A model generated the notes under the pieces. It was not told where the DNA came from, searched no databases, and saw nothing but the letters and a program-made list of their open reading frames with translations. Below are positions 1 to 64,000 of a stretch of 64,000 nucleotides of DNA, in pieces. This DNA comes from Pelagibius marinus (GTDB taxonomy: Bacteria; Pseudomonadota; Alphaproteobacteria; Kiloniellales; Kiloniellaceae), in assembly GCF_014925385.1 (NCBI RefSeq), contig NZ_JACSDK010000001.1, positions 744,001 to 808,000 on the forward strand, given 5' to 3'. Each line of letters opens with the position of its first letter. The stretch's first letter is position 1. The translations under genes were made by a program, and so were the position numbers.

Positions 1-2
1 TC

Positions 3-350
3 GCAACGCTGGACGACTACCGGCGTTGCAGCGCGCGCCTGCGTGGCGCCTTGGACGGCCATGTCGTCGCGCTGCTGTGCGCGGGCGTCAGTGTGGTCAT
101 GGATTTCCCGGCCAATACCGTCGAGATCCGCGGCTGGTTGCGGCGTCTCTTTGAACGGGCAGGGGCGGCGCATCGCCTGTATTGGCTGGACGTCGCCGAC
201 GATGTCTGCAAGCTGCGCCTCGGGCAGAGAAACGCGGCGGGCGGCCATGCCTTTACCCCCAGCGAAGCTGATTTTGATCTCTTCTCCCGTCATTTCCAGC
301 CGCCGACACCGGAGGAAGGCTTTCAGATTGAAACCCTCTACGTGCCGTAG
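3..350 (+). CDS. AAA/P-loop kinase family protein, C-terminal part (5' end outside window)
   Basis: The reading frame is open at the window edge and ends at a TAG, leaving about 115 C-terminal residues. The visible part has a beta strand followed by VVMDFPANT, then a helix with R-W-L and a second strand (LYWLDV) followed by CKLRLGQRN. This order resembles the small zeta-toxin-like P-loop kinases found in many alphaproteobacteria, in which the R-N pair near the C terminus lies in the lid. The Walker A motif would be upstream and cannot be seen, so the ATPase assignment rests on the C-terminal half alone. The substrate is unknown. An internal ATG at 51 exists but nothing suggests it is the real start. 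Confidence 0.6.
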   Translation, partial: ATLDDYRRCSARLRGALDGHVVALLCAGVSVVMDFPANTVEIRGWLRRLFERAGAAHRLYWLDVADDVCKLRLGQRNAAGGHAFTPSEADFDLFSRHFQPPTPEEGFQIETLYVP

Positions 351-449
351 GATGGCGCGCTTTCGTCTTTTCCGTGAGGCCCCATACTCGCGCGCATCTT
401 CGCCAAGCGGAACAGGACGCTCGTTGTGACCGGCACCGGGGGAGTTACC

Positions 450-749
450 ATGCAGTGGCTGATGGAAGACGCCATCACGCCTGACGCCGGGCTCAGCCTT
501 GCGCGCATGACCGTCGCGCCGGGCGTGACCTCCCAGGCGCACCGCCACTCGGATTGCTCCGAGGCGGTGCACCTGCTGGAAGGCAGCGTCGCGCAGCGCC
601 GCGGTGACGACTGGGTGCCCCTGGCGGCGGGCGAGACGCTTCTGATCCCGCCGGGCGCCGTACACCAGACCCGCAACACCGGGCCGGAGACGGCGGTGCT
701 CATGGTCGCCTACTCCAGCGGCGCCAGGATCTACGATCCGGTCGAATAG
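450..749 (+). CDS. Small cupin-domain protein
   Basis: A single-domain cupin of 99 residues. The first cupin motif is G25 with H31, H33 and E38, and the second is PPGAVHQ with H72, so three His and one Glu are available to bind a metal. The protein is soluble and its substrate is unknown; such small cupins are often metal-dependent enzymes or sugar/ligand sensors. I chose ATG 450 because GGGGGAG at 437-443 sits 6 bases upstream. A GTG at 426 in the same frame would add eight residues but has no ribosome binding site. It stands alone between the kinase fragment and the AraC gene. Confidence 0.75.
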   Translation: MQWLMEDAITPDAGLSLARMTVAPGVTSQAHRHSDCSEAVHLLEGSVAQRRGDDWVPLAAGETLLIPPGAVHQTRNTGPETAVLMVAYSSGARIYDPVE

Positions 750-838
750 CGCCTGTCATCAGCTTTTACGGCGCGGGGTTTTCGGCTGCGTTACGACCTT
801 CTATCCTGGCGGCGCACCTTGCTTGAAGGGGGCCTGCG

Positions 839-1666
839 ATGCCTCTCAGCCGACCGCCGATCCCCGCCCTGCGGCCCTTTGTCGAACTGATCTGGGCCTC
901 GGAGGGAGCCTCCGCGCCGCCGTCCGTCTCCGATAGCGGACCCCGGCGCGAGCTGGTCCTGCCCACCGGTGCGCTGCACCTCGTGGTCCGCCTCAGCGCG
1001 CAGCCGCTGCGGGTCTTTCGCGATTCCGGCGACAGGCAGGGACACAGCGTCAGCACGGCGGTGATCGGTGGCGCTCGCGCGGCGCCCTACCTGCGCGATA
1101 TTTCCAACCCGGTGCCGAGCCTCGGGGCCCTGTTGCGTCCCGGCGCCGCCGGGCTGCTGGTCGGCGCCCCGGCCAACGCCTTTTCCGGTGCCCACACGCC
1201 GCTGGAGGATATCTGGGGCCACGGCGCAGTCGAGGACCTGCGCGACCGCCTGGCCGGGACGGGCTCGGCGGAGCGCCGCCTCGATCTCTTCGAAGCCGCG
1301 CTTTTGCAGCGCCTGCCGTCTCTTACCCGCATCGATCCCCGTGTCGCCCTGGCGCTCAGTGGCTTCGCGGCGGCCCGGCCGGTGGCGGCCATGGCCAGCG
1401 ACCTGGAGATCAGCCATCGGCACTTCACCGCTCTGTTCCGCGAGAGCGTGGGTTTGGCGCCGAAGACCTGGTGCCGTCTCCAGCGCTTCGGGCGGGCCTT
1501 GGACCGTCTGGCGGCCGAACCGCAGATCGCCTGGGCCGAACTGGCGGCGGCGGAAGGCTATGCGGACCAGGCGCACTTCGCGCGCGAGTTCCGCGATTTC
1601 GCCGGACTTACGCCCGGCGCCTATCGCCGCCGTGCGCCGGCCGCGCCACGGCATGTGCCTCTCTAG
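839..1666 (+). CDS. AraC-family transcriptional regulator
   Basis: 275 residues. The N-terminal 150 residues resemble the DUF6597-type sensory domain of AraC proteins (an early PFVELIWAS stretch, then RELVLPTGALHLVVRL). The C-terminal 100 residues form the double helix-turn-helix: the first around MASDLEISHRHFTALFRE and the second around ELAAAEGYADQAHFAREF, ending in the typical F-x-G-L-T-P-G-x-Y-R-R. The ligand is unknown. The VOC protein starts 76 bp downstream on the same strand, so it is the simplest candidate target, though this is inference from spacing only. Confidence 0.85.
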   Translation: MPLSRPPIPALRPFVELIWASEGASAPPSVSDSGPRRELVLPTGALHLVVRLSAQPLRVFRDSGDRQGHSVSTAVIGGARAAPYLRDISNPVPSLGALLRPGAAGLLVGAPANAFSGAHTPLEDIWGHGAVEDLRDRLAGTGSAERRLDLFEAALLQRLPSLTRIDPRVALALSGFAAARPVAAMASDLEISHRHFTALFRESVGLAPKTWCRLQRFGRALDRLAAEPQIAWAELAAAEGYADQAHFAREFRDFAGLTPGAYRRRAPAAPRHVPL

Positions 1667-1742
1667 GTCGATTTCCTTCAAGACGGCGCGCCGGCCCGCC
1701 GCCACAATGCTGCCGACACGTTGTTCAGTCAGGAGGTTTCCC

Positions 1743-2189
1743 ATGGCCGTGCACGAGCTCTTCGTCTATCTGCGCGCCAGGTCGGCGCAGCAGGCGGTCG
1801 AATTCTACAAGCAGGTCTTCGGCGCGACGGAGAAGTTCCGCCTGGTCGAGCCCAGCGGGCGCATCGGCCATGTCGAGCTGGAGCTCGGCGGCACCACCCT
1901 GATGCTGTCGGACGAGTTTCCCGAGTTCGATATCCATGCGCCCGACCCGGAGGCGCCGGGCAGTTTCTGCATCCACCTGCACGTGGACGACGCCGATGCC
2001 CTGATCGACAAGGCCGTGGCCGCCGGTGCGCGCCTGATCCGCGCGCCCCAGGACCATTTCTACGGCGAGCGTTCCGGCACCCTGCGCGATCCTTTCGGCT
2101 ACGACTGGCTGATCGGCCATTCCATCGAGGCGGTGGAGCCTGAGGAAATGCAGCGCCGCTACACGGCGATGCTCTCGGGTGGGGAGTAA
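1743..2189 (+). CDS. VOC-superfamily (PhnB/glyoxalase-like) protein
   Basis: 148 residues with one vicinal-oxygen-chelate fold of the PhnB type: the beta-alpha-beta start ELFVYLRARSAQQAVEFYKQVFGA, a middle strand HVELELGGTTLMLSDE and a C-terminal FGYDWLIGHSIE. A well-spaced AGGAGG at 1731-1736 fixes the ATG at 1743. PhnB-like proteins often have incomplete metal sites, and no specific reaction can be read from the sequence. It probably forms a transcription unit with the AraC regulator 76 bp upstream; this pairing is common for small detoxification or stress enzymes. Confidence 0.8.
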   Translation: MAVHELFVYLRARSAQQAVEFYKQVFGATEKFRLVEPSGRIGHVELELGGTTLMLSDEFPEFDIHAPDPEAPGSFCIHLHVDDADALIDKAVAAGARLIRAPQDHFYGERSGTLRDPFGYDWLIGHSIEAVEPEEMQRRYTAMLSGGE

Positions 2190-2207
2190 GGCGCCTGCCG
2201 GCCCGCT

Positions 2208-2954
2208 TCAGCGCTTGCGGCGGTAGTGGTAGCGGTGCAGCTCGGTCGTGAAGCCGAGGGAGCGGTAAAGGCCGATGGCCGGCGCGTTGTCGGCGACCAC
2301 CTGCAGGCAGACGCCATAGGCGCCTTCGTCCTTGGCCCACTGCAGCAGCCGCCCCACGGTCCGGCGGGCGTAGCCCTGCCGGCGCTTCGCCTTGTCGGTG
2401 ACCACGGACTCGATCACGCCCAGGCCGTTGCAGACCACGCCATAGGCCAGCGCGGCGATCTCGCGCTTCGCGTAGGTCGTGGCGAAGGCGCGGGGCAGCA
2501 GCAGGCTGCCCAGCATGGCCTCGTAGATTCGCGATTCCGCGGCACCCACCTCGCTGAACTCGGCGCGGGCCTGCAGCCAGTCCGCGCCGGGCACGATGGC
2601 CAGTTCGGTCGTCTTCTCCGAAGAGATCGCGAAGCCGTCGATGTCGCCGTAGAGGGTGAGCGTCTCGCCTTCCGGGGCATAGCCGTTTCTGTCCAGCACG
2701 GCGTCCGTCTCCTCGACGAAGGAGAGCACGCGGAACAGCGGCGTTTGCCCGAAGGCGCCGTAGATGGTTTCGACGGTCGGGAGGATCGCGCTGGGATCGC
2801 TGGCGCCGCCGCGGATCGGGTTGACCGAGTTGGGCCGTCGGTGACCGCCGCCAGCCGCACGCAGCAGCCAGCCTTCCAGCAGCAGCTCGCGCGGCGCCGG
2901 CCAGGCGGCCATGCAGGCTTCTTCGGCGCGCCAGCTCAGGTCGGTGGGGTCCAT
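2208..2954 (-). CDS. GNAT-family N-acetyltransferase
   Basis: About 248 residues. The C-terminal third holds the GNAT acetyl-CoA site: VIESVVTDKAKRRQGYARRTVGRLLQWA with the R/Q-x-x-G-x-A loop, followed by GVCLQVVADNAPAIGLYRSLGF, which is the usual motif A/B pair. The N-terminal half (WLLRAAGGGHRRPNSVNPI) is typical of a two-domain GNAT subfamily in which the first half is a degenerate GNAT fold. The acceptor substrate is unknown. I chose the ATG at 2954 because GAGAGG lies just upstream; an ATG at 2969 would add five residues. It converges on the VOC gene with an 18-bp gap. Confidence 0.85.
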   Translation of the reverse strand: MDPTDLSWRAEEACMAAWPAPRELLLEGWLLRAAGGGHRRPNSVNPIRGGASDPSAILPTVETIYGAFGQTPLFRVLSFVEETDAVLDRNGYAPEGETLTLYGDIDGFAISSEKTTELAIVPGADWLQARAEFSEVGAAESRIYEAMLGSLLLPRAFATTYAKREIAALAYGVVCNGLGVIESVVTDKAKRRQGYARRTVGRLLQWAKDEGAYGVCLQVVADNAPAIGLYRSLGFTTELHRYHYRRKR

Positions 2955-3070
2955 TTGGCCTCTCTTCATTTCTGCCGGATTCAGCTATAGCCGCTTTCCC
3001 GGCGCCTGGGGACCCCCGACGTCAGCAAAACCCGTAGCCATCCCCGCCGCCAGGACGTAGCCTCCGCGCC

Positions 3071-3937
3071 ATGAGCTACCTGGACCGTATCCGCGCCTGC
3101 CATCGCTGGCGGGCGGAAGACTACCTTCCCTTCCTGCTGGCGGGCGATCCCCGGCCGCTGGGCTGGGTGACGCCGGGCTTCGCCGGCCGCCTGCACGATT
3201 TCCCGGAGGCCTTCGAGGTTTCCGAGGCGGCCGTCACCCTGCCGGCGCGCCACGGCGACTTCGAGTCGCGCTCGGCGGTGCTGAAGGAGGTGCTGTGGAA
3301 GCTGCACAGCGAGGGCGAGGTTCCCGCCTGGCGCGGCGAGGACTACGGCATCTGCCGGCGCTGGGGCGCGGCGGTGCTCTTCAAGATGGAGCGTGGCGCG
3401 GTGCCCCTCTTCGGCCTGCCGGCCTACGGCATCCACGTGAACGGCTATGTGAAGACGCCGGAAGGTCCGCAGCTCTGGGTCGGGCGGCGCTCGCGTCACA
3501 AGACGCTGGCGCCTGGCAAGCTCGACCACCTGGTCGCCGGCGGGCAGCCCTATGGTTTGAGTTTGATGGAGAACGTCGTCAAGGAAGCGGCGGAGGAGGC
3601 CAGCGTGCCCGAGGACCTCGCCCGCCGCGCCCGGCCGGCGGGGGCGCTCGGCTATCTCTGCGCCCGGCCCGAGGGCCAGCGCAACGACGTGCTGTTCATC
3701 TACGACCTTGAACTGCCCGCCGACTTCGTGCCGACGCCCAACGACGACGAGGTGGAGGAATTCTTCCTCTGGCCGATGGAGAAGATCCTGGAGCGTTTGA
3801 AGGACAGCGACGACTTCAAGTTCAACGTCGCCCTGGTGAACCTCGATTTCGCCCTGCGCCACGGTGTGCTGACCCCGGACGACGAGCCCGAGTACCAGGC
3901 CATCGTCGAGGGCCTGCAGGGGCGCTTCGCGGACTAG
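3071..3937 (+). CDS. Nudix hydrolase with DUF4743 N-terminal domain
   Basis: 288 residues. The N-terminal ~120 residues match the DUF4743 domain found in Nudix proteins related to the N-terminal half of fungal thiamin pyrophosphokinase Tnr3. The Nudix domain follows with a box running from GG near residue 157 through ENVVKEAAEEAS, so the two consecutive glutamates that bind Mg2+ are present. A fitting role is hydrolysis of a diphosphate cofactor derivative, possibly damaged thiamin diphosphate, but the substrate is inferred from the family only. It stands alone; the next gene starts 33 bp after its stop and has a different character. Confidence 0.85.
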   Translation: MSYLDRIRACHRWRAEDYLPFLLAGDPRPLGWVTPGFAGRLHDFPEAFEVSEAAVTLPARHGDFESRSAVLKEVLWKLHSEGEVPAWRGEDYGICRRWGAAVLFKMERGAVPLFGLPAYGIHVNGYVKTPEGPQLWVGRRSRHKTLAPGKLDHLVAGGQPYGLSLMENVVKEAAEEASVPEDLARRARPAGALGYLCARPEGQRNDVLFIYDLELPADFVPTPNDDEVEEFFLWPMEKILERLKDSDDFKFNVALVNLDFALRHGVLTPDDEPEYQAIVEGLQGRFAD

Positions 3938-3969
3938 CGCATTCTGATATCTGCTGTCATGGTGCGGCA

Positions 3970-4407
3970 ATGACGCTTGTGAATATCATATCGGAAGCTT
4001 GGGGCTGGACCGGCATCCGCCCGCGCCGGATCGTGGACCGGAACGCATTCGGCAATCTGCTGATCGAGGATCACGAGGAGAAGTACTGGCGCATTTGTCC
4101 GGAGGAACTGTCGTGTTCCGTGGTCGCCGGCGGTACCGTTGAATTTCAGCAGCTGATCGAGGATGCGGAGTTCCGGAGAGACTGGCAGATGGCGGCACTT
4201 GTCGCCGAGGCTGAGGCTGAACTGGGCGAACCGGAAGAGGGGCGCTGTTTCTGCCTCAAGATTCCCGCCGTTGTCGGTGGTGCCTATACGATGGCCAACA
4301 TTGGACAGATTTGCCTGGAGGAGCTGATCGGCTTTTCAGGCGACTTCGCTGAGCAGATCAAGGACCTTCCCGACGGAGCCCGGATAAGGCTCAAAGTGGT
4401 CGAGTGA
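3970..4407 (+). CDS. Tdi1-type (DUF1851-like) immunity-domain protein, orphan
   Basis: 145 residues. The C-terminal 60 residues (from GRCFCLKIPAVVGG through YTMANIGQICLEELIGF and FAEQIKDLPDGARIRLK) match the domain known as DUF1851 or T6SS immunity protein Tdi1 C-terminal. The N-terminal half carries the usual WRICPEEL phrase. Tdi1 neutralises the Agrobacterium DNase effector Tde1. No effector, VgrG, PAAR or Hcp gene is visible within the window, so this is an orphan: it could protect against foreign toxins or have a housekeeping role. Base composition looks less GC-extreme than its neighbours. The start is the first ATG; its ribosome binding site is weak. Confidence 0.65.
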   Translation: MTLVNIISEAWGWTGIRPRRIVDRNAFGNLLIEDHEEKYWRICPEELSCSVVAGGTVEFQQLIEDAEFRRDWQMAALVAEAEAELGEPEEGRCFCLKIPAVVGGAYTMANIGQICLEELIGFSGDFAEQIKDLPDGARIRLKVVE

Positions 4408-4417
4408 TTTTCCAGGC

Positions 4418-6115
4418 CTAAGCCCTCGCCGCCAAACGCCGCTCGCGGCCGTCGGCCAGGATCATGTCGCTGGCCTTTTCGGCGATCATGATGGTCGGCG
4501 CGTTGGTGTTGCCGGAGACCACGCAGGGCATGATCGAGGCGTCGACCACGCGCAGGCCCTCCAGCCCCTGCACGCGCAGGCGCTCATCCACCACGGAAGA
4601 TTCATCGCGGCCCATCTTGCAGGTGCTGGTGGGGTGGTAGATGGTCTGGCTGATGCTGCGCGCCGCCTCCAGCAGCTCCGCGTCGCTCTCGACCTGCGCC
4701 CCCGGCGTCATCTCGCTCTCGATCAGCGGCGCCAGGGTATCGGTGGCGGCGAAGGCGCGGATGAGGCGCATGCCGGCCACGGTGACCTGCTGGTCCTTCA
4801 CGGTGGCAAGGTAATTGGGATGGATCGCCGGATGGTCCTGGGCGAAGGGGCTGCGCAGTTCGATGACGCCGCGGCTTTCCGGGCGCAGCTGGCAGGTCGA
4901 GCAGGTGAAGGCGGAGAAGCGGTGCAGCCCGTCGCCCGGCTTGTCGGCGCTCAAGGGCTGCAGGTGGAACTGGATGTCCGGCGTCGCCACCTCCGGCGAG
5001 GTGCGCGCGAAGACGCAGACCTGGCTGGCGCCCATGGTCAGCGGCCCGCGCCGGAAGAAGATGTAGTCCAGCCCCATCAGCATCTTCTTGAAGGGGTTGT
5101 GCACCTGGTCGTTCATAGTGATGGGGTCTTTGGTCTTGAAGACCAGGCGCACCTGCAGGTGGTCCTGCAGGTTGCGGCCGACGCCGGCCAGGTCGTGCAC
5201 CACCGGGATGTCGAAGCCCTGCAGCTGCGCGCCGGGGCCGACGCCGGAGAGCAGCAGGATCTGCGGTGAGCCGATGGCGCCGGCGGAAAGGATCACCTCG
5301 CCACGGCAACGCGCTTCTCGCGGCACGCCCTTGCGGCGGTAGGCGACGCCCAGGGCGCGGCGTCCTTCGAAGAGCACCCGCTCTGTCTGGGCGTGGGTGA
5401 CGATCTCCAGGTTCGGGCGGCCGCGCGCCGGGTTCAGGTAGCCGACGGCGGTGCTGCAGCGCCGCCCGTTCCTGGCCGTGAGCTGGAAGTAGCCGGCGCC
5501 TTCCTGCTCGGCGCCGTTGAAGTCGTCGCGCGGCGGAATGCCCAGCTCGCCCGCTGCCTCGATGAACTTGTCGCAGAGCTCGCGCCGGATGCGCATGTCG
5601 GAGACCGCCAGCGGGCCGCCGGCGCCGTGGTAGTCGTCGGCGCCGCGCTCCTGGTCCTCGGCGCGGACGAAGTAGGGCAGCACGTCGTCATAGGACCAGC
5701 CGACGTTGCCGAGCTGGCGCCAGTGGTCGTAATCCTCCTTCTGGCCGCGGATGTAGAGCAGGCCGTTGATGGAGGAGGAGCCGCCCAGCACCCGGCCGCG
5801 CGGCCAGTCGAGGCGGCGCCCGTTCAGCCCCGGGTCCGGCTCGGTCTTGTAGCACCAGTCGGTCCGGGGGTCGTGCATGGTCTTGAAATAGCCGACCGGC
5901 ACGTGGATCCAGGGGTTCCAGTCGCGCCCGCCGGCCTCCAGCAGCAGCACCCGGTTCGCCGGGTCGGCGGAAAGGCGGTTGGCCAGCACGCAGCCCGCCG
6001 AGCCGCCGCCGACGATGATGTAGTCGTAGGCCCCGGCACCGCCTGCGTCTCTCTCCGGCGCGGCGTCGCGGCGCTGTGTCTCGGGCGTGGCGCTGCTCTG
6101 ATCCTCGGCGATCAC
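4418..6115 (-). CDS. GMC-family FAD-dependent oxidoreductase (choline-dehydrogenase-like)
   Basis: About 565 residues, normal for the family. The FAD Rossmann motif is [20 protein letters not shown] near the N terminus, followed by the GMC signature [19 protein letters not shown] and the second signature [16 protein letters not shown]. The catalytic His lies in HPTSTCKMG and the C-terminal partner in [19 protein letters not shown]. These proteins oxidise alcohols using FAD. I chose the GTG at 6115 because GGGAGG lies about 9 bases upstream; the ATG at 6172 gives an N-terminal stretch with no family similarity. It is divergent from the TRAP transporter, so its substrate is probably the imported compound (inference). 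Confidence 0.9.
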
Positions 6116-6172
6116 CTGCTGATTCCTCCCTCGCGCGTTCCCCCGGGCCTGCCCTTTCCGAAGGAACAACAT

Positions 6173-6328
6173 TCGATCGTTGGTGCTCCCTGTGGGGCAC
6201 GAATATTACATATCGCTTGATTTCCGCTCACGCAATCGCAATAATGAAACTATAAGTCTCGTTAAATGAGAAACACGCTAATAACTAGCGGCCGTTGGCC
6301 AAATGCCTTCGGGGAAATGGGAGGAACC
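6173..6328. promoter_or_regulatory. AT-rich divergent promoter region between GMC dehydrogenase and TRAP genes
   Basis: This 156-bp gap is clearly AT-richer than its surroundings, especially at 6205-6290. It must hold promoters for both directions. An imperfect palindrome (TCTC-GTTAAAT-GAGA, about 6257-6271) could be an operator, for example for the IclR regulator encoded at the end of the TRAP cluster. No clean -35/-10 pair was found, so the assignment of sites is tentative. Confidence 0.4.
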
Positions 6329-7558
6329 ATGCTTAGCGATAAACTGAAGCAGGTATCGCGCCGCGACCTGCTGCGCCTGACCAAGCAGTACGGCATCTCG
6401 TCAACTTTGCTGGCGGCCGGCTCCATGACCGGTCTCATCACCACGGCGCGTCTGGCCGAGGCGGCCAACTCGACCTACGAGAAGCGCTTCAAGACCGAGC
6501 CGAAGTTCACGCTGAAGTTCGGCGCGGCGGGCTTCAACGAGCGCAACCTGCTGATCGAGCGCGCCGGCTGCCTGCAGTTCGCCGCCGACCTGGAGGAGCG
6601 CACCGACGGCGCCATCCGCATCGAGTTCATCGGCTCCAACCAGATCTGCGGCCAGCTCAACTGCGTGAAGAAGACGCAGCAGGGCATCGTCGACATCTTC
6701 GCCGCCTCGACCCAGAACTCGGCCGGCGGCGCGCCCTACCTCAACGTGCTCGACTACGCCTATATGTTCCCGAGCCGCGCTGCGCAGTACTACTTCCTCT
6801 ACCACCCGGGCAGCGAGAAGGTGCTGCGCGAGCCGCTGCGCCAGCGCCATAACCTGGAGTTCCTGTTCAGCCACGCGGAGCTGCGCGGCATCCAGCTGGG
6901 CCTCAAGTGGAAGGACAAGCCGCTGGTCACCAAGGTCGGCGACCTGGCGGGCACCAAGAACCGCGTCACCGGCACGCAGCTGGGCCGCATCGCCATGGAA
7001 CTGATGAACCTGAACCCGACGCCGATCGCCTGGGAGGAAACCCTGGACGGCCTGAAGCAGGGCCTCATCGACGGCGCCGAGACCTGGGCTTCGGCCGTGG
7101 CCTACGCCAACATGTCGCCGGTGGTCTCCCAGGTCGTGAACCTGGAGTTCTTCTGCGGCACCGAGCACACGGCCATGAGCACCAAGGTCTTCGACAAGCT
7201 GGGCGGCGAACTGCAGGACGCGGTGCGCGAATCCGCCTACCTGACCCAGGTGCATGTCCAGGCGGCCAACGAGGCGGCGCTGGTCAAGACCGTCGGCTTC
7301 TCCGATCCGCAGATGCCGGGCACGATCTTCGACAAGAACGGCACGCGCGTTTCCATGCTGACCGACGAAGCGCGGCGCGAGGCCGAGGAGATGTGCTCGC
7401 CGGAGTTCCAGCCGGCGGCCTGGGAGCAGTGGCGCGAACGGCTCAACGGTTGGGCCGGCGGGATGGACACCTACAAGTTCATCTACGACATCGCCCGCGA
7501 GATCCCCAAGGACACGCTGCCGGAGAACGTCGAACCCCGGCGCTGGTGGAAGGCCTGA
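6329..7558 (+). CDS. TRAP transporter substrate-binding protein (DctP family)
   Basis: 409 residues from ATG 6329, which is preceded by GGGAGGAA. The N terminus carries a twin-arginine signal (SRRDLLRLT followed by a hydrophobic stretch ending at RLAEAAN), so the protein is probably exported folded through Tat. The rest has the DctP layout, including GAAGFNERNLLIERAGCLQFA near the start and the conserved region GTKNRVTGTQLGRIAMELMNLNPTPIAWEE. It would capture the solute in the periplasm and deliver it to the two permeases downstream. The solute is probably an organic acid, judging from the family, but the sequence alone does not identify it. A 203-bp gap with a strong hairpin separates it from the permease genes. 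Confidence 0.9.
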   Translation: MLSDKLKQVSRRDLLRLTKQYGISSTLLAAGSMTGLITTARLAEAANSTYEKRFKTEPKFTLKFGAAGFNERNLLIERAGCLQFAADLEERTDGAIRIEFIGSNQICGQLNCVKKTQQGIVDIFAASTQNSAGGAPYLNVLDYAYMFPSRAAQYYFLYHPGSEKVLREPLRQRHNLEFLFSHAELRGIQLGLKWKDKPLVTKVGDLAGTKNRVTGTQLGRIAMELMNLNPTPIAWEETLDGLKQGLIDGAETWASAVAYANMSPVVSQVVNLEFFCGTEHTAMSTKVFDKLGGELQDAVRESAYLTQVHVQAANEAALVKTVGFSDPQMPGTIFDKNGTRVSMLTDEARREAEEMCSPEFQPAAWEQWRERLNGWAGGMDTYKFIYDIAREIPKDTLPENVEPRRWWKA

Positions 7559-7586
7559 GGCCCTCCTACGGCATCGGTTCGCGACC

Positions 7587-7621
7587 CGGCGGGGGCGCAA
7601 TGGCTTTCCGTTCCCCCGCCG
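7587..7621 (+). terminator. GC-rich hairpin between TRAP binding protein and permease genes
   Basis: A perfect 9-bp inverted repeat (CGGCGGGGG at 7587-7595 and CCCCCGCCG at 7613-7621) with a 17-base loop lies 29 bp after the binding-protein stop codon. No T-run follows, so it is more likely to stabilise the upstream mRNA end or attenuate read-through than to act as a full terminator. Such structures commonly allow the binding protein to be made in excess over the permeases. Confidence 0.5.
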
Positions 7622-7761
7622 ACCCTCCCCCGGCAACGACCAATGCCGTAGACTCGATTCGGGCATCAACCGCGGTTTTGACGACGTGCCCCGGCTGGTC
7701 CCGGATCACTTTTCTTCTTTGCTAGCCCGTTCCGGGTTCAGGGGATTCTGACGAGAGCATT

Positions 7762-8280
7762 ATGGCGGTCATGCGGTGGCTCGACGCGAACGTCGAGAAG
7801 ATCCTTATCCTGGTCTGCTATGTATCGATGGCCGGGATCATTTTCGTCGAGGTGATCCGGCGCTTCCTGTTCAACGAGCAGGTCGCCTGGAGCACCACGG
7901 TGCCGGTCTACCTCTTCCTGTGGATCGTCTGGCTGGGCTGCGCCTACAACGTGAAGATCCGCGCCCACCTGCGCTTCGACGAACTGCGCCTGCGCCTGCC
8001 TTACGCCGGGCAGTTCCTCTGCCTCTGCCTCGACGCGCTGCTGTGGATCACCTTCGCCGCCATCGTCATCGTCTACACCAGCGAGCAGGTCTGGCTGTCC
8101 TACGACAACTTCGCCATCGTGCAGGGCACCGACGACGTCATGCAATGGTGGTTCTACATGGCCACGCCCTTTGCCTGGAGCGTCCTGGTGATCCGCGTGC
8201 TGCAGAACCTCTGGCATGACCTGAAGCTCTTCCGCCGCGGCGAGCCCTTCAATCTCAAAGCCAACATCTTCGGGGATTGA
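7762..8280 (+). CDS. TRAP transporter small permease (DctQ family)
   Basis: 172 residues with four predicted membrane helices (about residues 12-34, 46-66, 87-110 and 128-150). The family signature EVIRRFLFNEQVAWSTTVPVYLFLWIVWLGCAYN is intact, placing it in the DctQ family. It forms the small membrane subunit that works with DctM for sodium- or proton-driven uptake. The large permease gene begins seven bases after its stop, so the two are translationally close. The ATG at 7762 is followed by another at 7771, and either could be used. Confidence 0.9.
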   Translation: MAVMRWLDANVEKILILVCYVSMAGIIFVEVIRRFLFNEQVAWSTTVPVYLFLWIVWLGCAYNVKIRAHLRFDELRLRLPYAGQFLCLCLDALLWITFAAIVIVYTSEQVWLSYDNFAIVQGTDDVMQWWFYMATPFAWSVLVIRVLQNLWHDLKLFRRGEPFNLKANIFGD

Positions 8281-8287
8281 GGGCGCC

Positions 8288-9679
8288 ATGGACGGACTCT
8301 GGATCATTCTCATCTCTTTCGGCGTCACCATCCTCTTCGCCCTGGGGGTGCCGATCTTCCTGGTCATCGGCTACTGGGTGGTGGGTGTCAGCCTGGTCAT
8401 CGACTTCACCCTGGCCAACATCGGCGTCACCCTCTACGAGGGGCTGAACTACTTCGGGCTGCTGGCGCTGCCGCTGTTCATCATGACCGGCGACCTCATC
8501 AAGTCGGCGGGCATCGCCAAGCGACTCTCCGATTTCGCCTACTCGATCCTCGGCTGGCTGCGCGGCGGCCTCGCCATGGCCTCGCTGGGCGCCTGCGGCA
8601 TGTTCGCCGCCATCTCCGGCTCCAACTCGGCGACCACCGCGACCATCGGCTCGATCATGCACCCGGAGATGACCAAGGGCGGCTACGAGCCGACCTTTGC
8701 CGCGGCCACGGCGGCGGCGGGCGGCACGGTAGGTATCATCATCCCGCCGTCCATCATCTTCATCGTCTACGGGTTCCTCATGAACCTGTCGATCAGCGAC
8801 CTCTTCATCGGCGGCCTCATTCCCGGCTGTCTCATGGTCATCGCCATGCAGGGCGCCTGCTGGGTCATCTGCCAGAGGAACGGCTGGGGACACCTGATCC
8901 AGTTCCGCCTGCTGCGCAGCCTGAAGACGGCGCTGGGGGCCTGGCTGGGTTTCTTTGCCATCCTGCTGGTGATCTGGGGCATCTACAGCGGCGCCTTCTC
9001 GCCGACCGAGGCGGCGGGGGTGACAGCGGGCTTCTGCATGATCGCCGGCCTGGTCATGTATCCCATCGCGCGCCGGCTGCACCACAGCCAGCCGGGCGAC
9101 ACGCCGGGGGCGCTGCCCGACGACGCCGGCTTCTTGGCGCGCCTGATCATTCCCGGCTTCAGCCTCACCGAGCTGCCCGCCATCATCATGCGCTCCGGCC
9201 AGATCACCGGCCTGCTGGCGCCGCTGATCGCGGTCTCGGTGGTGATGCAGCAGATCCTCTCGCTGCTGGGCGCCGACGCCTTCGTCACCGAGATGCTGAG
9301 CGCGCTGGGCGGCTACTACGCCGTGCTCTTCGCCTGCATGGCCATCGTGCTGGTCGCCGGCACGGTGCTGGAATCTCTGCCCAACACCATCATCCTGGCG
9401 CCCATCCTGGCGCCGATCGCCGCCAGCATCGGCGTCGACCCGATCCACTTCGCGGTGATCTTCCTGGTCGGCGACGCCATCGGCTTCATCACCCCGCCTT
9501 ACGGGCTGAACCTCTATGTCGCCAGCGGCATCACCGGGATCCCCTATTTCCGTCTGCTCAAGTACACCATGCCCTACCTGGGCGCGCTGGTCGTCGCCTG
9601 GCTGCTGATCGCTTTCATTCCGGAACTCTCGACCATCCTGCTGGTGAACAAGGGTGCCGGCGTTTACCAGCTGCAGTAG
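8288..9679 (+). CDS. TRAP transporter large permease (DctM family)
   Basis: 463 residues with about 12 hydrophobic segments. Family hallmarks include LALPLFIMTGDLIKSAG, GACGMFAAISGSNSATTATIG near residue 105 and GTVGIIIPPSIIFIVYG near residue 147, plus the second pseudo-symmetric half with LESLPNTIILAPILAPIA and DAIGFITPPYGLNLYVAS. It is the membrane channel subunit of the TRAP system encoded directly upstream. Its length is normal and nothing is truncated. The IclR regulator follows about 85 bp downstream on the same strand. Confidence 0.92.
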   Translation: MDGLWIILISFGVTILFALGVPIFLVIGYWVVGVSLVIDFTLANIGVTLYEGLNYFGLLALPLFIMTGDLIKSAGIAKRLSDFAYSILGWLRGGLAMASLGACGMFAAISGSNSATTATIGSIMHPEMTKGGYEPTFAAATAAAGGTVGIIIPPSIIFIVYGFLMNLSISDLFIGGLIPGCLMVIAMQGACWVICQRNGWGHLIQFRLLRSLKTALGAWLGFFAILLVIWGIYSGAFSPTEAAGVTAGFCMIAGLVMYPIARRLHHSQPGDTPGALPDDAGFLARLIIPGFSLTELPAIIMRSGQITGLLAPLIAVSVVMQQILSLLGADAFVTEMLSALGGYYAVLFACMAIVLVAGTVLESLPNTIILAPILAPIAASIGVDPIHFAVIFLVGDAIGFITPPYGLNLYVASGITGIPYFRLLKYTMPYLGALVVAWLLIAFIPELSTILLVNKGAGVYQLQ

Positions 9680-9764
9680 TGGAAGCGGCCCCGGGGTCGG
9701 AGGGAGAGTTGCGTCGCCGCGGGCGGCGGTGTAGCAACAGAAACGCGTGGGAGGTGCAGTAGTC

Positions 9765-10556
9765 TTGGACAAGCCGCAAGCGGCGAAATCACGGTCGGCC
9801 CGCGTGCTGCAGCTTCTGGAGCTGGTGGCGCGCATGGACCGTCCCGCCTCGGTGCAGGAGATCACCGAGCTGAGCGGCCTGCCCAAAGCCACGGCCTACC
9901 GCATCTGTGCGGCCCTGGAGAACGACGGCTACCTGCGTAAGGAGTTCGGCGGCCGCGGCCTGGTGGCGGGTCCGCGCCTCTTGAGCCTGGCGCGTAACCT
10001 CATCGGCGGCTCCGGCCTGGCCACGGTGCGCCACGCCGTGCTCTCGGCCGCGGCCAAGCGCATCGGCGAGACCTGCAACCTCTCCATGCCCCAGGACGGC
10101 GAGATGGTCTACCTGGACCGCGTCGAGGCCGAATGGCCGCTGCGCCTGCAGCTGCCGGTGGGCACGAAGGTGCCGCTGCACTGCACGGCCGCCGGCAAGC
10201 TCTACCTCTCAAGCCTCTCGCCGGCGCCGCGCGCCGCCCTGCTGCGCAGCCTGAAGCTCGACAGGCACACACCCAACTCCGTCACCGATCCCGAGGCCCT
10301 GAACACGGCGCTGGACGACATCCGCAAGAACGGCGTCGGCATCGACAACGAGGAGTTCCTGGAGGGCATGGTCGCGGTGGCGGTGCCGGTCACCGACGGC
10401 GGCGGGCGCTTCTTCGCCGCCCTAGCGGTCCATGCCCCGGTGATGCGCATGAGCCTGGAGGAGGCCATGCAGCACGTTCCGGTGCTGCGCGAAGCCGCGG
10501 CCGAACTCTCCACCCTCGCCGCCGACGTCAGAGCCGCCGAGGCGGCGGAGAGCTAG
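9765..10556 (+). CDS. IclR-family transcriptional regulator
   Basis: About 263 residues. The winged helix-turn-helix is at roughly residues 10-65 (SRSARVLQLLELVARMD then SVQEITELSGLPKATAYRI), followed by the GAF-like IclR effector domain with ETCNLSMPQDGEMVYLDRVE and GVGIDNEEFLEGMVAVAVPV. I chose the TTG at 9765 because GGGAGG at 9749-9754 is correctly spaced; a GTG at 9747 in the same frame overlaps that ribosome binding site. It lies just after the TRAP permeases and most likely controls the TRAP/GMC module in response to its substrate (inference from context). Confidence 0.88.
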   Translation: MDKPQAAKSRSARVLQLLELVARMDRPASVQEITELSGLPKATAYRICAALENDGYLRKEFGGRGLVAGPRLLSLARNLIGGSGLATVRHAVLSAAAKRIGETCNLSMPQDGEMVYLDRVEAEWPLRLQLPVGTKVPLHCTAAGKLYLSSLSPAPRAALLRSLKLDRHTPNSVTDPEALNTALDDIRKNGVGIDNEEFLEGMVAVAVPVTDGGGRFFAALAVHAPVMRMSLEEAMQHVPVLREAAAELSTLAADVRAAEAAES

Positions 10557-10580
10557 TTCTCCCGAAACGCCCGGCGGCGA

Positions 10581-12041
10581 TCACCCGCCGCCCTGTTCCG
10601 CCTTATAGGCCCTCAAGCGTGCTTCGATGTCCTCGACGCTGCCGCCCTCGTCGACGGCCTGGCGGATGACCGGGATGGGCAGGCCCTCGGCGGCTTCGAA
10701 GTCCTTGGCGCCGCCGCCCTGCTTGGCGTAGTCCGGCGGCACCTTGAAGCGCGGGATGTCCTCGCGCAGCGACGTGGTCAGCACGGACTCGAAGGTCGGC
10801 GCCACGGCGACCCGCTTGCCGAGGCCGGCGCCAGCCGGATCCACACCCTGCCATCTGAGGATGCTGGCGATCAGCGAGGTGTGGTCGTAGGGATACTTGC
10901 TGTCGGCCGGCGCGCGGAACACCGTGCCCGCGGGAATCCAGGGCGAGGCCAGGACCGTTGGCACGCGCACGCCGTAGCGGTCGAACTGGAAGCCGTTGGG
11001 GCCGCTGTGGCTGTCCGGCTTCACCGCGCCCCAGCCGGGGTCGACGTGATCGTAAGTGCCGCCGTGCTCGTCGAAGGTGACGATCAGCAGCGTGCTGGCC
11101 CAGGCTTTCGGATTGGCGGTCAGCGCGTTGTAGATGTCGTTGAGGAAGGCTTCGCCGGGCCCGACCCAGGTCGGCGGGTGATAGTCGTCGCCCTGCTTGC
11201 CGATGAAGGTGTCGGGCAGGCCCTTGCCGTAGCCCCAGGCGGGTTCGATGTAGGTGAAGGCGGGCAGGATGGCGGCCTTGGCGCGCTTGAAAAAGGTGTC
11301 CATCGTCGCGATCTCGCTCCAGGCGGCGGTCTTCTTCGCGTCGTCGATGAAGGGGAAGCTGTATTCGGTGTAGCACTTGCCGTCTTTCCAGGGGTCCTTG
11401 TAGTAGATCCCCCAGCTCACGTTCTTGGGCAAGGCGTTCCAGATGGTCTTGGTCTTGAACTGCTCGACCGCCGAGACGTGCAGGTTCTTCACCCGTCCCA
11501 GCGAGGTGCCGCAGAGGCTGAAGGCGCGGTTGGGGTTGGTCTGCGTCGGCACCGAGGAGAACCAGCGGTCGCTGACGGCGTAGGCGCCGGCCAGCCCGCT
11601 GAGCGCGGGCAGCTGCTTCGTGTCGTAGGCGCCCATCACCTCGCCCAGTTCCGACCAGCTTTCGTAGACCGAGTCGAAGTCGTAGGCGAAGCCCTTCATG
11701 TGGGCCGGCGTGCCAGGCTTCACGTCGGGCATCTTGCCCTTGCCGTCGGCGAAGAGCTGCACCGTCACGTGCTCGAAAGGCTCGTTGGGATCGAGCCGCG
11801 GCACGCGCAGCGGCTGCACGGCCTTTTCGGTGCCCTGGGCCACCGGCAGCTTCTTGCCCTTGTAGTCGTTGTAGTAGCCGCCGCCGGAAAGGCCGTCGAA
11901 AGTGCTGCCGCTGCCCGGCGGCACGATGCGGCTCGGTTTGCTGCCGTCGTAGAGCCAGCCCAGCAGGTTGTCGAGGGAGCGGTTCTCCAGCATGACCACG
12001 ACGACGTGGCTGATCTGCTCCATGATCCGCGTGGTTTCCAT
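10581..12041 (-). CDS. Phosphoesterase / phospholipase C-type alkaline phosphatase superfamily protein
   Basis: 486 residues of the PF04185 phosphoesterase family, which includes phospholipase C and acid phosphatase AcpA. The N-terminal metal/nucleophile region is HVVVVMLENRSLDNLLGWLYDG and the C-terminal metal ligands are in FDEHGGTYDHVDPGW and YDHTSLIASILRWQG. The ATG at 12041 is supported by AAAGGGAGG upstream. Unlike many relatives it starts directly with the catalytic domain and shows no signal peptide, which suggests either a cytoplasmic location or export by an unknown route. It is followed by no gene on its strand and converges with the IclR gene. Confidence 0.85.
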   Translation of the reverse strand: METTRIMEQISHVVVVMLENRSLDNLLGWLYDGSKPSRIVPPGSGSTFDGLSGGGYYNDYKGKKLPVAQGTEKAVQPLRVPRLDPNEPFEHVTVQLFADGKGKMPDVKPGTPAHMKGFAYDFDSVYESWSELGEVMGAYDTKQLPALSGLAGAYAVSDRWFSSVPTQTNPNRAFSLCGTSLGRVKNLHVSAVEQFKTKTIWNALPKNVSWGIYYKDPWKDGKCYTEYSFPFIDDAKKTAAWSEIATMDTFFKRAKAAILPAFTYIEPAWGYGKGLPDTFIGKQGDDYHPPTWVGPGEAFLNDIYNALTANPKAWASTLLIVTFDEHGGTYDHVDPGWGAVKPDSHSGPNGFQFDRYGVRVPTVLASPWIPAGTVFRAPADSKYPYDHTSLIASILRWQGVDPAGAGLGKRVAVAPTFESVLTTSLREDIPRFKVPPDYAKQGGGAKDFEAAEGLPIPVIRQAVDEGGSVEDIEARLRAYKAEQGGG

Positions 12042-12152
12042 GGGCGGCCTCCCTTTCGCACACACCTCGGAGTTTGGGTGTGTGTTTTTTGCTACTCAGG
12101 GTCGCACTTTGCCGCTGGGGGGACAACTGCGCTTAAGGAGGGGCGCCGGGGT

Positions 12153-13133
12153 TCAGCTTTCCGGCAGCACCCGGCTTCGCTCGCCGTGCAGATTGTCGAT
12201 GAGGCGCTGGGGGATGGTGAACTCGCCGGCCAGGCGGCGCAGGTCTTCCTCGGCGTGCGCCAGGGAGCGGTGCAGGCGCCCGACCTCGAAGAGATTCCGG
12301 CTCTGCGGGATGATCACCAGGAAGCGCCCCTCGAAGAAAGCGCAGCTCACGGCCTGCTTGCCCAGGCCGTCGGCGATTGCCAGCAGGGAGTCCAGCAAGC
12401 CTTCCTGCAACAGGCCGCGCGCTTCTTCCGGGTTGTCGCTGTAGACGCGGAAGCGTTGCTCGAAGGCGGCGTGGCCCAGCGGCACCTGCTCCACCTTGGC
12501 GAACCCGCCGCGCAGGAAGTCCATCACCTTGTTGCCCAGGCCGCCGGTGTCGGGGGAGATGACGACCTTGCAGGAAAACGGCTGCGGCACCGAGATGTCG
12601 CACAGCAGACCCGCGAAGACGGTGGTGGTGCTGCTCTTGCCCGATTGCTTCAGGCGCGCCTCCACCATGCGGTAGTCGGTGTCGCGGTGGCGGCCGCCGA
12701 TGAAGTCCTCCAGCACGACTTTCGAGCGCCCGAAGCCCAGCAGCACGCCGCTGCGCTTGAAGCCGTCGAGGTCGAAGCGGTCGCCGGGCCGGCGGTGGTA
12801 CTCGACCGTCTCTCCCGCGCTTTGCAGAAAGCGGCAGAGTGGCGGGATGAAGAGGTCGCGCACGGCCTTGCGGTGGTGCTCTACCGGGCGGCTCGCCAGG
12901 AAATAGCCGGCAGCCAGGCCGACCACCAGGATGCCGCCGGCGACCCAGGGCCGGCCCAGCAGCCAGGCGACGAGCGCCGCGAGCACGACCACGAAGGCCG
13001 TGGCGAGCGCGCGGAGGGTGGCGCTGCGCAGCCGGTCCTTGCGCACCGCCTCCAGGGCCGGCAGGGCCGGGGCGATCTGCGCGGCGAAGAAGGCATCGAA
13101 GTCTTGCTGAGCTGTCGCCGGCGTCTCGTTCAT
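12153..13133 (-). CDS. DUF3137 membrane protein
   Basis: 326 residues. Two adjacent hydrophobic segments lie at about 42-60 and 66-83 (ALATAFVVVLAALVAWLLG and GGILVVGLAAGYFLAS). The remaining 240 residues form a cytoplasmic domain of the DUF3137 type, with VEARLKQSGKSSTTTVFAGLLCDI and GHAAFEQRFRVYSDNPEEAR. The molecular role is unknown. Its start overlaps the last four bases of gluQRS, so the two are probably co-transcribed and translationally coupled, although no functional link is obvious. Confidence 0.8.
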   Translation of the reverse strand: MNETPATAQQDFDAFFAAQIAPALPALEAVRKDRLRSATLRALATAFVVVLAALVAWLLGRPWVAGGILVVGLAAGYFLASRPVEHHRKAVRDLFIPPLCRFLQSAGETVEYHRRPGDRFDLDGFKRSGVLLGFGRSKVVLEDFIGGRHRDTDYRMVEARLKQSGKSSTTTVFAGLLCDISVPQPFSCKVVISPDTGGLGNKVMDFLRGGFAKVEQVPLGHAAFEQRFRVYSDNPEEARGLLQEGLLDSLLAIADGLGKQAVSCAFFEGRFLVIIPQSRNLFEVGRLHRSLAHAEEDLRRLAGEFTIPQRLIDNLHGERSRVLPES

Positions 13134-13990
13134 GGCTCGAGACCGGTCATGGCGATGACCTCGCCCGCGCTGTGGCCGGCCTCGCGCAGGGCGCGGATGG
13201 CCAGGGCGTCGGCGCGCTTGGCCAGGCGCGCGCCCTTGTCGTCGGTGATCAGGCGGTGATGGTGATAGTCGGGCACCGGCAGGCCGAGCAGCTGTTGCAG
13301 CAGGCGATGGACGTGGCTGAACTCGAAGAGGTCCTCGCCGCGGGTCACCAGGGTAACGCCCTGCGCGGCGTCGTCCACCACGACCGAGAGGTGGTAGCTT
13401 GTGGCAACGTCCTTGCGCGCCAATACCACGTCGCCCAGGGCGCGCGGGTCGCAGACCTGGGTGCCGCGGCCGCGGTCGTGCCAGGTGAGGGGGCCGCCGT
13501 GCTCTGTTTCGGCCTCGCCGCAGGCGTGGTTCATGTCGAGGCGCAGAGCATAGGCCGCGCCGGCGTCCTGGCGCCGGTCCCGTTCGGCCCGGTTCAGCCG
13601 CCGGCAGGTGCCCGGGTAGACCTGCTCTGCCGGGCCATGCGGCGCCGCGCCGGCGTGGGCGATCTCGGCGGCGATCTCCTTGCGGGTGCAGAAGCAGGGA
13701 TAGACCAGGCCGCGCGCCTCCAGCCGGGCGAGAGCCTGGGCGTAGTCGGCCAGGCAGTCGGACTGGCGGCGCAGGGGCGTTTCCCAGGTCAGGCCCAGCC
13801 AGGCGAGATCCTCGAAGATCGCCGCTTCGTATTCGGGCCGGACGCGGGCCAGGTCGATGTCCTCGATGCGCAGCAGGAAGCGCCCGCCTTTCCCGGCTTG
13901 ACGGGCGGCGAAGAGCGCCGAATAGGCGTGGCCCAGGTGCAGATAGCCGCTGGGCGAGGGGGCGAAGCGGGTGACCTCGGGTGCCGACAT
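13130..13990 (-). CDS. gluQRS: Glutamyl-Q tRNA(Asp) synthetase
   Basis: 286 residues, a GluRS catalytic core without the anticodon-binding domain. The HIGH-like motif is FAPSPSGYLHLGHAYSA near residue 10-25, and the KMSKS counterpart is the degenerate DDKGARLAKR close to the C terminus. The zinc site is C-F-C near residue 100 plus Y-P-G-T-C downstream. The enzyme attaches glutamate to the queuosine base at position 34 of tRNA-Asp. It overlaps the DUF3137 gene by four bases and is divergent from the AlkA-type glycosylase with a 39-bp gap. Confidence 0.93.
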   Translation of the reverse strand: MSAPEVTRFAPSPSGYLHLGHAYSALFAARQAGKGGRFLLRIEDIDLARVRPEYEAAIFEDLAWLGLTWETPLRRQSDCLADYAQALARLEARGLVYPCFCTRKEIAAEIAHAGAAPHGPAEQVYPGTCRRLNRAERDRRQDAGAAYALRLDMNHACGEAETEHGGPLTWHDRGRGTQVCDPRALGDVVLARKDVATSYHLSVVVDDAAQGVTLVTRGEDLFEFSHVHRLLQQLLGLPVPDYHHHRLITDDKGARLAKRADALAIRALREAGHSAGEVIAMTGLEP

Positions 13991-14029
13991 GCGATTGGCC
14001 CTAAGCTACTCCCGCGCTAAAGTCCAGTC

Positions 14030-14686
14030 ATGATCCCTGACGTACAGCCCGACGAGCGGCTTCGCCCGGCCATGGAGACTCTGGCGGCGGCCGATCCCGA
14101 CATCGCCGAAGCCTATGCGCGCTGCGGCCTGCCGCCCGAGCGCGGCAGCGCGCCCGGCTTTGCCGGGCTGATGCGCATGATCGCCGGCCAGCAGGTCTCC
14201 GTGCAGTCGGCCGCCGCTATCATCGGTCGCCTGGAAGAGCGCGTCGATCCCCTGACCGCCGAACAGTTCCTCAAAGCCAGCGACGACGACCTGAAGGCAG
14301 TGGGCCTCAGCCGCCCCAAGATGCGCTACGGGCGCATCCTGGCCGAGGAGATCGCCGGCGGGTCGCTCGACATCGCCGGCCTCGAAGCCCTGGACGACGT
14401 GCAAGCCATCGCGGCGCTCACCCGCGTCAAGGGCATCGGCCAGTGGACGGCGGAGATCTACCTGCTCTTCGCCCTCAGGCGCCCCGACGTCTGGCCGGTG
14501 GGCGATCTTGCGCTCTGCATCGCCGCGCAGCATCTGAAGAAGCTGGAGGCGCGGCCCGGCCCCAAGGCGATGCTGGCCCTGGGCGAAGCCTGGCGGCCCC
14601 ACCGCAGCGCCGCGGCGCGCTTTCTGTGGCATCTCTACCGCCATCCCGGCGTCGCCCTGGGGCGGGGCGTGAAGAAGACAGCTTAA
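14030..14686 (+). CDS. DNA-3-methyladenine glycosylase II family (AlkA-like)
   Basis: 218 residues with the HhH-GPD fold: GLMRMIAGQQVSVQSAA near residue 45, then the helix-hairpin-helix LTRVKGIGQWTAEIYLLFAL and the catalytic aspartate D159 in VWPVGDLAL. It lacks the N-terminal TBP-like domain of E. coli AlkA, as is usual for the short alphaproteobacterial form. It removes alkylated bases (3-methyladenine and related lesions) to start base excision repair. The esterase gene starts 28 bp downstream. No Ada-type operator was seen upstream. Confidence 0.88.
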   Translation: MIPDVQPDERLRPAMETLAAADPDIAEAYARCGLPPERGSAPGFAGLMRMIAGQQVSVQSAAAIIGRLEERVDPLTAEQFLKASDDDLKAVGLSRPKMRYGRILAEEIAGGSLDIAGLEALDDVQAIAALTRVKGIGQWTAEIYLLFALRRPDVWPVGDLALCIAAQHLKKLEARPGPKAMLALGEAWRPHRSAAARFLWHLYRHPGVALGRGVKKTA

Positions 14687-14714
14687 GTTTCCCGACAGGA
14701 AGGATTGGTCAGCA

Positions 14715-15407
14715 GTGAGTGAAGTGATGGAACTGGAAGGCCCGCGCCATGGGCCCGCCGAAAAGGCGCGCGCCCTGGTGGTCTTCCTGCACGGCCTGGG
14801 GGCCGACGGCAACGACCTGATCTCCCTGGCGCCGCTCCTGGAGCCGCTGTTGCCGGACACCGCCTTCGTGTCGCCGCACGCGCCCTTTCCCTGCGACATG
14901 GCGCCCATGGGCCGCCAGTGGTTCAGCCTGCAGGACCGCGATCCCGACGTGCTGCTGGCCGGGGTCCGCGCCGTGGAGCCCGGCCTCAATACCTTCCTGG
15001 ATGCGGAACTGGCCCGGCACGGTCTCAGTGACGACCGCCTGGCCGTCGTGGGCTTCTCGCAAGGGACCATGACGGCGCTGCACACCCTGTTGCGCCGGCC
15101 CCGGTCCTGCGCCCTCATCGTCGGCTTTTCCGGCGCCCTCCTGAAGCCCGAGGTGCTGGGCGAGGAGATCGTCAGCCGGCCACCGGTGCTGCTGGTGCAC
15201 GGCGACGCCGACCCGGTGGTGCCCTTCGAGGCCCTGGCCGCGGCCGAGCAGGCGCTGGACCTGAACGGGGTGCCGGTGGCCGCCTACCCGCGCCCGGGGT
15301 TGCAGCACGGCATCGACCAGGAAGGCCTGCAGCTCTGTGCCGCCGCCCTGATGCAGCACCTCTTTCCGGACGCCGTCCCGAGCGGCGCCGAGCCGCCGGC
15401 AAAATGA
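14715..15407 (+). CDS. Alpha/beta hydrolase, carboxylesterase/lysophospholipase family
   Basis: 230 residues. The fold begins with VVFLHGLGADGNDL, and the nucleophile elbow is GFSQG with S115. The remaining triad members are probably D in HGDADPVVP and H in LQHGID. This is the phospholipase/carboxylesterase (EstB/APT1-like) subfamily, acting on short acyl esters or thioesters in the cytoplasm. The start is a GTG at 14715 with AGGAAGGA about 11 bases upstream; an ATG four codons later is possible. It probably shares a transcript with the glycosylase upstream. Confidence 0.87.
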   Translation: MSEVMELEGPRHGPAEKARALVVFLHGLGADGNDLISLAPLLEPLLPDTAFVSPHAPFPCDMAPMGRQWFSLQDRDPDVLLAGVRAVEPGLNTFLDAELARHGLSDDRLAVVGFSQGTMTALHTLLRRPRSCALIVGFSGALLKPEVLGEEIVSRPPVLLVHGDADPVVPFEALAAAEQALDLNGVPVAAYPRPGLQHGIDQEGLQLCAAALMQHLFPDAVPSGAEPPAK

Positions 15408-15538
15408 CGCTTCGATGAAGAATTCCTTAGGGGAATCCCAATATCTTGTATGTGGGGGCGGCATTTAGTATTTATAGCGTGTCGAAGGGCCTGGCATCCC
15501 AGACCTAGATGACGACGCCGAGGAAGGATGGACCGGAC

Positions 15539-16099
15539 ATGACCGGTGCTGCACAGACCTATCCAGCGCTCGTCCTCAACGCCGACTTCCGTCCGTTGAG
15601 CTACTTCCCCCTGTCCCTGTGGTCCTGGCAGGATTCCATCAAGGCCGTTTTCCTCGACCGGGTGAACATCGTCTCGGAGTACGACGAGGTGGTGCGCTCG
15701 CCCAGCTTTGAGATGAAGCTGCCCAGCGTCATCTCGTTGAAGCACTACGTCAGCCTGGACCGCCGACCCGCCTTCACCCGTTTCAACGTGTTCCTGCGCG
15801 ACAGCTTCGAATGCCAGTACTGCGGCGACGACTTCCCGGCGGAGGACCTCACCTTCGACCACATCGTCCCGCGTTCGCGTGGCGGCCGGACTTCCTGGGA
15901 CAACGTTGTCACCGCCTGCCAGGAGTGCAACTTGGCGAAAGGGAACCGAATGCTGGGCGAGTCCGGCATGCATCTCTTGAGGCCGGTGGAGGAGCCTACC
16001 ACCTACCAGCTGCAGGAGAATGGTCGCTGCTTCCCGCCAAACTTCCTTCACGAAAGTTGGCGGGATTTTCTTTACTGGGACAGCGAACTGGAATCCTGA
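15539..16099 (+). CDS. HNH endonuclease family protein
   Basis: About 186 residues. The HNH domain is at roughly residues 90-145: two Cys in CQYCG, then FDHIVPRSRGGRTSWDNVV, then CQECNLAKGNR, so both the zinc-binding Cys pairs and the H-N-N catalytic residues are present. The N-terminal half (VLNADFRPLSYFPLSLWSWQDSIKAV) matches the widespread chromosomal HNH family whose role may be in DNA repair; it is not a homing or phage-type enzyme by context. The ATG at 15539 has AGGAAGG upstream; an ATG at 15509 would add ten residues. It converges with coq7. Confidence 0.88.
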   Translation: MTGAAQTYPALVLNADFRPLSYFPLSLWSWQDSIKAVFLDRVNIVSEYDEVVRSPSFEMKLPSVISLKHYVSLDRRPAFTRFNVFLRDSFECQYCGDDFPAEDLTFDHIVPRSRGGRTSWDNVVTACQECNLAKGNRMLGESGMHLLRPVEEPTTYQLQENGRCFPPNFLHESWRDFLYWDSELES

Positions 16100-16118
16100 G
16101 ACTCCGCTTCCTTTCGCC

Positions 16119-16715
16119 TCAGAAGCGTTCCGACAGCCAGATGGCCAGGCGCGAGCCGGCCTTCACCGCCCCGCTCAGCAGTTCGTAGCCCGGCGTCTCC
16201 TCGGCGCCGTGCTGCAGGCCGATGTCGCGGTGCTCCAGCTCTTCCTGGCGGAAGGTCTCTATGGTGTCCTTCAAGGCCGCCTGGTCGTCGCCCAGCCGGG
16301 CCTGCTGGCCGGCGTAGTGCTCGTCGATGACCTCCTCGACCGCGACGGTGCAGGCCATGGCCGCCTTCTCGCCCAGCATGGCGGTGGCCGCGCCCAGCGC
16401 GAAGCCGGCGATGTGCCAGACCGGCTGCAAGGCGGTGGGGCGCACGCGGTTCTGGACCATGAGATCCTCGAAGGTGCGCAAGTGGTGCAGTTCCTGCTCG
16501 TGCATGTGCTTCAGGGTGGGCGCGCAGGCGCTCCTGCCCAGCACGGCCAGCTGGCCTTCGTAGATGCGCCGGGCGCCGTATTCCCCGGCGTGGTCGACGC
16601 GGATCATGCGGGCCAGGCGTTCCTCCGGCGTCAGGTCGCCCGGCAGGTAGTCGTTGGGCCGGTAATCGCCCGGCTCGTCGGTTTTTGCGTCGCCGGGCTT
16701 CGGAGCGTCCGTCAT
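16119..16715 (-). CDS. coq7: Demethoxyubiquinone hydroxylase (Coq7)
   Basis: 198 residues with the ferritin-like di-iron fold: EYGARRIYEGQ, EQELHHL, EEVIDEHY and EELEHRD provide the E and E-x-x-H iron ligands in sequence. It hydroxylates demethoxyubiquinone in the penultimate step of ubiquinone synthesis, at the inner membrane. The N-terminal 25 residues are polar and probably disordered. Its ATG overlaps the TGA of dsbB, so the pair are translationally coupled. This organism therefore makes ubiquinone by the O2-dependent route. Confidence 0.93.
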   Translation of the reverse strand: MTDAPKPGDAKTDEPGDYRPNDYLPGDLTPEERLARMIRVDHAGEYGARRIYEGQLAVLGRSACAPTLKHMHEQELHHLRTFEDLMVQNRVRPTALQPVWHIAGFALGAATAMLGEKAAMACTVAVEEVIDEHYAGQQARLGDDQAALKDTIETFRQEELEHRDIGLQHGAEETPGYELLSGAVKAGSRLAIWLSERF

Positions 16716-17221
16716 GCTTGGGCTCCTTTGCTGGTGGAAAAGGCTGCCCAGAACGATAGCGCGGCCAGCACGGCGTAGGCCAGGATGTTGAAGCCGGCCA
16801 TGGAGATGCCGAAGAGCTCCCAGGGCACCTTGTCGCAGGGCGCGAAGGGCTGGTTCAGCAGGATCTCGCGCAGCTGCTCGACCGTGGCGTTGTCCGGCAG
16901 CGCCGGGGCGTGGCACTCCGCCGTGCCCTGCCACCATTTCTGCTCGACGCCGACATGGAAGACCGCGATGGCGCTGCCGCCGACAAAGGCGAGGCCGCTG
17001 CCGATCAGGGCGAGACGCCGTCCTGTTGCGCTGCCGGCCAGCAGGAAGGCGAGCACGGCAAAGCCCAGGGCGACGCCGTAGGCGTAGCGCTGGTAGACGC
17101 AGAGGACGCAAGGGTAGAGGCCGCCCCAGTATTGCGAGGCGAAGGCGGTGCCCAGCGCGCCGAGACAGGCGGCGGCGAGCAGCGCCGGCATGGTGCGGGG
17201 ATTGCGCAGAAGAAGTTCCAT
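16712..17221 (-). CDS. dsbB: Disulfide bond formation protein B
   Basis: 169 residues with four membrane helices. The first periplasmic loop has the redox pair in YPCVLCVYQR and the second loop has the other pair, one Cys in TAECHAP and one in FAPCDKVPW. DsbB reoxidises DsbA and passes electrons to ubiquinone, so coupling with coq7 by a four-base overlap makes biological sense. Length and topology are normal. It is preceded on the same strand by the YqaA-type gene with a 34-bp gap. Confidence 0.92.
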   Translation of the reverse strand: MELLLRNPRTMPALLAAACLGALGTAFASQYWGGLYPCVLCVYQRYAYGVALGFAVLAFLLAGSATGRRLALIGSGLAFVGGSAIAVFHVGVEQKWWQGTAECHAPALPDNATVEQLREILLNQPFAPCDKVPWELFGISMAGFNILAYAVLAALSFWAAFSTSKGAQA

Positions 17222-17255
17222 GGGGCGGTGTCGCTTTTCTTTCTTTGCGGCGGAG

Positions 17256-17837
17256 CTACAGAAGATAGCGCAGGGCGATGAAGCCGCCGAACAGCAGCAC
17301 GAAGAAGACGAACGTCAGCTGCGGCAGGTAGCGCTCGATGAAGCTGCGGATCGGCGGACCGAAGTACCACAGCAGCGCCGCCATCAGGAAGAAGCGCGCA
17401 CCGCGGGAGATCGCCGAGGCGATCATGAAGACGCCGAAGTTCAGGTCCATGACGCCGGAGGTGATGGTGATCACCTTGTAGGGGAAGGGCGTGAAGCCGG
17501 CGCCGGCGACGATCCAGGCGCCCCATTTCTCGTAGGCCGCCTGGAATTCCTGGAAGCGGTCGGTGTAGCCGTAGAACTCGACGATCGGTTGGCCCAGCGT
17601 GTCGAACAACAGGTTGCCGATGGCATAGCCGGCGACGCCGCCGGCCACCGAGGCCAGGGTGCAGACCAGGGCGATGATCCAGGCGCGCTCGCGCGCCGCC
17701 AGGATCATGGGGATCAGGAGGACATCGGGAGGGATGGGGAAGACGGAGGACTCGACGAAGGAGATGACGGCCAGGGCCCAAAGGGCATAGGGCCGCCCGG
17801 CCAGGTCCATGGTCCAGTCATAGAGTCGCCTTACCAC
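17256..17837 (-). CDS. YqaA/DedA-family membrane protein
   Basis: 193 residues with about five hydrophobic segments. The family phrase FVESSVFPIPPDVLLIPMIL opens the protein, followed by GGVAGYAIGNLLFD and AGFTPFPYKVITITSG, where the proline-rich re-entrant loop is characteristic of the DedA/VTT superfamily. These proteins are linked to lipid flipping and membrane homeostasis. It lies upstream of dsbB and coq7 on the same strand and probably shares their transcript. The exact substrate is not readable from the sequence. Confidence 0.88.
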   Translation of the reverse strand: MVRRLYDWTMDLAGRPYALWALAVISFVESSVFPIPPDVLLIPMILAARERAWIIALVCTLASVAGGVAGYAIGNLLFDTLGQPIVEFYGYTDRFQEFQAAYEKWGAWIVAGAGFTPFPYKVITITSGVMDLNFGVFMIASAISRGARFFLMAALLWYFGPPIRSFIERYLPQLTFVFFVLLFGGFIALRYLL

Positions 17838-18002
17838 GCCCGATCAGACCCCTCTGGTGCGTTTCGGTCCGGATTGTCCTGACCCGGCAGATAGTTGGGG
17901 CAGGCGAGCGTCTCCTTTAGCAGGGCTGGTTGATGCGGGCAACCGCCCTGGGAAGGTGCTAGGCTTGCCGTCATCAGCCAGCCGCCGACCCCAAGGGAGC
18001 GC

Positions 18003-18419
18003 ATGCACGAGCACGCCGATATCATCTTCGCCAACGAGGCTTTCTACGTTGCCTTCCAGATGAAGGACCTCGAGGCCATGGAAGACCTTTGGGCGCAGGA
18101 GGCGCCGGTGGCCTGCACGCACCCCGGCTGGCCGTCCTTGAGCGGGCGCGAGCAGGTGCTGAAGAGCTGGCGGGCGATTTTCGAGAACCCCGACGCCGTG
18201 GCCGTGACCTGCCGGGGTGCCAAGGCGCGGCGCTACGGCGATACCGCCTTTGTCACCTGCTACGAGGTTATCGGGGAGAATCTCCTGGCGGCGACCAATA
18301 TCTTCGTGCGCGAGGAAGGCGCCTGGAAGATGGTGCATCACCAGGCCGGCCCCTGCCACGTGCCGCCGCCCGAACTGGGCGAGGATGACGATGATGAAGA
18401 GGCCGGGCGGCTGCAATAG
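18003..18419 (+). CDS. SnoaL/NTF2-like protein (DUF4440 type)
   Basis: 138 residues with the NTF2-like cone fold: an N-terminal helix NEAFYVAFQMKDLEAMEDLWAQ, the strand with CTHPGWP and a final strand pair around TNIFVREEGAWKMVHHQAGP. The His in THPGW and the closing HHQ are typical of the small bacterial family that carries this fold. The ligand or reaction is unknown. The last fifteen residues are acidic (EDDDDEE) and probably disordered. It is isolated, facing away from the YqaA gene. Confidence 0.8.
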   Translation: MHEHADIIFANEAFYVAFQMKDLEAMEDLWAQEAPVACTHPGWPSLSGREQVLKSWRAIFENPDAVAVTCRGAKARRYGDTAFVTCYEVIGENLLAATNIFVREEGAWKMVHHQAGPCHVPPPELGEDDDDEEAGRLQ

Positions 18420-18503
18420 GCCGTTCTCGGGCCTTCGCCCACCCTGTCGGCGCTGGGCCGCGCGCCCGTGAGGGATGCCGAGGGGTCAGAACCGTGAAAG
18501 GCT

Positions 18504-19010
18504 CTAGATCAGCTCTACGTGCTCGGCCATCGGGCCTTTCTGCCCCATGCGTGTCTGCAGCCGGACGCGCTGGTTCGGTTGCAGCGCCGGCAGCCCGAAG
18601 CGTTCCAACGTGCGGCCGGAGACGAAAACGTCCTTGCCGCCGTTGTCCGGGATGACGAAGCCGAAGCCCTTTTCGACATTGAAGAACTTGACCGTGCCCT
18701 CGACCGTCTCGGTGTCGCCCTGGCCTCCGGGCGCGGCGCCCGGCGGCGGCGCGGCGGCGGCCTCGACGGAATGAATCTCCGCCACCTGCAGGCCCTTGCG
18801 GCCCTGCATCAGGTCGCAGACGATGGTCGTGCCTTCAAAGAGTTCGCGATTGCCCGAGCGCTCCACCACGGAGATATGCAGGAAGGCGTCGGGCGCGCCC
18901 TCGCTCAACTGGACGAAACCAAAGCCCTTGGTCGCATTGAACCACTTGACCACGGCCTTCACGTCACGGTGGGTGATTTCTTCTCGATCGAAATCATGAT
19001 CATTGGTCAT
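18504..19010 (-). CDS. Double cold-shock-domain protein
   Basis: 168 residues with two cold-shock domains. The first has VVKWFNATKGFGFVQL and DAFLHISVVERSG, the second has TVKFFNVEKGFGFVIP and DVFVSGRTLERFG, so both RNP1 motifs are preserved while the second RNP2 is altered. A Pro/Ala/Gly-rich linker of about 20 residues joins them. This two-domain form is typical of alphaproteobacteria and binds single-stranded RNA or DNA as an RNA chaperone. The ATG at 19010 is preceded by GGAG with a long spacing of 11. The long upstream region (19011-19704) probably holds its regulated leader. Confidence 0.9.
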   Translation of the reverse strand: MTNDHDFDREEITHRDVKAVVKWFNATKGFGFVQLSEGAPDAFLHISVVERSGNRELFEGTTIVCDLMQGRKGLQVAEIHSVEAAAAPPPGAAPGGQGDTETVEGTVKFFNVEKGFGFVIPDNGGKDVFVSGRTLERFGLPALQPNQRVRLQTRMGQKGPMAEHVELI

Positions 19011-19704
19011 CACAACGGCCACTCCAAGACAAGCAGGGGAGACCCTTCCTACGTCCTGCAGCCATCGCAATGCAGGGAAATCCGGCGGCGTTCCACGCCC
19101 TGTCCGCGATCTCCGAACCAAATTGCTTGAGAGACGCCTCTCGTGCCCGGTGAAGGCAAACCGGCGGGACCCACCGTCCTTGTCCCGCAGTCGCGATGCC
19201 AGGTTCTTCCCTATACGGCGCGGGGGTGAGGCCCACACGCCCATCCACCATTAAAGTTCCCCACTCCAAGCTCTACCTAGCCTTCACGTGCCACGTCCAA
19301 CGCCCGTGTAGGCGTCCGTTTCATTCAGGTTTTCCTAGACAAAAAGGACAGGATTCCCCTGAACGTCACGTCCTGAACGTAGCATATGCACGTTGCATTT
19401 AAACGTGTCTGCCAGATCAGTGCCATAGAAAAGCGTGTGCGCCCCGTGTAGGTGCAAACGTCAAGATCACCCGGAAGCCCTTGCGCGACGGGGGTTTCCC
19501 GGCCTCGGACGGGCAGGCGCGGGGCGGATCTCGCTGGCCCGGTCGCCTGGCGGGGCGGCCCGGCGGCGCGGTGGCGAAGTCACCGGTTGCCAAGCGCGCG
19601 GCCCCGGCTATGATGCGCTCCGGCCGGGCGGCGGGACACGATCCGCCGCCCGCAGCCGCTTTGCCGGCTTCCGGCGATCCCGCCGGAACCCTCCCGGTTT
19701 CGGG
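19011..19704. other. Long intergenic region upstream of the cold-shock gene, with clustered ACGT motifs
   Basis: No convincing coding frame lies in this 694-bp stretch. The half nearer the cold-shock gene probably holds a long leader, as is common for csp genes. Between 19286 and 19461 the tetramer ACGT occurs eight times (19286, 19293, 19363, 19368, 19377, 19390, 19403, 19458). Two copies of CCTGAACGT are spaced 14 bp apart (19358 and 19372). The part from 19470 to 19704 is GC-rich without recognisable features and leads into tRNA-Leu. Confidence 0.55.
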
Positions 19705-19790
19705 GCCCCTGTGGCGGAATTGGTAGACGCGACAGACTCAAAATTTGTTTCCCTTTGGGAGTGGGGGTTCGAGTCCCTCCAGGGGCACCA
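19705..19790 (+). tRNA. tRNA-Leu (anticodon CAA), CCA encoded
   Basis: The acceptor arm GCCCCTG (19705-19711) pairs with CAGGGGC (19780-19786), followed by discriminator A and an encoded CCA. The D arm GCGGAATTGGTAGACGC is standard for class II tRNA-Leu. The anticodon loop is CTCAAAA, giving anticodon CAA for codon UUG, with a long variable arm (TTTCCCTTTGGGAG) and T arm GGGGG-TTCGAGT-CCCTC. The anticodon stem contains a G-T pair (ACAGA with TTTGT), and the 3' half appears to have been supplied by an integrated element (see the neighbouring insertion). Confidence 0.95.
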
Positions 19791-19892
19791 CATGTTGCGC
19801 CGCAGCGCACCATGCTACCGCATCTTCCTTCCTACGCCCGCGCTCGGCGTGCCTATGCCGTGCCTAGCGGAGACATAGACGAGACATAAATC

Positions 19893-19917
19893 CGCGACAG
19901 AATCGGAGTCTGTCGCG
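19893..19917. repeat. 9-bp inverted repeat near the left end of the tRNA-Leu element
   Basis: CGCGACAGA (19893-19901) and TCTGTCGCG (19909-19917) are perfect inverted copies separated by seven bases. The left arm overlaps the decamer AAATCCGCGA (19888-19897), which recurs in the same orientation at 20968-20977 close to the right end. The position, about 100 bp inside the left junction, would suit a recombinase or excisionase binding site. Confidence 0.5.
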
Positions 19918-19918
19918 T

Positions 19919-19992
19919 GTACTTCCGTTGTACACAGCCCGCCGTGCTCAGTTGTACTCCGTATGGTACTATGTGGTGGAAGGTACTTGTAC
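19919..19992. repeat. Cluster of six GTAC motifs
   Basis: GTAC occurs at 19919, 19930, 19954, 19966, 19983 and 19989, three times as TTGTAC. Six copies in 74 bp is far above chance. Clustered short repeats near an element end often act as arm-type binding sites for an integrase or its directionality factor, but that role is inferred. Confidence 0.45.
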
Positions 19993-20013
19993 TTTGACAA
20001 CTGGGTAGGACAT

Positions 20014-20055
20014 ACAAACCGCATTATTAGCGGGGAGAGTAGCCATGCGGTTTGT
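20014..20055 (+). repeat. 10-bp perfect inverted repeat upstream of the CxxC mini-ORF
   Basis: ACAAACCGCA (20014-20023) and TGCGGTTTGT (20046-20055) are exact inverted copies around a 22-base spacer. It ends 23 bp before the ATG at 20079, so it could be an operator or an mRNA hairpin controlling that ORF. Confidence 0.5.
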
Positions 20056-20078
20056 CTCCCCTTTAATGAAAAACTACT

Positions 20079-20294
20079 ATGGAACCATGTTACTCATGTG
20101 GGCGACCATATGATGATAGTTTTGCTGACTGGACTATCTGTCGTCCTTGTAAACAGCAGCAAATGGCAGAATACCATGGCGAGGAAGTGTATATGGACGC
20201 ACTTGGTATCTGCTGGACACAAGAAGAACTAGAAGAAGCCGGTGGTCGTAACGAAGTCGATCACCTCGTCGCAGAATCCCGTTTCCAGGGATAG
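20079..20294 (+). CDS. Hypothetical 71-residue CxxC protein in the tRNA-Leu element
   Basis: I do not recognise this protein. It starts MEPCYSCGRPYDD and has a second pair of Cys in ICRPC, giving a C-x2-C...C-x2-C pattern spaced like a small zinc ribbon, followed by an acidic helix-forming tail (TQEELEEAGGRNEVDHL). The ribosome binding site is weak. Small zinc-ribbon proteins are common in phages and mobile elements, but no function can be given. An overlapping frame from 19963 lacks such internal structure and is less credible. Confidence 0.45.
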   Translation: MEPCYSCGRPYDDSFADWTICRPCKQQQMAEYHGEEVYMDALGICWTQEELEEAGGRNEVDHLVAESRFQG

Positions 20295-20389
20295 CTCCCA
20301 AATCCTACTCAGTTGTCAGAATGCACCCTTGCAATCCCTGCGTTCATTTCCCATCTTTCGGTAGAGTTTCAAGGACAGCCGAAGCGTGT

Positions 20390-20474
20390 GGGGGCCACCA
20401 GGTGGCTGTTTAAAAACCCGAAAACCCCCATGCTGGTCTTAAGCGCGGTTTCGGCTCATCAAGAGACCCCGCGC
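20390..20474 (+). ncRNA. Structured leader upstream of the 40-codon ORF
   Basis: Two stem-loops can be drawn in the 105 bases ahead of the mini-ORF. The first pairs GCCAC with GTGGC (20394-20406) inside an outer GGGG/CCCC clamp (20390-20393 with 20425-20429). The second pairs GCGCGG (20443-20448) with CCGCGC (20469-20474) and ends just before the AGGAG ribosome binding site. It could be a cis-regulatory leader or part of a small structured RNA ending at the terminator near 20657. Confidence 0.35.
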
Positions 20475-20494
20475 CTAGATAGAGGAGATTGCCC

Positions 20495-20617
20495 ATGTCG
20501 GTGATCCTCGCTATCGAAGCCAGCCAGCCGTGCGGGACGACCTACCGCCTGGCCATCGGGTGCTTTTTGCCCCCGTCACTGGTTTCGGTGGTCGCCGCTC
20601 TCTCGCGGTTGCTGTAG
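20495..20617 (+). CDS. Putative 40-residue small protein in the tRNA-Leu element
   Basis: The ORF begins at ATG 20495 with an excellent AGGAG at 20483-20487 (spacing 7) and ends with TAG at 20615-20617. The product starts MSVILAIEAS and has a hydrophobic C-terminal half (IGCFLPPSLVSVVAALSRLL) that could be one membrane helix, with two Cys. A strong intrinsic terminator begins six bases after the stop, so the ORF has all the parts of a complete transcription unit. No family is recognised; it might be a toxin-like small membrane peptide, but that is speculation. Confidence 0.5.
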   Translation: MSVILAIEASQPCGTTYRLAIGCFLPPSLVSVVAALSRLL

Positions 20618-20622
20618 TACCG

Positions 20623-20657
20623 AGAAGGGCACCTTGGAGACAGGGTGCCCTTTTCTT
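20623..20657 (+). terminator. Intrinsic terminator after the 40-codon ORF
   Basis: AAGGGCACC (20625-20633) pairs perfectly with GGTGCCCTT (20644-20652) around a 10-base loop and is followed by TTCTTC, giving a T-rich tail. It also sits 8 bp from the stop codon (20665) of a possible minus-strand ORF, so it may serve convergent transcripts. Confidence 0.7.
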
Positions 20658-20664
20658 CACCGGG

Positions 20665-20880
20665 CTACCCAATCAAAATCTTGAAAAGCCACAATAAAAC
20701 CTCTATTATTACTGACCAAATCACCCAGTCAGCAATGGAGGTTATCTTGCGCTTCAGAAACCCCGTGAAATACCTGACAAGAAATCTTGCTGGTCGGCTA
20801 CTGAATACTTTGCGCGCAAGGTGCTTTGCGATGCTTGGCACTGTCCGGGCTACCGCCCGGACAGTGCCAAGCCTTACCAC
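20665..20880 (-). CDS. Possible 71-residue basic/membrane peptide in the tRNA-Leu element
   Basis: The minus-strand frame starts at GTG 20880 (another GTG lies at codon 14) and ends at TAG 20665. The product has a basic N-terminal half (HLARKVFSSRPARFLVRYF) and a hydrophobic tail (WVIWSVIIEVLLWLFKILIG) that could be a single membrane helix. The ribosome binding site is poor, and codons 3-16 lie inside an 18-bp palindrome, so this may be chance. Its stop faces the terminator shared with the plus-strand mini-ORF, which gives some support. Confidence 0.28.
   Translation of the reverse strand: MVRLGTVRAVARTVPSIAKHLARKVFSSRPARFLVRYFTGFLKRKITSIADWVIWSVIIEVLLWLFKILIG
20833..20872. repeat. 18-bp perfect palindrome with 4-bp loop
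   Basis: GCTTGGCACTGTCCGGGC (20833-20850) and its exact reverse complement (20855-20872) flank TACC. This is the strongest hairpin in the element. No T-run follows on either side, so an operator, recombination site or processed RNA structure is as likely as a terminator. Confidence 0.7.
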
Positions 20881-21029
20881 ATTTCCGATTACTTTTCAAC
20901 GTGTTTAATACTTACAGGCGAGCCTCTTTTACCTGCGGCTGAACATACCTGCGCCTCGGTACGCCCCAAATCCGCGAGACAATAGAGAGACAAGCCCACC
21001 TAAGTCATTGAAATATAACGGTTCGAAAA

Positions 21030-21087
21030 AGACTCAAAATCTGTTTCCCGCAAGGGAGTGCCTGTTCGAGTCAGGCCAGGGGCACCA
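21030..21087 (+). pseudogene. Displaced 3' half of the original tRNA-Leu gene
   Basis: From AGACTCAAAAT the sequence continues with TCTGT, a variable arm TTCCCGCAAGGGAG, a perfect T arm GCCTG-TTCGAGT-CAGGC, acceptor strand CAGGGGC, A and CCA. There is no 5' half: the preceding bases cannot pair with the acceptor. TCTGT pairs perfectly with the ACAGA of the intact gene's 5' half at 19733, better than the TTTGT now there, so this is very likely the chromosomal 3' end displaced by integration. Confidence 0.85.
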
Positions 21088-21248
21088 ATAAAATCAGGGG
21101 TTTAATACCCTATCCTCCAGGTACGTGCCGCGCAGGGCCGCTTTCATCCGTGAAGGCTGGCAAAGCCGGCAGGCGCGCCCGCTTTCCGGCCGCGCCTGCG
21201 GGACGATAGGGCCCGCAGGGTCCGTTACGCCGGGGGCGCCGCCGGCGG

Positions 21249-21899
21249 CTAGGTCCCTGACGGCGTCCAGATCGGCGGGCTGATCGTCTCGATGTAGTCG
21301 TTGAGCATCAGGTTGAAGGCGATGGTCACCCGCTCCTCGTTGCTCGCATTGCGCCGCACGTCGTGCTGCAGCCAGGAGGGAAAGAGGATCATGACACCGT
21401 CCGCGACCTCCAGGTTGATGACCGAGGCGTTCAGCACGTTGTCTTTCCTGTAGCGGGGCTGCATCACGGCGCACTGGACCCGCGGGTCGGTGAAGCTGAT
21501 GTGATTGCCGCCCTGCGGCGCCCGCACATAGTAGACGCCGCTCAGGAAGTTATTGGGATGGGTGTGGGCGCGGTGTCGGGCTTCGGGCGGGTTTACGTTG
21601 GCCCAGCAGCCGGTGATGGTCAGCCCGTTGTGCTCGGCCTCGATGGACTTCAAGGCCGCCTCGCCGGCTTCGACAATGACCTTGGCGAGATCGGCGAAGG
21701 CGGGCTGCAGGTGGAGGTCCTGCGCGGTCTGCCAGCCGACGCCGGCGGTCTGCGCCGGCCGCGGCGTGAGCTGCTTGTCGATCGCCGCCAGGAGGCGGTT
21801 GTTGGCGGCCTCGGCCCGCGCCGGCGGCAGTTCCTGTCGCCACACCAGCGTGGGGAAGAACTGCATGGCGGCGGCATTCTTGAAATCGTTGATCTTCAT
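21249..21899 (-). CDS. Putative 2OG-Fe(II) oxygenase (TIGR02466 type)
   Basis: 216 residues. It starts with the family phrase MQFFPTLVWRQEL after a short leader, and the double-stranded beta-helix core holds HRAHTHPNNFLSGVYYV, where the first iron ligands are expected, and LFPSWLQHDVRRN, which supplies the distal His and the Arg for 2-oxoglutarate. Relatives are uncharacterised, many encoded by phages and marine bacteria. The substrate is unknown. The ATG at 21899 lacks a clear ribosome binding site; an in-frame ATG eleven codons later is possible. It is the first chromosomal gene after the tRNA-Leu insertion. Confidence 0.75.
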   Translation of the reverse strand: MKINDFKNAAAMQFFPTLVWRQELPPARAEAANNRLLAAIDKQLTPRPAQTAGVGWQTAQDLHLQPAFADLAKVIVEAGEAALKSIEAEHNGLTITGCWANVNPPEARHRAHTHPNNFLSGVYYVRAPQGGNHISFTDPRVQCAVMQPRYRKDNVLNASVINLEVADGVMILFPSWLQHDVRRNASNEERVTIAFNLMLNDYIETISPPIWTPSGT

Positions 21900-22366
21900 G
21901 CGGTGTTGCGGCGCGCTTTGGCCGGCTGAGCCGGCGCGGCGCAGGCCCTGATCTTCCCTGGCATTGTCCCCCCCGGGTGTTGCCGTCGCTGGGAGGTTAA
22001 TTCCGACAGGCGCGATCGGCCAGCACTTCTTGCCGGCGCCGTAGCCCGGCAAACGCCGCCGCGGAATCAGGCCGTTCGATAGAGATCTGCAAGACCTGAC
22101 CCCTATCGTGCGCGAAGAAACGCGGCGGGGACGGATTCCCCGGGAAGGGCGGTTCCGAGAGCCGCGGGCCACGTCGTCGGCCGGTCGTACGGTCGACCGG
22201 CGCGAACCCGGCGGCCGGGCCCCGGCGCAGGGGGGCAACCCGGCACAAGGGACAGCCGGCACAAGGGACAGATTGAAGCGGCCGCGCGCTTTGCTAAGCT
22301 GCGCGCTGCATCGCAATCGCCACCCGGCCCGTCCCGCTTCTTCCTCTCAATTCGGTTCTTCGCTTC
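21900..22366. other. Intergenic region between divergent oxygenase and SDR genes
   Basis: No convincing gene lies in these 467 bp. It must contain promoters for both neighbours. A tandem duplication of CCGGCACAAGGGACAG occurs at 22240-22255 and 22256-22271. No clear promoter hexamers or terminators were seen. Confidence 0.5.
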
Positions 22367-23185
22367 ATGATATCTGCAGAAGGCGAGTCTTCCCCCGCAC
22401 AGATTGCCGACATGCCCCGTGCGGCGCTGGTCACCGGTGCGGCGCGGCGCATCGGCGCGGCCCTGGCGCGCGCCCTGGCGGCCGACGGCTGGGCGGTGGC
22501 GCTGCACTACCACATGTCAGAGGCGCCGGCGCGCGCGCTGGCGGCGGAGATCGCGGCGGCCGGCGGGCGCGCCGTGGCGCTGGAGGCGGACCTGCGCGAC
22601 GAGGCGGCCCTGGCGCGCCTGGTGGAAGCGGCGGGGAGCGAACTGGGGCCGCTCGGGCTGCTGGTGAACAACGCCTCGATCTTCGAGTTCGACGACCACG
22701 AAAGCTGCGACCGGGAGAGCTGGGACGCGCATCTCGACACCAACCTGCGCGCGCCCTTCGTGCTCACCCAGCACTTCGCCCGGGCGCTGCCGGAGGGGAC
22801 GCGCGGCCTGGTGGTCAACCTGCTGGACACCCGGGTGTGGAACCTCTCGCCCGGCTATCTCAGCTACACGCTCTCCAAGGCCGGGCTGTGGACTCTCACC
22901 CACACCCTGGCCCAGGCGCTGGCCCCGCAAATCCGGGTGAACGCCATCGGTCCGGGGCCGACGCTGCCCTCGAAAGGGCAGAGCGCGGAAGACTTCGCCG
23001 CGCGCCGCGCCGGCCTGCCGCTGGGCGACAGCGCCAGCCTGGGGGAGATCTGCGCGGCATTGCGCTTTCTCATCGCTGCGCCCTCGGTCACCGGCCAGAT
23101 GATCGGCCTGGACGGCGGCGACCATCTGAGCCGCGAACAGCCGGCCGCAGGCACCACCCGCCCAGAGGGCGCGGACGACTCCTAG
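22367..23185 (+). CDS. SDR-family oxidoreductase, pteridine reductase/FolM-like
   Basis: Up to 272 residues; an ATG at 22412 (MPRAALVTG) would give 257. The cofactor motif TGAARRIGAALAR has the Arg pair typical of NADPH users. The active site lacks the usual Ser: instead D-x12-Y-x3-K (LLDTRVWNLSPGYLSYTLSK) is seen, the same spacing as the Asp-Tyr-Lys triad of pteridine reductase PTR1. NNAS and the C-terminal GQMIGLDGGDHL are normal for the family. It probably reduces a pterin such as dihydromonapterin or dihydrobiopterin, inferred from this triad. Confidence 0.8.
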   Translation: MISAEGESSPAQIADMPRAALVTGAARRIGAALARALAADGWAVALHYHMSEAPARALAAEIAAAGGRAVALEADLRDEAALARLVEAAGSELGPLGLLVNNASIFEFDDHESCDRESWDAHLDTNLRAPFVLTQHFARALPEGTRGLVVNLLDTRVWNLSPGYLSYTLSKAGLWTLTHTLAQALAPQIRVNAIGPGPTLPSKGQSAEDFAARRAGLPLGDSASLGEICAALRFLIAAPSVTGQMIGLDGGDHLSREQPAAGTTRPEGADDS

Positions 23186-23399
23186 AGACCATCCTCGAGC
23201 GCCGCCTGCGGCGCTTTTCCTTCTTTGCGGGGATGCGCCGCCGACTGGCTGCGTAACCTTCTTTATCGGGCCGCATCCGACCCCAGGGCCAAGGGGCGAC
23301 CTCGCCACAGACAGCAAATCAACGGCGGGGCGAACTCCGGGCGGGCGGCGAGAAAGGTTCTGCACCGCAGAACCTGACCACCAATGCGAGGAGGCCCTG

Positions 23400-23876
23400 A
23401 TGTTCAGAATACTTTTCCCCCGCAAGCAGTCCCGTTTCACCGTCCCGGCGCTGGCCATGATGGTTCTGGCCGGCGGCGTCGCCGCGGCCCCCGCGGCCGC
23501 CGAGCCGCCGCGGCCCCTGCGGATCCAGTCGCAAAGCGCCGATCTGCTGGTGCAGGTGAATTCGCATCGCGAGTACCGGCGTGACGGCGGCTATCAATCC
23601 CGCCCGCAGTGGCAGCAGCGCCGCCATCACCGTGAAGGGGTGAAGCGGCCGCATCACCGCCGGCACATCGCAAAGCGCGATTGGCGCCGCCACTATCGCG
23701 GCTACTACGCCAAGCGGCACGACTGGCGCGGCCAGTATCGCGGCCACTACGCCAAGCGGCACGACTGGCGCCGCCCCTATCGCGGTCATCAGGCCAAGCG
23801 CTACGACTGGCGCCGCCACGACAACCGGAGCCGTCGTGATTGGGGCCATCAGGCCCGCCGCAACTTCTTCCAGTGA
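23400..23876 (+). CDS. Secreted Arg/His-rich repeat protein
   Basis: 158 residues. A signal peptide is visible at 1-35 (hydrophobic VPALAMMVLAGGVAAAPAAAE ends near AAAE). The mature part is very basic and contains about four copies of a 14-residue unit of the form YAKRHDWRxxYRGH between residues 89 and 145, encoded by near-identical 42-bp repeats. No known domain was recognised. The His, Tyr and Arg content suggests binding of metal, polyanions or cell wall, but this is inference. GAGGAGG upstream supports the ATG at 23400. Confidence 0.75.
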   Translation: MFRILFPRKQSRFTVPALAMMVLAGGVAAAPAAAEPPRPLRIQSQSADLLVQVNSHREYRRDGGYQSRPQWQQRRHHREGVKRPHHRRHIAKRDWRRHYRGYYAKRHDWRGQYRGHYAKRHDWRRPYRGHQAKRYDWRRHDNRSRRDWGHQARRNFFQ

Positions 23877-23956
23877 CGACGTAGCGGTTGCCGCAAACTG
23901 CGACTTTTGGTTGTAATTCGAGGTTTTCGTCGTTCATTCCCGCAGGCATTCGGCCT

Positions 23957-25114
23957 ATGCTCACAGGTCGGTCAATTCTTCTGCGGGGGCGTGATTTGAA
24001 GCAGGCGGGCAAAGCGCGTGGCGGCGGCTATTTTCTGGAGGCGCAACACCAGCTCCGCCAGCCGTTGAATGCCTTGAGCCTGTTGATCGGAGAACTGCGG
24101 CAGTCCGCGGACAGCGGGGACCGCGAGGCGATCGTCGACGACATGCGCTATGCGCTGGATCTCTCGAACGCCTGGCTCGATTCGCTGGCCGATCTGGAGA
24201 AAGCGGAAAACGACCTGCTGCAGCTGCGGCCCCAGGAGGTGCTGCTGCAGCAGGTCTTTGCCCGCCTGTACGACGAATTCCTGCCGCACTTCACCCACTT
24301 GGGCCTCGACTTCCGCGTCGTCGCGTCGCGCGCCGTGGTCCGGGCCGATCCGGTGGTGCTGCGCCGCCTGCTCACCCTGCTGCTGGACAACGCCGCGAAG
24401 TTCACCCCCGACGGCAAGGTGCTGCTGGGCTGCCGGCGCGACGGCGGCGACCTGCGTGTCGAGGTCTGGGATACCGGGCCGGGGATGGCGGCGCCGGAGG
24501 CGGCGCGTCTCTTCGACCCCTTCTTCAGGCTGGAGAACGAGGTGCGCCCGCGCGAACGCGGCCTCGGCCTGGGCCTGACCTACGCCCGGCGGCTGGCCGA
24601 GCTCTTGGGCGAGGAGCTGACGCTGCGCTCGCGGCCGGGCCGGGGGTCCTGCTTCGCGCTCACGCTCCATCGCACGACGGCGGCGCCGGGCCCGCGGGAC
24701 GCGGAAGAAGAGGAGAGCTTCGAGGTCGGACTGCTCGCCGGCCTTCCCTCGGATGCCATGGGCAATCCCCTGGCCGGCGCGGCGGTGCTGCTGGTTGAAG
24801 GGGCGGAGACGACGGGGCTGAAGGTCAACCTGCAGACCTGGGGCGCCGCGGTGACGCTGGTGCCGCCCGGCGGCCTCACGGCGGCGCTGGCCGAGACGCC
24901 CGATCTGATCATCGTCGAACGCCAAGCCTTCGAAGCGGAGCAGGTTCTGCAGCAGGCCGCGTCACGGCCCCCCGTGGTGCTGATCACCGGGGCCGGGAGC
25001 GCGCAAAGCGCCGCGAAGACAGAGGCCGGCGTACATGTTCTGCAAGCGCCGGTGAAGGCGGCGCGGCTGCGCGCGCTCTGCCACTACGCGCTTTCGCCCG
25101 CCGGGCAGCCCTGA
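23957..25114 (+). CDS. Soluble sensor histidine kinase with a degenerate C-terminal receiver domain
   Basis: About 385 residues from ATG 23957. There is no membrane segment or recognisable sensor domain: the H-box AQHQLRQPLNALSLLIGEL begins near residue 30. The ATPase domain has the N box LLLDNAAKFT, G1 DTGPGM and G2 GLGLGLTYARRL. The last ~110 residues follow the receiver fold (AAVLLVEGAE, LIIVERQ, PVVLITGAG, HVLQAPVKAARL) but lack the acidic pair, the phospho-acceptor Asp and the Lys. The LuxR-type regulator is encoded convergently just downstream, a likely partner. The start is uncertain because no strong ribosome binding site is visible; a TTG at 23888 is in frame. Confidence 0.8.
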   Translation: MLTGRSILLRGRDLKQAGKARGGGYFLEAQHQLRQPLNALSLLIGELRQSADSGDREAIVDDMRYALDLSNAWLDSLADLEKAENDLLQLRPQEVLLQQVFARLYDEFLPHFTHLGLDFRVVASRAVVRADPVVLRRLLTLLLDNAAKFTPDGKVLLGCRRDGGDLRVEVWDTGPGMAAPEAARLFDPFFRLENEVRPRERGLGLGLTYARRLAELLGEELTLRSRPGRGSCFALTLHRTTAAPGPRDAEEEESFEVGLLAGLPSDAMGNPLAGAAVLLVEGAETTGLKVNLQTWGAAVTLVPPGGLTAALAETPDLIIVERQAFEAEQVLQQAASRPPVVLITGAGSAQSAAKTEAGVHVLQAPVKAARLRALCHYALSPAGQP

Positions 25115-25160
25115 GGCCCCCGCGCCCGGTCAGTGCCGCTGCGCGGGGCTGTCGTCGGGA

Positions 25161-25841
25161 TCAAAAGCTGGCGGCTTCGGCCTCTTCCAGCGCGCGCACC
25201 TGCGCCGCGGCGCTGATGGCGGCCTGGGTGCGGCTGTCGAGATTCAGCCGCTTGACGATGGCCGAGACGTGCACCCGCACCGTGTGCTCGGAAAGGCCCA
25301 GCGATTCGGCTACCTGGGCATTCGACATGCCCTGGCCGAGGTGCTTGTAGACTTGAAGCTGACGCTTGGTGAGCGCGTTGGCAACGTCCTCCAGCGATTT
25401 CTCGTTGCCGAAGGCGTAGACCTGCGACTTCTTCGCCGGATTGCTTTGCTCCAGCAGGCGCCGCGGAAAGGCGACGCCACCGGCGAGCACGGTCTGCAAC
25501 GCGGACTCGATCTCGTCGCTTTGCGCCGACTTCGGGATGTAGCCCATGGCGCCGGCCTCGATGCACCGCAAGATCTCCTCGCGGTCTTCGATCGCGGACA
25601 TCACGACCACCGGTACCTGCGGCAGACATTCGCGCATCGCGCGAAGACCTTCAAAACGCTTCATGCCGGGCATCAGCAGATCCAGGAGAATCAGATCCAG
25701 ATCGGGATTGCTGGACGCGATCTCCAGAGCCTGTCGAAAGTCCGCGGCTTCGAGCAGTTCACTCCCACGCTCCAGCCGGTCAATCAGATGCCTGGCGGCA
25801 CTACGTGTAATCCAGTGATCGTCGGCGTAGAGGACTTTCAT
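25161..25841 (-). CDS. LuxR/NarL-family response regulator
   Basis: 226 residues. The receiver domain is intact: the acidic pair in YADDHW, the phospho-acceptor in LILLDLLMPG and the Lys in GYIPKSAQ. A linker of about 25 residues leads to a C-terminal LuxR-type helix-turn-helix: LTKRQLQVYKHLGQGMSNAQVAESLGLSEHTVRVHV. It probably takes phosphate from the orphan kinase encoded convergently 46 bp away, though in that kinase the fused receiver is degenerate. Its target genes are unknown. Confidence 0.9.
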   Translation of the reverse strand: MKVLYADDHWITRSAARHLIDRLERGSELLEAADFRQALEIASSNPDLDLILLDLLMPGMKRFEGLRAMRECLPQVPVVVMSAIEDREEILRCIEAGAMGYIPKSAQSDEIESALQTVLAGGVAFPRRLLEQSNPAKKSQVYAFGNEKSLEDVANALTKRQLQVYKHLGQGMSNAQVAESLGLSEHTVRVHVSAIVKRLNLDSRTQAAISAAAQVRALEEAEAASF

Positions 25842-26216
25842 AGTTTAGAGAACCCTGAAATTCGTTGCGTATGCCGACCCCTACCGGGGCCGGTGTTCGT
25901 TGGTAACGGGCGACAGTCTTCGCTCCCCCAAGCGGCTTAAGCGTCACTCCGCGGCGATTCGAAAATCGGCCGCGCAGGTCGGAATAAGCAAATCAACTGG
26001 CAGCTCGGTACGCTAGGTATAATCCGAATTTTCGCTGGCATTTCAACCACAAAACGAGTCCGCCCAGGAGCTGTTTCCAGTCTCTGACGGCTCCCTGTCA
26101 TGCCTCCGGAGACCAGCGTCCTCGGCGCTCTACGATTTATGTCCCAGCTCTATACAGCCGTTGGTTGCTTTTTCCGAACCCCTGTTCGGCAGACGCAGAT
26201 AAGCCTACTGCTTTGT
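25842..26216. other. Intergenic region between two response-regulator genes; possible promoter at 26018
   Basis: No gene is apparent in 375 bp. It is AT-richer than the flanks. A perfect TATAAT occurs on the plus strand at 26018-26023 without a good -35, and no plus-strand gene starts within 800 bp, so it may drive a small RNA or be chance. CCGAAC (26174-26179) and GTTCGG (26184-26189) form a short hairpin near the 3' end of the stand-alone receiver gene. Confidence 0.4.
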
Positions 26217-26630
26217 TTAGCTGTTTATGGAGATGGCGTCTAGGAAGGAGTCGACATTGACCGGTTTGCGCAGCAGGCGGAAGCCGGCTTCGGCAACATT
26301 GCTGGCCACCTCGTCGGAAAGATCGCCGGTGACGATCAGCCCCTGGACCGGGCTGCCGGCCGCCTCCCGCACGACGCGCGCGGCGGTCAGGCCGTCCTCG
26401 TCATGGCTCAGCCAGTAGTCGGCGATCACACAACTTGGGGTTAATTTCCGGTCCGAGATTGCCGCCAGCACCTCGGCGCTGCTGGCGCCGGTGATCACCA
26501 CCGCGCCGAAGCGGGTCAGCATGCGTTCGGTCGCCCGCCGGACCAGCTCGTCGTCCTCCAGCAGGACGATTACCTTGCCGTCGAGGGAAGGGGCTTGGTC
26601 TCGGGTGTTGGCGCTGGGCGAAGAGGGCAT
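26217..26630 (-). CDS. Stand-alone response-regulator receiver protein
   Basis: 137 residues consisting only of a receiver domain. The acidic residues are in VIVLLEDDELVRR, the phospho-acceptor is D in VIADYWLSHDEDG, the conserved T lies in GLIVTGDLSDE, and the Lys is in LLRKPVNVDS. No output domain follows. Such single-domain receivers serve as phosphate sinks, relays or protein-binding regulators. Its sequence resembles receiver domains normally fused to hybrid kinases of the kind encoded nearby, where the fused copy has lost its catalytic residues. Confidence 0.85.
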   Translation of the reverse strand: MPSSPSANTRDQAPSLDGKVIVLLEDDELVRRATERMLTRFGAVVITGASSAEVLAAISDRKLTPSCVIADYWLSHDEDGLTAARVVREAAGSPVQGLIVTGDLSDEVASNVAEAGFRLLRKPVNVDSFLDAISINS

Positions 26631-26857
26631 GCCTCATGAGAGGCCTCAGGCTGCAGGCTGTCAACCGCCTGCGAGGGCGCAGAAGGGAGGCGCCACAGCC
26701 GCAAAAGGGCGCTCGACGCGGCGCCGCGACATTGGCTATAGGGGCCGGGCACAACGCCGCGGGAGGATCCCGCCCGGAAGAACCAGCCTGGATCTTTCCC
26801 CGGCCAGGTAGAGTCACCTGATCGGGGATAGGTTTCTGTAGCGCCCGAGGCCGACCG

Positions 26858-27214
26858 ATGATCGTGATCTACGGACTGAAGAACTGCGACAGCTGCCGCA
26901 AGGCCGTGAAGCTGCTGCAAGCCGCCGGCAGCCCGCACCGCTTCCACGACCTGCGCGCCGAGGGCCTGCCGGCCGATCGCCTCGCCGCCTGGCTGCGCCA
27001 GCTCGGCTGGGAGGCGCTGCTCAACCGCCGCAGCACCACCTGGCGCGAACTGCCGGCGGCGGAGAAGGCGGATCTCGACGCGGCCCGTGCCGCCGACCTG
27101 CTGACCCGCCACCCGACCCTGATCAAGCGGCCGGTGGTGGAGGCCGGGCAAGAGCTCATCGTCGGCCTGGCGCCGCCGCAGGTGGCGGCCCTCAAAGCCC
27201 TGGCGAAGGCCTAG
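26858..27214 (+). CDS. ArsC/Spx/YffB-family thioredoxin-fold protein
   Basis: 118 residues with the ArsC-like thioredoxin fold: IYGLKNCDSCRKAVKLLQ at the N terminus gives a C-D-S-C pair, followed by LLNRRSTTWRELP and HPTLIKRPVVEAG. This pattern matches the YffB subgroup, which is related to arsenate reductase but probably acts as a glutathione-dependent thiol reductase. The arsenate-binding arginines of true ArsC are not clearly conserved, so a role in arsenate resistance is doubtful. It is isolated, with no ars genes nearby. Confidence 0.85.
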   Translation: MIVIYGLKNCDSCRKAVKLLQAAGSPHRFHDLRAEGLPADRLAAWLRQLGWEALLNRRSTTWRELPAAEKADLDAARAADLLTRHPTLIKRPVVEAGQELIVGLAPPQVAALKALAKA

Positions 27215-27366
27215 CGGGCCGCTGAAGGGGGCTGGCGATTCGTCAGAACACAAAGCATTTCAGTCATTTCGCGCCGGATTGGCGGCGCAAATCCGCAAGC
27301 ACGGCCGGTTTCGCCAATGCATAAGGCGGGACGAGGGGCCGCGGTTCCGGGTTTTGGGTTTTTGTA

Positions 27367-28650
27367 ATGTTTGCAGCGATTACTTCCGCTTGGGCACTTT
27401 TCGTCGGGCTGGGCATGCTGATGCTCGGCAACGGCCTGCAGAACTCGCTGCTCGGCATCCGCGCCGGCGCGGAGTCCTTCACCACCGAGACAACCGGTCT
27501 CATCATGGCCGCCTACTACGTCGGCCTACTGACCGGTGCGCTGGTAACCCCCAAGGTGGTGGGCAACGTCGGCCATGTCCGCACCTTCGCCGCGCTGGCC
27601 TCCACCGCCTCGACCGCCGCGCTGGTCTACGCGGTCTTCGTCGACCCCTGGGCCTGGGGCGCCATGCGCATGGTGACCGGCTTCTGCTACGCGGGCCTCT
27701 ACGTCGTCGCCGAGTCCTGGCTCAACGATCGCGCCACCAACGAGACCCGCGGTACCCTGCTGTCGGTCTACATGGTGGTGCTGCTGGGCGGCATGGCGGC
27801 CAGCCAGTTCCTGCTGAACCTCGCCGACACGAACAGCTACCTGCTCTTCGTGCTGGCCTCCGTGCTGGTCTCCATGGCGCTGGTGCCGATCTCCCTCTCG
27901 GTGGCCCCGGCGCCGGACTTCGAGGCGCCGGAACCGCTGGGCCTGCGCGCCCTCTACCAGACCTCGCCCCTGGGGACGATCGGGGCGCTGGGCACCGGCA
28001 TGGCCAACGCGGCGATCTATGCCATGTCGCCCGTCTATGCCGGCGCCGTCGGCCTCAGCGTCGCGCAGATCGCCCTCTTCGTCAGCGCCAGTATTGTCGG
28101 CGGCATGGCCTTTCAGTGGCCCATCGGGCGTCTCTCCGACAAGCTGGACCGGCGCCAGGTGCTGACCGTGGTCACCTTCGCGGCCGCCCTGGCCGCGCTG
28201 CTCGCCGCCTTGGCGGCTCGCGGCGAACCCATCGCCCTCTACGCCATGATGTTCCTGGTCGGCGGCATGAGCCTGCCCATGTACTCGCTCTGCATCGCCC
28301 ACACCAACGACTACCTGACCCCCAAGCAGATGGTTTCGGCCAGCGGCACGCTGATGATGGTGGGCGGCGCGGGCGCCATCTTCGGGCCGATCGGGGTGTC
28401 TCTGCTGATGGGCGAGATGGGCAGCGACGGCTTTTTCGCCTGCATCGGGGCGGTGCACGCCGCCATCGGCGTCTTCGCGCTCTACCGCATGCTGCGCCGG
28501 GCGGCGCTGCCGCTGGAGGAGCAGGGCGCCAGCGTGCCGCTGGCCAGCAGCGTCAGCGCGCCCACCGCGACCCTGCCGGTCGAAGCCATTCGCGATCAAA
28601 TGGACCGCGACCTGGCGGCCATGGCCGGTCCGCGGCTGCGCCGGCGGTAG
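27367..28650 (+). CDS. MFS transporter (YcaD-like)
   Basis: 427 residues with 12 hydrophobic segments. It begins FAAITSAWALFVGLGMLMLGNGLQNSLLGIRA and has AAYYVGLLTGALVTPK, the loop GRLSDKLDRRQVLTV with the MFS D-x-x-x-R-R pattern and a C-terminal half with GMSLPMYSLCIAHTND. These features match the YcaD subgroup of major facilitator proteins. The last ~45 residues are polar and cytoplasmic. The substrate is unknown and no neighbour suggests one. Confidence 0.88.
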   Translation: MFAAITSAWALFVGLGMLMLGNGLQNSLLGIRAGAESFTTETTGLIMAAYYVGLLTGALVTPKVVGNVGHVRTFAALASTASTAALVYAVFVDPWAWGAMRMVTGFCYAGLYVVAESWLNDRATNETRGTLLSVYMVVLLGGMAASQFLLNLADTNSYLLFVLASVLVSMALVPISLSVAPAPDFEAPEPLGLRALYQTSPLGTIGALGTGMANAAIYAMSPVYAGAVGLSVAQIALFVSASIVGGMAFQWPIGRLSDKLDRRQVLTVVTFAAALAALLAALAARGEPIALYAMMFLVGGMSLPMYSLCIAHTNDYLTPKQMVSASGTLMMVGGAGAIFGPIGVSLLMGEMGSDGFFACIGAVHAAIGVFALYRMLRRAALPLEEQGASVPLASSVSAPTATLPVEAIRDQMDRDLAAMAGPRLRRR

Positions 28651-28742
28651 CTTCTCCAGACCACTTCCCCGCCTCCAGCGGCCCGAAGCCGCCACCGCGC
28701 TGCGGTAGCGGGGAGGCTTTGGGTAAGCCAAAATTTACCGAA

Positions 28743-28848
28743 AAGTGCGATATTAGAGGGTCTTCGCAGCCGCGAAATCGCACTTGCGAAGACATTTGCT
28801 TTCCTCTAATGTGCCCACAATAAAATTACGCGATTGGGTATCCAATCG
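28743..28848 (+). promoter_or_regulatory. Interleaved inverted repeats upstream of maoC
   Basis: Three exact inverted repeats overlap: AAGTGCGAT (28743-28751) with ATCGCACTT (28777-28785), ATTAGAGG (28752-28759) with CCTCTAAT (28803-28810), and GTCTTCGCA (28760-28768) with TGCGAAGAC (28785-28793). The second and third can stack into one long hairpin, while the first pairs the loop with upstream sequence, so the two states compete or form a pseudoknot. A fourth palindrome, CGATTGG-GTAT-CCAATCG, spans 28831-28848. No known riboswitch class was recognised. Confidence 0.6.
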
Positions 28849-28882
28849 TAACATAATTTCGAAGGCAGAGAGAATCGATCTT

Positions 28883-29374
28883 ATGAAGGAAAAGCACGGT
28901 TACTTCATCGAGGATATGGAGGTTGGGATGTCGGCGGTCTTCGCGAAGACCGTGAGCGAGGCCGACATCACCATGTTCGCCGGCATCTCCGGCGATACCA
29001 ATCCGGTTCACCTCGATGAGAGCTTCGCGGAGAAGACCATGTTTGCCGGGCGCATCGCCCACGGCATGCTCTCTGCCAGTTTCATTTCCACGGTTTTCGG
29101 CACCCGCCTGCCGGGGCCGGGCTGCATCTACCTGCGCCAGGACCTGCGCTTCAAGGCGCCGGTCAAGGTCGGCGATACGGTGGAGGCGCGGGTCACGGTG
29201 AAGGAAATCCAGGCCGAGAAGAAGCGGGTGGTCTTCGACACCGTCTGCTGTGTCGGCGACACCGTGGTGCTGGACGGCGAGGCGACCTTGATGGTGCACC
29301 GCCGCCGGGACGTCCTGGGCGAGCCTGAAGAGTCGGCCAACGACGCTCCGGCGTCTCCCCAGGCCGCCGAATAA
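28883..29374 (+). CDS. MaoC-family hot-dog dehydratase ((R)-enoyl-CoA hydratase-like)
   Basis: 163 residues with a single hot-dog domain. The hydratase 2 motif is intact: FAGISGDTNPVHLDESFAEKTMF followed by GRIAHGMLSASFIS, giving the catalytic Asp and His of PhaJ-type enzymes. The C-terminal 25 residues are polar. It probably hydrates enoyl-CoA to (R)-3-hydroxyacyl-CoA, linking fatty acid oxidation to polyhydroxyalkanoate or related pathways. I chose the ATG at 28883 (MKEKHGYFIEDMEVG); a frame open further upstream runs through the inverted repeats and is unlikely to be translated. Confidence 0.88.
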   Translation: MKEKHGYFIEDMEVGMSAVFAKTVSEADITMFAGISGDTNPVHLDESFAEKTMFAGRIAHGMLSASFISTVFGTRLPGPGCIYLRQDLRFKAPVKVGDTVEARVTVKEIQAEKKRVVFDTVCCVGDTVVLDGEATLMVHRRRDVLGEPEESANDAPASPQAAE

Positions 29375-29634
29375 GGGGCCGGCAGACAGCCGCAGACCCT
29401 GGTTCTCTTGCGCCGCCGGACCCAGTCAACCGGTCTGTCCCGGAAGGTTGGAGCATCTTGGCCGCGTCCGCCCGCACGCCGGTTGCTCTAGGCCCGGCGG
29501 CGCATCCTGCTTTATCTTGCCGGGCGGCCCAGCCTTTCCGCCGGCCGCCGTCCCCGGGGGCCTGGCGGCCGCAGCGCGGCGGCGGGCTTCTTTCGTTGAC
29601 ACTCCCGGCCTAAGGCGTCAGACCAGCCGTTCCC

Positions 29635-30597
29635 ATGGCGATATTCCGGCACAGCAACGACCTTCCCGACGCCGCCCGGGGCGCGGTCGTGGTCATCGGC
29701 AACTTCGACGGCGTGCACCGCGGCCACCAGCTGCTGCTGGCCGACGCGCGCCGCCTCGCCGACGAACTGGGCGCGCCCATGGCGGTTCTGACCTTCGAGC
29801 CGCACCCGCGCTCGGTCTTCATGCCGGAACGCCCGCCCTTTCGCCTCACCTCCCTGCGGGCCAAGGCCCACGCCCTGCAGGAAGCCGGGATCGACCACCT
29901 TTTCGTGCTGCACTTCGACCGCGCCTTCGCGCTGAAGCCGGCGGAGGCCTTCATCGACGAAATCCTGGTCGGCGACCTGGCGGCCCGCCATGTGGTGGTC
30001 GGCTGGGACTTCTGCTTCGGCCACAAGCGCGGCGGCAACGTGGCGCTCTTGAAGTCCATGGGCGCCAAGCGCGGCTTCGGGGTCACCGCGGTCGATCCGG
30101 TGATGACCGGCGACGGCGAGGTCTATTCCTCCTCCATCATCCGCGACCACCTGCGCGAAGGGCGCCCGGCCAAGGCCGCCGATCTGCTGGGCCGGCCCTG
30201 GGAGATCGAGGGTCGGGTCGAGGAGGGCGACCAGCGCGGGCGCACCATCGGCTTCGCCACCGCCAACATCGGTCTGGGCGACTACCTCTGCCCGGCGCTG
30301 GGGGTCTATGCGGTGCTGGCCGGGCGCGACCCCGGCGTCGAGCACGGCGAGGAGACCCGGTGGATGGCGGGCGTGGCCAACCTGGGCCGGCGGCCCACGG
30401 TGGGCGGCGAGGACGTGCGCCTGGAGGTTCACCTCTTCGATTTCGCCGGGGACCTCTACGGCGAGACCCTGCGCGTGCGCCTCATGGACTTCATCCGCCC
30501 GGAAAAGAAGTTTGACGGCCTCGACGCTTTGAAGGCACAAATCGCCCTCGATTGCGGCCAGGCCCGTGAAATCCTGGCCCAAAGCGGCCCCAGTTAA
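29635..30597 (+). CDS. ribF: Bifunctional riboflavin kinase / FAD synthetase
   Basis: 320 residues. The N-terminal FAD synthetase domain has GNFDGVHRGHQLLL and the second motif VVGWDFCFGHKRGG, with the ISSS-like SSSIIRDHLREG. The C-terminal riboflavin kinase domain has GRTIGFATANIGL, GVANLGRRPTVGG and the final LMDFIRPEKKFDGLDALKAQIALD. It makes FMN and FAD from riboflavin. ileS starts 13 bp after its stop, an arrangement (ribF-ileS-lspA) that is widely conserved in proteobacteria. No FMN riboswitch is visible upstream. Confidence 0.95.
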   Translation: MAIFRHSNDLPDAARGAVVVIGNFDGVHRGHQLLLADARRLADELGAPMAVLTFEPHPRSVFMPERPPFRLTSLRAKAHALQEAGIDHLFVLHFDRAFALKPAEAFIDEILVGDLAARHVVVGWDFCFGHKRGGNVALLKSMGAKRGFGVTAVDPVMTGDGEVYSSSIIRDHLREGRPAKAADLLGRPWEIEGRVEEGDQRGRTIGFATANIGLGDYLCPALGVYAVLAGRDPGVEHGEETRWMAGVANLGRRPTVGGEDVRLEVHLFDFAGDLYGETLRVRLMDFIRPEKKFDGLDALKAQIALDCGQAREILAQSGPS

Positions 30598-30610
30598 GAA
30601 GAACCACGCG

Positions 30611-33466
30611 ATGAGCGTAGACTACCGACCCACCGTCTTCCTGCCGAAGACCGACTTCCCGATGCGCGGCGGCCTGGCCCAGCGCGAGCCGGAGACCCTG
30701 GCGCGCTGGGAGGGGCTGGACCTCTTCACCCGCCTGCGCGAGGCCTCAGAGGGCCGCGAGAAGTTCATCCTCCACGACGGCCCGCCTTACGCCAACGGCC
30801 ACCTGCACATCGGCCACGCGCTGAACAAGATCCTCAAGGACCTGATCAACCGCGCCCACCAGATGCTGGGCAAGGACGCGCACTACGTGCCCGGCTGGGA
30901 CTGCCACGGCCTGCCCATCGAGTGGAAGATCGAGGAACAGTACCGCGCCGCCGGCAAGGACAAGGACGCGGTACCGGTGCTGGAGTTCCGCAAGGAATGC
31001 CGCGACTTCGCCGAGAAGTGGGTGAAGATCCAGACCGAGGAGTTCAAGCGCCTGGGCGTGGTCGGCAACTGGGGGCGTCCCTACACCACCATGTCCTTCG
31101 ACGCCGAGGCGCAGATCGTGCGCGAGATCGGCAAGTTCCTCATGAACGGCGGCATCTACAAGGGCTCGCGCCCGGTGCTGTGGTCGGTCGTCGAGAAGAC
31201 CGCGCTGGCCGATGCCGAGGTCGAGTACCACGACCACACCTCGACCACCATCTGGGTGCGCTTCCCGGTGCTGAAGGCGGCCGACCCGCTGCTGGAAGGC
31301 GCCAGCGTCGTCATCTGGACGACCACACCCTGGACCATCCCCGGCAACCGCGCCATCGGCTACGGCGAGGAGATCGCCTACGGCGTGTTCCAGGTCGAGG
31401 CGGTGGCCGAAGGCAGCGCGGCTGAGGTCGGCGAAAAGATGGTGCTGGCCAAGGACCTGGCCGAGCAGGTGAAGGCCGACGCCAAGATCGAGGCCTGGCG
31501 CGAGCTGGGATCGCTGGGCGAGCTGGCCGGTACGGTCTGCGGCCATCCCTGGCACGGCTTCGCGCCGGCCGAGGGCGGCTTCGACTTCGACGTGCCGCTG
31601 TTGCCCGGCGATTTCGTCACCACCGAGCAGGGCACGGGCTTCGTGCACATCGCCCCGGGCCACGGCGCCGACGACTGGGCGCTGGGCCGCCAGCACGGCA
31701 TCGAGATCCCGCAGACCGTGGACGGCGCCGGCTACTTCTACGACCACGTGCCGCTGGTGGCCGGCGCGGTGGTCTACGACGAGAACGGCAAGCCGGGCGA
31801 CGCCAACGGCAAGGTCATCAAGTACCTGGCCGAGGCCGGACGCCTGGTGACCAAGGGCAAGCTGAAGCACAGCTATCCGCATTCCTGGCGCTCCAAGGCG
31901 CCGCTGATCTTCCGCAACACCTCGCAGTGGTTTATCTCCATGGAGACCAACGAGCTGCGGGTGAAGGCGCTGAAGGCCATCGACGACACGCGCTTCGTGC
32001 CGGCCACCGGGCGCAACCGCCTGCGCTCCATGATCGAGCAGCGCCCGGACTGGTGCATCTCGCGCCAGCGCCTCTGGGGCGTGCCGCTGCCGATCTTCGT
32101 CGACAAGAAGACCGGCGAGCCCCTGCGAGACCAGAAGGTCATCGACCGGGTGGCCGAGGCTTTCGAGGAAGAGGGCGGCGACGCCTGGTTCTCCAGCGAC
32201 CCGCAACGCTTCCTCGGCAACGACTACAACGCCGACGACTACGAGCAGATCACCGACGTGGTCGAGGTGTGGTTCGATTCCGGCTCCACCCACTCCTTCG
32301 TGCTGGAGGCGCGGCCGGAACTGAAGTGGCCGGCGGACCTCTACCTGGAAGGCTCCGACCAGCATCGCGGCTGGTTCCATTCCTCGCTGCTGGAGTCCGC
32401 CGGCACGCGCGGGCGCGCACCCTATGACGCGGTGCTGACCCACGGCTTCATCCTGGAAGAGCAGGGCAAGGAGAAGATGTCCAAGTCGAAGGGCAACGCC
32501 CTCTCGCCGCAGGACGTCGTCGGGACCCAGGGCGCCGATATCCTGCGTCTCTGGGTGGTTGCCTCGAACTACGAGGAAGACCTGCGTTTCGGCCCGGAGA
32601 TCCTGAAGCACCAGGGCGATTCCTACCGCCGCCTGCGCAACACCCTGCGCTATCTGCTGGGCAACCTGGACGGCTTCGAGGAGTCCGAGCGCGTCGCGGC
32701 CGGCGAGATGCCGGAGCTGGAGCGCTGGGTCCTGCACCGCCTGGCCGAGCTGGACCGGCAGGTGCGCCGGAACGTCGAGGACTTCGATTTCCACGCTCTC
32801 TATCAGGCGGTCTATAACTTCTGCGCCATCGACCTCTCGGCCTTCTACTTCGATGTCCGCAAGGACGTGCTGTACTGCGACCGGCCGGACTCGCTGCGCC
32901 GCCGGGCCTGCCGCACGGTGCTGGACGAGGTCTTCTCCTGTCTCACCGCCTGGCTGGCGCCGATCCTCTGCTTCACGGCGGAAGAGGCCTGGTGGGCGCG
33001 CGGCAGCGGGCCCGAGGCTTCGGTGCACCTGCGCACCTTCCCGGAGGTGCCGGCGGCGTGGCTCGACAAGGATTTGGCCGACAAGTGGGCCAAGGTGCGC
33101 GAGGTGCGTCGCGTGGTCACCGGCGCCCTGGAACTGGAGCGCGCCGCCAAGCGCATCGGCTCCAGCCTGCAGGCCCGCCCGGTGGTGCACATCGACCGGC
33201 CGGAGCTGATGGAGGCCGTGGCCGCGGTGGAACTGGCGGACGTCGCCATCACTTCCGATGTTTCGCTGACCGAGGCTCCGGCGCCGGAGGCCGCCTTCCG
33301 CCTGGCCGAGGTGCCGGGCGTGGCGGTGGTCGCTGAGCTCGCCGAGGGCGAGAAGTGCGAGCGCTGCTGGAAGGTGCTGCCGGAGGTCGGCGGCGTAGCC
33401 GAGGCGCCGCAGACCTGCGGGCGCTGCGCCGATGCGGTGCAGCATCTGGGCGCGGCGGCGCAGTAG
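30611..33466 (+). CDS. ileS: Isoleucyl-tRNA synthetase
   Basis: 951 residues, normal for the bacterial enzyme. The HIGH motif is H66-I-G-H69 in NGHLHIGHALNKIL, the KMSKS motif begins at K622 (KEKMSKSKGN) and the editing domain includes WTTTPWTIPGN. The C-terminal zinc finger is present as CERCWK and CGRC. It charges tRNA-Ile with isoleucine. The ATG at 30611 (MSVDYRPTVFLPKTDFPMRGGL) matches the usual family start. It lies between ribF and lspA in the same orientation. Confidence 0.97.
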   Translation: MSVDYRPTVFLPKTDFPMRGGLAQREPETLARWEGLDLFTRLREASEGREKFILHDGPPYANGHLHIGHALNKILKDLINRAHQMLGKDAHYVPGWDCHGLPIEWKIEEQYRAAGKDKDAVPVLEFRKECRDFAEKWVKIQTEEFKRLGVVGNWGRPYTTMSFDAEAQIVREIGKFLMNGGIYKGSRPVLWSVVEKTALADAEVEYHDHTSTTIWVRFPVLKAADPLLEGASVVIWTTTPWTIPGNRAIGYGEEIAYGVFQVEAVAEGSAAEVGEKMVLAKDLAEQVKADAKIEAWRELGSLGELAGTVCGHPWHGFAPAEGGFDFDVPLLPGDFVTTEQGTGFVHIAPGHGADDWALGRQHGIEIPQTVDGAGYFYDHVPLVAGAVVYDENGKPGDANGKVIKYLAEAGRLVTKGKLKHSYPHSWRSKAPLIFRNTSQWFISMETNELRVKALKAIDDTRFVPATGRNRLRSMIEQRPDWCISRQRLWGVPLPIFVDKKTGEPLRDQKVIDRVAEAFEEEGGDAWFSSDPQRFLGNDYNADDYEQITDVVEVWFDSGSTHSFVLEARPELKWPADLYLEGSDQHRGWFHSSLLESAGTRGRAPYDAVLTHGFILEEQGKEKMSKSKGNALSPQDVVGTQGADILRLWVVASNYEEDLRFGPEILKHQGDSYRRLRNTLRYLLGNLDGFEESERVAAGEMPELERWVLHRLAELDRQVRRNVEDFDFHALYQAVYNFCAIDLSAFYFDVRKDVLYCDRPDSLRRRACRTVLDEVFSCLTAWLAPILCFTAEEAWWARGSGPEASVHLRTFPEVPAAWLDKDLADKWAKVREVRRVVTGALELERAAKRIGSSLQARPVVHIDRPELMEAVAAVELADVAITSDVSLTEAPAPEAAFRLAEVPGVAVVAELAEGEKCERCWKVLPEVGGVAEAPQTCGRCADAVQHLGAAAQ

Positions 33467-33483
33467 GCGGCGCCCGGCGACCG

Positions 33484-33987
33484 ATGCAACGTTCCCTCTA
33501 TATCGCCGCGGCCATCCTGCTGCTCGACCAGCTCAGCAAGTGGGCGGTCCTGGTGCAGGGTACGCAGCCGCGGCACATTCTCGAGGTGACGGGCTTCTTC
33601 AATCTGGTGCTGACCTACAACACCGGGGTCAGTTTCGGGCTGTTCCAGGGTAATGCGGCCTGGCAGCCCTATGTCCTCATCGTCCTCAACCTGGCCGTCG
33701 CCGCCGGCCTGCTGGTCTGGCTCCTCCGGGAGACCCGCAAAGGGGGTAGCGCGGGCCTGCTGCCCTATGCCGTCGGCCTGGTGGTCGGCGGGGCGCTGGG
33801 CAACGCCATCGACCGGCTGCATCTGCCCGGCGTCGTTGATTTCCTGGACTTTCACCTCGCCGGCTGGCACTGGCCGGCCTTCAATATTGCCGACAGCGCC
33901 ATCGTTTGCGGCGTGATCCTGATTGTCGCGGATGGCTTGTTCCAGCCGGGCAGGAAGGGTAATAAAGAGGCGGGGATAGGGAGGTAG
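33484..33987 (+). CDS. lspA: Lipoprotein signal peptidase II
   Basis: 167 residues with four membrane helices. The aspartyl catalytic pair is in GNAIDRLHLPGVVDFLDFH and FNIADSAIVCG, and the N-terminal LLLDQLSKW and NTGVSFGLFQ are diagnostic. It cleaves signal peptides of diacylglyceryl-modified prolipoproteins in the inner membrane. It starts 17 bp after ileS and is followed four bases later by a lipoprotein gene that would itself be a substrate. Confidence 0.95.
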   Translation: MQRSLYIAAAILLLDQLSKWAVLVQGTQPRHILEVTGFFNLVLTYNTGVSFGLFQGNAAWQPYVLIVLNLAVAAGLLVWLLRETRKGGSAGLLPYAVGLVVGGALGNAIDRLHLPGVVDFLDFHLAGWHWPAFNIADSAIVCGVILIVADGLFQPGRKGNKEAGIGR

Positions 33988-33991
33988 TCGA

Positions 33992-34564
33992 ATGGATCGA
34001 AATATGACCTATAGACTTCTCATGGTTGCCGGGCTGGCGCTGGGCCTTTCCGCCTGTGGCGGATTCAGCGAGAGCCTGGGCACGAGCAAGCAGTCGCCCG
34101 ACGAATTTCGCGTCGTCTCGCGCGCGCCGCTGACGGTGCCGCCCGACTTCCAGCTGCGCCCGCCCGAGCCCGGCGCGCCGCGTCCGCAGGTCGGCACGCC
34201 GGCGCAGCAGGCCGAACGGGCCGTGTTCCGCAACGACGCGGGTGTGAACCAGACCGCCAATGCGGCGCCGCGGCGCGTGACCGTGGGCGAGCAGGCCCTG
34301 CTCAGCGCGGCCGGCGCGCAGGAGGCCGACCCGAACATCCGCCAGGTCGTCAATCGCGAGACCAAGCAGATCAACGAAGAGGCGGACTATTTCGTGGATC
34401 GCCTGATCTTCTGGAACGACATCACGCCGGCCGGCACCGTCGTTGACCCGGTGGCCGAGCGCCGCCGCCTGCAGGAGAACGCCGCCCTGGGCCAGCCGTC
34501 CACCACCGGCCCGACGCCGCAGATCGAGCGCCGCCGCAAGGCACCGCTGGAAGGCATTTTCTAG
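33992..34564 (+). CDS. BamF-like DUF3035 outer-membrane lipoprotein
   Basis: 190 residues. A lipoprotein signal is clear: a hydrophobic stretch LLMVAGLALGLSACGG with the lipobox L-S-A-C near residue 22. The mature part is proline-rich at the start (FRVVSRAPLTVPPDFQLRPP) and matches the alphaproteobacterial DUF3035 family, whose Caulobacter member is BamF, a subunit of the beta-barrel assembly machine. AGGGAGG with spacing 7 supports ATG 33992. Its position after lspA and before the M16 peptidases fits a role in outer-membrane assembly. Confidence 0.85.
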   Translation: MDRNMTYRLLMVAGLALGLSACGGFSESLGTSKQSPDEFRVVSRAPLTVPPDFQLRPPEPGAPRPQVGTPAQQAERAVFRNDAGVNQTANAAPRRVTVGEQALLSAAGAQEADPNIRQVVNRETKQINEEADYFVDRLIFWNDITPAGTVVDPVAERRRLQENAALGQPSTTGPTPQIERRRKAPLEGIF

Positions 34565-34570
34565 AACAAC

Positions 34571-34659
34571 CCGCGTCCGGGAGGACGCGGACAGGTTGCT
34601 CTAACCTCTTCATTTAGATCGGTTTATCCTCGATCAGGTGAGTCCGCCTGGTCGAGGAT
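34571..34659 (+). terminator. Two hairpins after the BamF-like gene
   Basis: Shortly after the stop codon, CCGCGTCC and GGACGCGG (about 34571-34591) form a stem around GGGA. Further on, ATCCTCGATCAGG (34626-34638) pairs with CCTGGTCGAGGAT (34647-34659) with one G-T pair. Neither has a T-run. Together they probably mark the end of the ribF-ileS-lspA-bamF transcript; the rest of the 285-bp gap to the M16 gene shows no other feature. Confidence 0.45.
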
Positions 34660-34849
34660 CGATCGGGCCAGGTTATGCGCGCGCCGCTCCGCTGACCGGA
34701 CGTTAACGATTGTTCACCATAATGCGACGGGGCGTCCGCTTGCGGGCGTCCGGTTTCGTGCCATATAGATGCTCAATAGAATCATTCTGGTTTAGCGGCA
34801 GGCCCATGAACGACGCCGGGGCCCTGCAACGCTAAAGGGAGACCTGGAA

Positions 34850-36220
34850 ATGGCAGTTTTCCGCCGCCCGGCCCGCTTGGCCGCCCCGTTCTTCGGGCTT
34901 TTGGCCTTGTTCCTGGCAGCCTTAGCCGGGCTTCCGGGCAGCGCCGGCGCCAAGGTATTCGATCCGGTCAGCTTCACCCTGGACAACGGCCTGCAGGTTG
35001 TGGTGGTGGTGAACCGCCGCGCGCCCATCGTCCATCACTCCGTGTGGTACCGGGTCGGCGCCGCCGACGAGCAGGCCGGGGAATCGGGCCTCGCCCACTT
35101 CCTCGAGCACCTCATGTTCAAGGGCACCGAGAGCCTCGCCCCGGGCGAATTCTCGGACATCATCGCCGCCAACGGCGGGCGCGAGAACGCCTTCACCTCC
35201 TGGGACTACACGGCCTACTACCAGACGGTCGCGGCCGACCGCCTCGAGATCATGATGAAGAACGAGGCCGACCGCATGACCAACCTGATGCTCACCGACG
35301 ACGTGGTGCTGCCGGAGCGCGAGGTGGTGCGCGAGGAACGCCGCAGCCGCATCGACAACGAGCCGGGCAGCCAGCTGGGCGAGATCAGCCGCGCGGTGCA
35401 GTTCCTCAACCACCCCTACCGCATCCCCATCATCGGCTGGGACCACGAGATCGAGCAGCTTTCCACCGAGGCGGCGGTCGCCTTCTACGACAAGTGGTAC
35501 GCGCCCAACAACGCCATCCTCATCGTCGCCGGCGACGTCGATCCCGCTGAGGTGCGCGCCCTGGCCGAGACCTACTACGGCGTCATCCCGGCCAAGGACG
35601 TGCCGGAGCGCGAGCGCGTCGTCGAGCCGCCGCAGAACGCGCCGCGCCAGGTGAAGCTGGAAAGCCCGCGGGTGCGCCAGCCGCAGGTCCAGGTCAGCTA
35701 CCTGGCGCCCAGCTACCGCCAGGCCGAAAACAACGACGCCTATGCGCTGCAGGTGCTTTCCGAGGTCATCGGCGGCGGCGCCACGGCGCGGCTCTACAGC
35801 CGGCTGGTGGTGGAGCAGGGCATCGCCGGCTCCGCCGGGGCGGGCTACAACCCGACCAACTACGATTATTCGACCTTTACCTTCTACGTCGCGCCGCGGC
35901 CCGGTGGCGAGGTGGCGCCGCTGGAAGAGGCCCTGCGCGCCCAGATCGCCGAGCTGCTGGCCAACGGCGTGAGCGAGGAGGAGGTGACCGCGGCCAAGAA
36001 GCGCCTTGTCGCCGGCGCGGTCTTCGCCCGCGATAACCTCGCCACGGCGCCCCGGGTGATCGGCGCGGCGCTGACCACCGGCGGCAGCCTGGAAGACATC
36101 GAGGCCTGGCCGGAACGCATCGACGAGGTCACCGCCGCGGACGTGAACCGCGCCATGAAGGGCGTGCTGCGCGACGAGCAGTCGGTCACCAGCTATCTGC
36201 TGCCGGAGCCGACGAGCTGA
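34850..36220 (+). CDS. M16-family zinc metallopeptidase (active subunit)
   Basis: 456 residues with a signal peptide at 1-34. The inverted zinc motif is H83-F-L-E86-H87 in LAHFLEHLMFKG, with the third ligand expected in the downstream VREERRSRIDNE stretch. The second half (VRQPQVQVSYLAPSYRQAENNDAYALQVL, GGGATARLYSRLV) is the inactive-type M16 C-terminal domain. It is periplasmic and probably degrades peptides or processes envelope proteins. The second M16 gene starts 61 bp later; such tandem pairs typically form a heterodimer of an active and an inactive subunit. Confidence 0.92.
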   Translation: MAVFRRPARLAAPFFGLLALFLAALAGLPGSAGAKVFDPVSFTLDNGLQVVVVVNRRAPIVHHSVWYRVGAADEQAGESGLAHFLEHLMFKGTESLAPGEFSDIIAANGGRENAFTSWDYTAYYQTVAADRLEIMMKNEADRMTNLMLTDDVVLPEREVVREERRSRIDNEPGSQLGEISRAVQFLNHPYRIPIIGWDHEIEQLSTEAAVAFYDKWYAPNNAILIVAGDVDPAEVRALAETYYGVIPAKDVPERERVVEPPQNAPRQVKLESPRVRQPQVQVSYLAPSYRQAENNDAYALQVLSEVIGGGATARLYSRLVVEQGIAGSAGAGYNPTNYDYSTFTFYVAPRPGGEVAPLEEALRAQIAELLANGVSEEEVTAAKKRLVAGAVFARDNLATAPRVIGAALTTGGSLEDIEAWPERIDEVTAADVNRAMKGVLRDEQSVTSYLLPEPTS

Positions 36221-36281
36221 GCGGCGGCCAACGAGAGCACAACTGTCTGAGACCTGAGATCTCAAGGAAAGGATCGTCTTG

Positions 36282-37661
36282 ATGCGAAGCCCGAGCAGCC
36301 GGGTTCTGGGCAACCCGGTGATGGCGCTGCTGGTCGCGGCAACGATCGCCTTCTCTATCGTATTCTCCGCCGTTCAGGCGCGCGCCGTGGAGGTGCAGCG
36401 CGTGGTCTCCCCCGGCGGCATCGAGGCCTGGCTGGTCGAAGACCACACCAATCCGATCATCGCGCTGGAGCTGTCCTTCCTGGGCGGCGCCGCCCTCGAC
36501 CCGCAGGGCAAGGTGGGGCTGGCCGAGATGGTCTCCAGCTCCATCGACGAGGGCGCCGGGCCGCTCGACTCCCAGGCCTTTCAGGGCGAACTCGACAACC
36601 TCTCCATCACCCTGCGCTTCAACGCCGGGCTCGACAGCTTCTCCGGCTCGCTGGAGACCCTGACCGAGAACCGCGAGCGCGCCTTCGAGCTGCTGCGCCT
36701 GGCGCTGACCGAGCCGCGCTTCGACGAGGAGCCGGTGGAGCGCATCCGCAGCCAGATCATCGCCCGCCTCTCGCGGGAGTCCGAAGACCCCAACACCATC
36801 GCCAGCCGCACGCTGCGCCGCCTGATGTTCGGCGAGCATCCCTATGCCCGGCCGGTGAACGGCACCGAGGCCTCGATCGCCGCCATCACCGCCGACGACC
36901 TGCGCGGCTTCGTGCAGCAGCGCTTCGGCCGCGACCGCCTCTTCGTCGGCGTGGTCGGCGACATCACGCCGGCCGAGCTGGGCAAGGCGCTGGACGAGAC
37001 CTTCGGCACGCTGCCGGAGAAGGCGGCGCCCTTCACGGTGGCGGAGGCCCAGGTGGGCAACCCCGGCGCCGTGGTGGTGATCGACAAGCCGATCCCGCAG
37101 TCGGTGGTGGCGCTCGGCCACCAGGGCATCAAGCGCAAGGACCCGGACTACTACGCGGCCTACGTGGTGAACTACGTCCTGGGCGGCGGCGGCTTTTCCT
37201 CGCGCCTGGTCGAGGAAGTGCGCGAGAAGCGCGGCCTCGCCTATTCGGTCTACGCCTACCTGGCGCCGCTCGACCACGGCGCCATCATCGCCGGCGGCAC
37301 CGCCACCCAGAACGCCCGCGTCGGCGAATCCCTGGAGCTCATCCGCCAGGAGTGGGCGCGCATGGCCGCCGAGGGCCCCACCGCCGAGGAGCTGGACGAC
37401 GCCAAGCGCTACCTCACCGGCTCCTTCCCGCTGCGCTTCAACAGCTCCGACAACATCGCCGGCATGCTGGTCGGCATGCAGATGGAGGACCTGGGCATCG
37501 ACTACTTCGACAAGCGCAACAGCTACATCGAAGCGGTGACCCTGGACGACGCCAGGCGCGTCGCCAAGCGGATCTACCGGCCCGACGCGCTGAGCGTCGT
37601 CGTGGTCGGCGCGCCCGAGGGCATCACTGCGACGCAGGATGCCCCCAGCGGCGGGAGCTGA
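36282..37661 (+). CDS. M16-family peptidase partner lacking the zinc motif
   Basis: 459 residues with an N-terminal signal anchor or signal peptide ending near ARAVEV. The position of the H-x-x-E-H motif is occupied by GLAEMVSSSIDEGAG, so it cannot bind zinc in the usual way. The C-terminal half keeps the fold, including GGGGFSSRLVEEVREKRGLAYSVYAYL, which supplies substrate-binding Arg and Tyr to the active partner. AAGGAAAGGA 8 bases upstream supports ATG 36282. It almost certainly works with the active M16 protein encoded just upstream. Confidence 0.9.
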   Translation: MRSPSSRVLGNPVMALLVAATIAFSIVFSAVQARAVEVQRVVSPGGIEAWLVEDHTNPIIALELSFLGGAALDPQGKVGLAEMVSSSIDEGAGPLDSQAFQGELDNLSITLRFNAGLDSFSGSLETLTENRERAFELLRLALTEPRFDEEPVERIRSQIIARLSRESEDPNTIASRTLRRLMFGEHPYARPVNGTEASIAAITADDLRGFVQQRFGRDRLFVGVVGDITPAELGKALDETFGTLPEKAAPFTVAEAQVGNPGAVVVIDKPIPQSVVALGHQGIKRKDPDYYAAYVVNYVLGGGGFSSRLVEEVREKRGLAYSVYAYLAPLDHGAIIAGGTATQNARVGESLELIRQEWARMAAEGPTAEELDDAKRYLTGSFPLRFNSSDNIAGMLVGMQMEDLGIDYFDKRNSYIEAVTLDDARRVAKRIYRPDALSVVVVGAPEGITATQDAPSGGS

Positions 37662-37745
37662 GGCAAAGTCGAGGCCGATTTTTTCCCGCGCACAACCTGA
37701 AGATGGTGTAGCCTGGAGGCTGTTCGCCAACTTCGGGGAATGACC

Positions 37746-38255
37746 ATGTCGCCGAGAAACCTTGCCTTCGTCGGTTGCCGCTTGTTGGCAATCTACGTTC
37801 TCTTGAGCGTCATTCAGGCGCAGACAAGCAACCTCTTTTTCTATCTGCAGTCTCTCAACATCAGCGAGTCCTGGGGCTTGGTGCGGACTAACGAGTTCGA
37901 GTTCGACCCCTTTTTTCAGTCGGCACTCCTGAATCTCGTCATCGCCTTGATTTTGTGGTTCCGCGCGGGCTGGTTCGCCGCAAAGGTCGCGCGTGGAACA
38001 CCGGAGCCACAGGAGGAGAAGCCCGCAACCTGGTCCCCCCAGAACGCCCTGTCAGTCGTGGTCGTTGCGACCGGCCTCTGGGTCCTGATCCTATTGGTGC
38101 CGAGCCTCACCTCAGTCCTGCAGGACCTCATACAGAGCGGCCGTGTCGTATCGACGAGCCTCATCAGCTTGGTCTTGATGGTTGGCCTGGGCGCGGTTTG
38201 CATTTTCAGCCCGCGGGGCATCGCCGGGGCCATCACCAGGCTCCGCGGCTGGTAG
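37746..38255 (+). CDS. Hypothetical membrane protein, four predicted helices
   Basis: 169 residues with four hydrophobic segments at about 8-24, 58-78, 98-117 and 137-157. A charged cytoplasmic linker (ARGTPEPQEEKP) follows the second. No family was recognised. GGGGA lies 6 bases before the ATG at 37746; an earlier ATG at 37740 is also possible. Codon usage is less GC-biased than that of the M16 genes, which suggests a recently acquired or fast-evolving gene. Confidence 0.6.
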   Translation: MSPRNLAFVGCRLLAIYVLLSVIQAQTSNLFFYLQSLNISESWGLVRTNEFEFDPFFQSALLNLVIALILWFRAGWFAAKVARGTPEPQEEKPATWSPQNALSVVVVATGLWVLILLVPSLTSVLQDLIQSGRVVSTSLISLVLMVGLGAVCIFSPRGIAGAITRLRGW

Positions 38256-38259
38256 CCGC

Positions 38260-38628
38260 TCAGGGATAGCTGGCGACCTCGATGAGGTTGCCGTCCGGGT
38301 CGTTGAAGTAGACCGAGGTCATAGGCCCCATGGCGCCGGTCTTCTCCACCGGCCCCTCGACGATCGCGACATCTTCGGCCTCGAGGTGGGCGACCACCTT
38401 TTCGGGTTCCCAGCCGGTGATGAGGCAGAGGTCGCCGGAGCCGATGCCCGCGAAGTTGCGGGTCTCCATCCCCAAAGTCTGCAGGTTGATCTTCTGCTTG
38501 CCGAACTTCAGCGCCCGGCGCCCGCCGGCGAAGGTCACCGCCTCCATCTTCAGGACCCGGGTGTAGAAGGCGACCGCGCGCTCGATATCGCGGACGGTGA
38601 GGACAATGTGGTCGATGTGGCTGATCAT
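38260..38628 (-). CDS. VOC-family protein (glyoxalase/bleomycin resistance type)
   Basis: 122 residues forming one vicinal-oxygen-chelate domain. It begins MISHIDHIVLTVRDIERAVAFYTRVL and ends SVYFNDPDGNLIEVASY, where the first His and the final Glu are the usual metal ligands. This subgroup is often annotated as a virulence or glyoxalase-like protein, with no established reaction. It converges on the membrane-protein gene with a four-base gap and is divergent from the AidB-like gene. Confidence 0.85.
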   Translation of the reverse strand: MISHIDHIVLTVRDIERAVAFYTRVLKMEAVTFAGGRRALKFGKQKINLQTLGMETRNFAGIGSGDLCLITGWEPEKVVAHLEAEDVAIVEGPVEKTGAMGPMTSVYFNDPDGNLIEVASYP

Positions 38629-38735
38629 GATCCTGCTCGGCTGTGCAGTGAGGCCGCAGTCTCGCAGGCGCAGAGGCCCGCAGCCAAGCCTTTCCCTTCG
38701 CGCTATAATGGTCTTCGGACGCAAAGGAGGCTGCC

Positions 38736-40430
38736 ATGGCCGGGGAGAGCTTCGCCACCCACCCCTTCGCCACCCATGAGGTCAGCAACCAGAGCCCGCC
38801 GTTCCAGGACCTGAACCTCTTCCTCAGCGACGCTGCCCTGCAGGAGGCGGTGCGGCGCGAGGGTGTCATGGCGCGTCACGAGGAGCTGGCCGCCTTCGGC
38901 GCCGTCGCCGGCAGCGCCGAGGCCTTCGACCTTGGCCGCCTTGCCAACGAGAACCCGCCGCGCCTGCGCCGCTTCGACCAGAAGGGCTTTCCCCTCGACC
39001 TGGTCGAGTTCCACCCGGCCTATCACGAGGTGATGCGCCGCAGCTTCAAGGCCGGGCTGCACTGCTCGGCCTGGGAGCATCTGAAAACGCCCGGCGGTCT
39101 GCCGGAGGACGGCGCCCAGGTGGCGCGTCTGGCGCGGCTCTACATGACGACGCAGACGGAGCCCGGCCACCTCTGCCCGGTGACCATGACCAATGCCGCC
39201 GTGCCCGCCCTGCTGACGCAGCCGGAGATCGCCGAGGCGCTGCTGCCCAGAGTGCTGTCGCGGCGCTACGACGAACGCTTCCGACCGCTGGAGGAGAAGG
39301 CCGGCATGACCCTCGGCATGGGCATGACCGAGAAGCAAGGCGGCACCGACGTGCGCGCCAACGCCACCACGGCGAAGCCCTGCGCCGCTGCCGGGCCCGG
39401 GCGGGAATACCTCCTGGTCGGCCACAAGTGGTTCCTCTCCGCGCCCATGTGCGATGCCTTCCTCATGCTGGCCCAGGCGCCGGGCGGGCTGTCCTGCTTC
39501 TACGTGCTGCGCTTCCTGCCGGACGGTTCGGTGAACCCGCTGCGCCTGCAGCGCCTCAAGGAGAAGCTCGGCAACCGCGCCAACGCCTCCTCGGAGGTCG
39601 AACTGCAGAACGCCCACGGCTGGCTGCTGGGCGAGGAGGGACGCGGCATCGCCACCATCATCGAGATGGTGACCCTGACCCGGCTCGACTGCGCCATCGC
39701 CTCGGCGGGGCAGATGCGCCTGGCACTGGCCATGGCCCTGCATCACTGCCGCCACCGCCGGGTGTTTCAGAAGCACCTCGTGGATCAGCCGATGATGGCC
39801 GCGGTGCTGGCCGACATGGCGGTCGATGTGGAGGCGGCGACAGCCCTGGCCTTCCGCCTGGCGCGCGCCTTCGAGCGCGCGGCGGCCGACGAGGCCGAGG
39901 CGGCCTGGCGCCGGCTGATGGCGCCGGTCACCAAGTACTGGGTCTGCAAGATGGCCCCGGCGCTGGGCTACGAAGCCATGGAGTGCCTGGGCGGCAACGG
40001 CTACGTGGAGGAGGGGCCGGCCGCGCGGCTCTACCGCGAGCTGCCCCTGAACGCGATCTGGGAGGGCTCGGGCAACGTCATGTGCCTCGACGTGCTGCGC
40101 GTCCGCGCCCAGGACGTCGCCGCCGTGGAGACTGTGCTGGCGGAATTGGACGCAGCGGCGCGCGGCGAGCCGCGCCTGGAAGCGGCGCTGGCCGATCTCC
40201 GCGCCCTGCTCGCCGATCCCGGCAGCCTCGAGGGCCGCGCCCGGCACTTCGTGGAACGCCTCGCCCGCACCGCCGCGGCGGGGCTGCTGCGCGCCCAGGC
40301 GCCGTCGTCGGTCGCCGAGGCCTTCATCGCTGGCCGGCTCGACGGGGCCTTCCGGCACACCTACGGGGCCGGCGGCCAGGTGGCCGACTGCCGCGCCATC
40401 CTGGAGCGGGCCTTGCCTCCCGCCGCCTGA
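38736..40430 (+). CDS. Acyl-CoA dehydrogenase family protein, AidB-like
   Basis: 564 residues, longer than a standard acyl-CoA dehydrogenase, as expected for the AidB group. Typical phrases include GMGMTEKQGGTDVRANAT for FAD binding, ECLGGNGYVEEGPAARLYRE and NAIWEGSGNVMCLDVLR near the C-terminal side of the flavin domain, and a final helical region of about 120 residues that in AidB binds DNA. E. coli AidB is made during the adaptive response to alkylation and may protect DNA. Here no ada gene is adjacent; the AlkA-type glycosylase is 24 kb away. Confidence 0.88.
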   Translation: MAGESFATHPFATHEVSNQSPPFQDLNLFLSDAALQEAVRREGVMARHEELAAFGAVAGSAEAFDLGRLANENPPRLRRFDQKGFPLDLVEFHPAYHEVMRRSFKAGLHCSAWEHLKTPGGLPEDGAQVARLARLYMTTQTEPGHLCPVTMTNAAVPALLTQPEIAEALLPRVLSRRYDERFRPLEEKAGMTLGMGMTEKQGGTDVRANATTAKPCAAAGPGREYLLVGHKWFLSAPMCDAFLMLAQAPGGLSCFYVLRFLPDGSVNPLRLQRLKEKLGNRANASSEVELQNAHGWLLGEEGRGIATIIEMVTLTRLDCAIASAGQMRLALAMALHHCRHRRVFQKHLVDQPMMAAVLADMAVDVEAATALAFRLARAFERAAADEAEAAWRRLMAPVTKYWVCKMAPALGYEAMECLGGNGYVEEGPAARLYRELPLNAIWEGSGNVMCLDVLRVRAQDVAAVETVLAELDAAARGEPRLEAALADLRALLADPGSLEGRARHFVERLARTAAAGLLRAQAPSSVAEAFIAGRLDGAFRHTYGAGGQVADCRAILERALPPAA

Positions 40431-40632
40431 AGTCTTCGCCAGGCTCCGCCGCTGGCGCCCGTCGCGCCGGTCTCTTTTGGGTGAGGGGTCGTCTCTAAAG
40501 ATAATTCCTCCTGCATCGGATTTCTGCCGGCGGCTGTGAACCATTTCAGGCCTGCCGCCTACTCATCGGACATATGCGGCGCCGCCTCCCGCGGCACCGC
40601 CCATCTTTTCAAAGCCAAAGGAATTTCGTTCG

Positions 40633-40950
40633 ATGAAAAAGACCCTCCTTGCCCTGATCCCGGTGGCCGTGCTCGGCGCCGGTATCGCCACCCAGGCGAA
40701 CGCTGGTGAAACCTGCTGGTCGACCGCCCACGCTGTCTGCGACTGGGCCTACCCGGGCGACGGGACCCTCGAGTCCGAGAAGAAGTATTCCAACTGCATG
40801 ATCGCCGCCGCGCCGATCTGCAACGCCAGCCAGGAAGCCCGGCCGACCGCCATCCAGCTGAAATCCGCGGCCGAACGCCTGCCCGAGCCGAGTGCCACGC
40901 TCTTGAAGCAGTATTCGCGCGCCAAGGGGCAGACCCTCGCCAAGCGCTAA
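40633..40950 (+). CDS. Small secreted four-cysteine protein
   Basis: 105 residues. A classical signal peptide is present (MKKTLLALIPVAVLGAGIA, cleavage after ANA at residue 24), leaving about 81 mature residues. Four Cys lie in the first part (ETCWS, AVCDW, SNCMI, PICNA) and could form two disulfides, with DsbB supplied nearby. The C-terminal part is polar and helical. No family was recognised. It stands alone between aidB-like and mutL with about 140-200 bp on either side, so it probably has its own promoter. Confidence 0.7.
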   Translation: MKKTLLALIPVAVLGAGIATQANAGETCWSTAHAVCDWAYPGDGTLESEKKYSNCMIAAAPICNASQEARPTAIQLKSAAERLPEPSATLLKQYSRAKGQTLAKR

Positions 40951-41092
40951 CCTGTCCCCATGCCCCGCCGCCCGGTCCCGCACCTGGAGCCGGGGGGTGG
41001 GGAAAATCCTCGATTTCCCCGGCTTTTCGCGACTCCGCCAGGTCTGCTAGTCTCCGACCAGTTCTGACAGTCCGGCCGGAAACCCAGCCTTT

Positions 41093-42940
41093 ATGCCGAT
41101 TCGCCGCCTTCCCGAGACCCTGGTGAACCAGATCGCCGCCGGCGAGGTGGTGGAGCGCCCGGCGGCTGCCGTGAAGGAGCTGGTGGAGAACGCCCTGGAC
41201 GCCGGGGCGCGCCACATCGACGTGGTGCTGCGCGACGGCGGGCGGGCCCTCATCGCCGTCACCGATGACGGCTGCGGCATGACCCCGGAGGAGCTGACCC
41301 TGGCGGTGGAGCGCCACGCCACCTCCAAGCTGCCCGACGACGACCTGGTGCACATCGCCTCCCTGGGCTTCCGCGGCGAGGCGTTGCCCTCCATCGGCGC
41401 CGTGGCGCGCCTCACGGTCACCAGCCGCCCGGCGGAAGCCGGGGAGGCCTGGGCGCTGACCGTCGAGGGCGGCAAGCTCGGCAAGCCCCAGCCCGCCGCC
41501 CACCCCAAGGGCACCCGCGTGGAGGTGCGCGACCTCTTCTTCGCCACCCCGGCGCGGCTCAAGTTCCTGAAGACCGCCCGCACTGAGGTCTCCCACGCCC
41601 AGGACACGGTGAACCGCCTGGCCATGGCGCATCCGCAGGTCGGCTTCACGCTTTCCGACGGGGAGAGGAAGCTGATCGGCCTCGCCCCCGCCGAGGGCGA
41701 ACTTTTCGAGGGGCGCCTGAAGCGGCTCTCGGCGCTCATGGGCCGCGACTTCGCCGACAACGCGCTGGCCATCGACGCGGAGCGCGAGGGCCTCCGCCTC
41801 ACCGGCTACGTCGGCCTGCCGACGCTGAACCGCGGTAATGCCCAGCACCAATACCTCTTCGTCAACGGCCGGCCGGTGCGCGACAAGCTGCTCTACGGCG
41901 CCCTCCGCGGCGCCTACCAGGATTTCCTGGCCCGCGACCGCCATCCGCTGGTGGCCCTGTTTCTGGAGGTGCCGCCGGAGCAGGTGGACGTGAACGTGCA
42001 CCCCGCCAAGGCCGAAGTGCGCTTCCGCGACCCCGGCCTGGTGCGCGGCCTCATCGTCTCGGCCTGCAAGCACGCCCTGGCCCAGGCGGGCCACCGCGCT
42101 TCGACCACCGTGTCGGAGACGGCGCTGGGCGCCTTCCGGCCGCAGTCGGGACCGGCGGCCTATCAAGGCAATTGGGGCCGGCCGGCGACGACCCTGCCGC
42201 GCGGCCTTGCCGAGGCGACGGCGACCTACGCCGCGCCGCTCAACAACACCTGGGGTCAGCAGGCTGGGGGCCAGCTGCCGGGGCTCGATGCCGCGCCCGC
42301 GGCGGTGGCGGCCTCCGCCCAGGCGCTGGCCCGCGAGGCCGCCGAGCCCGAGGCCGAGAGCTTCCCTTTGGGCGCCGCCCGCGCCCAGCTGCACGGCACC
42401 TACGTGGTGGCGCAGACGGCCGACGGCATCGTCATCGTCGACCAGCACGCCGCCCACGAGCGCCTGGTCTACGAGCGCATGAAACAGCAGCTCGGCGAGA
42501 GCGGCGTGAAGCGGCAGATGCTGCTGCTGCCCGAAGTGGTGGAGCTGGAGGAGAGCGCCGCCGCGCGCATCGCCGAACGCGCGGGCGAGCTGGAGGAACT
42601 GGGCCTGGTGGTGGAGGCCTTCGGCCCCGGCGCCGTGGTGGTGCGCGAAGTGCCGGCCCTGCTGGGCGAGGTCGAGGTGGCCGGCCTGATCCGCGACCTG
42701 GCCGACGAACTGGCCGAGCTGGGCGAGGCGCTGGCGCTGAGAGAAAGGCTCGAGCACGTCTGCGGCACCCTGGCCTGCCACGGCTCGGTGCGCGCCGGCC
42801 GCCGTCTCAATGCCGAGGAGATGAACGCCCTCCTGCGCCAGATGGAGGCGACGCCCCACAGCGGCCAGTGCAACCACGGCCGCCCGACCTACGTCGAACT
42901 GAAGCTCGCCGACATCGAAAAACTCTTCGGGCGGCGCTGA
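41093..42940 (+). CDS. mutL: DNA mismatch repair protein MutL
   Basis: 615 residues. The N-terminal GHKL ATPase has [32 protein letters not shown] and [26 protein letters not shown]. The C-terminal dimerisation domain contains [14 protein letters not shown], the D-Q-H-A-x2-E-x4-E metal-binding motif of endonuclease-active MutL proteins; this matches lineages that lack MutH. A linker of about 100 Ala/Gln-rich residues joins the two. It acts with MutS to direct repair. The phosphate transporter gene begins four bases after its stop. Confidence 0.96.
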
Positions 42941-42944
42941 CCAC

Positions 42945-44435
42945 GTGAGCACTCCCGTCAAGAAAACCGAGAACCGCTACGTCAACGACCTCCGGCGTTA
43001 CGGCTACGTGCAGTCGGTCTTCTTCGGCCTGCGCGGCGTCATCGTGCCGCTCGGCCTCTCCATCATCTTTCTGGCGGTGGTCGGCAGCACCGTCGGCGGC
43101 TACCAGAGCACCATCAGCGAGGACTGGCTGATCGTCGCCGTCGCCGCCGTGGTCGGCGGCTACATGGCGCTCAACATCGGCGCCAACGACGTCGCCAACA
43201 ACATGGGGCCCGCCGTCGGCGGCAAGGTCCTGACCGTCCTGGCGGCGGTGTTCATCGCCGCGGTCTGCGAGGCCGCCGGCGCGCTGCTGGCGGGCGGCGA
43301 CGTGGTCAAGACCGTCTCCAAGGGCATCATTTCCCCAGGCCCGGAGGTCAGCGTCATGGCCTTCCGCGACCTGATGCTCAGCGCGCTCTTCGCCGCGGCC
43401 CTGTGGATCAACCTCGCGACCATCCTCAACGCCCCGGTTTCCACGACCCATTCCATCGTCGGCGGCGTCCTCGGCGCCGGCATCGCCGTGGCGGGCTTCG
43501 GCCTGGTCAACTGGGGCACCATGTCGGCGATCGCCGCCAGCTGGGTCATCTCCCCCGTCATCGGCGCCGGCCTTGCCGCGCTCATTCTCTACTTCATCAA
43601 GACGAGGATCCTCTACGTCGAGGACCGACTCGCCGCGGCGAAGAAATGGGTGCCCGTGCTCATCGGCCTCATGGCCGGCGCCTTCACGGCCTACATGCTG
43701 TTGAAGGGGCTGAAGAAGATCTGGCACCCGGGCATGCTGGAGATCGTCCTGCTGTCGATCGCGGCCTTCGCGGCGGCCTATGCCGCCTCTCGCCCCTACA
43801 TCGCCGCGCGCGTGCGCGAGCTGGCCAACCGGCGGACCGACATCAACCGCCTGTTCAACCTGCCGCTGATCGCCGGCGCCGCCTTGCTGTCCTTCGCCCA
43901 CGGCGCCAACGATGTCGCCAACGCGGTGGGTCCGCTGGCCGCCATCGTCTCCACGGTGCAGCAGTCGGGGATCGCCAGGGAGGTCACGATCCCGCTCTGG
44001 GTCATGGCCGTGGGTGCCTTCGGCATCGCGCTGGGGCTCGGGCTCTTCGGGCCGAAGCTGATCACCGTGGTCGGGGAGAAGATCACCCGCCTGAACTCGG
44101 CCAGGGCCTACTGCGTCGCCCTCTCGGCGGCGGTGACGGTGCTGATCGCGACGACGCTGGGGCTGCCGGTCAGCTCGACGCACATCGCCGTGGGCGCTGT
44201 CTTCGGCGTCGGTTTCCTGCGCGAGTTCCTGGAAAACCCGAACAAGAAGAAACTCCGTCCCGGGCACAAGCTGAACGTGACCGCCGAGGACGCCTTCAAG
44301 AGCCGCGGCTATCGTTCGATGCGGCTGCTGGTGCGGCGGCGCTTCGCCGTCTCCATCGCCGCCGCCTGGGTGGTCACGGTGCCGGCGTCAGCTCTGCTTG
44401 CCGCGCTGATTTACGGCTGTTTGCAGCTTCTGTGA
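42945..44435 (+). CDS. Inorganic phosphate transporter, PiT family
   Basis: 496 residues with about 12 membrane segments. The duplicated PiT signature is present twice: GGYMALNIGANDVANNMGPAVG near residue 70 and LLSFAHGANDVANAVGPLAA near residue 315, together with NAPVSTTHSIVGGVLG and LGLPVSSTHIAVGAVFG. It is a low-affinity phosphate (metal-phosphate) carrier. A central hydrophilic domain separates the halves. The GTG at 42945 follows mutL by four bases. Its last 62 bases overlap the 3' end of the opposite-strand Nudix gene. Confidence 0.93.
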   Translation: MSTPVKKTENRYVNDLRRYGYVQSVFFGLRGVIVPLGLSIIFLAVVGSTVGGYQSTISEDWLIVAVAAVVGGYMALNIGANDVANNMGPAVGGKVLTVLAAVFIAAVCEAAGALLAGGDVVKTVSKGIISPGPEVSVMAFRDLMLSALFAAALWINLATILNAPVSTTHSIVGGVLGAGIAVAGFGLVNWGTMSAIAASWVISPVIGAGLAALILYFIKTRILYVEDRLAAAKKWVPVLIGLMAGAFTAYMLLKGLKKIWHPGMLEIVLLSIAAFAAAYAASRPYIAARVRELANRRTDINRLFNLPLIAGAALLSFAHGANDVANAVGPLAAIVSTVQQSGIAREVTIPLWVMAVGAFGIALGLGLFGPKLITVVGEKITRLNSARAYCVALSAAVTVLIATTLGLPVSSTHIAVGAVFGVGFLREFLENPNKKKLRPGHKLNVTAEDAFKSRGYRSMRLLVRRRFAVSIAAAWVVTVPASALLAALIYGCLQLL

Positions 44436-44841
44436 TCCACGCCCGCAGGTCGCCGAACTGCCTGATCAGCGGCAGCAGGTCCTCGCGGTAGGCGACGCGG
44501 GGCGCGTCCTCGATCAGCGCCCAGTGGCGCTGGCGTTTGTCCTTCTCGGGCCAGTCGTCGAGCTGCTCGGTGACGAGGAAGGGGTAGTAGGTGACGGGCA
44601 CCTCGCGCTTGCCCTTGTCGGTCAGCTTGGTCACCACCACCGTCATCGGGAAATCGTCCAGGACCACGCCCTTCACGCCGGCTTCCTCGAAGCCTTCGCG
44701 GTGGCAGGCCTGGATGTGGGTTTCCCCCGACTCGATCTTGCCCTTGGGCAGGATCCAGCGCCCGCGGGTCTGCGAGGTGACGAAGAGCAGCGCCACGTCG
44801 CTGTCTCTGGTGTCGAAGGGAATGATACCAACGCGATGCAT
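44374..44841 (-). CDS. Nudix hydrolase
   Basis: 155 residues from ATG 44841 (MHRVGIIPFDTRD). The Nudix box is complete: GKIESGETHIQACHREGFEEAGVKG. The remaining sequence (RGRWILPKGKIE before the box, VTYYPFLVTEQLDDWPEKDKRQRHWALIEDA after) resembles the diadenosine/diphosphoinositol-polyphosphate-type Nudix group. Its natural substrate is not certain. The C-terminal codons overlap the end of the phosphate transporter gene by 62 bp tail to tail. If it acts on inositol or nucleotide polyphosphates, proximity to a phosphate transporter may be meaningful, but this is inference. Confidence 0.86.
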   Translation of the reverse strand: MHRVGIIPFDTRDSDVALLFVTSQTRGRWILPKGKIESGETHIQACHREGFEEAGVKGVVLDDFPMTVVVTKLTDKGKREVPVTYYPFLVTEQLDDWPEKDKRQRHWALIEDAPRVAYREDLLPLIRQFGDLRAWITEAANSRKSARQAELTPAP

Positions 44842-45069
44842 TCGGATGCTTTCGTTACCGGCGTCTGAGCAGGTTCGGCGCGACGCGAGCCGATTGTCCT
44901 GTAGGAGTAGGATAGTCAGCCAAGCAGATTTCCGGATCAAGCCTTGAGTTCATCGGGAGGCGGTGCAGCGTGCGCCGGGGAGTTCGCTATCCGGTAGGCG
45001 CGAATTGCATGAATGGCTATTGTGGGGCCGGGCCGGCGTTTCCAGGCCACTGAACAGGATGGTCGAACG

Positions 45070-45276
45070 GTGCGCATTTTCCTGATGGTGTTGGGAGTCC
45101 TCATTTCCGCCGGAGCCCTGGTTGTCTGGCTTTATCTGAATGCGCTGGCGGCCGGTTGGAACACGAGCAACGCCAAGCCGTCGATCAACTGGCTGAACAA
45201 GGAGGCGCTGCTGTGGTTCTGGCTGCCCTTCGCGCTCGGCCTCGCCGTCGCCTTCTTCGGCTGGAAGCGCCACTAG
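45070..45276 (+). CDS. Small hypothetical membrane protein
   Basis: About 68 residues from GTG 45070, preceded by AGGA with a spacing of 10; an ATG at 45013 would add 19 residues that look non-coding. Two membrane helices are predicted (RIFLMVLGVLISAGALVVWLYL and LLWFWLPFALGLAVAFFGW) separated by a short polar loop with WNTSNAKPSINWLNKE. No family was recognised. It lies in a stretch of small orphan genes. Confidence 0.5.
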   Translation: MRIFLMVLGVLISAGALVVWLYLNALAAGWNTSNAKPSINWLNKEALLWFWLPFALGLAVAFFGWKRH

Positions 45277-45343
45277 GCACGGCAGCAGCAACCGCACCCT
45301 TTCTTTGTCTCAGTTCTTCATCGCCAACCATGGGAGGGGGATC

Positions 45344-45598
45344 GTGAACGAACCTTGGACCGGCAAGAATCGGCCTCCCCAGATACCTGAGACATGGCGC
45401 GGCCGGCCATTGCGTGGCGGGGATGGGTGGTGCTGGGAGGATCCTGCGAATGCGGGCAACAGCGTTCGCTTCTACAAAGGCGATCCCTCGAGCGCGGTTC
45501 CGTCGAAGCGGGCACCCTTTGTCGTGGTTTGCTCGGACGGTTTGTTGATCGACCGTAGCGGCAATCCGATCCCGGGAAGCAGTTGCCCGGATGACTGA
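45344..45598 (+). CDS. Hypothetical 84-residue protein
   Basis: I do not recognise this protein. The GTG at 45344 has GGGAGGGGGA upstream; a TTG at 45305 is in frame but has no ribosome binding site. The sequence is polar, with NEPWTGKNRPPQIPETWRGR at the start and a C-terminal strand pair VVVCSDGLLIDRSGNPIPGSSC containing two Cys. No signal peptide or membrane segment is visible. It may be a small accessory gene; function cannot be inferred. Confidence 0.5.
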   Translation: MNEPWTGKNRPPQIPETWRGRPLRGGDGWCWEDPANAGNSVRFYKGDPSSAVPSKRAPFVVVCSDGLLIDRSGNPIPGSSCPDD

Positions 45599-45622
45599 CA
45601 CATTATCGTCGCCACGCGCGGG

Positions 45623-46219
45623 TTACTGGAGCCCGAATAACGCCCGCGACCGCTGAGCAACGTCTTCGTCCACCTCTCCGGCCTGGACCCGCCTCAAGGC
45701 CTCGCGTTCTTCTGGGTACAGGCAACTGTGGGCCTTGAGCAACCTTTCGGCTGTTTGGGCCGCAAACCACGGTTCTGCTTCCTCGGTGACAAGCGCATGC
45801 ATTGCCTGGGCACAGTGCTCCAGCGAGTCTTCGTCTGCGCCAAACTCAAGGCCGCGGGTTTCCGACGGCCCATTCAAGGCGACGAATTCCCGGGCATCGT
45901 TCAACACGCGGATGCCGTAGTGCAGCCGGAAGCACGGGCCGAAGGTGAACTTGTGGACATGAAGGAATTGCACAAACAGCCCGCTTTCACGGGCAAACCA
46001 AGTGCTCTTCCTCTTGAAGCCCAGTGCTTTGACCCTCTAGGCAAAGCGCCGCATGACCTTTGCCGCGTTCGAACGCTCGAGCTTCTTTGCTGCGCGCTGA
46101 CGCTCTATCACGGCGCGGTATTCCGGGCTGATTTCGATGCCGTAGTAGGTGTCTCTCTCTGGCATCCGGGGTGTGATTCCTGTCTGCTGGCCTGCGGCCT
46201 CAATCCCTTTTCCGGGCAT
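45623..46219 (-). pseudogene. DUF4304-like gene interrupted by one in-frame TAG
   Basis: Reading the minus strand from ATG 46219 (or ATG 46165, MPERDTYYGIEIS) gives a polar N terminus ending VMRRFA, then TAG at 46037-46039, and the same frame continues RVKALGFKRKSTWFARESGLFVQFLHVHKF and on to FGLQ at 45623. The part after the stop resembles the beginning of DUF4304 proteins (R-A-L-G-F-K-R-K...F). One substitution (GAG to TAG) would restore a ~198-residue protein. A translated remnant could start at an internal GTG (45973). It may be a pseudogene or a sequencing error. Confidence 0.6.
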
Positions 46220-46300
46220 TTAGGCAGTTACGGCAAATCGCAAGATTAGCGCGACCTCGATACGATTTACAGATTGCTGCGCCGATGCAGGGCCAGGGGG

Positions 46301-46870
46301 TCAGATTTCCCCGTATTTCAGGAAAACCAGCTTGGCCTTGCCGTAGCTGCGGGCGTCCAGTTCGCTGAAGCCTTCGGGAATCTCGAAGGCTTCGTTCTTC
46401 ATCAGCTCGACGGAGACCAGGGCGCCCTCGGCGATCCAGCCGGCCTTCAACAGACTGGCCACGGCCTTCTCGGCGAAGCCCTGGTTATAGGGCGGATCGA
46501 GGAAGACTAGGTCGCAGGGCGCGGGGGCCGGGCGCGGGTGCAGCACGTCGCAGGCCAGCAGCTTGCCGCGCTCGCCTTCGCCCAGGTTCTGGATGTTGGC
46601 GCGGCAGATCTCGATGGCCGGGGCGTAGTTCTCCATGAAGGTCGCCTCGGCGGCGCCGCGCGACAGGGCCTCCAGGCCCAGGGCCCCGGTGCCGGCGAAG
46701 GCGTCCAGCACCCTGGCGCCGGTCAGGCGCTGCTGGCCTTCCTCGGCCAGCTTGCCGCTGGTCAGGATGTTGAACAGGGCCTCGCGCGTGCGGTCCGCGG
46801 TGGGCCGCACGGCCAGGTCTTCGGGCGTCTTGAGGCTGCGGCCCCTATGACGGCCGGCGACGATGCGCAT
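46301..46870 (-). CDS. rsmD: 16S rRNA (guanine966-N2)-methyltransferase
   Basis: 189 residues. The N terminus MRIVAGRHRGRSLKTP and RPTADRTREALFNIL are diagnostic of RsmD. The SAM site is VLDAFAGTGALGLEALSRGA, and the catalytic N-D/P-P-Y-type motif appears as LVFLDPPYNQG. It methylates G966 of 16S rRNA during assembly of the small subunit. Its start overlaps the 3' end of the pseudouridine synthase gene by 26 bp, a common alphaproteobacterial pair. Confidence 0.94.
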   Translation of the reverse strand: MRIVAGRHRGRSLKTPEDLAVRPTADRTREALFNILTSGKLAEEGQQRLTGARVLDAFAGTGALGLEALSRGAAEATFMENYAPAIEICRANIQNLGEGERGKLLACDVLHPRPAPAPCDLVFLDPPYNQGFAEKAVASLLKAGWIAEGALVSVELMKNEAFEIPEGFSELDARSYGKAKLVFLKYGEI

Positions 46871-48032
46871 GCTTCTTCGGTCCGCTGGATTTGGGGCCGC
46901 TGGATCTGGGGCCGCCGGTCTTGCGGGAGGCGGTCCGCTTCGGCGCGCCGCGCTTCGGGGCCGCCTTCTTCACGCCCGGTTTCTTGGCGAGTGGCTTCTT
47001 GGAGAACGGCTTCTTCGTTCCCGCCTTCTTGGTGGTGGTCTTCTTGGCCGCGGGCTTCTTCGCGAGGGGGCGCTTAGGGCTCGCTTTCTTGGGGGCAGCT
47101 TTCTCGGGCCCTGCTTTCTTGGCCGCGGCGGCCTTCTTCTTCGCAGCCTCCTGCTTCGGGCTGCGGCGCTGGCGCTTTTCCTTTTGCTCCGCCTCGCGCT
47201 GGTGCTTGAAGCCGCGCTTGGAGCCGGGACGGTTGGGCTTCGGCTTGGCCTTGGCGAAGCCCTTGCCCTTCTTCTTCTTGTCCGGGTCTTCCTGGCCCAG
47301 GGCCTGGCGCAGCTGCTTGGGCGGCACCTCGTCCAGCGCCCGCTTCGGCAGCTTGCCCAGCTTGAAGGGGCCGTAGGAAACGCGGATCAGGCGGTTCACC
47401 CGCAGGCCCAGGTGGGCGCAGATCTTGCGCACTTCGCGGTTCTTGCCTTCGCGCAGGGCGAAGGTCAGCCAGGCGTTGGCGCCGGACTGGCGGTCGAGCA
47501 CCGCCTCCACCGGGCCGTAGTCGACGCCGTCGACGGTGATGCCCTTGGCGAGCGCCGCCAGGCGGTTCGGGTGGACGTGGCCCTGGGCGCGCACGCGGTA
47601 GCGGCGCAGCCAGCCACTGCTCGGCAGTTCCAGCTGACGTTTCAGGCCGCCGTCGGTGGTCAGCAGCAGCAGGCCCTCGGAATTGATGTCGAGGCGCCCC
47701 ACCGCCTGCAGGCGCGGCAGGCCGCCGGGCAGGTGGTCGAAGACCGTGGGACGGCCTTGGGGATCGCGCTCGCTGGTGATTTCGCCGCGCGGCTTGTGGT
47801 AGCAGAAGAGGCGCGGCGGCGCGGCGGCGGGCAGCGGCTCGCCGTCCACCGCGATGCGGCTGGCCCCCGTCACCACGGCGGCGGGGCTGGTCAGCACCTT
47901 GCCGTCGACGCTGACCCGCCCGGCGCGGATCCAGGTCTCGGCGTCGCGGCGCGAGCAGAGCCCGGCGCGGGCGATGACCTTGGCGATGCGTTCACAGCTC
48001 TGCGGCGTGGCGTCGGCTTCGATTTCGGCCAT
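46845..48032 (-). CDS. rluB: 23S rRNA pseudouridine synthase (RluB-type) with long basic tail
   Basis: 395 residues. The S4 domain is at the N terminus (ERIAKVIARAGLCSRRDAETWIRAGRV), and the catalytic Asp is in AVGRLDINSEGLLLLTTDGG, followed by GKNREVRKICAHLGLRVNRLIRVSYGPFKL. This is the RluB/RsuA family that modifies 23S rRNA. The last ~145 residues are a low-complexity Lys/Ala/Pro tail with many AKK, PKK and TKK units, like a histone H1 tail; E. coli RluB has a shorter basic tail. The tail is probably disordered and binds RNA or DNA. Confidence 0.92.
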   Translation of the reverse strand: MAEIEADATPQSCERIAKVIARAGLCSRRDAETWIRAGRVSVDGKVLTSPAAVVTGASRIAVDGEPLPAAAPPRLFCYHKPRGEITSERDPQGRPTVFDHLPGGLPRLQAVGRLDINSEGLLLLTTDGGLKRQLELPSSGWLRRYRVRAQGHVHPNRLAALAKGITVDGVDYGPVEAVLDRQSGANAWLTFALREGKNREVRKICAHLGLRVNRLIRVSYGPFKLGKLPKRALDEVPPKQLRQALGQEDPDKKKKGKGFAKAKPKPNRPGSKRGFKHQREAEQKEKRQRRSPKQEAAKKKAAAAKKAGPEKAAPKKASPKRPLAKKPAAKKTTTKKAGTKKPFSKKPLAKKPGVKKAAPKRGAPKRTASRKTGGPRSSGPKSSGPKKHAHRRRPS

Positions 48033-48045
48033 GGTCTTTCTGTTC

Positions 48046-48801
48046 CTAGCTGGCGCTGGCGACGAAAGCGCGGAAGAGGGCGCTGTCGCCGGGGCCGATC
48101 AAGTACTCGGGATGCCACTGCACGCCCAGGCAGAAGCGGTAGTCCGCCGCCTCGATGCCCTCGACGACGCCGTCGGGGGCCACCGCGTTCACCGTGACGC
48201 CGGGGCCGACATCCTTCACCGCCTGATGATGCGCCGAGTTCACGGCCATCTCGGCGCTGGCGCAGATGTCGTGCAGCAGGCTGCCGCCGGTCACGGCGAC
48301 GGCGTGGCCCGGCTCGTGGCGCGGGTTGGGCTGCTCATGGGCCAGGGCATTCTCCACCTCGTCGGGGATGTGCTGGATCAGCGTGCCGCCCAGCACCACG
48401 TTCAAGAGCTGCTGGCCGCCGCAGATGCCCAGCAGCGGCAGGTCGCGTTCCAGGGCGCCGCGGGCGACGGCGGCCTCGAAGGCGGTGCGGCGGTCCTTGG
48501 TGCGCACGCTCTCGTGGCGGGTGTTCGCGCCGAAGAGGGCCGGGTCCAGGTCGAAGGCGCCGCCGGTGATCAGCAGGGCGTCGATGCGTTCCAGGTAGGC
48601 CTCGGCCTCAGCCGGCTCGTGCGGCAGCAGCACCGGCAGGCCGCCGGCCTGCAGCACCGCCTCGCAGTAATTCCGCCGCACGGCATACCAGGGATAGTTG
48701 GACCAGCCGCCGGGGTTCTCGGAATCCAGGGTGATGCCGACAACCGGCCCCTTGGAGGGCGGCGTGCCGCGTTGTGTTGCCATGGGGCGTCGTCTTGCCA
48801 T
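48046..48801 (-). CDS. Gamma-glutamyl-gamma-aminobutyrate hydrolase family (class I amidotransferase)
   Basis: 251 residues of the PuuD type. The nucleophile Cys is in LLGICGGQQLLNV, and the His-Glu pair is in CLGVQWHPEYL. The N-terminal GITLDSEN and the phrase VLLPHEPAEAEAYLERIDALLITGG match peptidase C26. E. coli PuuD splits gamma-Glu-GABA in putrescine breakdown. No other puu genes are present, so the physiological substrate here is open, though the polyamine genes speD-speE lie 3 kb away. It starts 14 bp upstream of rluB on the same strand. Confidence 0.88.
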   Translation of the reverse strand: MARRRPMATQRGTPPSKGPVVGITLDSENPGGWSNYPWYAVRRNYCEAVLQAGGLPVLLPHEPAEAEAYLERIDALLITGGAFDLDPALFGANTRHESVRTKDRRTAFEAAVARGALERDLPLLGICGGQQLLNVVLGGTLIQHIPDEVENALAHEQPNPRHEPGHAVAVTGGSLLHDICASAEMAVNSAHHQAVKDVGPGVTVNAVAPDGVVEGIEAADYRFCLGVQWHPEYLIGPGDSALFRAFVASAS

Positions 48802-48852
48802 GGGCGCAATCTAGGCATCCCCAGGGCCCCCGACAACTTCCGAATAGGCGCT

Positions 48853-49296
48853 CTAGACGGGGACCTCGTAGTCCTCCATCGAATAGCCCAGGGTGACGAA
48901 GCCTTCCTCCAGCAGGTCGCCCAGCAGCGGCATCCCCAGCAGGTAGTCCGCCGTCGGCCCGGACTTGCGGTCCATGGCGTCCTGCACCGCTTCTGACCAT
49001 TCCTCGGCGGAGAAGTCGCCGCGCCCGACCCAGGTCAGGGCCACCAGTTCGGCCTGCGCGTCCTCGTTCAGGTCGGCGATGACCTCGGTGATCTCGGCGG
49101 CCACGGGGTCGTCGCCGTAGTCCTCCAGGGCGTCGTGGTCGTCGTCCTCGCCGGGCTGCGAGACGGTGTCCCGGTCGGCCGGGGCGACCTTGGCGTCGAA
49201 GGCGCGGGCCTTGGCGATCAGGAAGGCGACCGTGGCCGGTTCGACCTCCAGGGGGATCACTTCGGGTTCCGCATCAACCGTTTTCGTTCCTGCCAT
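48853..49296 (-). CDS. DUF3775 protein
   Basis: 147 residues from ATG 49296, supported by AAGGAG upstream (spacing 8). The protein is acidic, with GEDDDHDALEDYGDDPVAAEI in the middle and a C-terminal DUF3775 domain (IADLNEDAQAELVALTWVGRGDFSAEEW and DYLLGMPLLGDLLEEGFVTLGYS). The role is unknown. The phrase about negotiating W-x-G-R-G-D is typical of the family. It is divergent from tadA and lies 52 bp ahead of the amidotransferase gene on the same strand. Confidence 0.8.
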   Translation of the reverse strand: MAGTKTVDAEPEVIPLEVEPATVAFLIAKARAFDAKVAPADRDTVSQPGEDDDHDALEDYGDDPVAAEITEVIADLNEDAQAELVALTWVGRGDFSAEEWSEAVQDAMDRKSGPTADYLLGMPLLGDLLEEGFVTLGYSMEDYEVPV

Positions 49297-49452
49297 GGGG
49301 TCCACTCCTTGAAACGTCACTCCATTTGACGGGAAGCTTAGGCCCTCGGGCGAAGCTTGAACATTGACTTATAGCAATTCGCCGGCAAGCCGGACTTGCG
49401 GGGGTTTTGGGGCGCTTGACCGGGCCTTGAGCGGCGGGCAGGCTCTCGCGCC

Positions 49453-49938
49453 ATGACCAGATCCCCCATGACCAAATCCCCAGGCGCCTCGCGGCAGGAC
49501 TACATGGCCGCGGCCCTGGCCGAGGCCCGCCTGGCGGCGGCGGCCGGCGAGGTGCCGGTGGGCGCCGTGCTGGTGGACGTGGCCAGCGGCGAGATCCTGG
49601 CCCGCGCCCACAACCGGGTGGAACGCGACGCCGATCCCACGGCGCATGCGGAAATGCTGGCGATCCGCGCCGCCGCTGCCGATCTAGGCGCCAAGCGGCT
49701 GACCGGGGCCGATCTCTACGTGACCCTGGAGCCCTGTCCCATGTGCGCCCAAGCCATCGCCTTCGCGCGCCTGCGCCGTCTGGTCTTCGGCGCCTACGAC
49801 CCCAAGGGCGGCGGCGTCGACCACGGCCCGCGCATCTTCCAGCAGCCGACCTGCCACCACCGCCCGGAGGTCGTCGGCGGCGTGCAGGAGCAGGCCTGCG
49901 GCGCCCTGCTGCAGGACTTCTTCCGTGAGCGCCGCTGA
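49453..49938 (+). CDS. tadA: tRNA adenosine(34) deaminase
   Basis: 161 residues (an ATG at 49468 would give 156). Zinc is bound by H in TAHAEMLAIR and two Cys in LEPCPMCAQA; the catalytic Glu is in HAE. It converts A34 to inosine in tRNA-Arg(ACG). The C-terminal FGAYDPKGGGVDHGPRIF matches alphaproteobacterial TadA proteins. It is divergent from the rluB-side genes, an arrangement that is frequent in this class. Confidence 0.93.
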   Translation: MTRSPMTKSPGASRQDYMAAALAEARLAAAAGEVPVGAVLVDVASGEILARAHNRVERDADPTAHAEMLAIRAAAADLGAKRLTGADLYVTLEPCPMCAQAIAFARLRRLVFGAYDPKGGGVDHGPRIFQQPTCHHRPEVVGGVQEQACGALLQDFFRERR

Positions 49939-49982
49939 GCCCTATATGTGAGAATGCACGGCAGGCAGAGAATGAGGGCGTC

Positions 49983-50327
49983 ATGACGGCGAAAGACACG
50001 AGCTCCATCACCGGCTACCACGCCCACGTCTACTACGACGCCGCCAGCAAGGCGGCGGCCGAGGCCCTGCGCGCGGCCATCGAGGAACGCTTCGAGGTGC
50101 GCCTGGGGCGCTGGCACGACCGCCCGGTCGGCCCGCATCCGCAGTGGAGCTACCAGATCGCCTTCACGCCGGAGGTCTTCGCCGAGTTGGTGCCCTGGCT
50201 GGCGCTGAACCGCGGCGGCCTGACGGTCTTCGTCCATCCGGAGACCGGCGAGGCCCTGCCCGACCACCGCGACCACGCGATCTGGCTCGGCGAGAAGGCC
50301 GAGCTCGACTTCGACGCGCTTAAATAG
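49983..50327 (+). CDS. DOPA 4,5-dioxygenase family protein
   Basis: 114 residues of the fungal/bacterial DOPA dioxygenase family. The signature is ITGYHAHVYYD near the start with H-x-H, then GRWHDRPVGPHPQWSYQIAF and TVFVHPETGEALPDHRDHAIWLG, giving a set of His residues for iron. Bacterial members are small, cytoplasmic and of uncertain physiological substrate (catechol-like). It starts 44 bp after tadA and could share its transcript. Confidence 0.9.
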   Translation: MTAKDTSSITGYHAHVYYDAASKAAAEALRAAIEERFEVRLGRWHDRPVGPHPQWSYQIAFTPEVFAELVPWLALNRGGLTVFVHPETGEALPDHRDHAIWLGEKAELDFDALK

Positions 50328-50361
50328 CGGGGACTGGCTTCGCCCTTCCCAAATCGAAGGT

Positions 50362-50480
50362 TGTCGTCCCGGCACTTGTTGCCGGGACCCAATGCCCTGA
50401 CCGTTCCATGGGCGCAGGCCCGGCAATGCGTCGTCTTTCGCAAGCGCCAATGGGTCCCGGGGACAAGCCCCGGGACGACA
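50362..50480. repeat. Intergenic palindromic repeat element (two inverted hairpin units)
   Basis: The element is bounded by TGTCGTCCCGG (50362-50372) and CCGGGACGACA (50470-50480). The left unit holds CCCGGCA-cttgt-TGCCGGG and the right unit CCCGGGG-acaag-CCCCGGG, so two similar hairpins face each other across about 45 bp. This type of dispersed intergenic repeat is common in alphaproteobacterial genomes and is usually non-coding. It fills the space between the dioxygenase and GDT1 genes. Confidence 0.75.
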
Positions 50481-50502
50481 GTGGAGAATCCTGCAGGATC
50501 CG

Positions 50503-50790
50503 CTAGGCCGCCGGAGCGGCCTGAAAATGATCCCAGACCGTCCAGAGGCCGATGGCAACGAAGCCGAGGCCGGCCAGCAGCTTCAGCGGCAGCATGGTCA
50601 GCCAGCGCTCCGCGGCGACGCCCAGGGCCACCGCCAGGGCCGTCGAGCAGACCAGCGCCGCGGCGGCGGCCAGGAAGACCAGCAGCGGCGAGGACTCGCG
50701 CTCGGCGGCGAAGAGAATCGTCGCGAGCTGGGTCTTGTCGCCCAGTTCGGCCAAGAAGACGGTGGTGAAGATGATGAGGACTTCAGACAT
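50503..50790 (-). CDS. Half-size UPF0016/GDT1 family cation exporter (probable Mn2+)
   Basis: 95 residues with three membrane helices and the hallmark motif ELGDKTQ in FTTVFLAELGDKTQLATILFA. Standard bacterial GDT1/MntX proteins have two copies of this unit (about 190 residues); here a single unit is present, so it must dimerise or pair with another half. Family members export Mn2+ or Ca2+. A yybP-ykoY riboswitch in its leader strongly supports a manganese role. ATG 50790 follows the leader directly. Confidence 0.85.
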   Translation of the reverse strand: MSEVLIIFTTVFLAELGDKTQLATILFAAERESSPLLVFLAAAAALVCSTALAVALGVAAERWLTMLPLKLLAGLGFVAIGLWTVWDHFQAAPAA

Positions 50791-50861
50791 TGTTTTTTGA
50801 TCTCTCCGGAGCCGCCGACACACTATGACGCGCCGCGCGGGCCGGCTCCTGCTGCCCCGCG

Positions 50862-50982
50862 GAACGTCATAGGTCTCGCCAAATCCAGAGGATCCGCCCG
50901 CACCATGGCCCACGGGACAGCGTCCCGGCGCCAAGTCTGTTGATACGGGCCCCCGTTGAGCCGGGGCGGCTACTCCCCTACG
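50862..50982 (-). promoter_or_regulatory. yybP-ykoY (Mn2+) riboswitch upstream of the GDT1 gene
   Basis: Read on the minus strand, the leader has the conserved GGGGAGTAGCC (50968-50978 complement) at the 5' side, a central ATCAACA, and GGCGAGACCTATG (50868-50880 complement) at the 3' side. These three blocks in this order and spacing are the conserved core of the manganese-sensing yybP-ykoY class. It lies about 70 bp before the start codon, so Mn2+ binding would turn on expression of the exporter. Confidence 0.85.
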
Positions 50983-51134
50983 AACCGTTCCCAGATAGGC
51001 GATCCGGCCGGCCATGGCAAGGACCGGGGCAGGGGCGGGCGGAATACGCCGGCAAGGTTAACGGCGGCGCAATTCGGCGGCCTGCGAATGTCGGCCTTGA
51101 TTTCTCGACCGGATTCCCAACTTTTTCCTTGCAT

Positions 51135-51174
51135 TGAGGCGTCAAAAACCCGAAAACGCGCGCCTCAGTTTTTT
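51135..51174 (+). terminator. Terminator-like hairpin in the speD leader (possible attenuator)
   Basis: TGAGGCG (51135-51141) pairs with CGCCTCA (51161-51167), and a run of six T follows (51169-51174), 35 bp before speD. No plus-strand gene precedes it, so it cannot be ending an upstream gene. It is best read as an intrinsic terminator within the 5' leader of speD-speE, which could control read-through. What would switch it is not visible. Confidence 0.6.
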
Positions 51175-51208
51175 GCTGGGTCAATCTACTGGTTGCGTTG
51201 GAGGACCG

Positions 51209-51697
51209 ATGGCACAAGCACGCGCCCTCTTCCAACTGGGGATCGACTTGGACGAGAACCCAAGCGCCTCCAAAACGGAAGAACAGAACATCACCGCCCA
51301 GACCCCCGCCGGGGAAGACGAGCGGAAGGACTTTTTCATCGAGCGCGACGGTGAGCGCTTTGCGGGCACACACCTGATCGTCGATTTGTGGGGCGCCGAG
51401 GGGATCAATGACCTCGCCTACGTCGAAGAGACGCTGCGCGAGTGCGTGGACGCCGCCGAGGCGACGCTGCTGCACATCCACCTGCATCACTTCACGCCGA
51501 ACGACGGGATCTCCGGCGTGGCGGTGCTGGCGGAATCGCACATCTCCATCCACTCCTGGCCGGAGATCGGCTACGCGGCGCTGGACATCTTCATGTGCGG
51601 CGCGGCCAAGCCGGAGCTGGCCGTGGAGGTGCTGCGCGAGCGCTTCACGCCTTCCCACGTGGCGGTGGAGGAGCACCGGCGGGGCCGCGGCCTGTGA
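51209..51697 (+). CDS. speD: S-adenosylmethionine decarboxylase proenzyme
   Basis: 162 residues. The self-cleavage site is the E-S bond in VLAESHISIHSWPE, which creates the pyruvoyl Ser; H and C residues downstream (DIFMCGAAKPE) complete the active site of the small bacterial class. It makes decarboxylated SAM for spermidine synthesis. GGAGG lies 5 bases before ATG 51209. The N-terminal ~40 residues are an extension compared with B. subtilis-type enzymes. It overlaps speE by four bases. Confidence 0.94.
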   Translation: MAQARALFQLGIDLDENPSASKTEEQNITAQTPAGEDERKDFFIERDGERFAGTHLIVDLWGAEGINDLAYVEETLRECVDAAEATLLHIHLHHFTPNDGISGVAVLAESHISIHSWPEIGYAALDIFMCGAAKPELAVEVLRERFTPSHVAVEEHRRGRGL

Positions 51698-52542
51698 GCC
51701 GCTGGCGCGTCGAACAGCTCCACGCCGACTTCCAGCTTGGCCTCAGGGCCGACAAGGTTCTCTACGACAGCGAGACGGACCACCAGCGTCTCGTTGTCTT
51801 CGAGAACGAGACTTTCGGCCGCGTGCTGACCCTGGACAGCGTGGTGCAGACCACCGAGAAGGACGAGTTCATCTATCACGAGATGCTCGCCCATCTGCCG
51901 GTCTTCGCCCACGGCGCGGCGCGGAAGGTGCTGATCGTCGGCGGCGGCGACGGCGGCATGCTGGAAGAGGTGCTGAAGCATGCGAGCGTGGAGAAGGTGA
52001 CGCAGGTCGAGATCGACGCCGGGGTCATCGACTTCTCCAAGCAGTATCTGCCGTCGATCTGCAAGTCCGCCTACGACGACCCGCGCCTCGACCTGGTGAT
52101 CGCTGACGGCGCCGACTTCGTCGCCGGGTGTGAGGAGCGCTACGACGTCGCCATCGTCGACTCCACCGATCCGGTGGGGCCGGGCGAGGTGCTCTTCACC
52201 GACACCTTCTACGGCAAGGCGAAGACCTGCCTGGCGCCGGGCGGCATCCTGGTCACGCAGAACGGCGTGCCCTTCCTGCAGGGCGAGGAACTCACCAACA
52301 CGATGCGGGCCTTCAAGGCGCTCTTCGCCGATCCCGCCTGCTACCTGGCGACGGTGCCGACCTACGCCGGCGGGCCCATGGCCTTCGGCTGGGGCAGCGA
52401 CGACCCGGCCAAGCGCCAGGTCAGCCTGGAGACGCTGGAGCAGCGCTACGAGGCGGCGGGGATCGAGACGCGCTACTACAACCCGGCGGTCCACCTCGGC
52501 GCCTTCGCCCTGCCGAACTACATTGCCGATCTGATTTCGTAG
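51694..52542 (+). CDS. speE: Spermidine synthase
   Basis: 282 residues from GTG 51694, overlapping the TGA of speD. The SAM-like site is VLIVGGGDGGMLEEVLKH, the catalytic Asp lies in VAIVDSTDPVGPGEVLF, and the N-terminal VFENETFGRVLTLDSVVQTTEKDEFIYHEM is the family signature. It transfers aminopropyl from decarboxylated SAM to putrescine. The coupled speD-speE pair is a complete spermidine module. Confidence 0.95.
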   Translation: MSRWRVEQLHADFQLGLRADKVLYDSETDHQRLVVFENETFGRVLTLDSVVQTTEKDEFIYHEMLAHLPVFAHGAARKVLIVGGGDGGMLEEVLKHASVEKVTQVEIDAGVIDFSKQYLPSICKSAYDDPRLDLVIADGADFVAGCEERYDVAIVDSTDPVGPGEVLFTDTFYGKAKTCLAPGGILVTQNGVPFLQGEELTNTMRAFKALFADPACYLATVPTYAGGPMAFGWGSDDPAKRQVSLETLEQRYEAAGIETRYYNPAVHLGAFALPNYIADLIS

Positions 52543-52553
52543 GCGGCAGTTCC

Positions 52554-52658
52554 CCCTCACCCTCCCGCTTCGCGGGCCCCTCCCTCTCCCCCGCGGGGAG
52601 AGGGTTGTGCAGCCTTGGCGAGGCAGCGCCGGGCTCAGGCGAAGCGGGGTGAGGGGCT
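52554..52658. repeat. Intergenic GC-rich repeat, left copy
   Basis: The 37-bp block at 52554-52590 begins CCCTCACCCTCCCGCTTCGC and is an exact inverted copy of 57649-57685. The rest of this element continues with a CTCCC-CGCGGGGAG hairpin and ends in GGGGTGAGGGG, so it has overall palindromic ends. It lies between speE and the acetyltransferase gene. Confidence 0.75.
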
Positions 52659-53190
52659 AGGTCACCCGCTCCAGCAGGATCACCGGGTCGCCCGTGAATT
52701 CGGTCTCGGCGAATTTCCGGAAGCCGCATTTCTCGGCGACGCGCAGGGAACCGGCGTGGACCCTGTCGATCATGCAGACGAAGCGCGTCATGCCCAGCTC
52801 CCGCTCGCCCCAGGCCAGCGCCGCTTCGGCCGCTTCGGTGGCGTAGCCCTTGCCGTGGGCCCAGGGGGCCAGCACCCAGCCGGCTTCGGGCGCGCCGTCG
52901 AAGTCGGGCCCGAGACCGCGCTTGAAGTCGGCGAAGCCGACCTCGCCGACGAAACGGCCGCTGGCCCGTTCCTCCACCGCCCAGAAGCCGTAGCCCATCA
53001 GGGCCCAGTGGCCGAGGCTGCTCTGCAGGCGCGACCAGCTTTCCGCGGGGGTGCAGGTCTTGCCGCCGATGTAGCGGGCCACCTCCGGGTCGCCGCGCAG
53101 GGCGGCATAGTCCTGGAAGTCGTCGGCCCGCTGGCCGCGCAGGATCAGCCGCTCGGTGGTGAGAAGGGGGATCCGGGGCTGCGTGGACAT
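52657..53190 (-). CDS. GNAT-family N-acetyltransferase (RimJ/RimL type)
   Basis: 177 residues. It starts IPLLTTERLILRGQRADDFQDYAALRGDPEVARYIGG, typical of the RimJ/RimL-like group, and the acetyl-CoA loop is WVLAPWAHGKGYATEAAEAALAWG. The C-terminal AGSLRVAEKCGFRKFAETEF is also standard. The acceptor is unknown; such proteins often acetylate N-terminal or small-molecule amines. It lies 10 bp downstream of the methyltransferase gene and may share its transcript. Confidence 0.9.
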   Translation of the reverse strand: MSTQPRIPLLTTERLILRGQRADDFQDYAALRGDPEVARYIGGKTCTPAESWSRLQSSLGHWALMGYGFWAVEERASGRFVGEVGFADFKRGLGPDFDGAPEAGWVLAPWAHGKGYATEAAEAALAWGERELGMTRFVCMIDRVHAGSLRVAEKCGFRKFAETEFTGDPVILLERVT

Positions 53191-53200
53191 GGCGGCGGCC

Positions 53201-53830
53201 TCAGGCGGGCTTCTGCGCCACGATAAAGGTGGCCTTGCCCTTGCCCGGCCGCCACTGGTGGTCGATGAGGAAACCGGCAGTAACGAGGCTGTTCACCAGG
53301 CTGCCTTCGCCAAAGACCCGGACCAGTGGAAAGATGCCGAGGAAGTGCCCCGCCGCCAGGAAGGGCCGGAAGAGAACCGACATGTCCCCGAGGCAGACGG
53401 TGCTCGAGACGAAGACGCCGCCGGGTTTCAGCATCCGGTGGACCTTCGCGATCACCGCGTCCTTGTCGTGCAGCAGATGCAGGATGCTGTGTCCCAGGAC
53501 CACGTCAAAGCTTTCGTCCGGTGCCTGGAAATCGTCGATCGCCGCCTGCTCGAAGGTCACGTTGCCGATCTCGGCTGCGGCGGCCTTGTCACGGGCGATC
53601 TCCAGCATCTTCTCCGAGATGTCGGTGGCCCGGATGTGTCTCACATGGGGCGCGTGGACCAGCGCGGTCGATCCGGTGCCGCAGCCGAACTCCAGCACCT
53701 CCATGCCGGGGCGCAGGTACTCCTGGGTCTTTGCCAGCTTCGTCCGGTAAGCCGCCTCGTCGGCGATGGGCCGGCGCGCATAGCGCTGGGCCGTCCGGTC
53801 CCAGAACCGGCTCGAAGGGCCTTCGCTCAT
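53201..53830 (-). CDS. Class I SAM-dependent methyltransferase
   Basis: 209 residues. Motif I is MEVLEFGCGTGSTALVHAP, motif II includes RATDISEKMLEIARDKAA and the post-II region SFDVVLGHSILHLLHDKDAV followed by LKPGGVFVSSTVCLG. This is a UbiE/type 11-like fold. The substrate is not readable. It lies 7 bp after the purD stop on the same strand, so it is probably expressed from the purD promoter together with the acetyltransferase. Confidence 0.88.
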   Translation of the reverse strand: MSEGPSSRFWDRTAQRYARRPIADEAAYRTKLAKTQEYLRPGMEVLEFGCGTGSTALVHAPHVRHIRATDISEKMLEIARDKAAAAEIGNVTFEQAAIDDFQAPDESFDVVLGHSILHLLHDKDAVIAKVHRMLKPGGVFVSSTVCLGDMSVLFRPFLAAGHFLGIFPLVRVFGEGSLVNSLVTAGFLIDHQWRPGKGKATFIVAQKPA

Positions 53831-53837
53831 GTGCCGC

Positions 53838-55118
53838 CTATTCGCGCTCGAGCGCGCGCCAGCCGATGTCGCGGCGGCAGAAGCCTTCCGGCCAGTCGAT
53901 CTTGTCGACGGCGGCGTAGGCGCGCTCCTGGGCTTGCCGGATGCTCGGCGCCATGGCGGTGACGTTCAGCACCCGCCCGCCGTTGGCCAGGATCTCGCCC
54001 TCGGCGCCCAGCTTGGTGCCGGCGTGGAAGATCTTCACGTCGTCGGAGTTGCCGCCGGCATGGTCGAGGTTGCGGATCACCGTGCCCTTGTCGTAAGCGC
54101 CGGGATAGCCCTTGGCGGCCATGACCACGGTCAGCGCCGCCTCCTCGTACCAGCGCAGGTCGAAGCTGGCGAGCTGGCCGTCGGTGCTGGCGATGAGGGC
54201 CGGCAGCAGGTCCGACATCAGTCGCATCAGCACCACCTGGCACTCGGGGTCGCCGAAACGCACGTTGTACTCGATCAGCTCCGGCCCCTTGTCGGTGATC
54301 ATCAGCCCGGCGTAGAGCACGCCCTTGTAGGGCATGCCCTCGGCCTTCATGGCGGCCACGGTCGGCAGGATGATGCGCTCCATGGTCTGGTCGATCAGGT
54401 CCTGGGTCATCACCGGGGCCGGGGAGTAGGCGCCCATGCCGCCGGTGTTGGGGCCCTCGTCGCCGTCATAGGCGCGCTTGTGGTCCTGGGCGGTGGCCAG
54501 CGGCAGGGCGGTCTCGCCGTCGACCAGGGCGAAGAAGCTGGCTTCCTCGCCTTCCAGGAAGGCCTCGATGACCAGCTCGGCGCCGGCCTCGCCGAAGGCG
54601 CCGCCGGCCATGGCCTCGTCGATGGCGGCCAGGGCCTCGTCCTCGGTCATGGCGACGGTGACGCCCTTGCCGGCGGCCAGGCCGTCGGCCTTGACCACGA
54701 TGGGCGCGCCCTCTTCGCGCACGTAGGCCTTGGCCGCGGCGGCCTCGGTGAAGCGGGCGTAGGCGGCCGTCGGGATGCCGTACTTGGCGCAGAGGTCCTT
54801 GGTGAAGCCCTTGGAGCCTTCCAGCTGCGCGGCGGCGGCCGAGGGGCCGAAGGCCTTCACGCCGATCTCGCCCAGGCGGTCCACCAGGCCCAGCACCAGC
54901 GGCGCCTCGGGGCCGACCACCACGTAGTCGATGGCCTCCTTCTGCACGAAGGCGACCAGGGCCTCGGCGTCCTCGGCGGCGATGGGCACGCACTCGGCCT
55001 CTTCGGCGATGCCGGCGTTGCCCGGCGCGCAGTAGAGCTTGTGGCAGAGGGGGGAGGCCGCGATGGTCCAGCACAGCGCGTGCTCGCGTCCGCCGCCGCC
55101 CACAACCAGTACCTTCAT
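53838..55118 (-). CDS. purD: Phosphoribosylamine-glycine ligase
   Basis: 426 residues. The N terminus [17 protein letters not shown] is diagnostic, and the ATP-grasp domain has [17 protein letters not shown] and a C-terminal [13 protein letters not shown]. It adds glycine to phosphoribosylamine, the second step of purine synthesis. I chose the ATG at 55118; the frame is open further upstream but the family starts here. It is divergent from xseA with an 83-bp gap, a widely conserved arrangement in alphaproteobacteria. Confidence 0.96.
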
Positions 55119-55201
55119 ATCGCCCCCGACTAACTTCCTGAATTTCGTCTCTCGGCCATGGCCTGCACGGCGGGGCTCTTGTAGCATAGCGGGCAGGGAC
55201 C

Positions 55202-56695
55202 ATGAGCGATTTTTATCCAGAATCAGGCCCCGCAGGCGGCGGCTTCGCGGGGAACGCACCAGGGAACGTCCCGGAATTCTCGGTTTCGGAGATTTCCCAG
55301 GCGGTGAAACGCACCCTCGAAGGCACCTTCGAGCGGGTGCGCGTGCGCGGCGAGATTTCCGGCTTCAAGCGCGCCGCCTCGGGCCACCTCTACATGGCGC
55401 TGAAGGACGAGAGCGCGGTGCTGGACGCGGTGTGCTGGCGCGGCACCGCCGGCAGGCTGTCGATCAAGCCGGAAGACGGCATGGAAGTCATCGCCAGCGG
55501 GCGCATCACCAGCTATCCGGGCCGCTCGAAATACCAGATCGTCATCGATTCGCTGGAGTTGGCCGGCGAAGGCGCGCTGTTGAAGCTGCTGGAGGAGCGC
55601 CGCCGCAAGCTGGCGGAAGAGGGCCTCTTCGCCGAGGAGCGCAAGCAGGCGCTGCCCTTCCTGCCGCAGGTCATCGGCGTGGTCACCTCGCCGACCGGCG
55701 CGGTCATCCGCGACATCCTGCACCGCCTGGCCGACCGCTTCCCGCGCCGGGTGCTGGTCTGGCCGGTGCTGGTGCAAGGCGAGGGCGCGGCCGAGCAGGT
55801 GGCCGCGGCGATCCGCGGCTTCAACGCCTTTCCGGCGGACGGCGGCCCCCTGCCGCGACCGGACCTGCTGATCGTGGCGCGCGGCGGCGGCTCGCTGGAG
55901 GACCTCTGGGCCTTCAACGAGGAGGTCGTGGTGCGCGCCGCCGCGGAGTCGCGGATCCCGCTGATCTCCGCCGTCGGCCACGAGACCGACACCACCCTCA
56001 TCGACTTCGCCGCCGACCGCCGCGCGCCGACGCCCACCGCCGCCGCCGAGATCGCGGTGCCGGTGCGCCGCGAGCTGCTGATCCAGACCGGCGAGCTGGA
56101 GCGCCGCCTGCTGGCCGCCGCCTCGCGGCTGGTGGCCGAGCGGCAGGAGCGGGTCGAGGGCCTGGGCCGCGGCCTGGTCGATCCCAAGCGCCTGGTGGAG
56201 GAGATGAACCAGCGTCTGGACGAGCGCGCCGAGCGCCTGAAGGGCGCCTGGACCACGCTGCTCCGCGACTGGCAGGCGCGCCTCGACCGCCTGCAGGCCA
56301 GCCTGCCGCATCCGCGCCAGTTCTTGGCGGTGAGGGCCGAACAGCTCGCCGGTCCGGCGGCGCGCCTCGACTATCTCCGCCCGCGCCTGCTGGCCGAGCG
56401 GCGCCAGGAAATCGACGGCCTTAACCGGGTGTTAGAGAGCGTCTCCTACAAGAAGGTGCTGCAGCGCGGCTATGCCGTGGTGCGCGGGCCGGAAGGGGCC
56501 ATCACCAGGCCGGAGGCGGTGACGCCGGGCCTGGCGCTGGAACTGGAGTTCGCCAGCGGCCGCGCGGCGGCCACGGGCGGCAGCGGTCAGCCGGCTTCCG
56601 CTTCGGCGGCGGACCCGACATCCGCCAAGAAGCCGGCGGTCCGCAAAGGCAAGAAGAAGTCCTCCTCCGACGATCCCCAGGGGTCCCTGTTGTGA
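55202..56695 (+). CDS. xseA: Exodeoxyribonuclease VII large subunit
   Basis: 497 residues. The N-terminal OB-fold begins [40 protein letters not shown], and the catalytic region has [39 protein letters not shown] and [28 protein letters not shown]. Its C-terminal third is coiled coil and ends in a low-complexity tail. It degrades single-stranded DNA with the small subunit XseB, which is not encoded here. The M23 peptidase gene overlaps its end by four bases. Confidence 0.95.
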
Positions 56696-57540
56696 GCCGC
56701 GTTGTGATGAGAGCTTTGTTGAGCGCCCTGTCCCTGCTGCTGGGGTCCCTGCTGCTGGCGGCGACGGCCGCCCAGGCGGCGGAGCTGACGCTGGAGGGCC
56801 AGTTCACCCAGGGCGGCCTGGTCTTCGGCAAGACGGTTCCCGGCGCCACGGCCAGTCTGGACGGCGAGGTGCTGCGCCTGACCCCGGACGGGCGCTTCAT
56901 CTTCGGCTTCGGGCGCGACCACGCGCCCAGGGCGACGCTGACGGTGACCGAGCCCGGCGGCACCGTGATCACCCGCGAGCTGCAGGTGGCGCAGCGCGAG
57001 TACAACATCCAGCGCATCGACGGCATCAAGAAGGACTACGTGAGCCCGCCCGAGGAGGTGCTGGCCCGCATCCGCGCCGATGCGGCGGCGGCGGCCGAGG
57101 CGCGCGCCGCCGACCGCGCGGAGAGCGACTTCGACTCGGGCTTTATCTGGCCGGCCACCGGGCCGATCTCCGGCGTCTACGGCTCGCAGCGCATCCTGAA
57201 CGGCGAGCCGCGCCAGCCCCATTTCGGCGTCGACGTGGCCGGGCCGGTGGGCACGCCGGTCATGGCCCCGGCCGACGGCGTGGTGACGCTGGCCCATCCC
57301 GACATGTACTTCTCCGGCGCGACGCTGATCATCGACCACGGCCACAGACTCAGCTCCTCCTTCCTGCACCTGGAGCAGATCCTGGTAAAGGAAGGCCAGC
57401 GGGTGAAGCAGGGCGAGGTGGTGGCCCTGATGGGCAAGTCGGGCCGCGTCACCGGCCCGCACCTGGACTGGCGCATGAACTGGCGCGGCGAACGCATCGA
57501 CCCGGCCCTGCTGGTCCCCCCGATGCCGAAGAGCGAGTAG
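56692..57540 (+). CDS. M23-family (LytM-domain) peptidoglycan peptidase
   Basis: 282 residues from GTG 56692. A signal peptide ends near AAQAAEL (residue 24). A helical region with many Ala/Arg residues lies in the middle, and the C-terminal M23 domain has HFGVDVAGPVGTPVMAPADG (H-x3-D) and TGPHLDWRMNW. The usual final H-x-H reads H-L-D here, so the last ligand or catalytic His is replaced; such variants occur and may be regulators of amidases rather than enzymes. It is coupled with xseA but the functions seem unrelated. Confidence 0.88.
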   Translation: MSRVVMRALLSALSLLLGSLLLAATAAQAAELTLEGQFTQGGLVFGKTVPGATASLDGEVLRLTPDGRFIFGFGRDHAPRATLTVTEPGGTVITRELQVAQREYNIQRIDGIKKDYVSPPEEVLARIRADAAAAAEARAADRAESDFDSGFIWPATGPISGVYGSQRILNGEPRQPHFGVDVAGPVGTPVMAPADGVVTLAHPDMYFSGATLIIDHGHRLSSSFLHLEQILVKEGQRVKQGEVVALMGKSGRVTGPHLDWRMNWRGERIDPALLVPPMPKSE

Positions 57541-57548
57541 GCGATTCC

Positions 57549-57690
57549 CCCTCACCCAGCTCCGCCTAAGCTCACTGACGTTCGCTAAGGCTGCGCAACC
57601 CTCTCCCACCAGGGGAGAGGGATTGTTTTAGTTCCCTCTCCCCTTCGTGGGAGAGGGAGGGGCCCGCGAAGCGGGAGGGTGAGGGGGCTT
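57549..57690. repeat. Intergenic GC-rich repeat, right copy
   Basis: The block 57649-57685 is the exact inverted copy of 52554-52590. The preceding part contains paired blocks such as CCCTCTCCC and GGGAGAGGG, which form several hairpins. The element is bounded by CCCCTCACCC (57549) and GGGTGAGGGG, like its partner. It lies between the M23 gene and the acyltransferase gene. Confidence 0.75.
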
Positions 57691-57697
57691 GTTGCCC

Positions 57698-58618
57698 CTA
57701 AGGCCGGTCCCAGCGTCTGTGCAGCCACAGCCAGTCCTCGGGGCGGTGGCGGATCCAGCGTTCCAGGACTTTGTTCACCTGGATCATCATGGCCTTGGCC
57801 TCGGCCTGACTGTCCCCGAGCGAGGGGCGCTCCACCGGGTCTTCTACCGTCAGTCGGAAGCGGGCGCCGCCCAGGCGCTCCAGGTGCGCCGGAAAGATAT
57901 CCACGCCGTGCTCCAGGGCCAGGCGGGCGATACCCAGGTTGGTGCGCGCCGGGCGCCCGAACAGCGGCAAGGGCACGCCCTGGCTGACCCGCTGGTCGAC
58001 CAGCACCCCCAGGTTTTGGCCCTGCCGCAGCAGGTTCACTGCCTGGCGGGCGCCGCTGACGCCCTTGGGGATCTTGCCCCAGTCGCCGGTCGGGCGCTGG
58101 CGGAAGAACAGCAGGATGCGCTGGATGATGGGGTTGTTCACCGGGCGCGACACCACCGTCAGGTTGTGCCCGTGCTTGTAGGCCGAGATCGGCATCAGCT
58201 CGAAGTTGGCCATATGGGCGGAGATGATGATGAAGGGCCTGCCCTGGTCGCGCAGCGCGTCCAGGCGCTTGGCGCCGATCACCTCCATGCGCCCCGAGGC
58301 GGGATCGGCGATGGCGCCCAGGTGCGGATACTCGGCCACCATGCGCCCCAGGTTTTCCCACATGCCGGCGACGATGCGGCGGCGCTCGTCCTGCGGCATC
58401 TCCGGAAAGGCGATGGCGAGGTGGTCCATGGCGCGGCGGCTGACCGGCAGGCGGCTGCCGATCTGCCGCGTCAGCCAGCCGCCCAGGTTGGGGGCCCAGT
58501 CGACCGGCAGAATCCAGAAGGTGCCCAGCAGCAGGAACTGCAGCAGCCCCTCGACCGCATGGCGGATCGAGCGCAGGGCCTTGCCCCAGGGGCGGTGCTT
58601 GTGGGCCCAGGATGTCAT
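57698..58618 (-). CDS. Lipid A biosynthesis acyltransferase (LpxL/HtrB family)
   Basis: 306 residues with one N-terminal membrane anchor (LLQFLLLGTFWILPVDW). The acyltransferase motif is FIIISAHMANFELMPISAY, where H-x4-E is the catalytic pair of LpxL/LpxM enzymes, followed by QGQNLGVLVDQRVSQGVPLPLFGRPARTN. It adds a secondary acyl chain to Kdo-lipid A at the inner membrane. It overlaps the end of lpxK by four bases, so the two are coupled. Confidence 0.9.
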   Translation of the reverse strand: MTSWAHKHRPWGKALRSIRHAVEGLLQFLLLGTFWILPVDWAPNLGGWLTRQIGSRLPVSRRAMDHLAIAFPEMPQDERRRIVAGMWENLGRMVAEYPHLGAIADPASGRMEVIGAKRLDALRDQGRPFIIISAHMANFELMPISAYKHGHNLTVVSRPVNNPIIQRILLFFRQRPTGDWGKIPKGVSGARQAVNLLRQGQNLGVLVDQRVSQGVPLPLFGRPARTNLGIARLALEHGVDIFPAHLERLGGARFRLTVEDPVERPSLGDSQAEAKAMMIQVNKVLERWIRHRPEDWLWLHRRWDRP

Positions 58619-59616
58619 GAAGGGGAGGTCCTTGCGCGTAGTTCGGGCAGGCGCTCCAGAAGCCGGAGCAGGGCCTCCTTGTCGTTCCAGGCCAGGGCGA
58701 CGTCAAGCACCGCGATGTCCGGCGCGCTCGCCCCCAGGCGGGCCGCGTCCTTGGCGGTGGTGACGAGCTGCGCGCCGGCGGTCCGGGCGGCATCGCGCAG
58801 GCGCGCCAGCGTCGCCGCCGTGTAGGGCTGGTGGTCGGGGAAGGACTCAGTGCCCGCCAGCTCGGCGCCGAGGCCGCGCAGGGTGTCGAAGAACTTTTCC
58901 GGGCGGCCGATGCCGGCGAAGGCGAAGACGCGCTTGCCCCGCAGCGCATCGTCGCTGGGCTGCAGCCTTGCGCGCAGGACCGGACGGTCGCCGATCAGGT
59001 TCTTCTCGGTTTCACCGATATAGCTTCCTTCGTACTGGTCCGCGCCGATCACCACGACGGCGTCGGCGCGGGCAAAGCCGCCGGCCGCCGTTTCGCGCAG
59101 CGGGCCCGCCGGCATCACCCGTTGGTTGCCGAGGCCGTAGCCCGCGTCGATCACCAGCAGCGAAAGGTCTTTCTTCAGGCTCGGGTTCTGGAAGCCGTCG
59201 TCCATGACGATGACCTGCGCGCCGTCCTCTGCCGCGGCCTTGGCCCCGGCCACCCGGTCGCGCGCCACCCAGGTGGGGGCGGCGGCCGCCAGCAGCAGGG
59301 CCTCGTCGCCGACCGTGGCGGCGTCGTGCACGCCCGGCTCCACGCGCAGCGGGCCCGCGGCCGCGCCGCCGTAGCCGCGGGTGAGCGCGGCGGGCTTCAG
59401 GCCGCGCTCGCGGAGAATCTCGAGCAGGGAGAGCGCCACCGGCGTCTTGCCGGCGCCGCCGGCCACGAGGTTGCCGACGCAGATCACCGGCAGCGGCGCC
59501 TGCCAGGGACGGGTGGCGCCGCGGCGCAGCACGCCGGCCAGGTGATAGGCTCCGCCCAGCGGGCTCAGCAGCCGCGCCAGCAGGCCGTCATGGCGCCAGA
59601 AGTCAGGCGCTTGCAT
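58615..59616 (-). CDS. lpxK: Tetraacyldisaccharide 4'-kinase
   Basis: 333 residues. The P-loop is ICVGNLVAGGAGKTPVALSLL, followed by LTRGYGGAAAGPLRVEPG and the strand IVMDDGFQNPSLKKDLSLLVIDA, all typical of LpxK. It phosphorylates the 4' position of the lipid A precursor. It overlaps the DUF374 gene by 14 bp upstream and the LpxL-type gene by four bases downstream, so the set is one operon. The Kdo transferase gene that usually lies at this position is absent. Confidence 0.95.
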   Translation of the reverse strand: MQAPDFWRHDGLLARLLSPLGGAYHLAGVLRRGATRPWQAPLPVICVGNLVAGGAGKTPVALSLLEILRERGLKPAALTRGYGGAAAGPLRVEPGVHDAATVGDEALLLAAAAPTWVARDRVAGAKAAAEDGAQVIVMDDGFQNPSLKKDLSLLVIDAGYGLGNQRVMPAGPLRETAAGGFARADAVVVIGADQYEGSYIGETEKNLIGDRPVLRARLQPSDDALRGKRVFAFAGIGRPEKFFDTLRGLGAELAGTESFPDHQPYTAATLARLRDAARTAGAQLVTTAKDAARLGASAPDIAVLDVALAWNDKEALLRLLERLPELRARTSPS

Positions 59617-60346
59617 GGCGCCGTCCAGGCTTGTCTGGGCTCTCGTCCGGAGCGGCGGCCTGGATCTCCTCCTGGCCCAGGGCGCGCTCGGCCGCGTTGG
59701 TCAGGCTGTTGAGGCTCTCCTCGGCGGCCTGGCGGCAGCGCTCCAGGGTCTCGGCGTCGGCCTCGCGCGGCACCGTGATCGGCGGGCCGAAATGCATCAC
59801 CGCGCGGGCGAAAGGCAGCGGCAGGCAGAAGCGGTCCCAGGTGTCGAAGACCTTGCGGGGCCGGGCGCTGCCGGTCAGCGCGACCAGCGGCGCGCCGGTC
59901 ATCTGGGCCGCCTTCACGGCGCCCGACTTGAACCGCATGCGCGGGCCCTTGGGGCCGTCGGGCGTGATCACGACGGTGACGCCGCGCTCCAGCAGGCGGC
60001 TCATGCCGCGCAGGGCCGTGGCGCCGCCGCGCCGGCTGGAGCCGGCGATGGTCTCGTAGCCGAAGGCCCGGGCGCCGCGTGCGATGAGCTGCCCGTCACG
60101 GTGGCCGGAGGCGACCACGCCCATACGCTTGGGCGGCTTCGGCCAGCCGCCGGAGAGAAAGAACATGCGGCCGTGCCACATGCAGAGGATGACGGGCTTG
60201 TCGGCGTCGAGCAGGGCCTGGGTCGCCGGATCGATGCGCCGCTCCCAGCGCACCGTCAGGTGAAACAGCCACATGAGGCCGGCGACCGCATAGCCGAAGA
60301 GCCGCTGTGCCGGTTCCGACTTGATCCATGTGGAGATAAGGCTCAC
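59603..60346 (-). CDS. DUF374-type lysophospholipid acyltransferase family protein
   Basis: 247 residues with an N-terminal hydrophobic segment (LFGYAVAGLMWLFHLTVRW). The acyltransferase-like motifs are CMWHGRMFFLSGGW and VASGHRDGQLIARGARAFGYETIAGSSRRGGATALR, then VVITPDGPKGPRMRFKSGAV. This family is usually encoded next to kdtA and lpxK and is linked to envelope lipid synthesis, although its reaction is unproved. It follows the ABC transporter gene by 13 bp. Confidence 0.9.
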   Translation of the reverse strand: MSLISTWIKSEPAQRLFGYAVAGLMWLFHLTVRWERRIDPATQALLDADKPVILCMWHGRMFFLSGGWPKPPKRMGVVASGHRDGQLIARGARAFGYETIAGSSRRGGATALRGMSRLLERGVTVVITPDGPKGPRMRFKSGAVKAAQMTGAPLVALTGSARPRKVFDTWDRFCLPLPFARAVMHFGPPITVPREADAETLERCRQAAEESLNSLTNAAERALGQEEIQAAAPDESPDKPGRRHASA

Positions 60347-60359
60347 GGAGGATACCCGT

Positions 60360-62204
60360 TCAGCGTGGGCCGTCAGGCCCTTGGATGTCTGTGGGCTTGT
60401 CCGGGGAGGGGGCGCCGTCTTCCTGTTCGGCGAACTGCATGGCGTAGAGCCGCGCGTAGTGGCCTCCGCGGGCCAGCAGTTCGGCGTGGCTGCCGCGCTC
60501 GATGATCCGGCCTTCCTCGATCACGTAGATCAGGTCGGCGTCCACGACCGTGGAAAGGCGGTGGGCGATGACGAAGGTGGTGCGGCCTTTCATCAACTGG
60601 CCCAGGGCGTGCTGCACGTGGCGCTCGGACTCGCTGTCCAGGGCCGAGGTGGCTTCGTCCAGCAGCAAGATCGGCGCGTCCTTCAGCATGGCGCGGGCGA
60701 TGGCGATGCGCTGACGCTGGCCGCCGGAGAGATTGCTGCCGCGCGGGCCGACAGGCGTGTCGTAGCCCTGGGGAAAGGCGACGATGAAGTCGTGGGCGCC
60801 GGCCATGCGCGCGGCCTCCTCGATCTCCGCCTCGCTGGCGCCAGGGCGGCCGTAGGCGATGTTGGCGCGCACCGTGTCGTCGAACAGCAGGATCTCCTGG
60901 CTGACCAGGGCGATGGCGTGGCGCAGGGAATCCAGGGTCACGCCGCGCAGATCCTGGCCGTCGATGGTGACGCTGCCGCCCGAAGGGTCGTAGAAGCGCG
61001 GGATGAGGTTCAGGATCGTCGACTTGCCGGCGCCCGAGGGCCCGACCAGGGCCACGGTCTTGCCGCCCGGCGCCTCCAGGCTGACCCCGTGCAGCGCCGC
61101 CTTGTCGTCGTCGTAGGCGAAATGCACCTCGTTGAAGCGCACCTCGCCCAGGCCGACCTGCAGCGGCGCGGCGTCGGGCGCGTCGGTGATCTTCGGCGGC
61201 ATGTCCAGCAGGGCGAAGACGCGCTGCGCGGCGGCCAGGCCGTTCTGCAGCTGGGCGTTCAGCTTGCTCAGGCGCTTCAGCGGCTCGTAGGCCAGCAGCA
61301 GGGCGAAGATGAAGGTGAAGAGCGAGCCCGCGTCGCGCTCGCCGGTGATCACCTCGTTGCCGCCGTAGAGGATCACCGCGGCGATGGCGAAGCCGCCCAG
61401 CGTCTCCATCACCGGATGGATAATGTTGGAGACCCGCGCGGATTTCTGGTTGAGGCGGAAGACCTCCTCGATGGTCTCGTCGGCGCGCTGGGATTCATAG
61501 CGCTCCATGACGTAGGCCTTGACGTGGCGGATGCCCTGGAAGGCCTCGTCCAGCAGGGTGGTAAGGCGCCCGACCTCCACCTGGTTCTTGCCGGAGACCT
61601 TGCGCATGGACCGCCCGATGCGCACCGAGGGCAGGATCGCCAGCGGCAGGATCACCGTGGTGATCAGCGCCAGCAGCCAGTCCTCTGCGAACATGACGCC
61701 CACCAGGAAGATCGCCGTCAGGCTGTCCTTGCCGATGGCGGTCAGGGTCGAGGAGGCCATGTTGCGCAGCAGGTTCACGTCGTTGATGAAGTGGGAGATC
61801 AGCGTGCCCGGCGAGTTGTGATGGAAAAACGCCAGATCGGCGCCGATCAGCTTGTCGAAGAGCTGCTGTTGGATGCGCGCGACCACCCGGTGGCCGACAA
61901 AGCTCATCAGCACGGCCTGGCTGTAGGCGGCGAAGCCGCGCAGGGTGAAGACGGCGACCGTGGCGATGGCGATGGGGTAGAGCAGCTCGGAGCGCTGGGC
62001 GATGAAGATCTCGTTCACCACCGGCTTGATGAGCTGGGTGAAGGCGGCGGTGGTGGCGGCGACGATGCCCATGCCGAGCAGCGCCAGGACGATGCGCCCC
62101 TTGTGTTCGGCGATGTAGTCGCGCAGCAGGCGGCGGACCAGCACCTTGGTGTGCTCGTCGCGCAGATCCACCTTCTTTTTGGAAGATTTACGTTTGTCCG
62201 ACAA
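60360..62204 (-). CDS. MsbA-type ABC exporter (fused membrane and ATPase domains)
   Basis: 614 residues. Six membrane helices occupy roughly residues 30-340, then the ATPase domain has Walker [10 protein letters not shown], signature [15 protein letters not shown], Walker [13 protein letters not shown] and the switch His in FVIAHRLST. The operon with DUF374, lpxK and the LpxL-type gene argues for an MsbA role in flipping lipid A. The N terminus is Lys-rich ([18 protein letters not shown]). It is the first gene of this envelope operon. Confidence 0.93.
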
Positions 62205-62354
62205 ATTGTCCGGGGGAGCCGTCCACAGGCTCCGTCAGCGGTTGATGAGGGCGGCAATTTACCATGACGCCGGGCGCGGCGTCACGTGGCCAAAAGCCGC
62301 TGGCGCTGGGCCTTTTTGCGGGAACTAGGCGTGGATCTCGCAGGACAAATCCCT

Positions 62355-63314
62355 ATGATCGCCCGATTCATGGTCGATTCGCCCGAAAACGACGGCGCCC
62401 CACGGCGCCTGCTGGTCATCTACAACCCCACCGCCGGAGGCAGCCGCCGCCAGCGCTTCGAGGCCGTGCTGGCCGGCCTGGCCGACCTCGGCTGTCCCCT
62501 GGACGTGCGCCCGACGAGCGGGCCCGGCGACGCCGCCGCCCTGGCGCGGGCGGTCGATCCCGCGGCCTACGACCTGGTGGTGGCCGCCGGCGGCGACGGC
62601 ACCATCAACGAAGTGGTCAACGGCATGGTCGGCGCAGCCGGCAGCGAAGTCGCCGCCGGCCCGGCGCCGCCGCCTCTCGCGGTCCTGCCGCTGGGCACGG
62701 CCAACGTGCTGGCCGCCGAATTGGGCCTCGACCTGGTGCCGGCCCATATCGCCCGGGTCATCGCCCGGGGGCCGGTCCGGGAAGTCTCCCTCGGCCGGGC
62801 CAGCGCGCCGGGCCGGCCGGCGCGGGTCTTTTCCCTCATGGCCGGGGCCGGTTTCGACGCGCGCGTCGTCGACAGCATCGACCTGCGCGTGAAGCGCCTC
62901 CTCGGCAAGGGCGCCTACGTGCTGGAGGGCTTCCGCCAGATGTGCCTGAAGAAGCCGCCGCTGATGCGGGTCACGGTCGATGGCGAGACCCATGAGGCGG
63001 CTTCGGTCATCGTCAGCAACGCGCGCTTCTACGGCGGGCGCTACCTGCTGGCCCCGCAGGCCAGCCTGGAGGACCCGCTGCTGCACGTCTGCCTGTTCCG
63101 CCATGGCGATACGCTGAGCATCCTGCGCTACGCCATGGCGCTGCAGCGCGGCCGCCTGCTCGGCACGCAGGGCTTCGAGATCGTCACCGGCCAGGACATC
63201 CGCATCGAGGGCGATCCCGGCGCGCCGCTGCAGGCCGACGGCGACATCATCGCCCGCCTGCCGGTCCGCATCGCCGCCTTGCCCCGCGCCCTGCGCATGG
63301 TGACCGCCGGCTAG
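62355..63314 (+). CDS. Diacylglycerol kinase family lipid kinase
   Basis: About 319 residues from ATG 62355 (AGGA 9 bases upstream); a GTG at 62286 would add 23 residues. The catalytic region is LLVIYNPTAGGSRRQRFEAVL and VVAAGGDGTINEVVNGM, followed by VLPLGTANVLAAELG. The C-terminal half has FSLMAGAGFDARVV and a final strand-rich part typical of the DgkB/YegS group. It would phosphorylate a diacylglycerol or related lipid, fitting with the adjacent envelope operon on the opposite strand. Confidence 0.88.
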   Translation: MIARFMVDSPENDGAPRRLLVIYNPTAGGSRRQRFEAVLAGLADLGCPLDVRPTSGPGDAAALARAVDPAAYDLVVAAGGDGTINEVVNGMVGAAGSEVAAGPAPPPLAVLPLGTANVLAAELGLDLVPAHIARVIARGPVREVSLGRASAPGRPARVFSLMAGAGFDARVVDSIDLRVKRLLGKGAYVLEGFRQMCLKKPPLMRVTVDGETHEAASVIVSNARFYGGRYLLAPQASLEDPLLHVCLFRHGDTLSILRYAMALQRGRLLGTQGFEIVTGQDIRIEGDPGAPLQADGDIIARLPVRIAALPRALRMVTAG

Positions 63315-63372
63315 GCCGCCGGCGATTCCATCCGACCCTGATCTGCTCTAGGATCACAGCCGGACCGCGCGG

Positions 63373-63419
63373 CGGGGGGCGCGGGGGGGGCGAGGGGTAG
63401 GGGGAGAGGAAAGGGGAGG
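63373..63419 (+). promoter_or_regulatory. G-tract cluster (possible G-quadruplex) before the last gene
   Basis: Five G-runs of 4 to 8 bases occur in 47 bp on the coding strand, including GGGGGG, GGGGGGGG, GGGG and GGGGG separated by one to three bases. This fits a G-quadruplex motif in DNA or in the mRNA leader. The final part, GGGGAGGAA, also serves as the ribosome binding site of the next gene. Confidence 0.55.
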
Positions 63420-63421
63420 AA

Positions 63422-64000
63422 GTGTCCGGCAAGGGTGGCGCGGTGGCGCCTCCCGCCGCCATCGGCTTCATCGGCCTGGGCCAGATGGGCATCCCCATGG
63501 CGCAGCAGTTGCTGCGGGCGGGATTCGAGGTAAAGGCCTTCGACGCGGCCGAGGCGGCGCGGGCGAACTTCCAAGCCGCGACCGGGACCGCCGCCGTGGA
63601 GAGCGCGGCGGCGGCCTGCCGGGACGTTGCGGCGGTGATCACCATGCTGCCGGACGGCAAGATCGTCCGCGACGTGCTCTGCGGCGCGGGAGAGGGCGCC
63701 CTGGCGGCGGCCGATCCCGGCACCATCGTCATCGACATGAGCTCTTCCTCCCCCATCGACACCCGCGCCCTGGCGGCGGCGCTCGAGCCGCGCGGCTTCG
63801 CCCTGGTGGACGCGCCGGTCTCCGGCGGCGTCAAGCGCGCCCTCGACGGCTCCCTGGCGATCATGGCCGGCGGCGAGACCGGCACCGTGGAGCGCGTCCG
63901 CCCGCTGCTCTCGGCCATGGGCGCGGCGGTCTTCGCCACCGGCCCGCTCGGCTCCGGCCACGCCATGAAGGCGCTCAACAACTACGTCTCGGCGGCGGGC
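63422..64000 (+). CDS. NAD(P)-dependent 3-hydroxyisobutyrate-dehydrogenase family protein, N-terminal part (3' end outside window)
   Basis: 193 residues are visible from GTG 63422, which is preceded by GGGGAGGAA. The NAD motif is IGFIGLGQMGIPMAQQLLRAG, the substrate-binding signature is FALVDAPVSGGVKRA, and the catalytic Lys would be in GHAMKALNNYV near residue 185. The family oxidises 3-hydroxyisobutyrate, tartronate semialdehyde or similar beta-hydroxyacids. The specific substrate cannot be told. The gene runs off the end of the window, so the C-terminal domain is missing. Confidence 0.88.
   Translation, partial: MSGKGGAVAPPAAIGFIGLGQMGIPMAQQLLRAGFEVKAFDAAEAARANFQAATGTAAVESAAAACRDVAAVITMLPDGKIVRDVLCGAGEGALAAADPGTIVIDMSSSSPIDTRALAAALEPRGFALVDAPVSGGVKRALDGSLAIMAGGETGTVERVRPLLSAMGAAVFATGPLGSGHAMKALNNYVSAAG

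Follow-up and report, generated by a model that had tools for sequence, protein, structure and literature searches.

Introduction

Anticodon-centred attachment sites are ordinary among described islands. By the count in the Islander report, 2083 of 3919 islands use one (PMC4383910), which agrees with the original prediction for the present locus that tyrosine recombinases are known to use the anticodon loop. Among mycobacteriophages, Boilgate is described with a 43-bp core that contains five mismatches and is flanked by putative arm-type sites, and the attachment site of Omega is given as tRNA-Leu-CAA (PMC10865867). CIMEs are reviewed as decay products of an ICE or IME that move by accretion (PMC5704250). 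It is reported that a jumbo phage can carry islands at the tmRNA gene that have an integrase but no transfer genes (PMC12595487).

Here we describe a 1.3-kb element of Pelagibius marinus that encodes no recognised recombinase. In our judgement it is slightly likelier than not that a tyrosine integrase acting in trans integrated this element into tRNA-Leu(CAA) at its anticodon loop. The window is the whole stretch of 64,000 nucleotides that was analysed; the host genome comprises 5.44 Mb and the locus lies inside a 1.04-Mb contig.

The tRNA-Leu(CAA) gene and its displaced 3' half

The only tRNA gene reported by ARAGORN in the window is an intact tRNA-Leu(CAA) on the forward strand (19705-19790), a hybrid of a host 5' part and an element-borne 3' half that constitutes the predicted attL. 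An 11-base block of its anticodon arm, AGACTCAAAAT, covers the anticodon loop and adjoining stem bases (19734-19744, forward strand). As originally noticed, this core recurs in the same orientation 1.3 kb downstream (21030-21040), where it continues as a displaced tRNA 3' half to position 21087 (21030-21087, forward strand; the predicted attR side). Over 58 bp the half in use shares 81% identity with the displaced one. Read from the sequence, the T-arm stems of the two halves differ on both sides and pairing is possible in each.

The displaced half is identical (58/58) to the corresponding part of the native tRNA-Leu(CAA) of four same-genus genomes (G001, G004, G005 and G006) and is 98% identical in the other three (G002, G003 and G007). 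When the 5' part in the window was joined to the displaced half, the resulting 87-base gene matched four of the seven same-genus genomes at 87/87 and the remaining three with one mismatch; the first 40 nt of the intact gene are identical in all seven. Because the joined gene matches the native gene of the relatives in this way, the displaced half belongs to the host, and the insert brought the half in use. On this comparison of sequences the 3' half now in use is foreign. Outside the Pelagibius marinus genome, its best identity in the class sample (385 genomes) was 90%, and its T-arm side is matched at 33/33 in two genomes of the same order (G025 and G032). Searches with the tRNA halves did not find a second tRNA-Leu(CAA) in the Pelagibius marinus genome, for which the tRNA listing holds 49 matches and gives no anticodons.

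The same site in related genomes

An empty site, with a single tRNA-Leu half, was found in five of the seven same-genus genomes (G001, G002, G003, G004 and G007). The region upstream of the tRNA is common to all seven, and the upstream flanks of the four relatives with an identical half align at about 72-84% identity. Downstream, similarity past the tRNA was seen in six (G001, G002, G003, G006, G007 and, on a second contig, G005) and was absent from the 1.5 kb compared for G004. The relatives searched did not carry the insert DNA, with or without a duplicated tRNA-Leu, and a right-hand tRNA part is missing from all five empty sites. The hybrid tRNA and the empty sites thus uphold that part of the original prediction which proposed a site-specific insertion in the anticodon loop by an element without an integrase. 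The insertion is probably young, since the displaced half, presumably free of selection, is still identical to that of four relatives; a young insertion would have left little time for a large deletion, although one may have occurred.

The family sample comprised 23 genomes, 22 of them with a match to the tRNA half (none in G008), and an additional tRNA half was present in four: Pelagibius marinus, G005, G006 and G011. The site is an insertion hot spot. In G005 a 10-kb island (L021:4651-14811) occupies the same tRNA-Leu, and a 401-aa P4-type integrase with an Arm-DNA-bind_3 domain adjoins its right end. A DUF927 protein is also encoded, as is a protein of 1364 aa whose N-terminus is LmuA-like; the island is a possible defence island. 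A further tRNA half starts another G005 contig, which also has the common downstream region, and this arrangement suggests a tandem insertion at tRNA-Leu. The G006 insert measures about 39 kb; next to the tRNA lies an ORF of 442 aa whose match to PF00589 falls below the cut-off. The G011 insert at the same tRNA-Leu is 2.1 kb long (L025:2321-4587) and holds a single gene, for a 583-aa adenylate/guanylate cyclase-TPR protein. The contig that carries it has no PF00589 match, so a small integrase-less state is not unique to the window, in so far as the G011 assembly, fragmented into 860 contigs, represents the site.

Repeats at the ends of the insert and the search for an integrase

Near each end of the insert lies a pair of 6-mers with a period of 11, GAGACA-N5-GAGACA, at 19870-19886 and 20976-20992 (both forward strand). 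The pattern occurs nowhere else in the 5.44-Mb genome; its two copies have the same orientation, against about 0.3 occurrences expected from base composition. Shuffling produced a tandem 6-mer common to both 250-bp ends in 1 of 4000 trials, and 65 of 4000 pairs of host blocks shared one. We read the GAGACA pairs as predicted arm-type integrase sites, and their presence at both ends supports the earlier view that the 1.3-kb element has complete ends. The G005 island has GGTAAGCA pairs at both of its ends with the same 11-nt period and a different arm sequence. End comparison revealed no shared arm repeat in the G006 and G011 inserts, so the G005 island is the single positive control for this layout.

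Other repeats accompany the predicted arm sites. A 16-nt repeat, AAATCCGCGACAGAAT, adjoins the left sites (19888-19903, forward strand), and its right copy (20968-20983, forward strand; 88% identity) overlaps the right sites. A 17-nt segment in inverted orientation (19906-19922, reverse strand) shares 16 of 17 bases with the part of the native tRNA that lies between its D arm and its anticodon. It lies partly within a 9-bp hairpin (19893-19917), and as high a score was obtained in 1 of 500 shuffles. Among IMG/VR records, the end of one phage contig (L039:20-110) is dense in GAGACA repeats, several of them spaced 11-12 nt apart. This end may be an attP that has arm sites of a similar kind; the record itself has no PF00589 match.

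The insert had been described as devoid of a recombinase. Indeed, a six-frame search of the Pelagibius marinus genome in which stops were read through gave eight PF00589 matches, and none of them falls in the window. Neither this search nor comparison of five insert ORFs with Pfam and PHROG recognised an integrase fragment in the insert. Five of the eight integrases of the genome were run against Pfam, and one (L034) has an Arm-DNA-bind_3 domain. Both CTCAAAAT and tandem GAGACA are absent from all eight integrase loci (about 3.5 kb each). The combined arm and core pattern occurs in 1 of 61 order genomes, Pelagibius marinus itself. An integrase with matching arms was not found in the Pelagibius marinus genome, the other 60 order genomes, genome_contigs or IMG/VR. 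Two matches to the pattern were considered as helpers and taken as unrelated: a Cloacimonadota contig from genome_contigs in which ARAGORN reports no tRNA, and an IMG/VR record without a PF00589 match.

Composition and protein-coding content of the insert

The insert DNA between the end of the tRNA gene and the right core (19791-21029) spans 1239 bp and, as had been noted, is richer in AT than its surroundings (52% GC vs 68% for the window). None of the other 384 genomes in the class sample matched it, and no second copy was found in the Pelagibius marinus genome or the order genomes, where the other 57 genomes with matches matched the tRNA half only, plus the cassette described below in G035. 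The insert is thus single-copy and was found nowhere else, so that any repeated movement as a unit would be hypothetical. A search of phage records with the insert and the tRNA halves gave two matches, both only of tRNA size, and plasmid records searched with the insert alone gave none.

At E<=0.001 neither Pfam nor PHROG matched any of the five insert ORFs tested, and no transfer gene was recognised among them at this threshold; an oriT of a novel kind may nevertheless be present. No candidate homologue was obtained for the reverse-strand ORF at 20665-20880. A hairpin at 20833-20872, with a perfect stem of 18 bp and a loop of 4 bases, has no T run after it; it may serve in replication, transfer or regulation.

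The original prediction credited the insert with only tiny ORFs, repeats and a terminator. The repeats and the terminator are present, but two of the ORFs, both intact and conserved, are more than noise: a 71-aa reading frame with 33 homologues and a 40-codon frame within a conserved RNA. The 71-aa product (20079-20294, forward strand) is zinc-ribbon-like. It shares 55-82% identity with its homologues, and four cysteines, arranged as two CxxC pairs, are invariant in the family. Searches of Pfam, PHROGs and NCBIfam returned only weak matches (best E 0.05; none at E<=0.001). Its structure model is confident (mean pLDDT 89.8) and had no match at E<=0.001 in the PDB or among viral models. Two relatives lie on IMG/VR phage contigs. 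Phage records gave two weak matches (E 0.5-0.7), and in genome_contigs all 19 candidate stretches lacked a relative.

A structured RNA/peptide cassette

Downstream of this gene lies a conserved structured RNA/peptide cassette (20376-20660, forward strand; ends approximate, taken from the alignment). It contains the 40-codon ORF (20495-20617, forward strand) and is closed by a terminator-like stem-loop with a T-rich end (20622-20655, forward strand). Six sequences were aligned: the window, G035, two copies in G548, the Martelella plasmid pMM259 and an IMG/VR contig; copies in the other records are at L027:3045-3290, L046:2935-3165, L047:2930-3180, L061 and L063. All five of the other aligned copies are on phage, plasmid or recombinase-bearing DNA. 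The G035 copy has phage terminase genes nearby, the two G548 copies lie 1.1 kb from a tyrosine integrase and 1.7 kb from a large serine recombinase, respectively, pMM259 is a conjugative plasmid, and the IMG/VR contig (L047) has a resolvase. The Martelella copy was found first as a weak protein match among plasmid records (E 0.7; 42% identity) and was accepted because its leader and terminator align as well.

Both sides were changed in 26 of 78 predicted pairs, compared with 12.5 in shuffles (0 of 500 reached 26). Slid structures gave 6-13 two-sided changes, a control that favours the predicted structure because it was derived from the same alignment. Within the ORF the gaps are 3, 6 and 6 nt long and all preserve the frame, and the amino-acid score was 1.32 in its own frame vs -0.63 to 0.70 in the five other readings. 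Of the copies scanned against Rfam (window, G035, both G548 copies and L047; Martelella was left out), 0 of 5 reached a gathering score; the closest match was ctRNA_p42d over the terminator, far below the cut-off. A published study reportedly deals with trans-encoded sRNAs of the Rhizobiales.

The cassette DNA had no match in phage or plasmid records and the 40-aa peptide none in phage records. Pelagibius marinus included each time, the peptide occurs in 1 of the 385 genomes searched for the class, 2 of the 61 for the order and 3 of the 398 for the phylum; the third match at phylum level is weak. A peptide of 83% identity is also encoded on a 1.8-kb JGI contig.

Discussion

Integration in trans draws its sequence part from the hybrid tRNA, the displaced half, the empty site, the two repeat pairs and the lack of a PF00589 match. 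Weighing against it are the single occurrence of the insert, the failure of the searches to turn up an integrase with matching arms, and a positive control limited to the G005 island. We propose that a helper integrase, predicted to be of the P4-like kind with an Arm-DNA-bind_3 domain, would bind the GAGACA repeats near both ends. Strand exchange within AGACTCAAAAT would then have joined the tRNA 3' half of the element to the host 5' half, and the rebuilt hybrid tRNA would stay functional. A circular form of the element may arise, and a helper phage or satellite may provide both the integrase and passage between cells. The cargo, with its zinc-ribbon-like protein and RNA/peptide cassette, may be of benefit to host or helper.

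The original prediction left two origins side by side, a deletion remnant and a miniature element mobilised in trans. We give the latter slightly better than an even chance. The former, to which we assign a substantial chance that falls short of even, holds that a full phage, satellite or island with its own integrase entered the site and soon lost its interior, integrase included, while both att ends stayed. There are precedents: the CIME review traces its elements to such decay of an ICE or IME (PMC5704250), and Dehalococcoides is reported to have 15 ssrA islands that lack integration modules (PMC3146451). Such an origin would also suit a 1.3-kb unit of which no other copy was found in the order genomes or class sample, and the two relatives of the 71-aa protein on IMG/VR phage contigs. 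It is opposed by the insert itself, in which no integrase fragment was recognised and both arm pairs and conserved cargo were retained, and by the unchanged displaced half, which suggests that little time has elapsed. Whether it was integrated in trans or left by deletion, the element would be open to mobilisation by an integrase that recognises the GAGACA arms and the AGACTCAAAAT core.

Entry without any integrase, by homologous recombination of the tRNA-Leu with incoming DNA that ended in a related 3' half, is improbable. The two halves are 81% identical over 58 bp and so offer some homology, but the shared stretch is short and arm-like repeats lie on both sides of the core. Furthermore, host sequence gives way to foreign sequence within the 11-bp core of the anticodon loop, where integrases commonly cross over (PMC4383910). 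An old tRNA duplication or an assembly artefact is scarcely credible, since the locus is interior to a 1.04-Mb contig, the 3' half alone is duplicated, the predicted empty site equals the gene of four relatives and the cargo has independent conserved relatives.

A wider version of the preferred reading, integration in trans, can be offered, although we regard it as rather doubtful. The element would be a minimal integrase parasite of about 1.3 kb, made up of att sites with both arm pairs, a half that restores the tRNA and a mobile RNA/peptide cassette. It would move with a borrowed phage or satellite integrase, as the tyrosine-integrase counterpart of a MITE, and its cassette would be the first described member of a structured RNA with a 40-codon ORF inside that phages, plasmids and islands carry.

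Several other kinds of element were considered and rejected. Phage satellites of the PICI and P4 type have their own integrase and packaging or capsid-remodelling genes, and no such gene was matched in the insert at E<=0.001. MITEs have terminal inverted repeats, and the ends of this element are direct repeats of the tRNA core. A group I intron in tRNA-Leu splits the gene and carries an intron fold; here the upstream tRNA is intact and intron families are absent from the Rfam list at E<=5. In tRNA-dependent lysogeny the host tRNA is left unrestored and the element encodes a whole tRNA, whereas here the tRNA is rebuilt at attL and the window has no other tRNA.

The Islander design requires an integrase gene (PMC4383910) and so misses elements reduced to att sites; integrase-based island finders would overlook such an insert. 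The combination of a hybrid tRNA, a displaced half and period-11 arm pairs offers a search signature for hidden elements that borrow their machinery. Such an element is able to swap half of a tRNA gene for a divergent version. This case also exposed the RNA/peptide cassette, for which the scanned copies (five of the six) had no Rfam family.

Several described systems resemble the element in part. As in Islander islands, the tDNA is restored at one end and a displaced 3' fragment lies in the same orientation at the other, but those islands must have an integrase gene and the window element has none (PMC4383910). Boilgate, which uses tRNA-Lys, and Omega likewise rebuild the tRNA at attL with a phage-borne 3' half; unlike the present element they are phages that carry an integrase gene (PMC10865867). 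MITEs and CALINs share the missing enzyme, supplied from elsewhere, although theirs are transposases or integron integrases and the one predicted here is a phage-type tRNA integrase (PMC11389934). The microcin H47 island of E. coli is described as excising and integrating without encoding a site-specific recombinase (PMC3191183, PMC5426353). As it is reported, it is the nearest experimental precedent we met for an island that moves without a recombinase of its own (PMC3191183). It differs in its 13 kb and its extensive imperfect direct repeats, and the summaries of these reports name no tRNA site and identify no recombination function (PMC3191183, PMC5426353). Carriage by a jumbo phage, as reported for tmRNA islands, is by analogy a possible route between cells for the window element.

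Closest in place is the G005 10-kb island, which has the same site, arm layout and 11-nt period and differs in its arm sequence and in its integrase, DUF927 protein and LmuA-like protein. The titles and abstract openings of the open-access literature did not reveal a 1.3-kb integrase-less tRNA element. In line with the original remark that a 1.3-kb cargo with complete ends is unusual, the element stands out for its size, for having no integrase and for its conserved cargo; its anticodon-loop site is an ordinary one. With CIMEs the element shares the lack of recognised integration and transfer genes and the retention of attL and attR, here predicted, at a tRNA gene. It departs from them in that neither a parental ICE or IME nor a tandem partner was found, in its 1.3-kb size, in its explicit arm-like repeats and in its apparently recent insertion (PMC5704250). 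The best reading of the element is that of a CIME-like mini-island, flanked by att sites and dependent on an integrase, a class assigned by features and not by descent from an ICE or IME.
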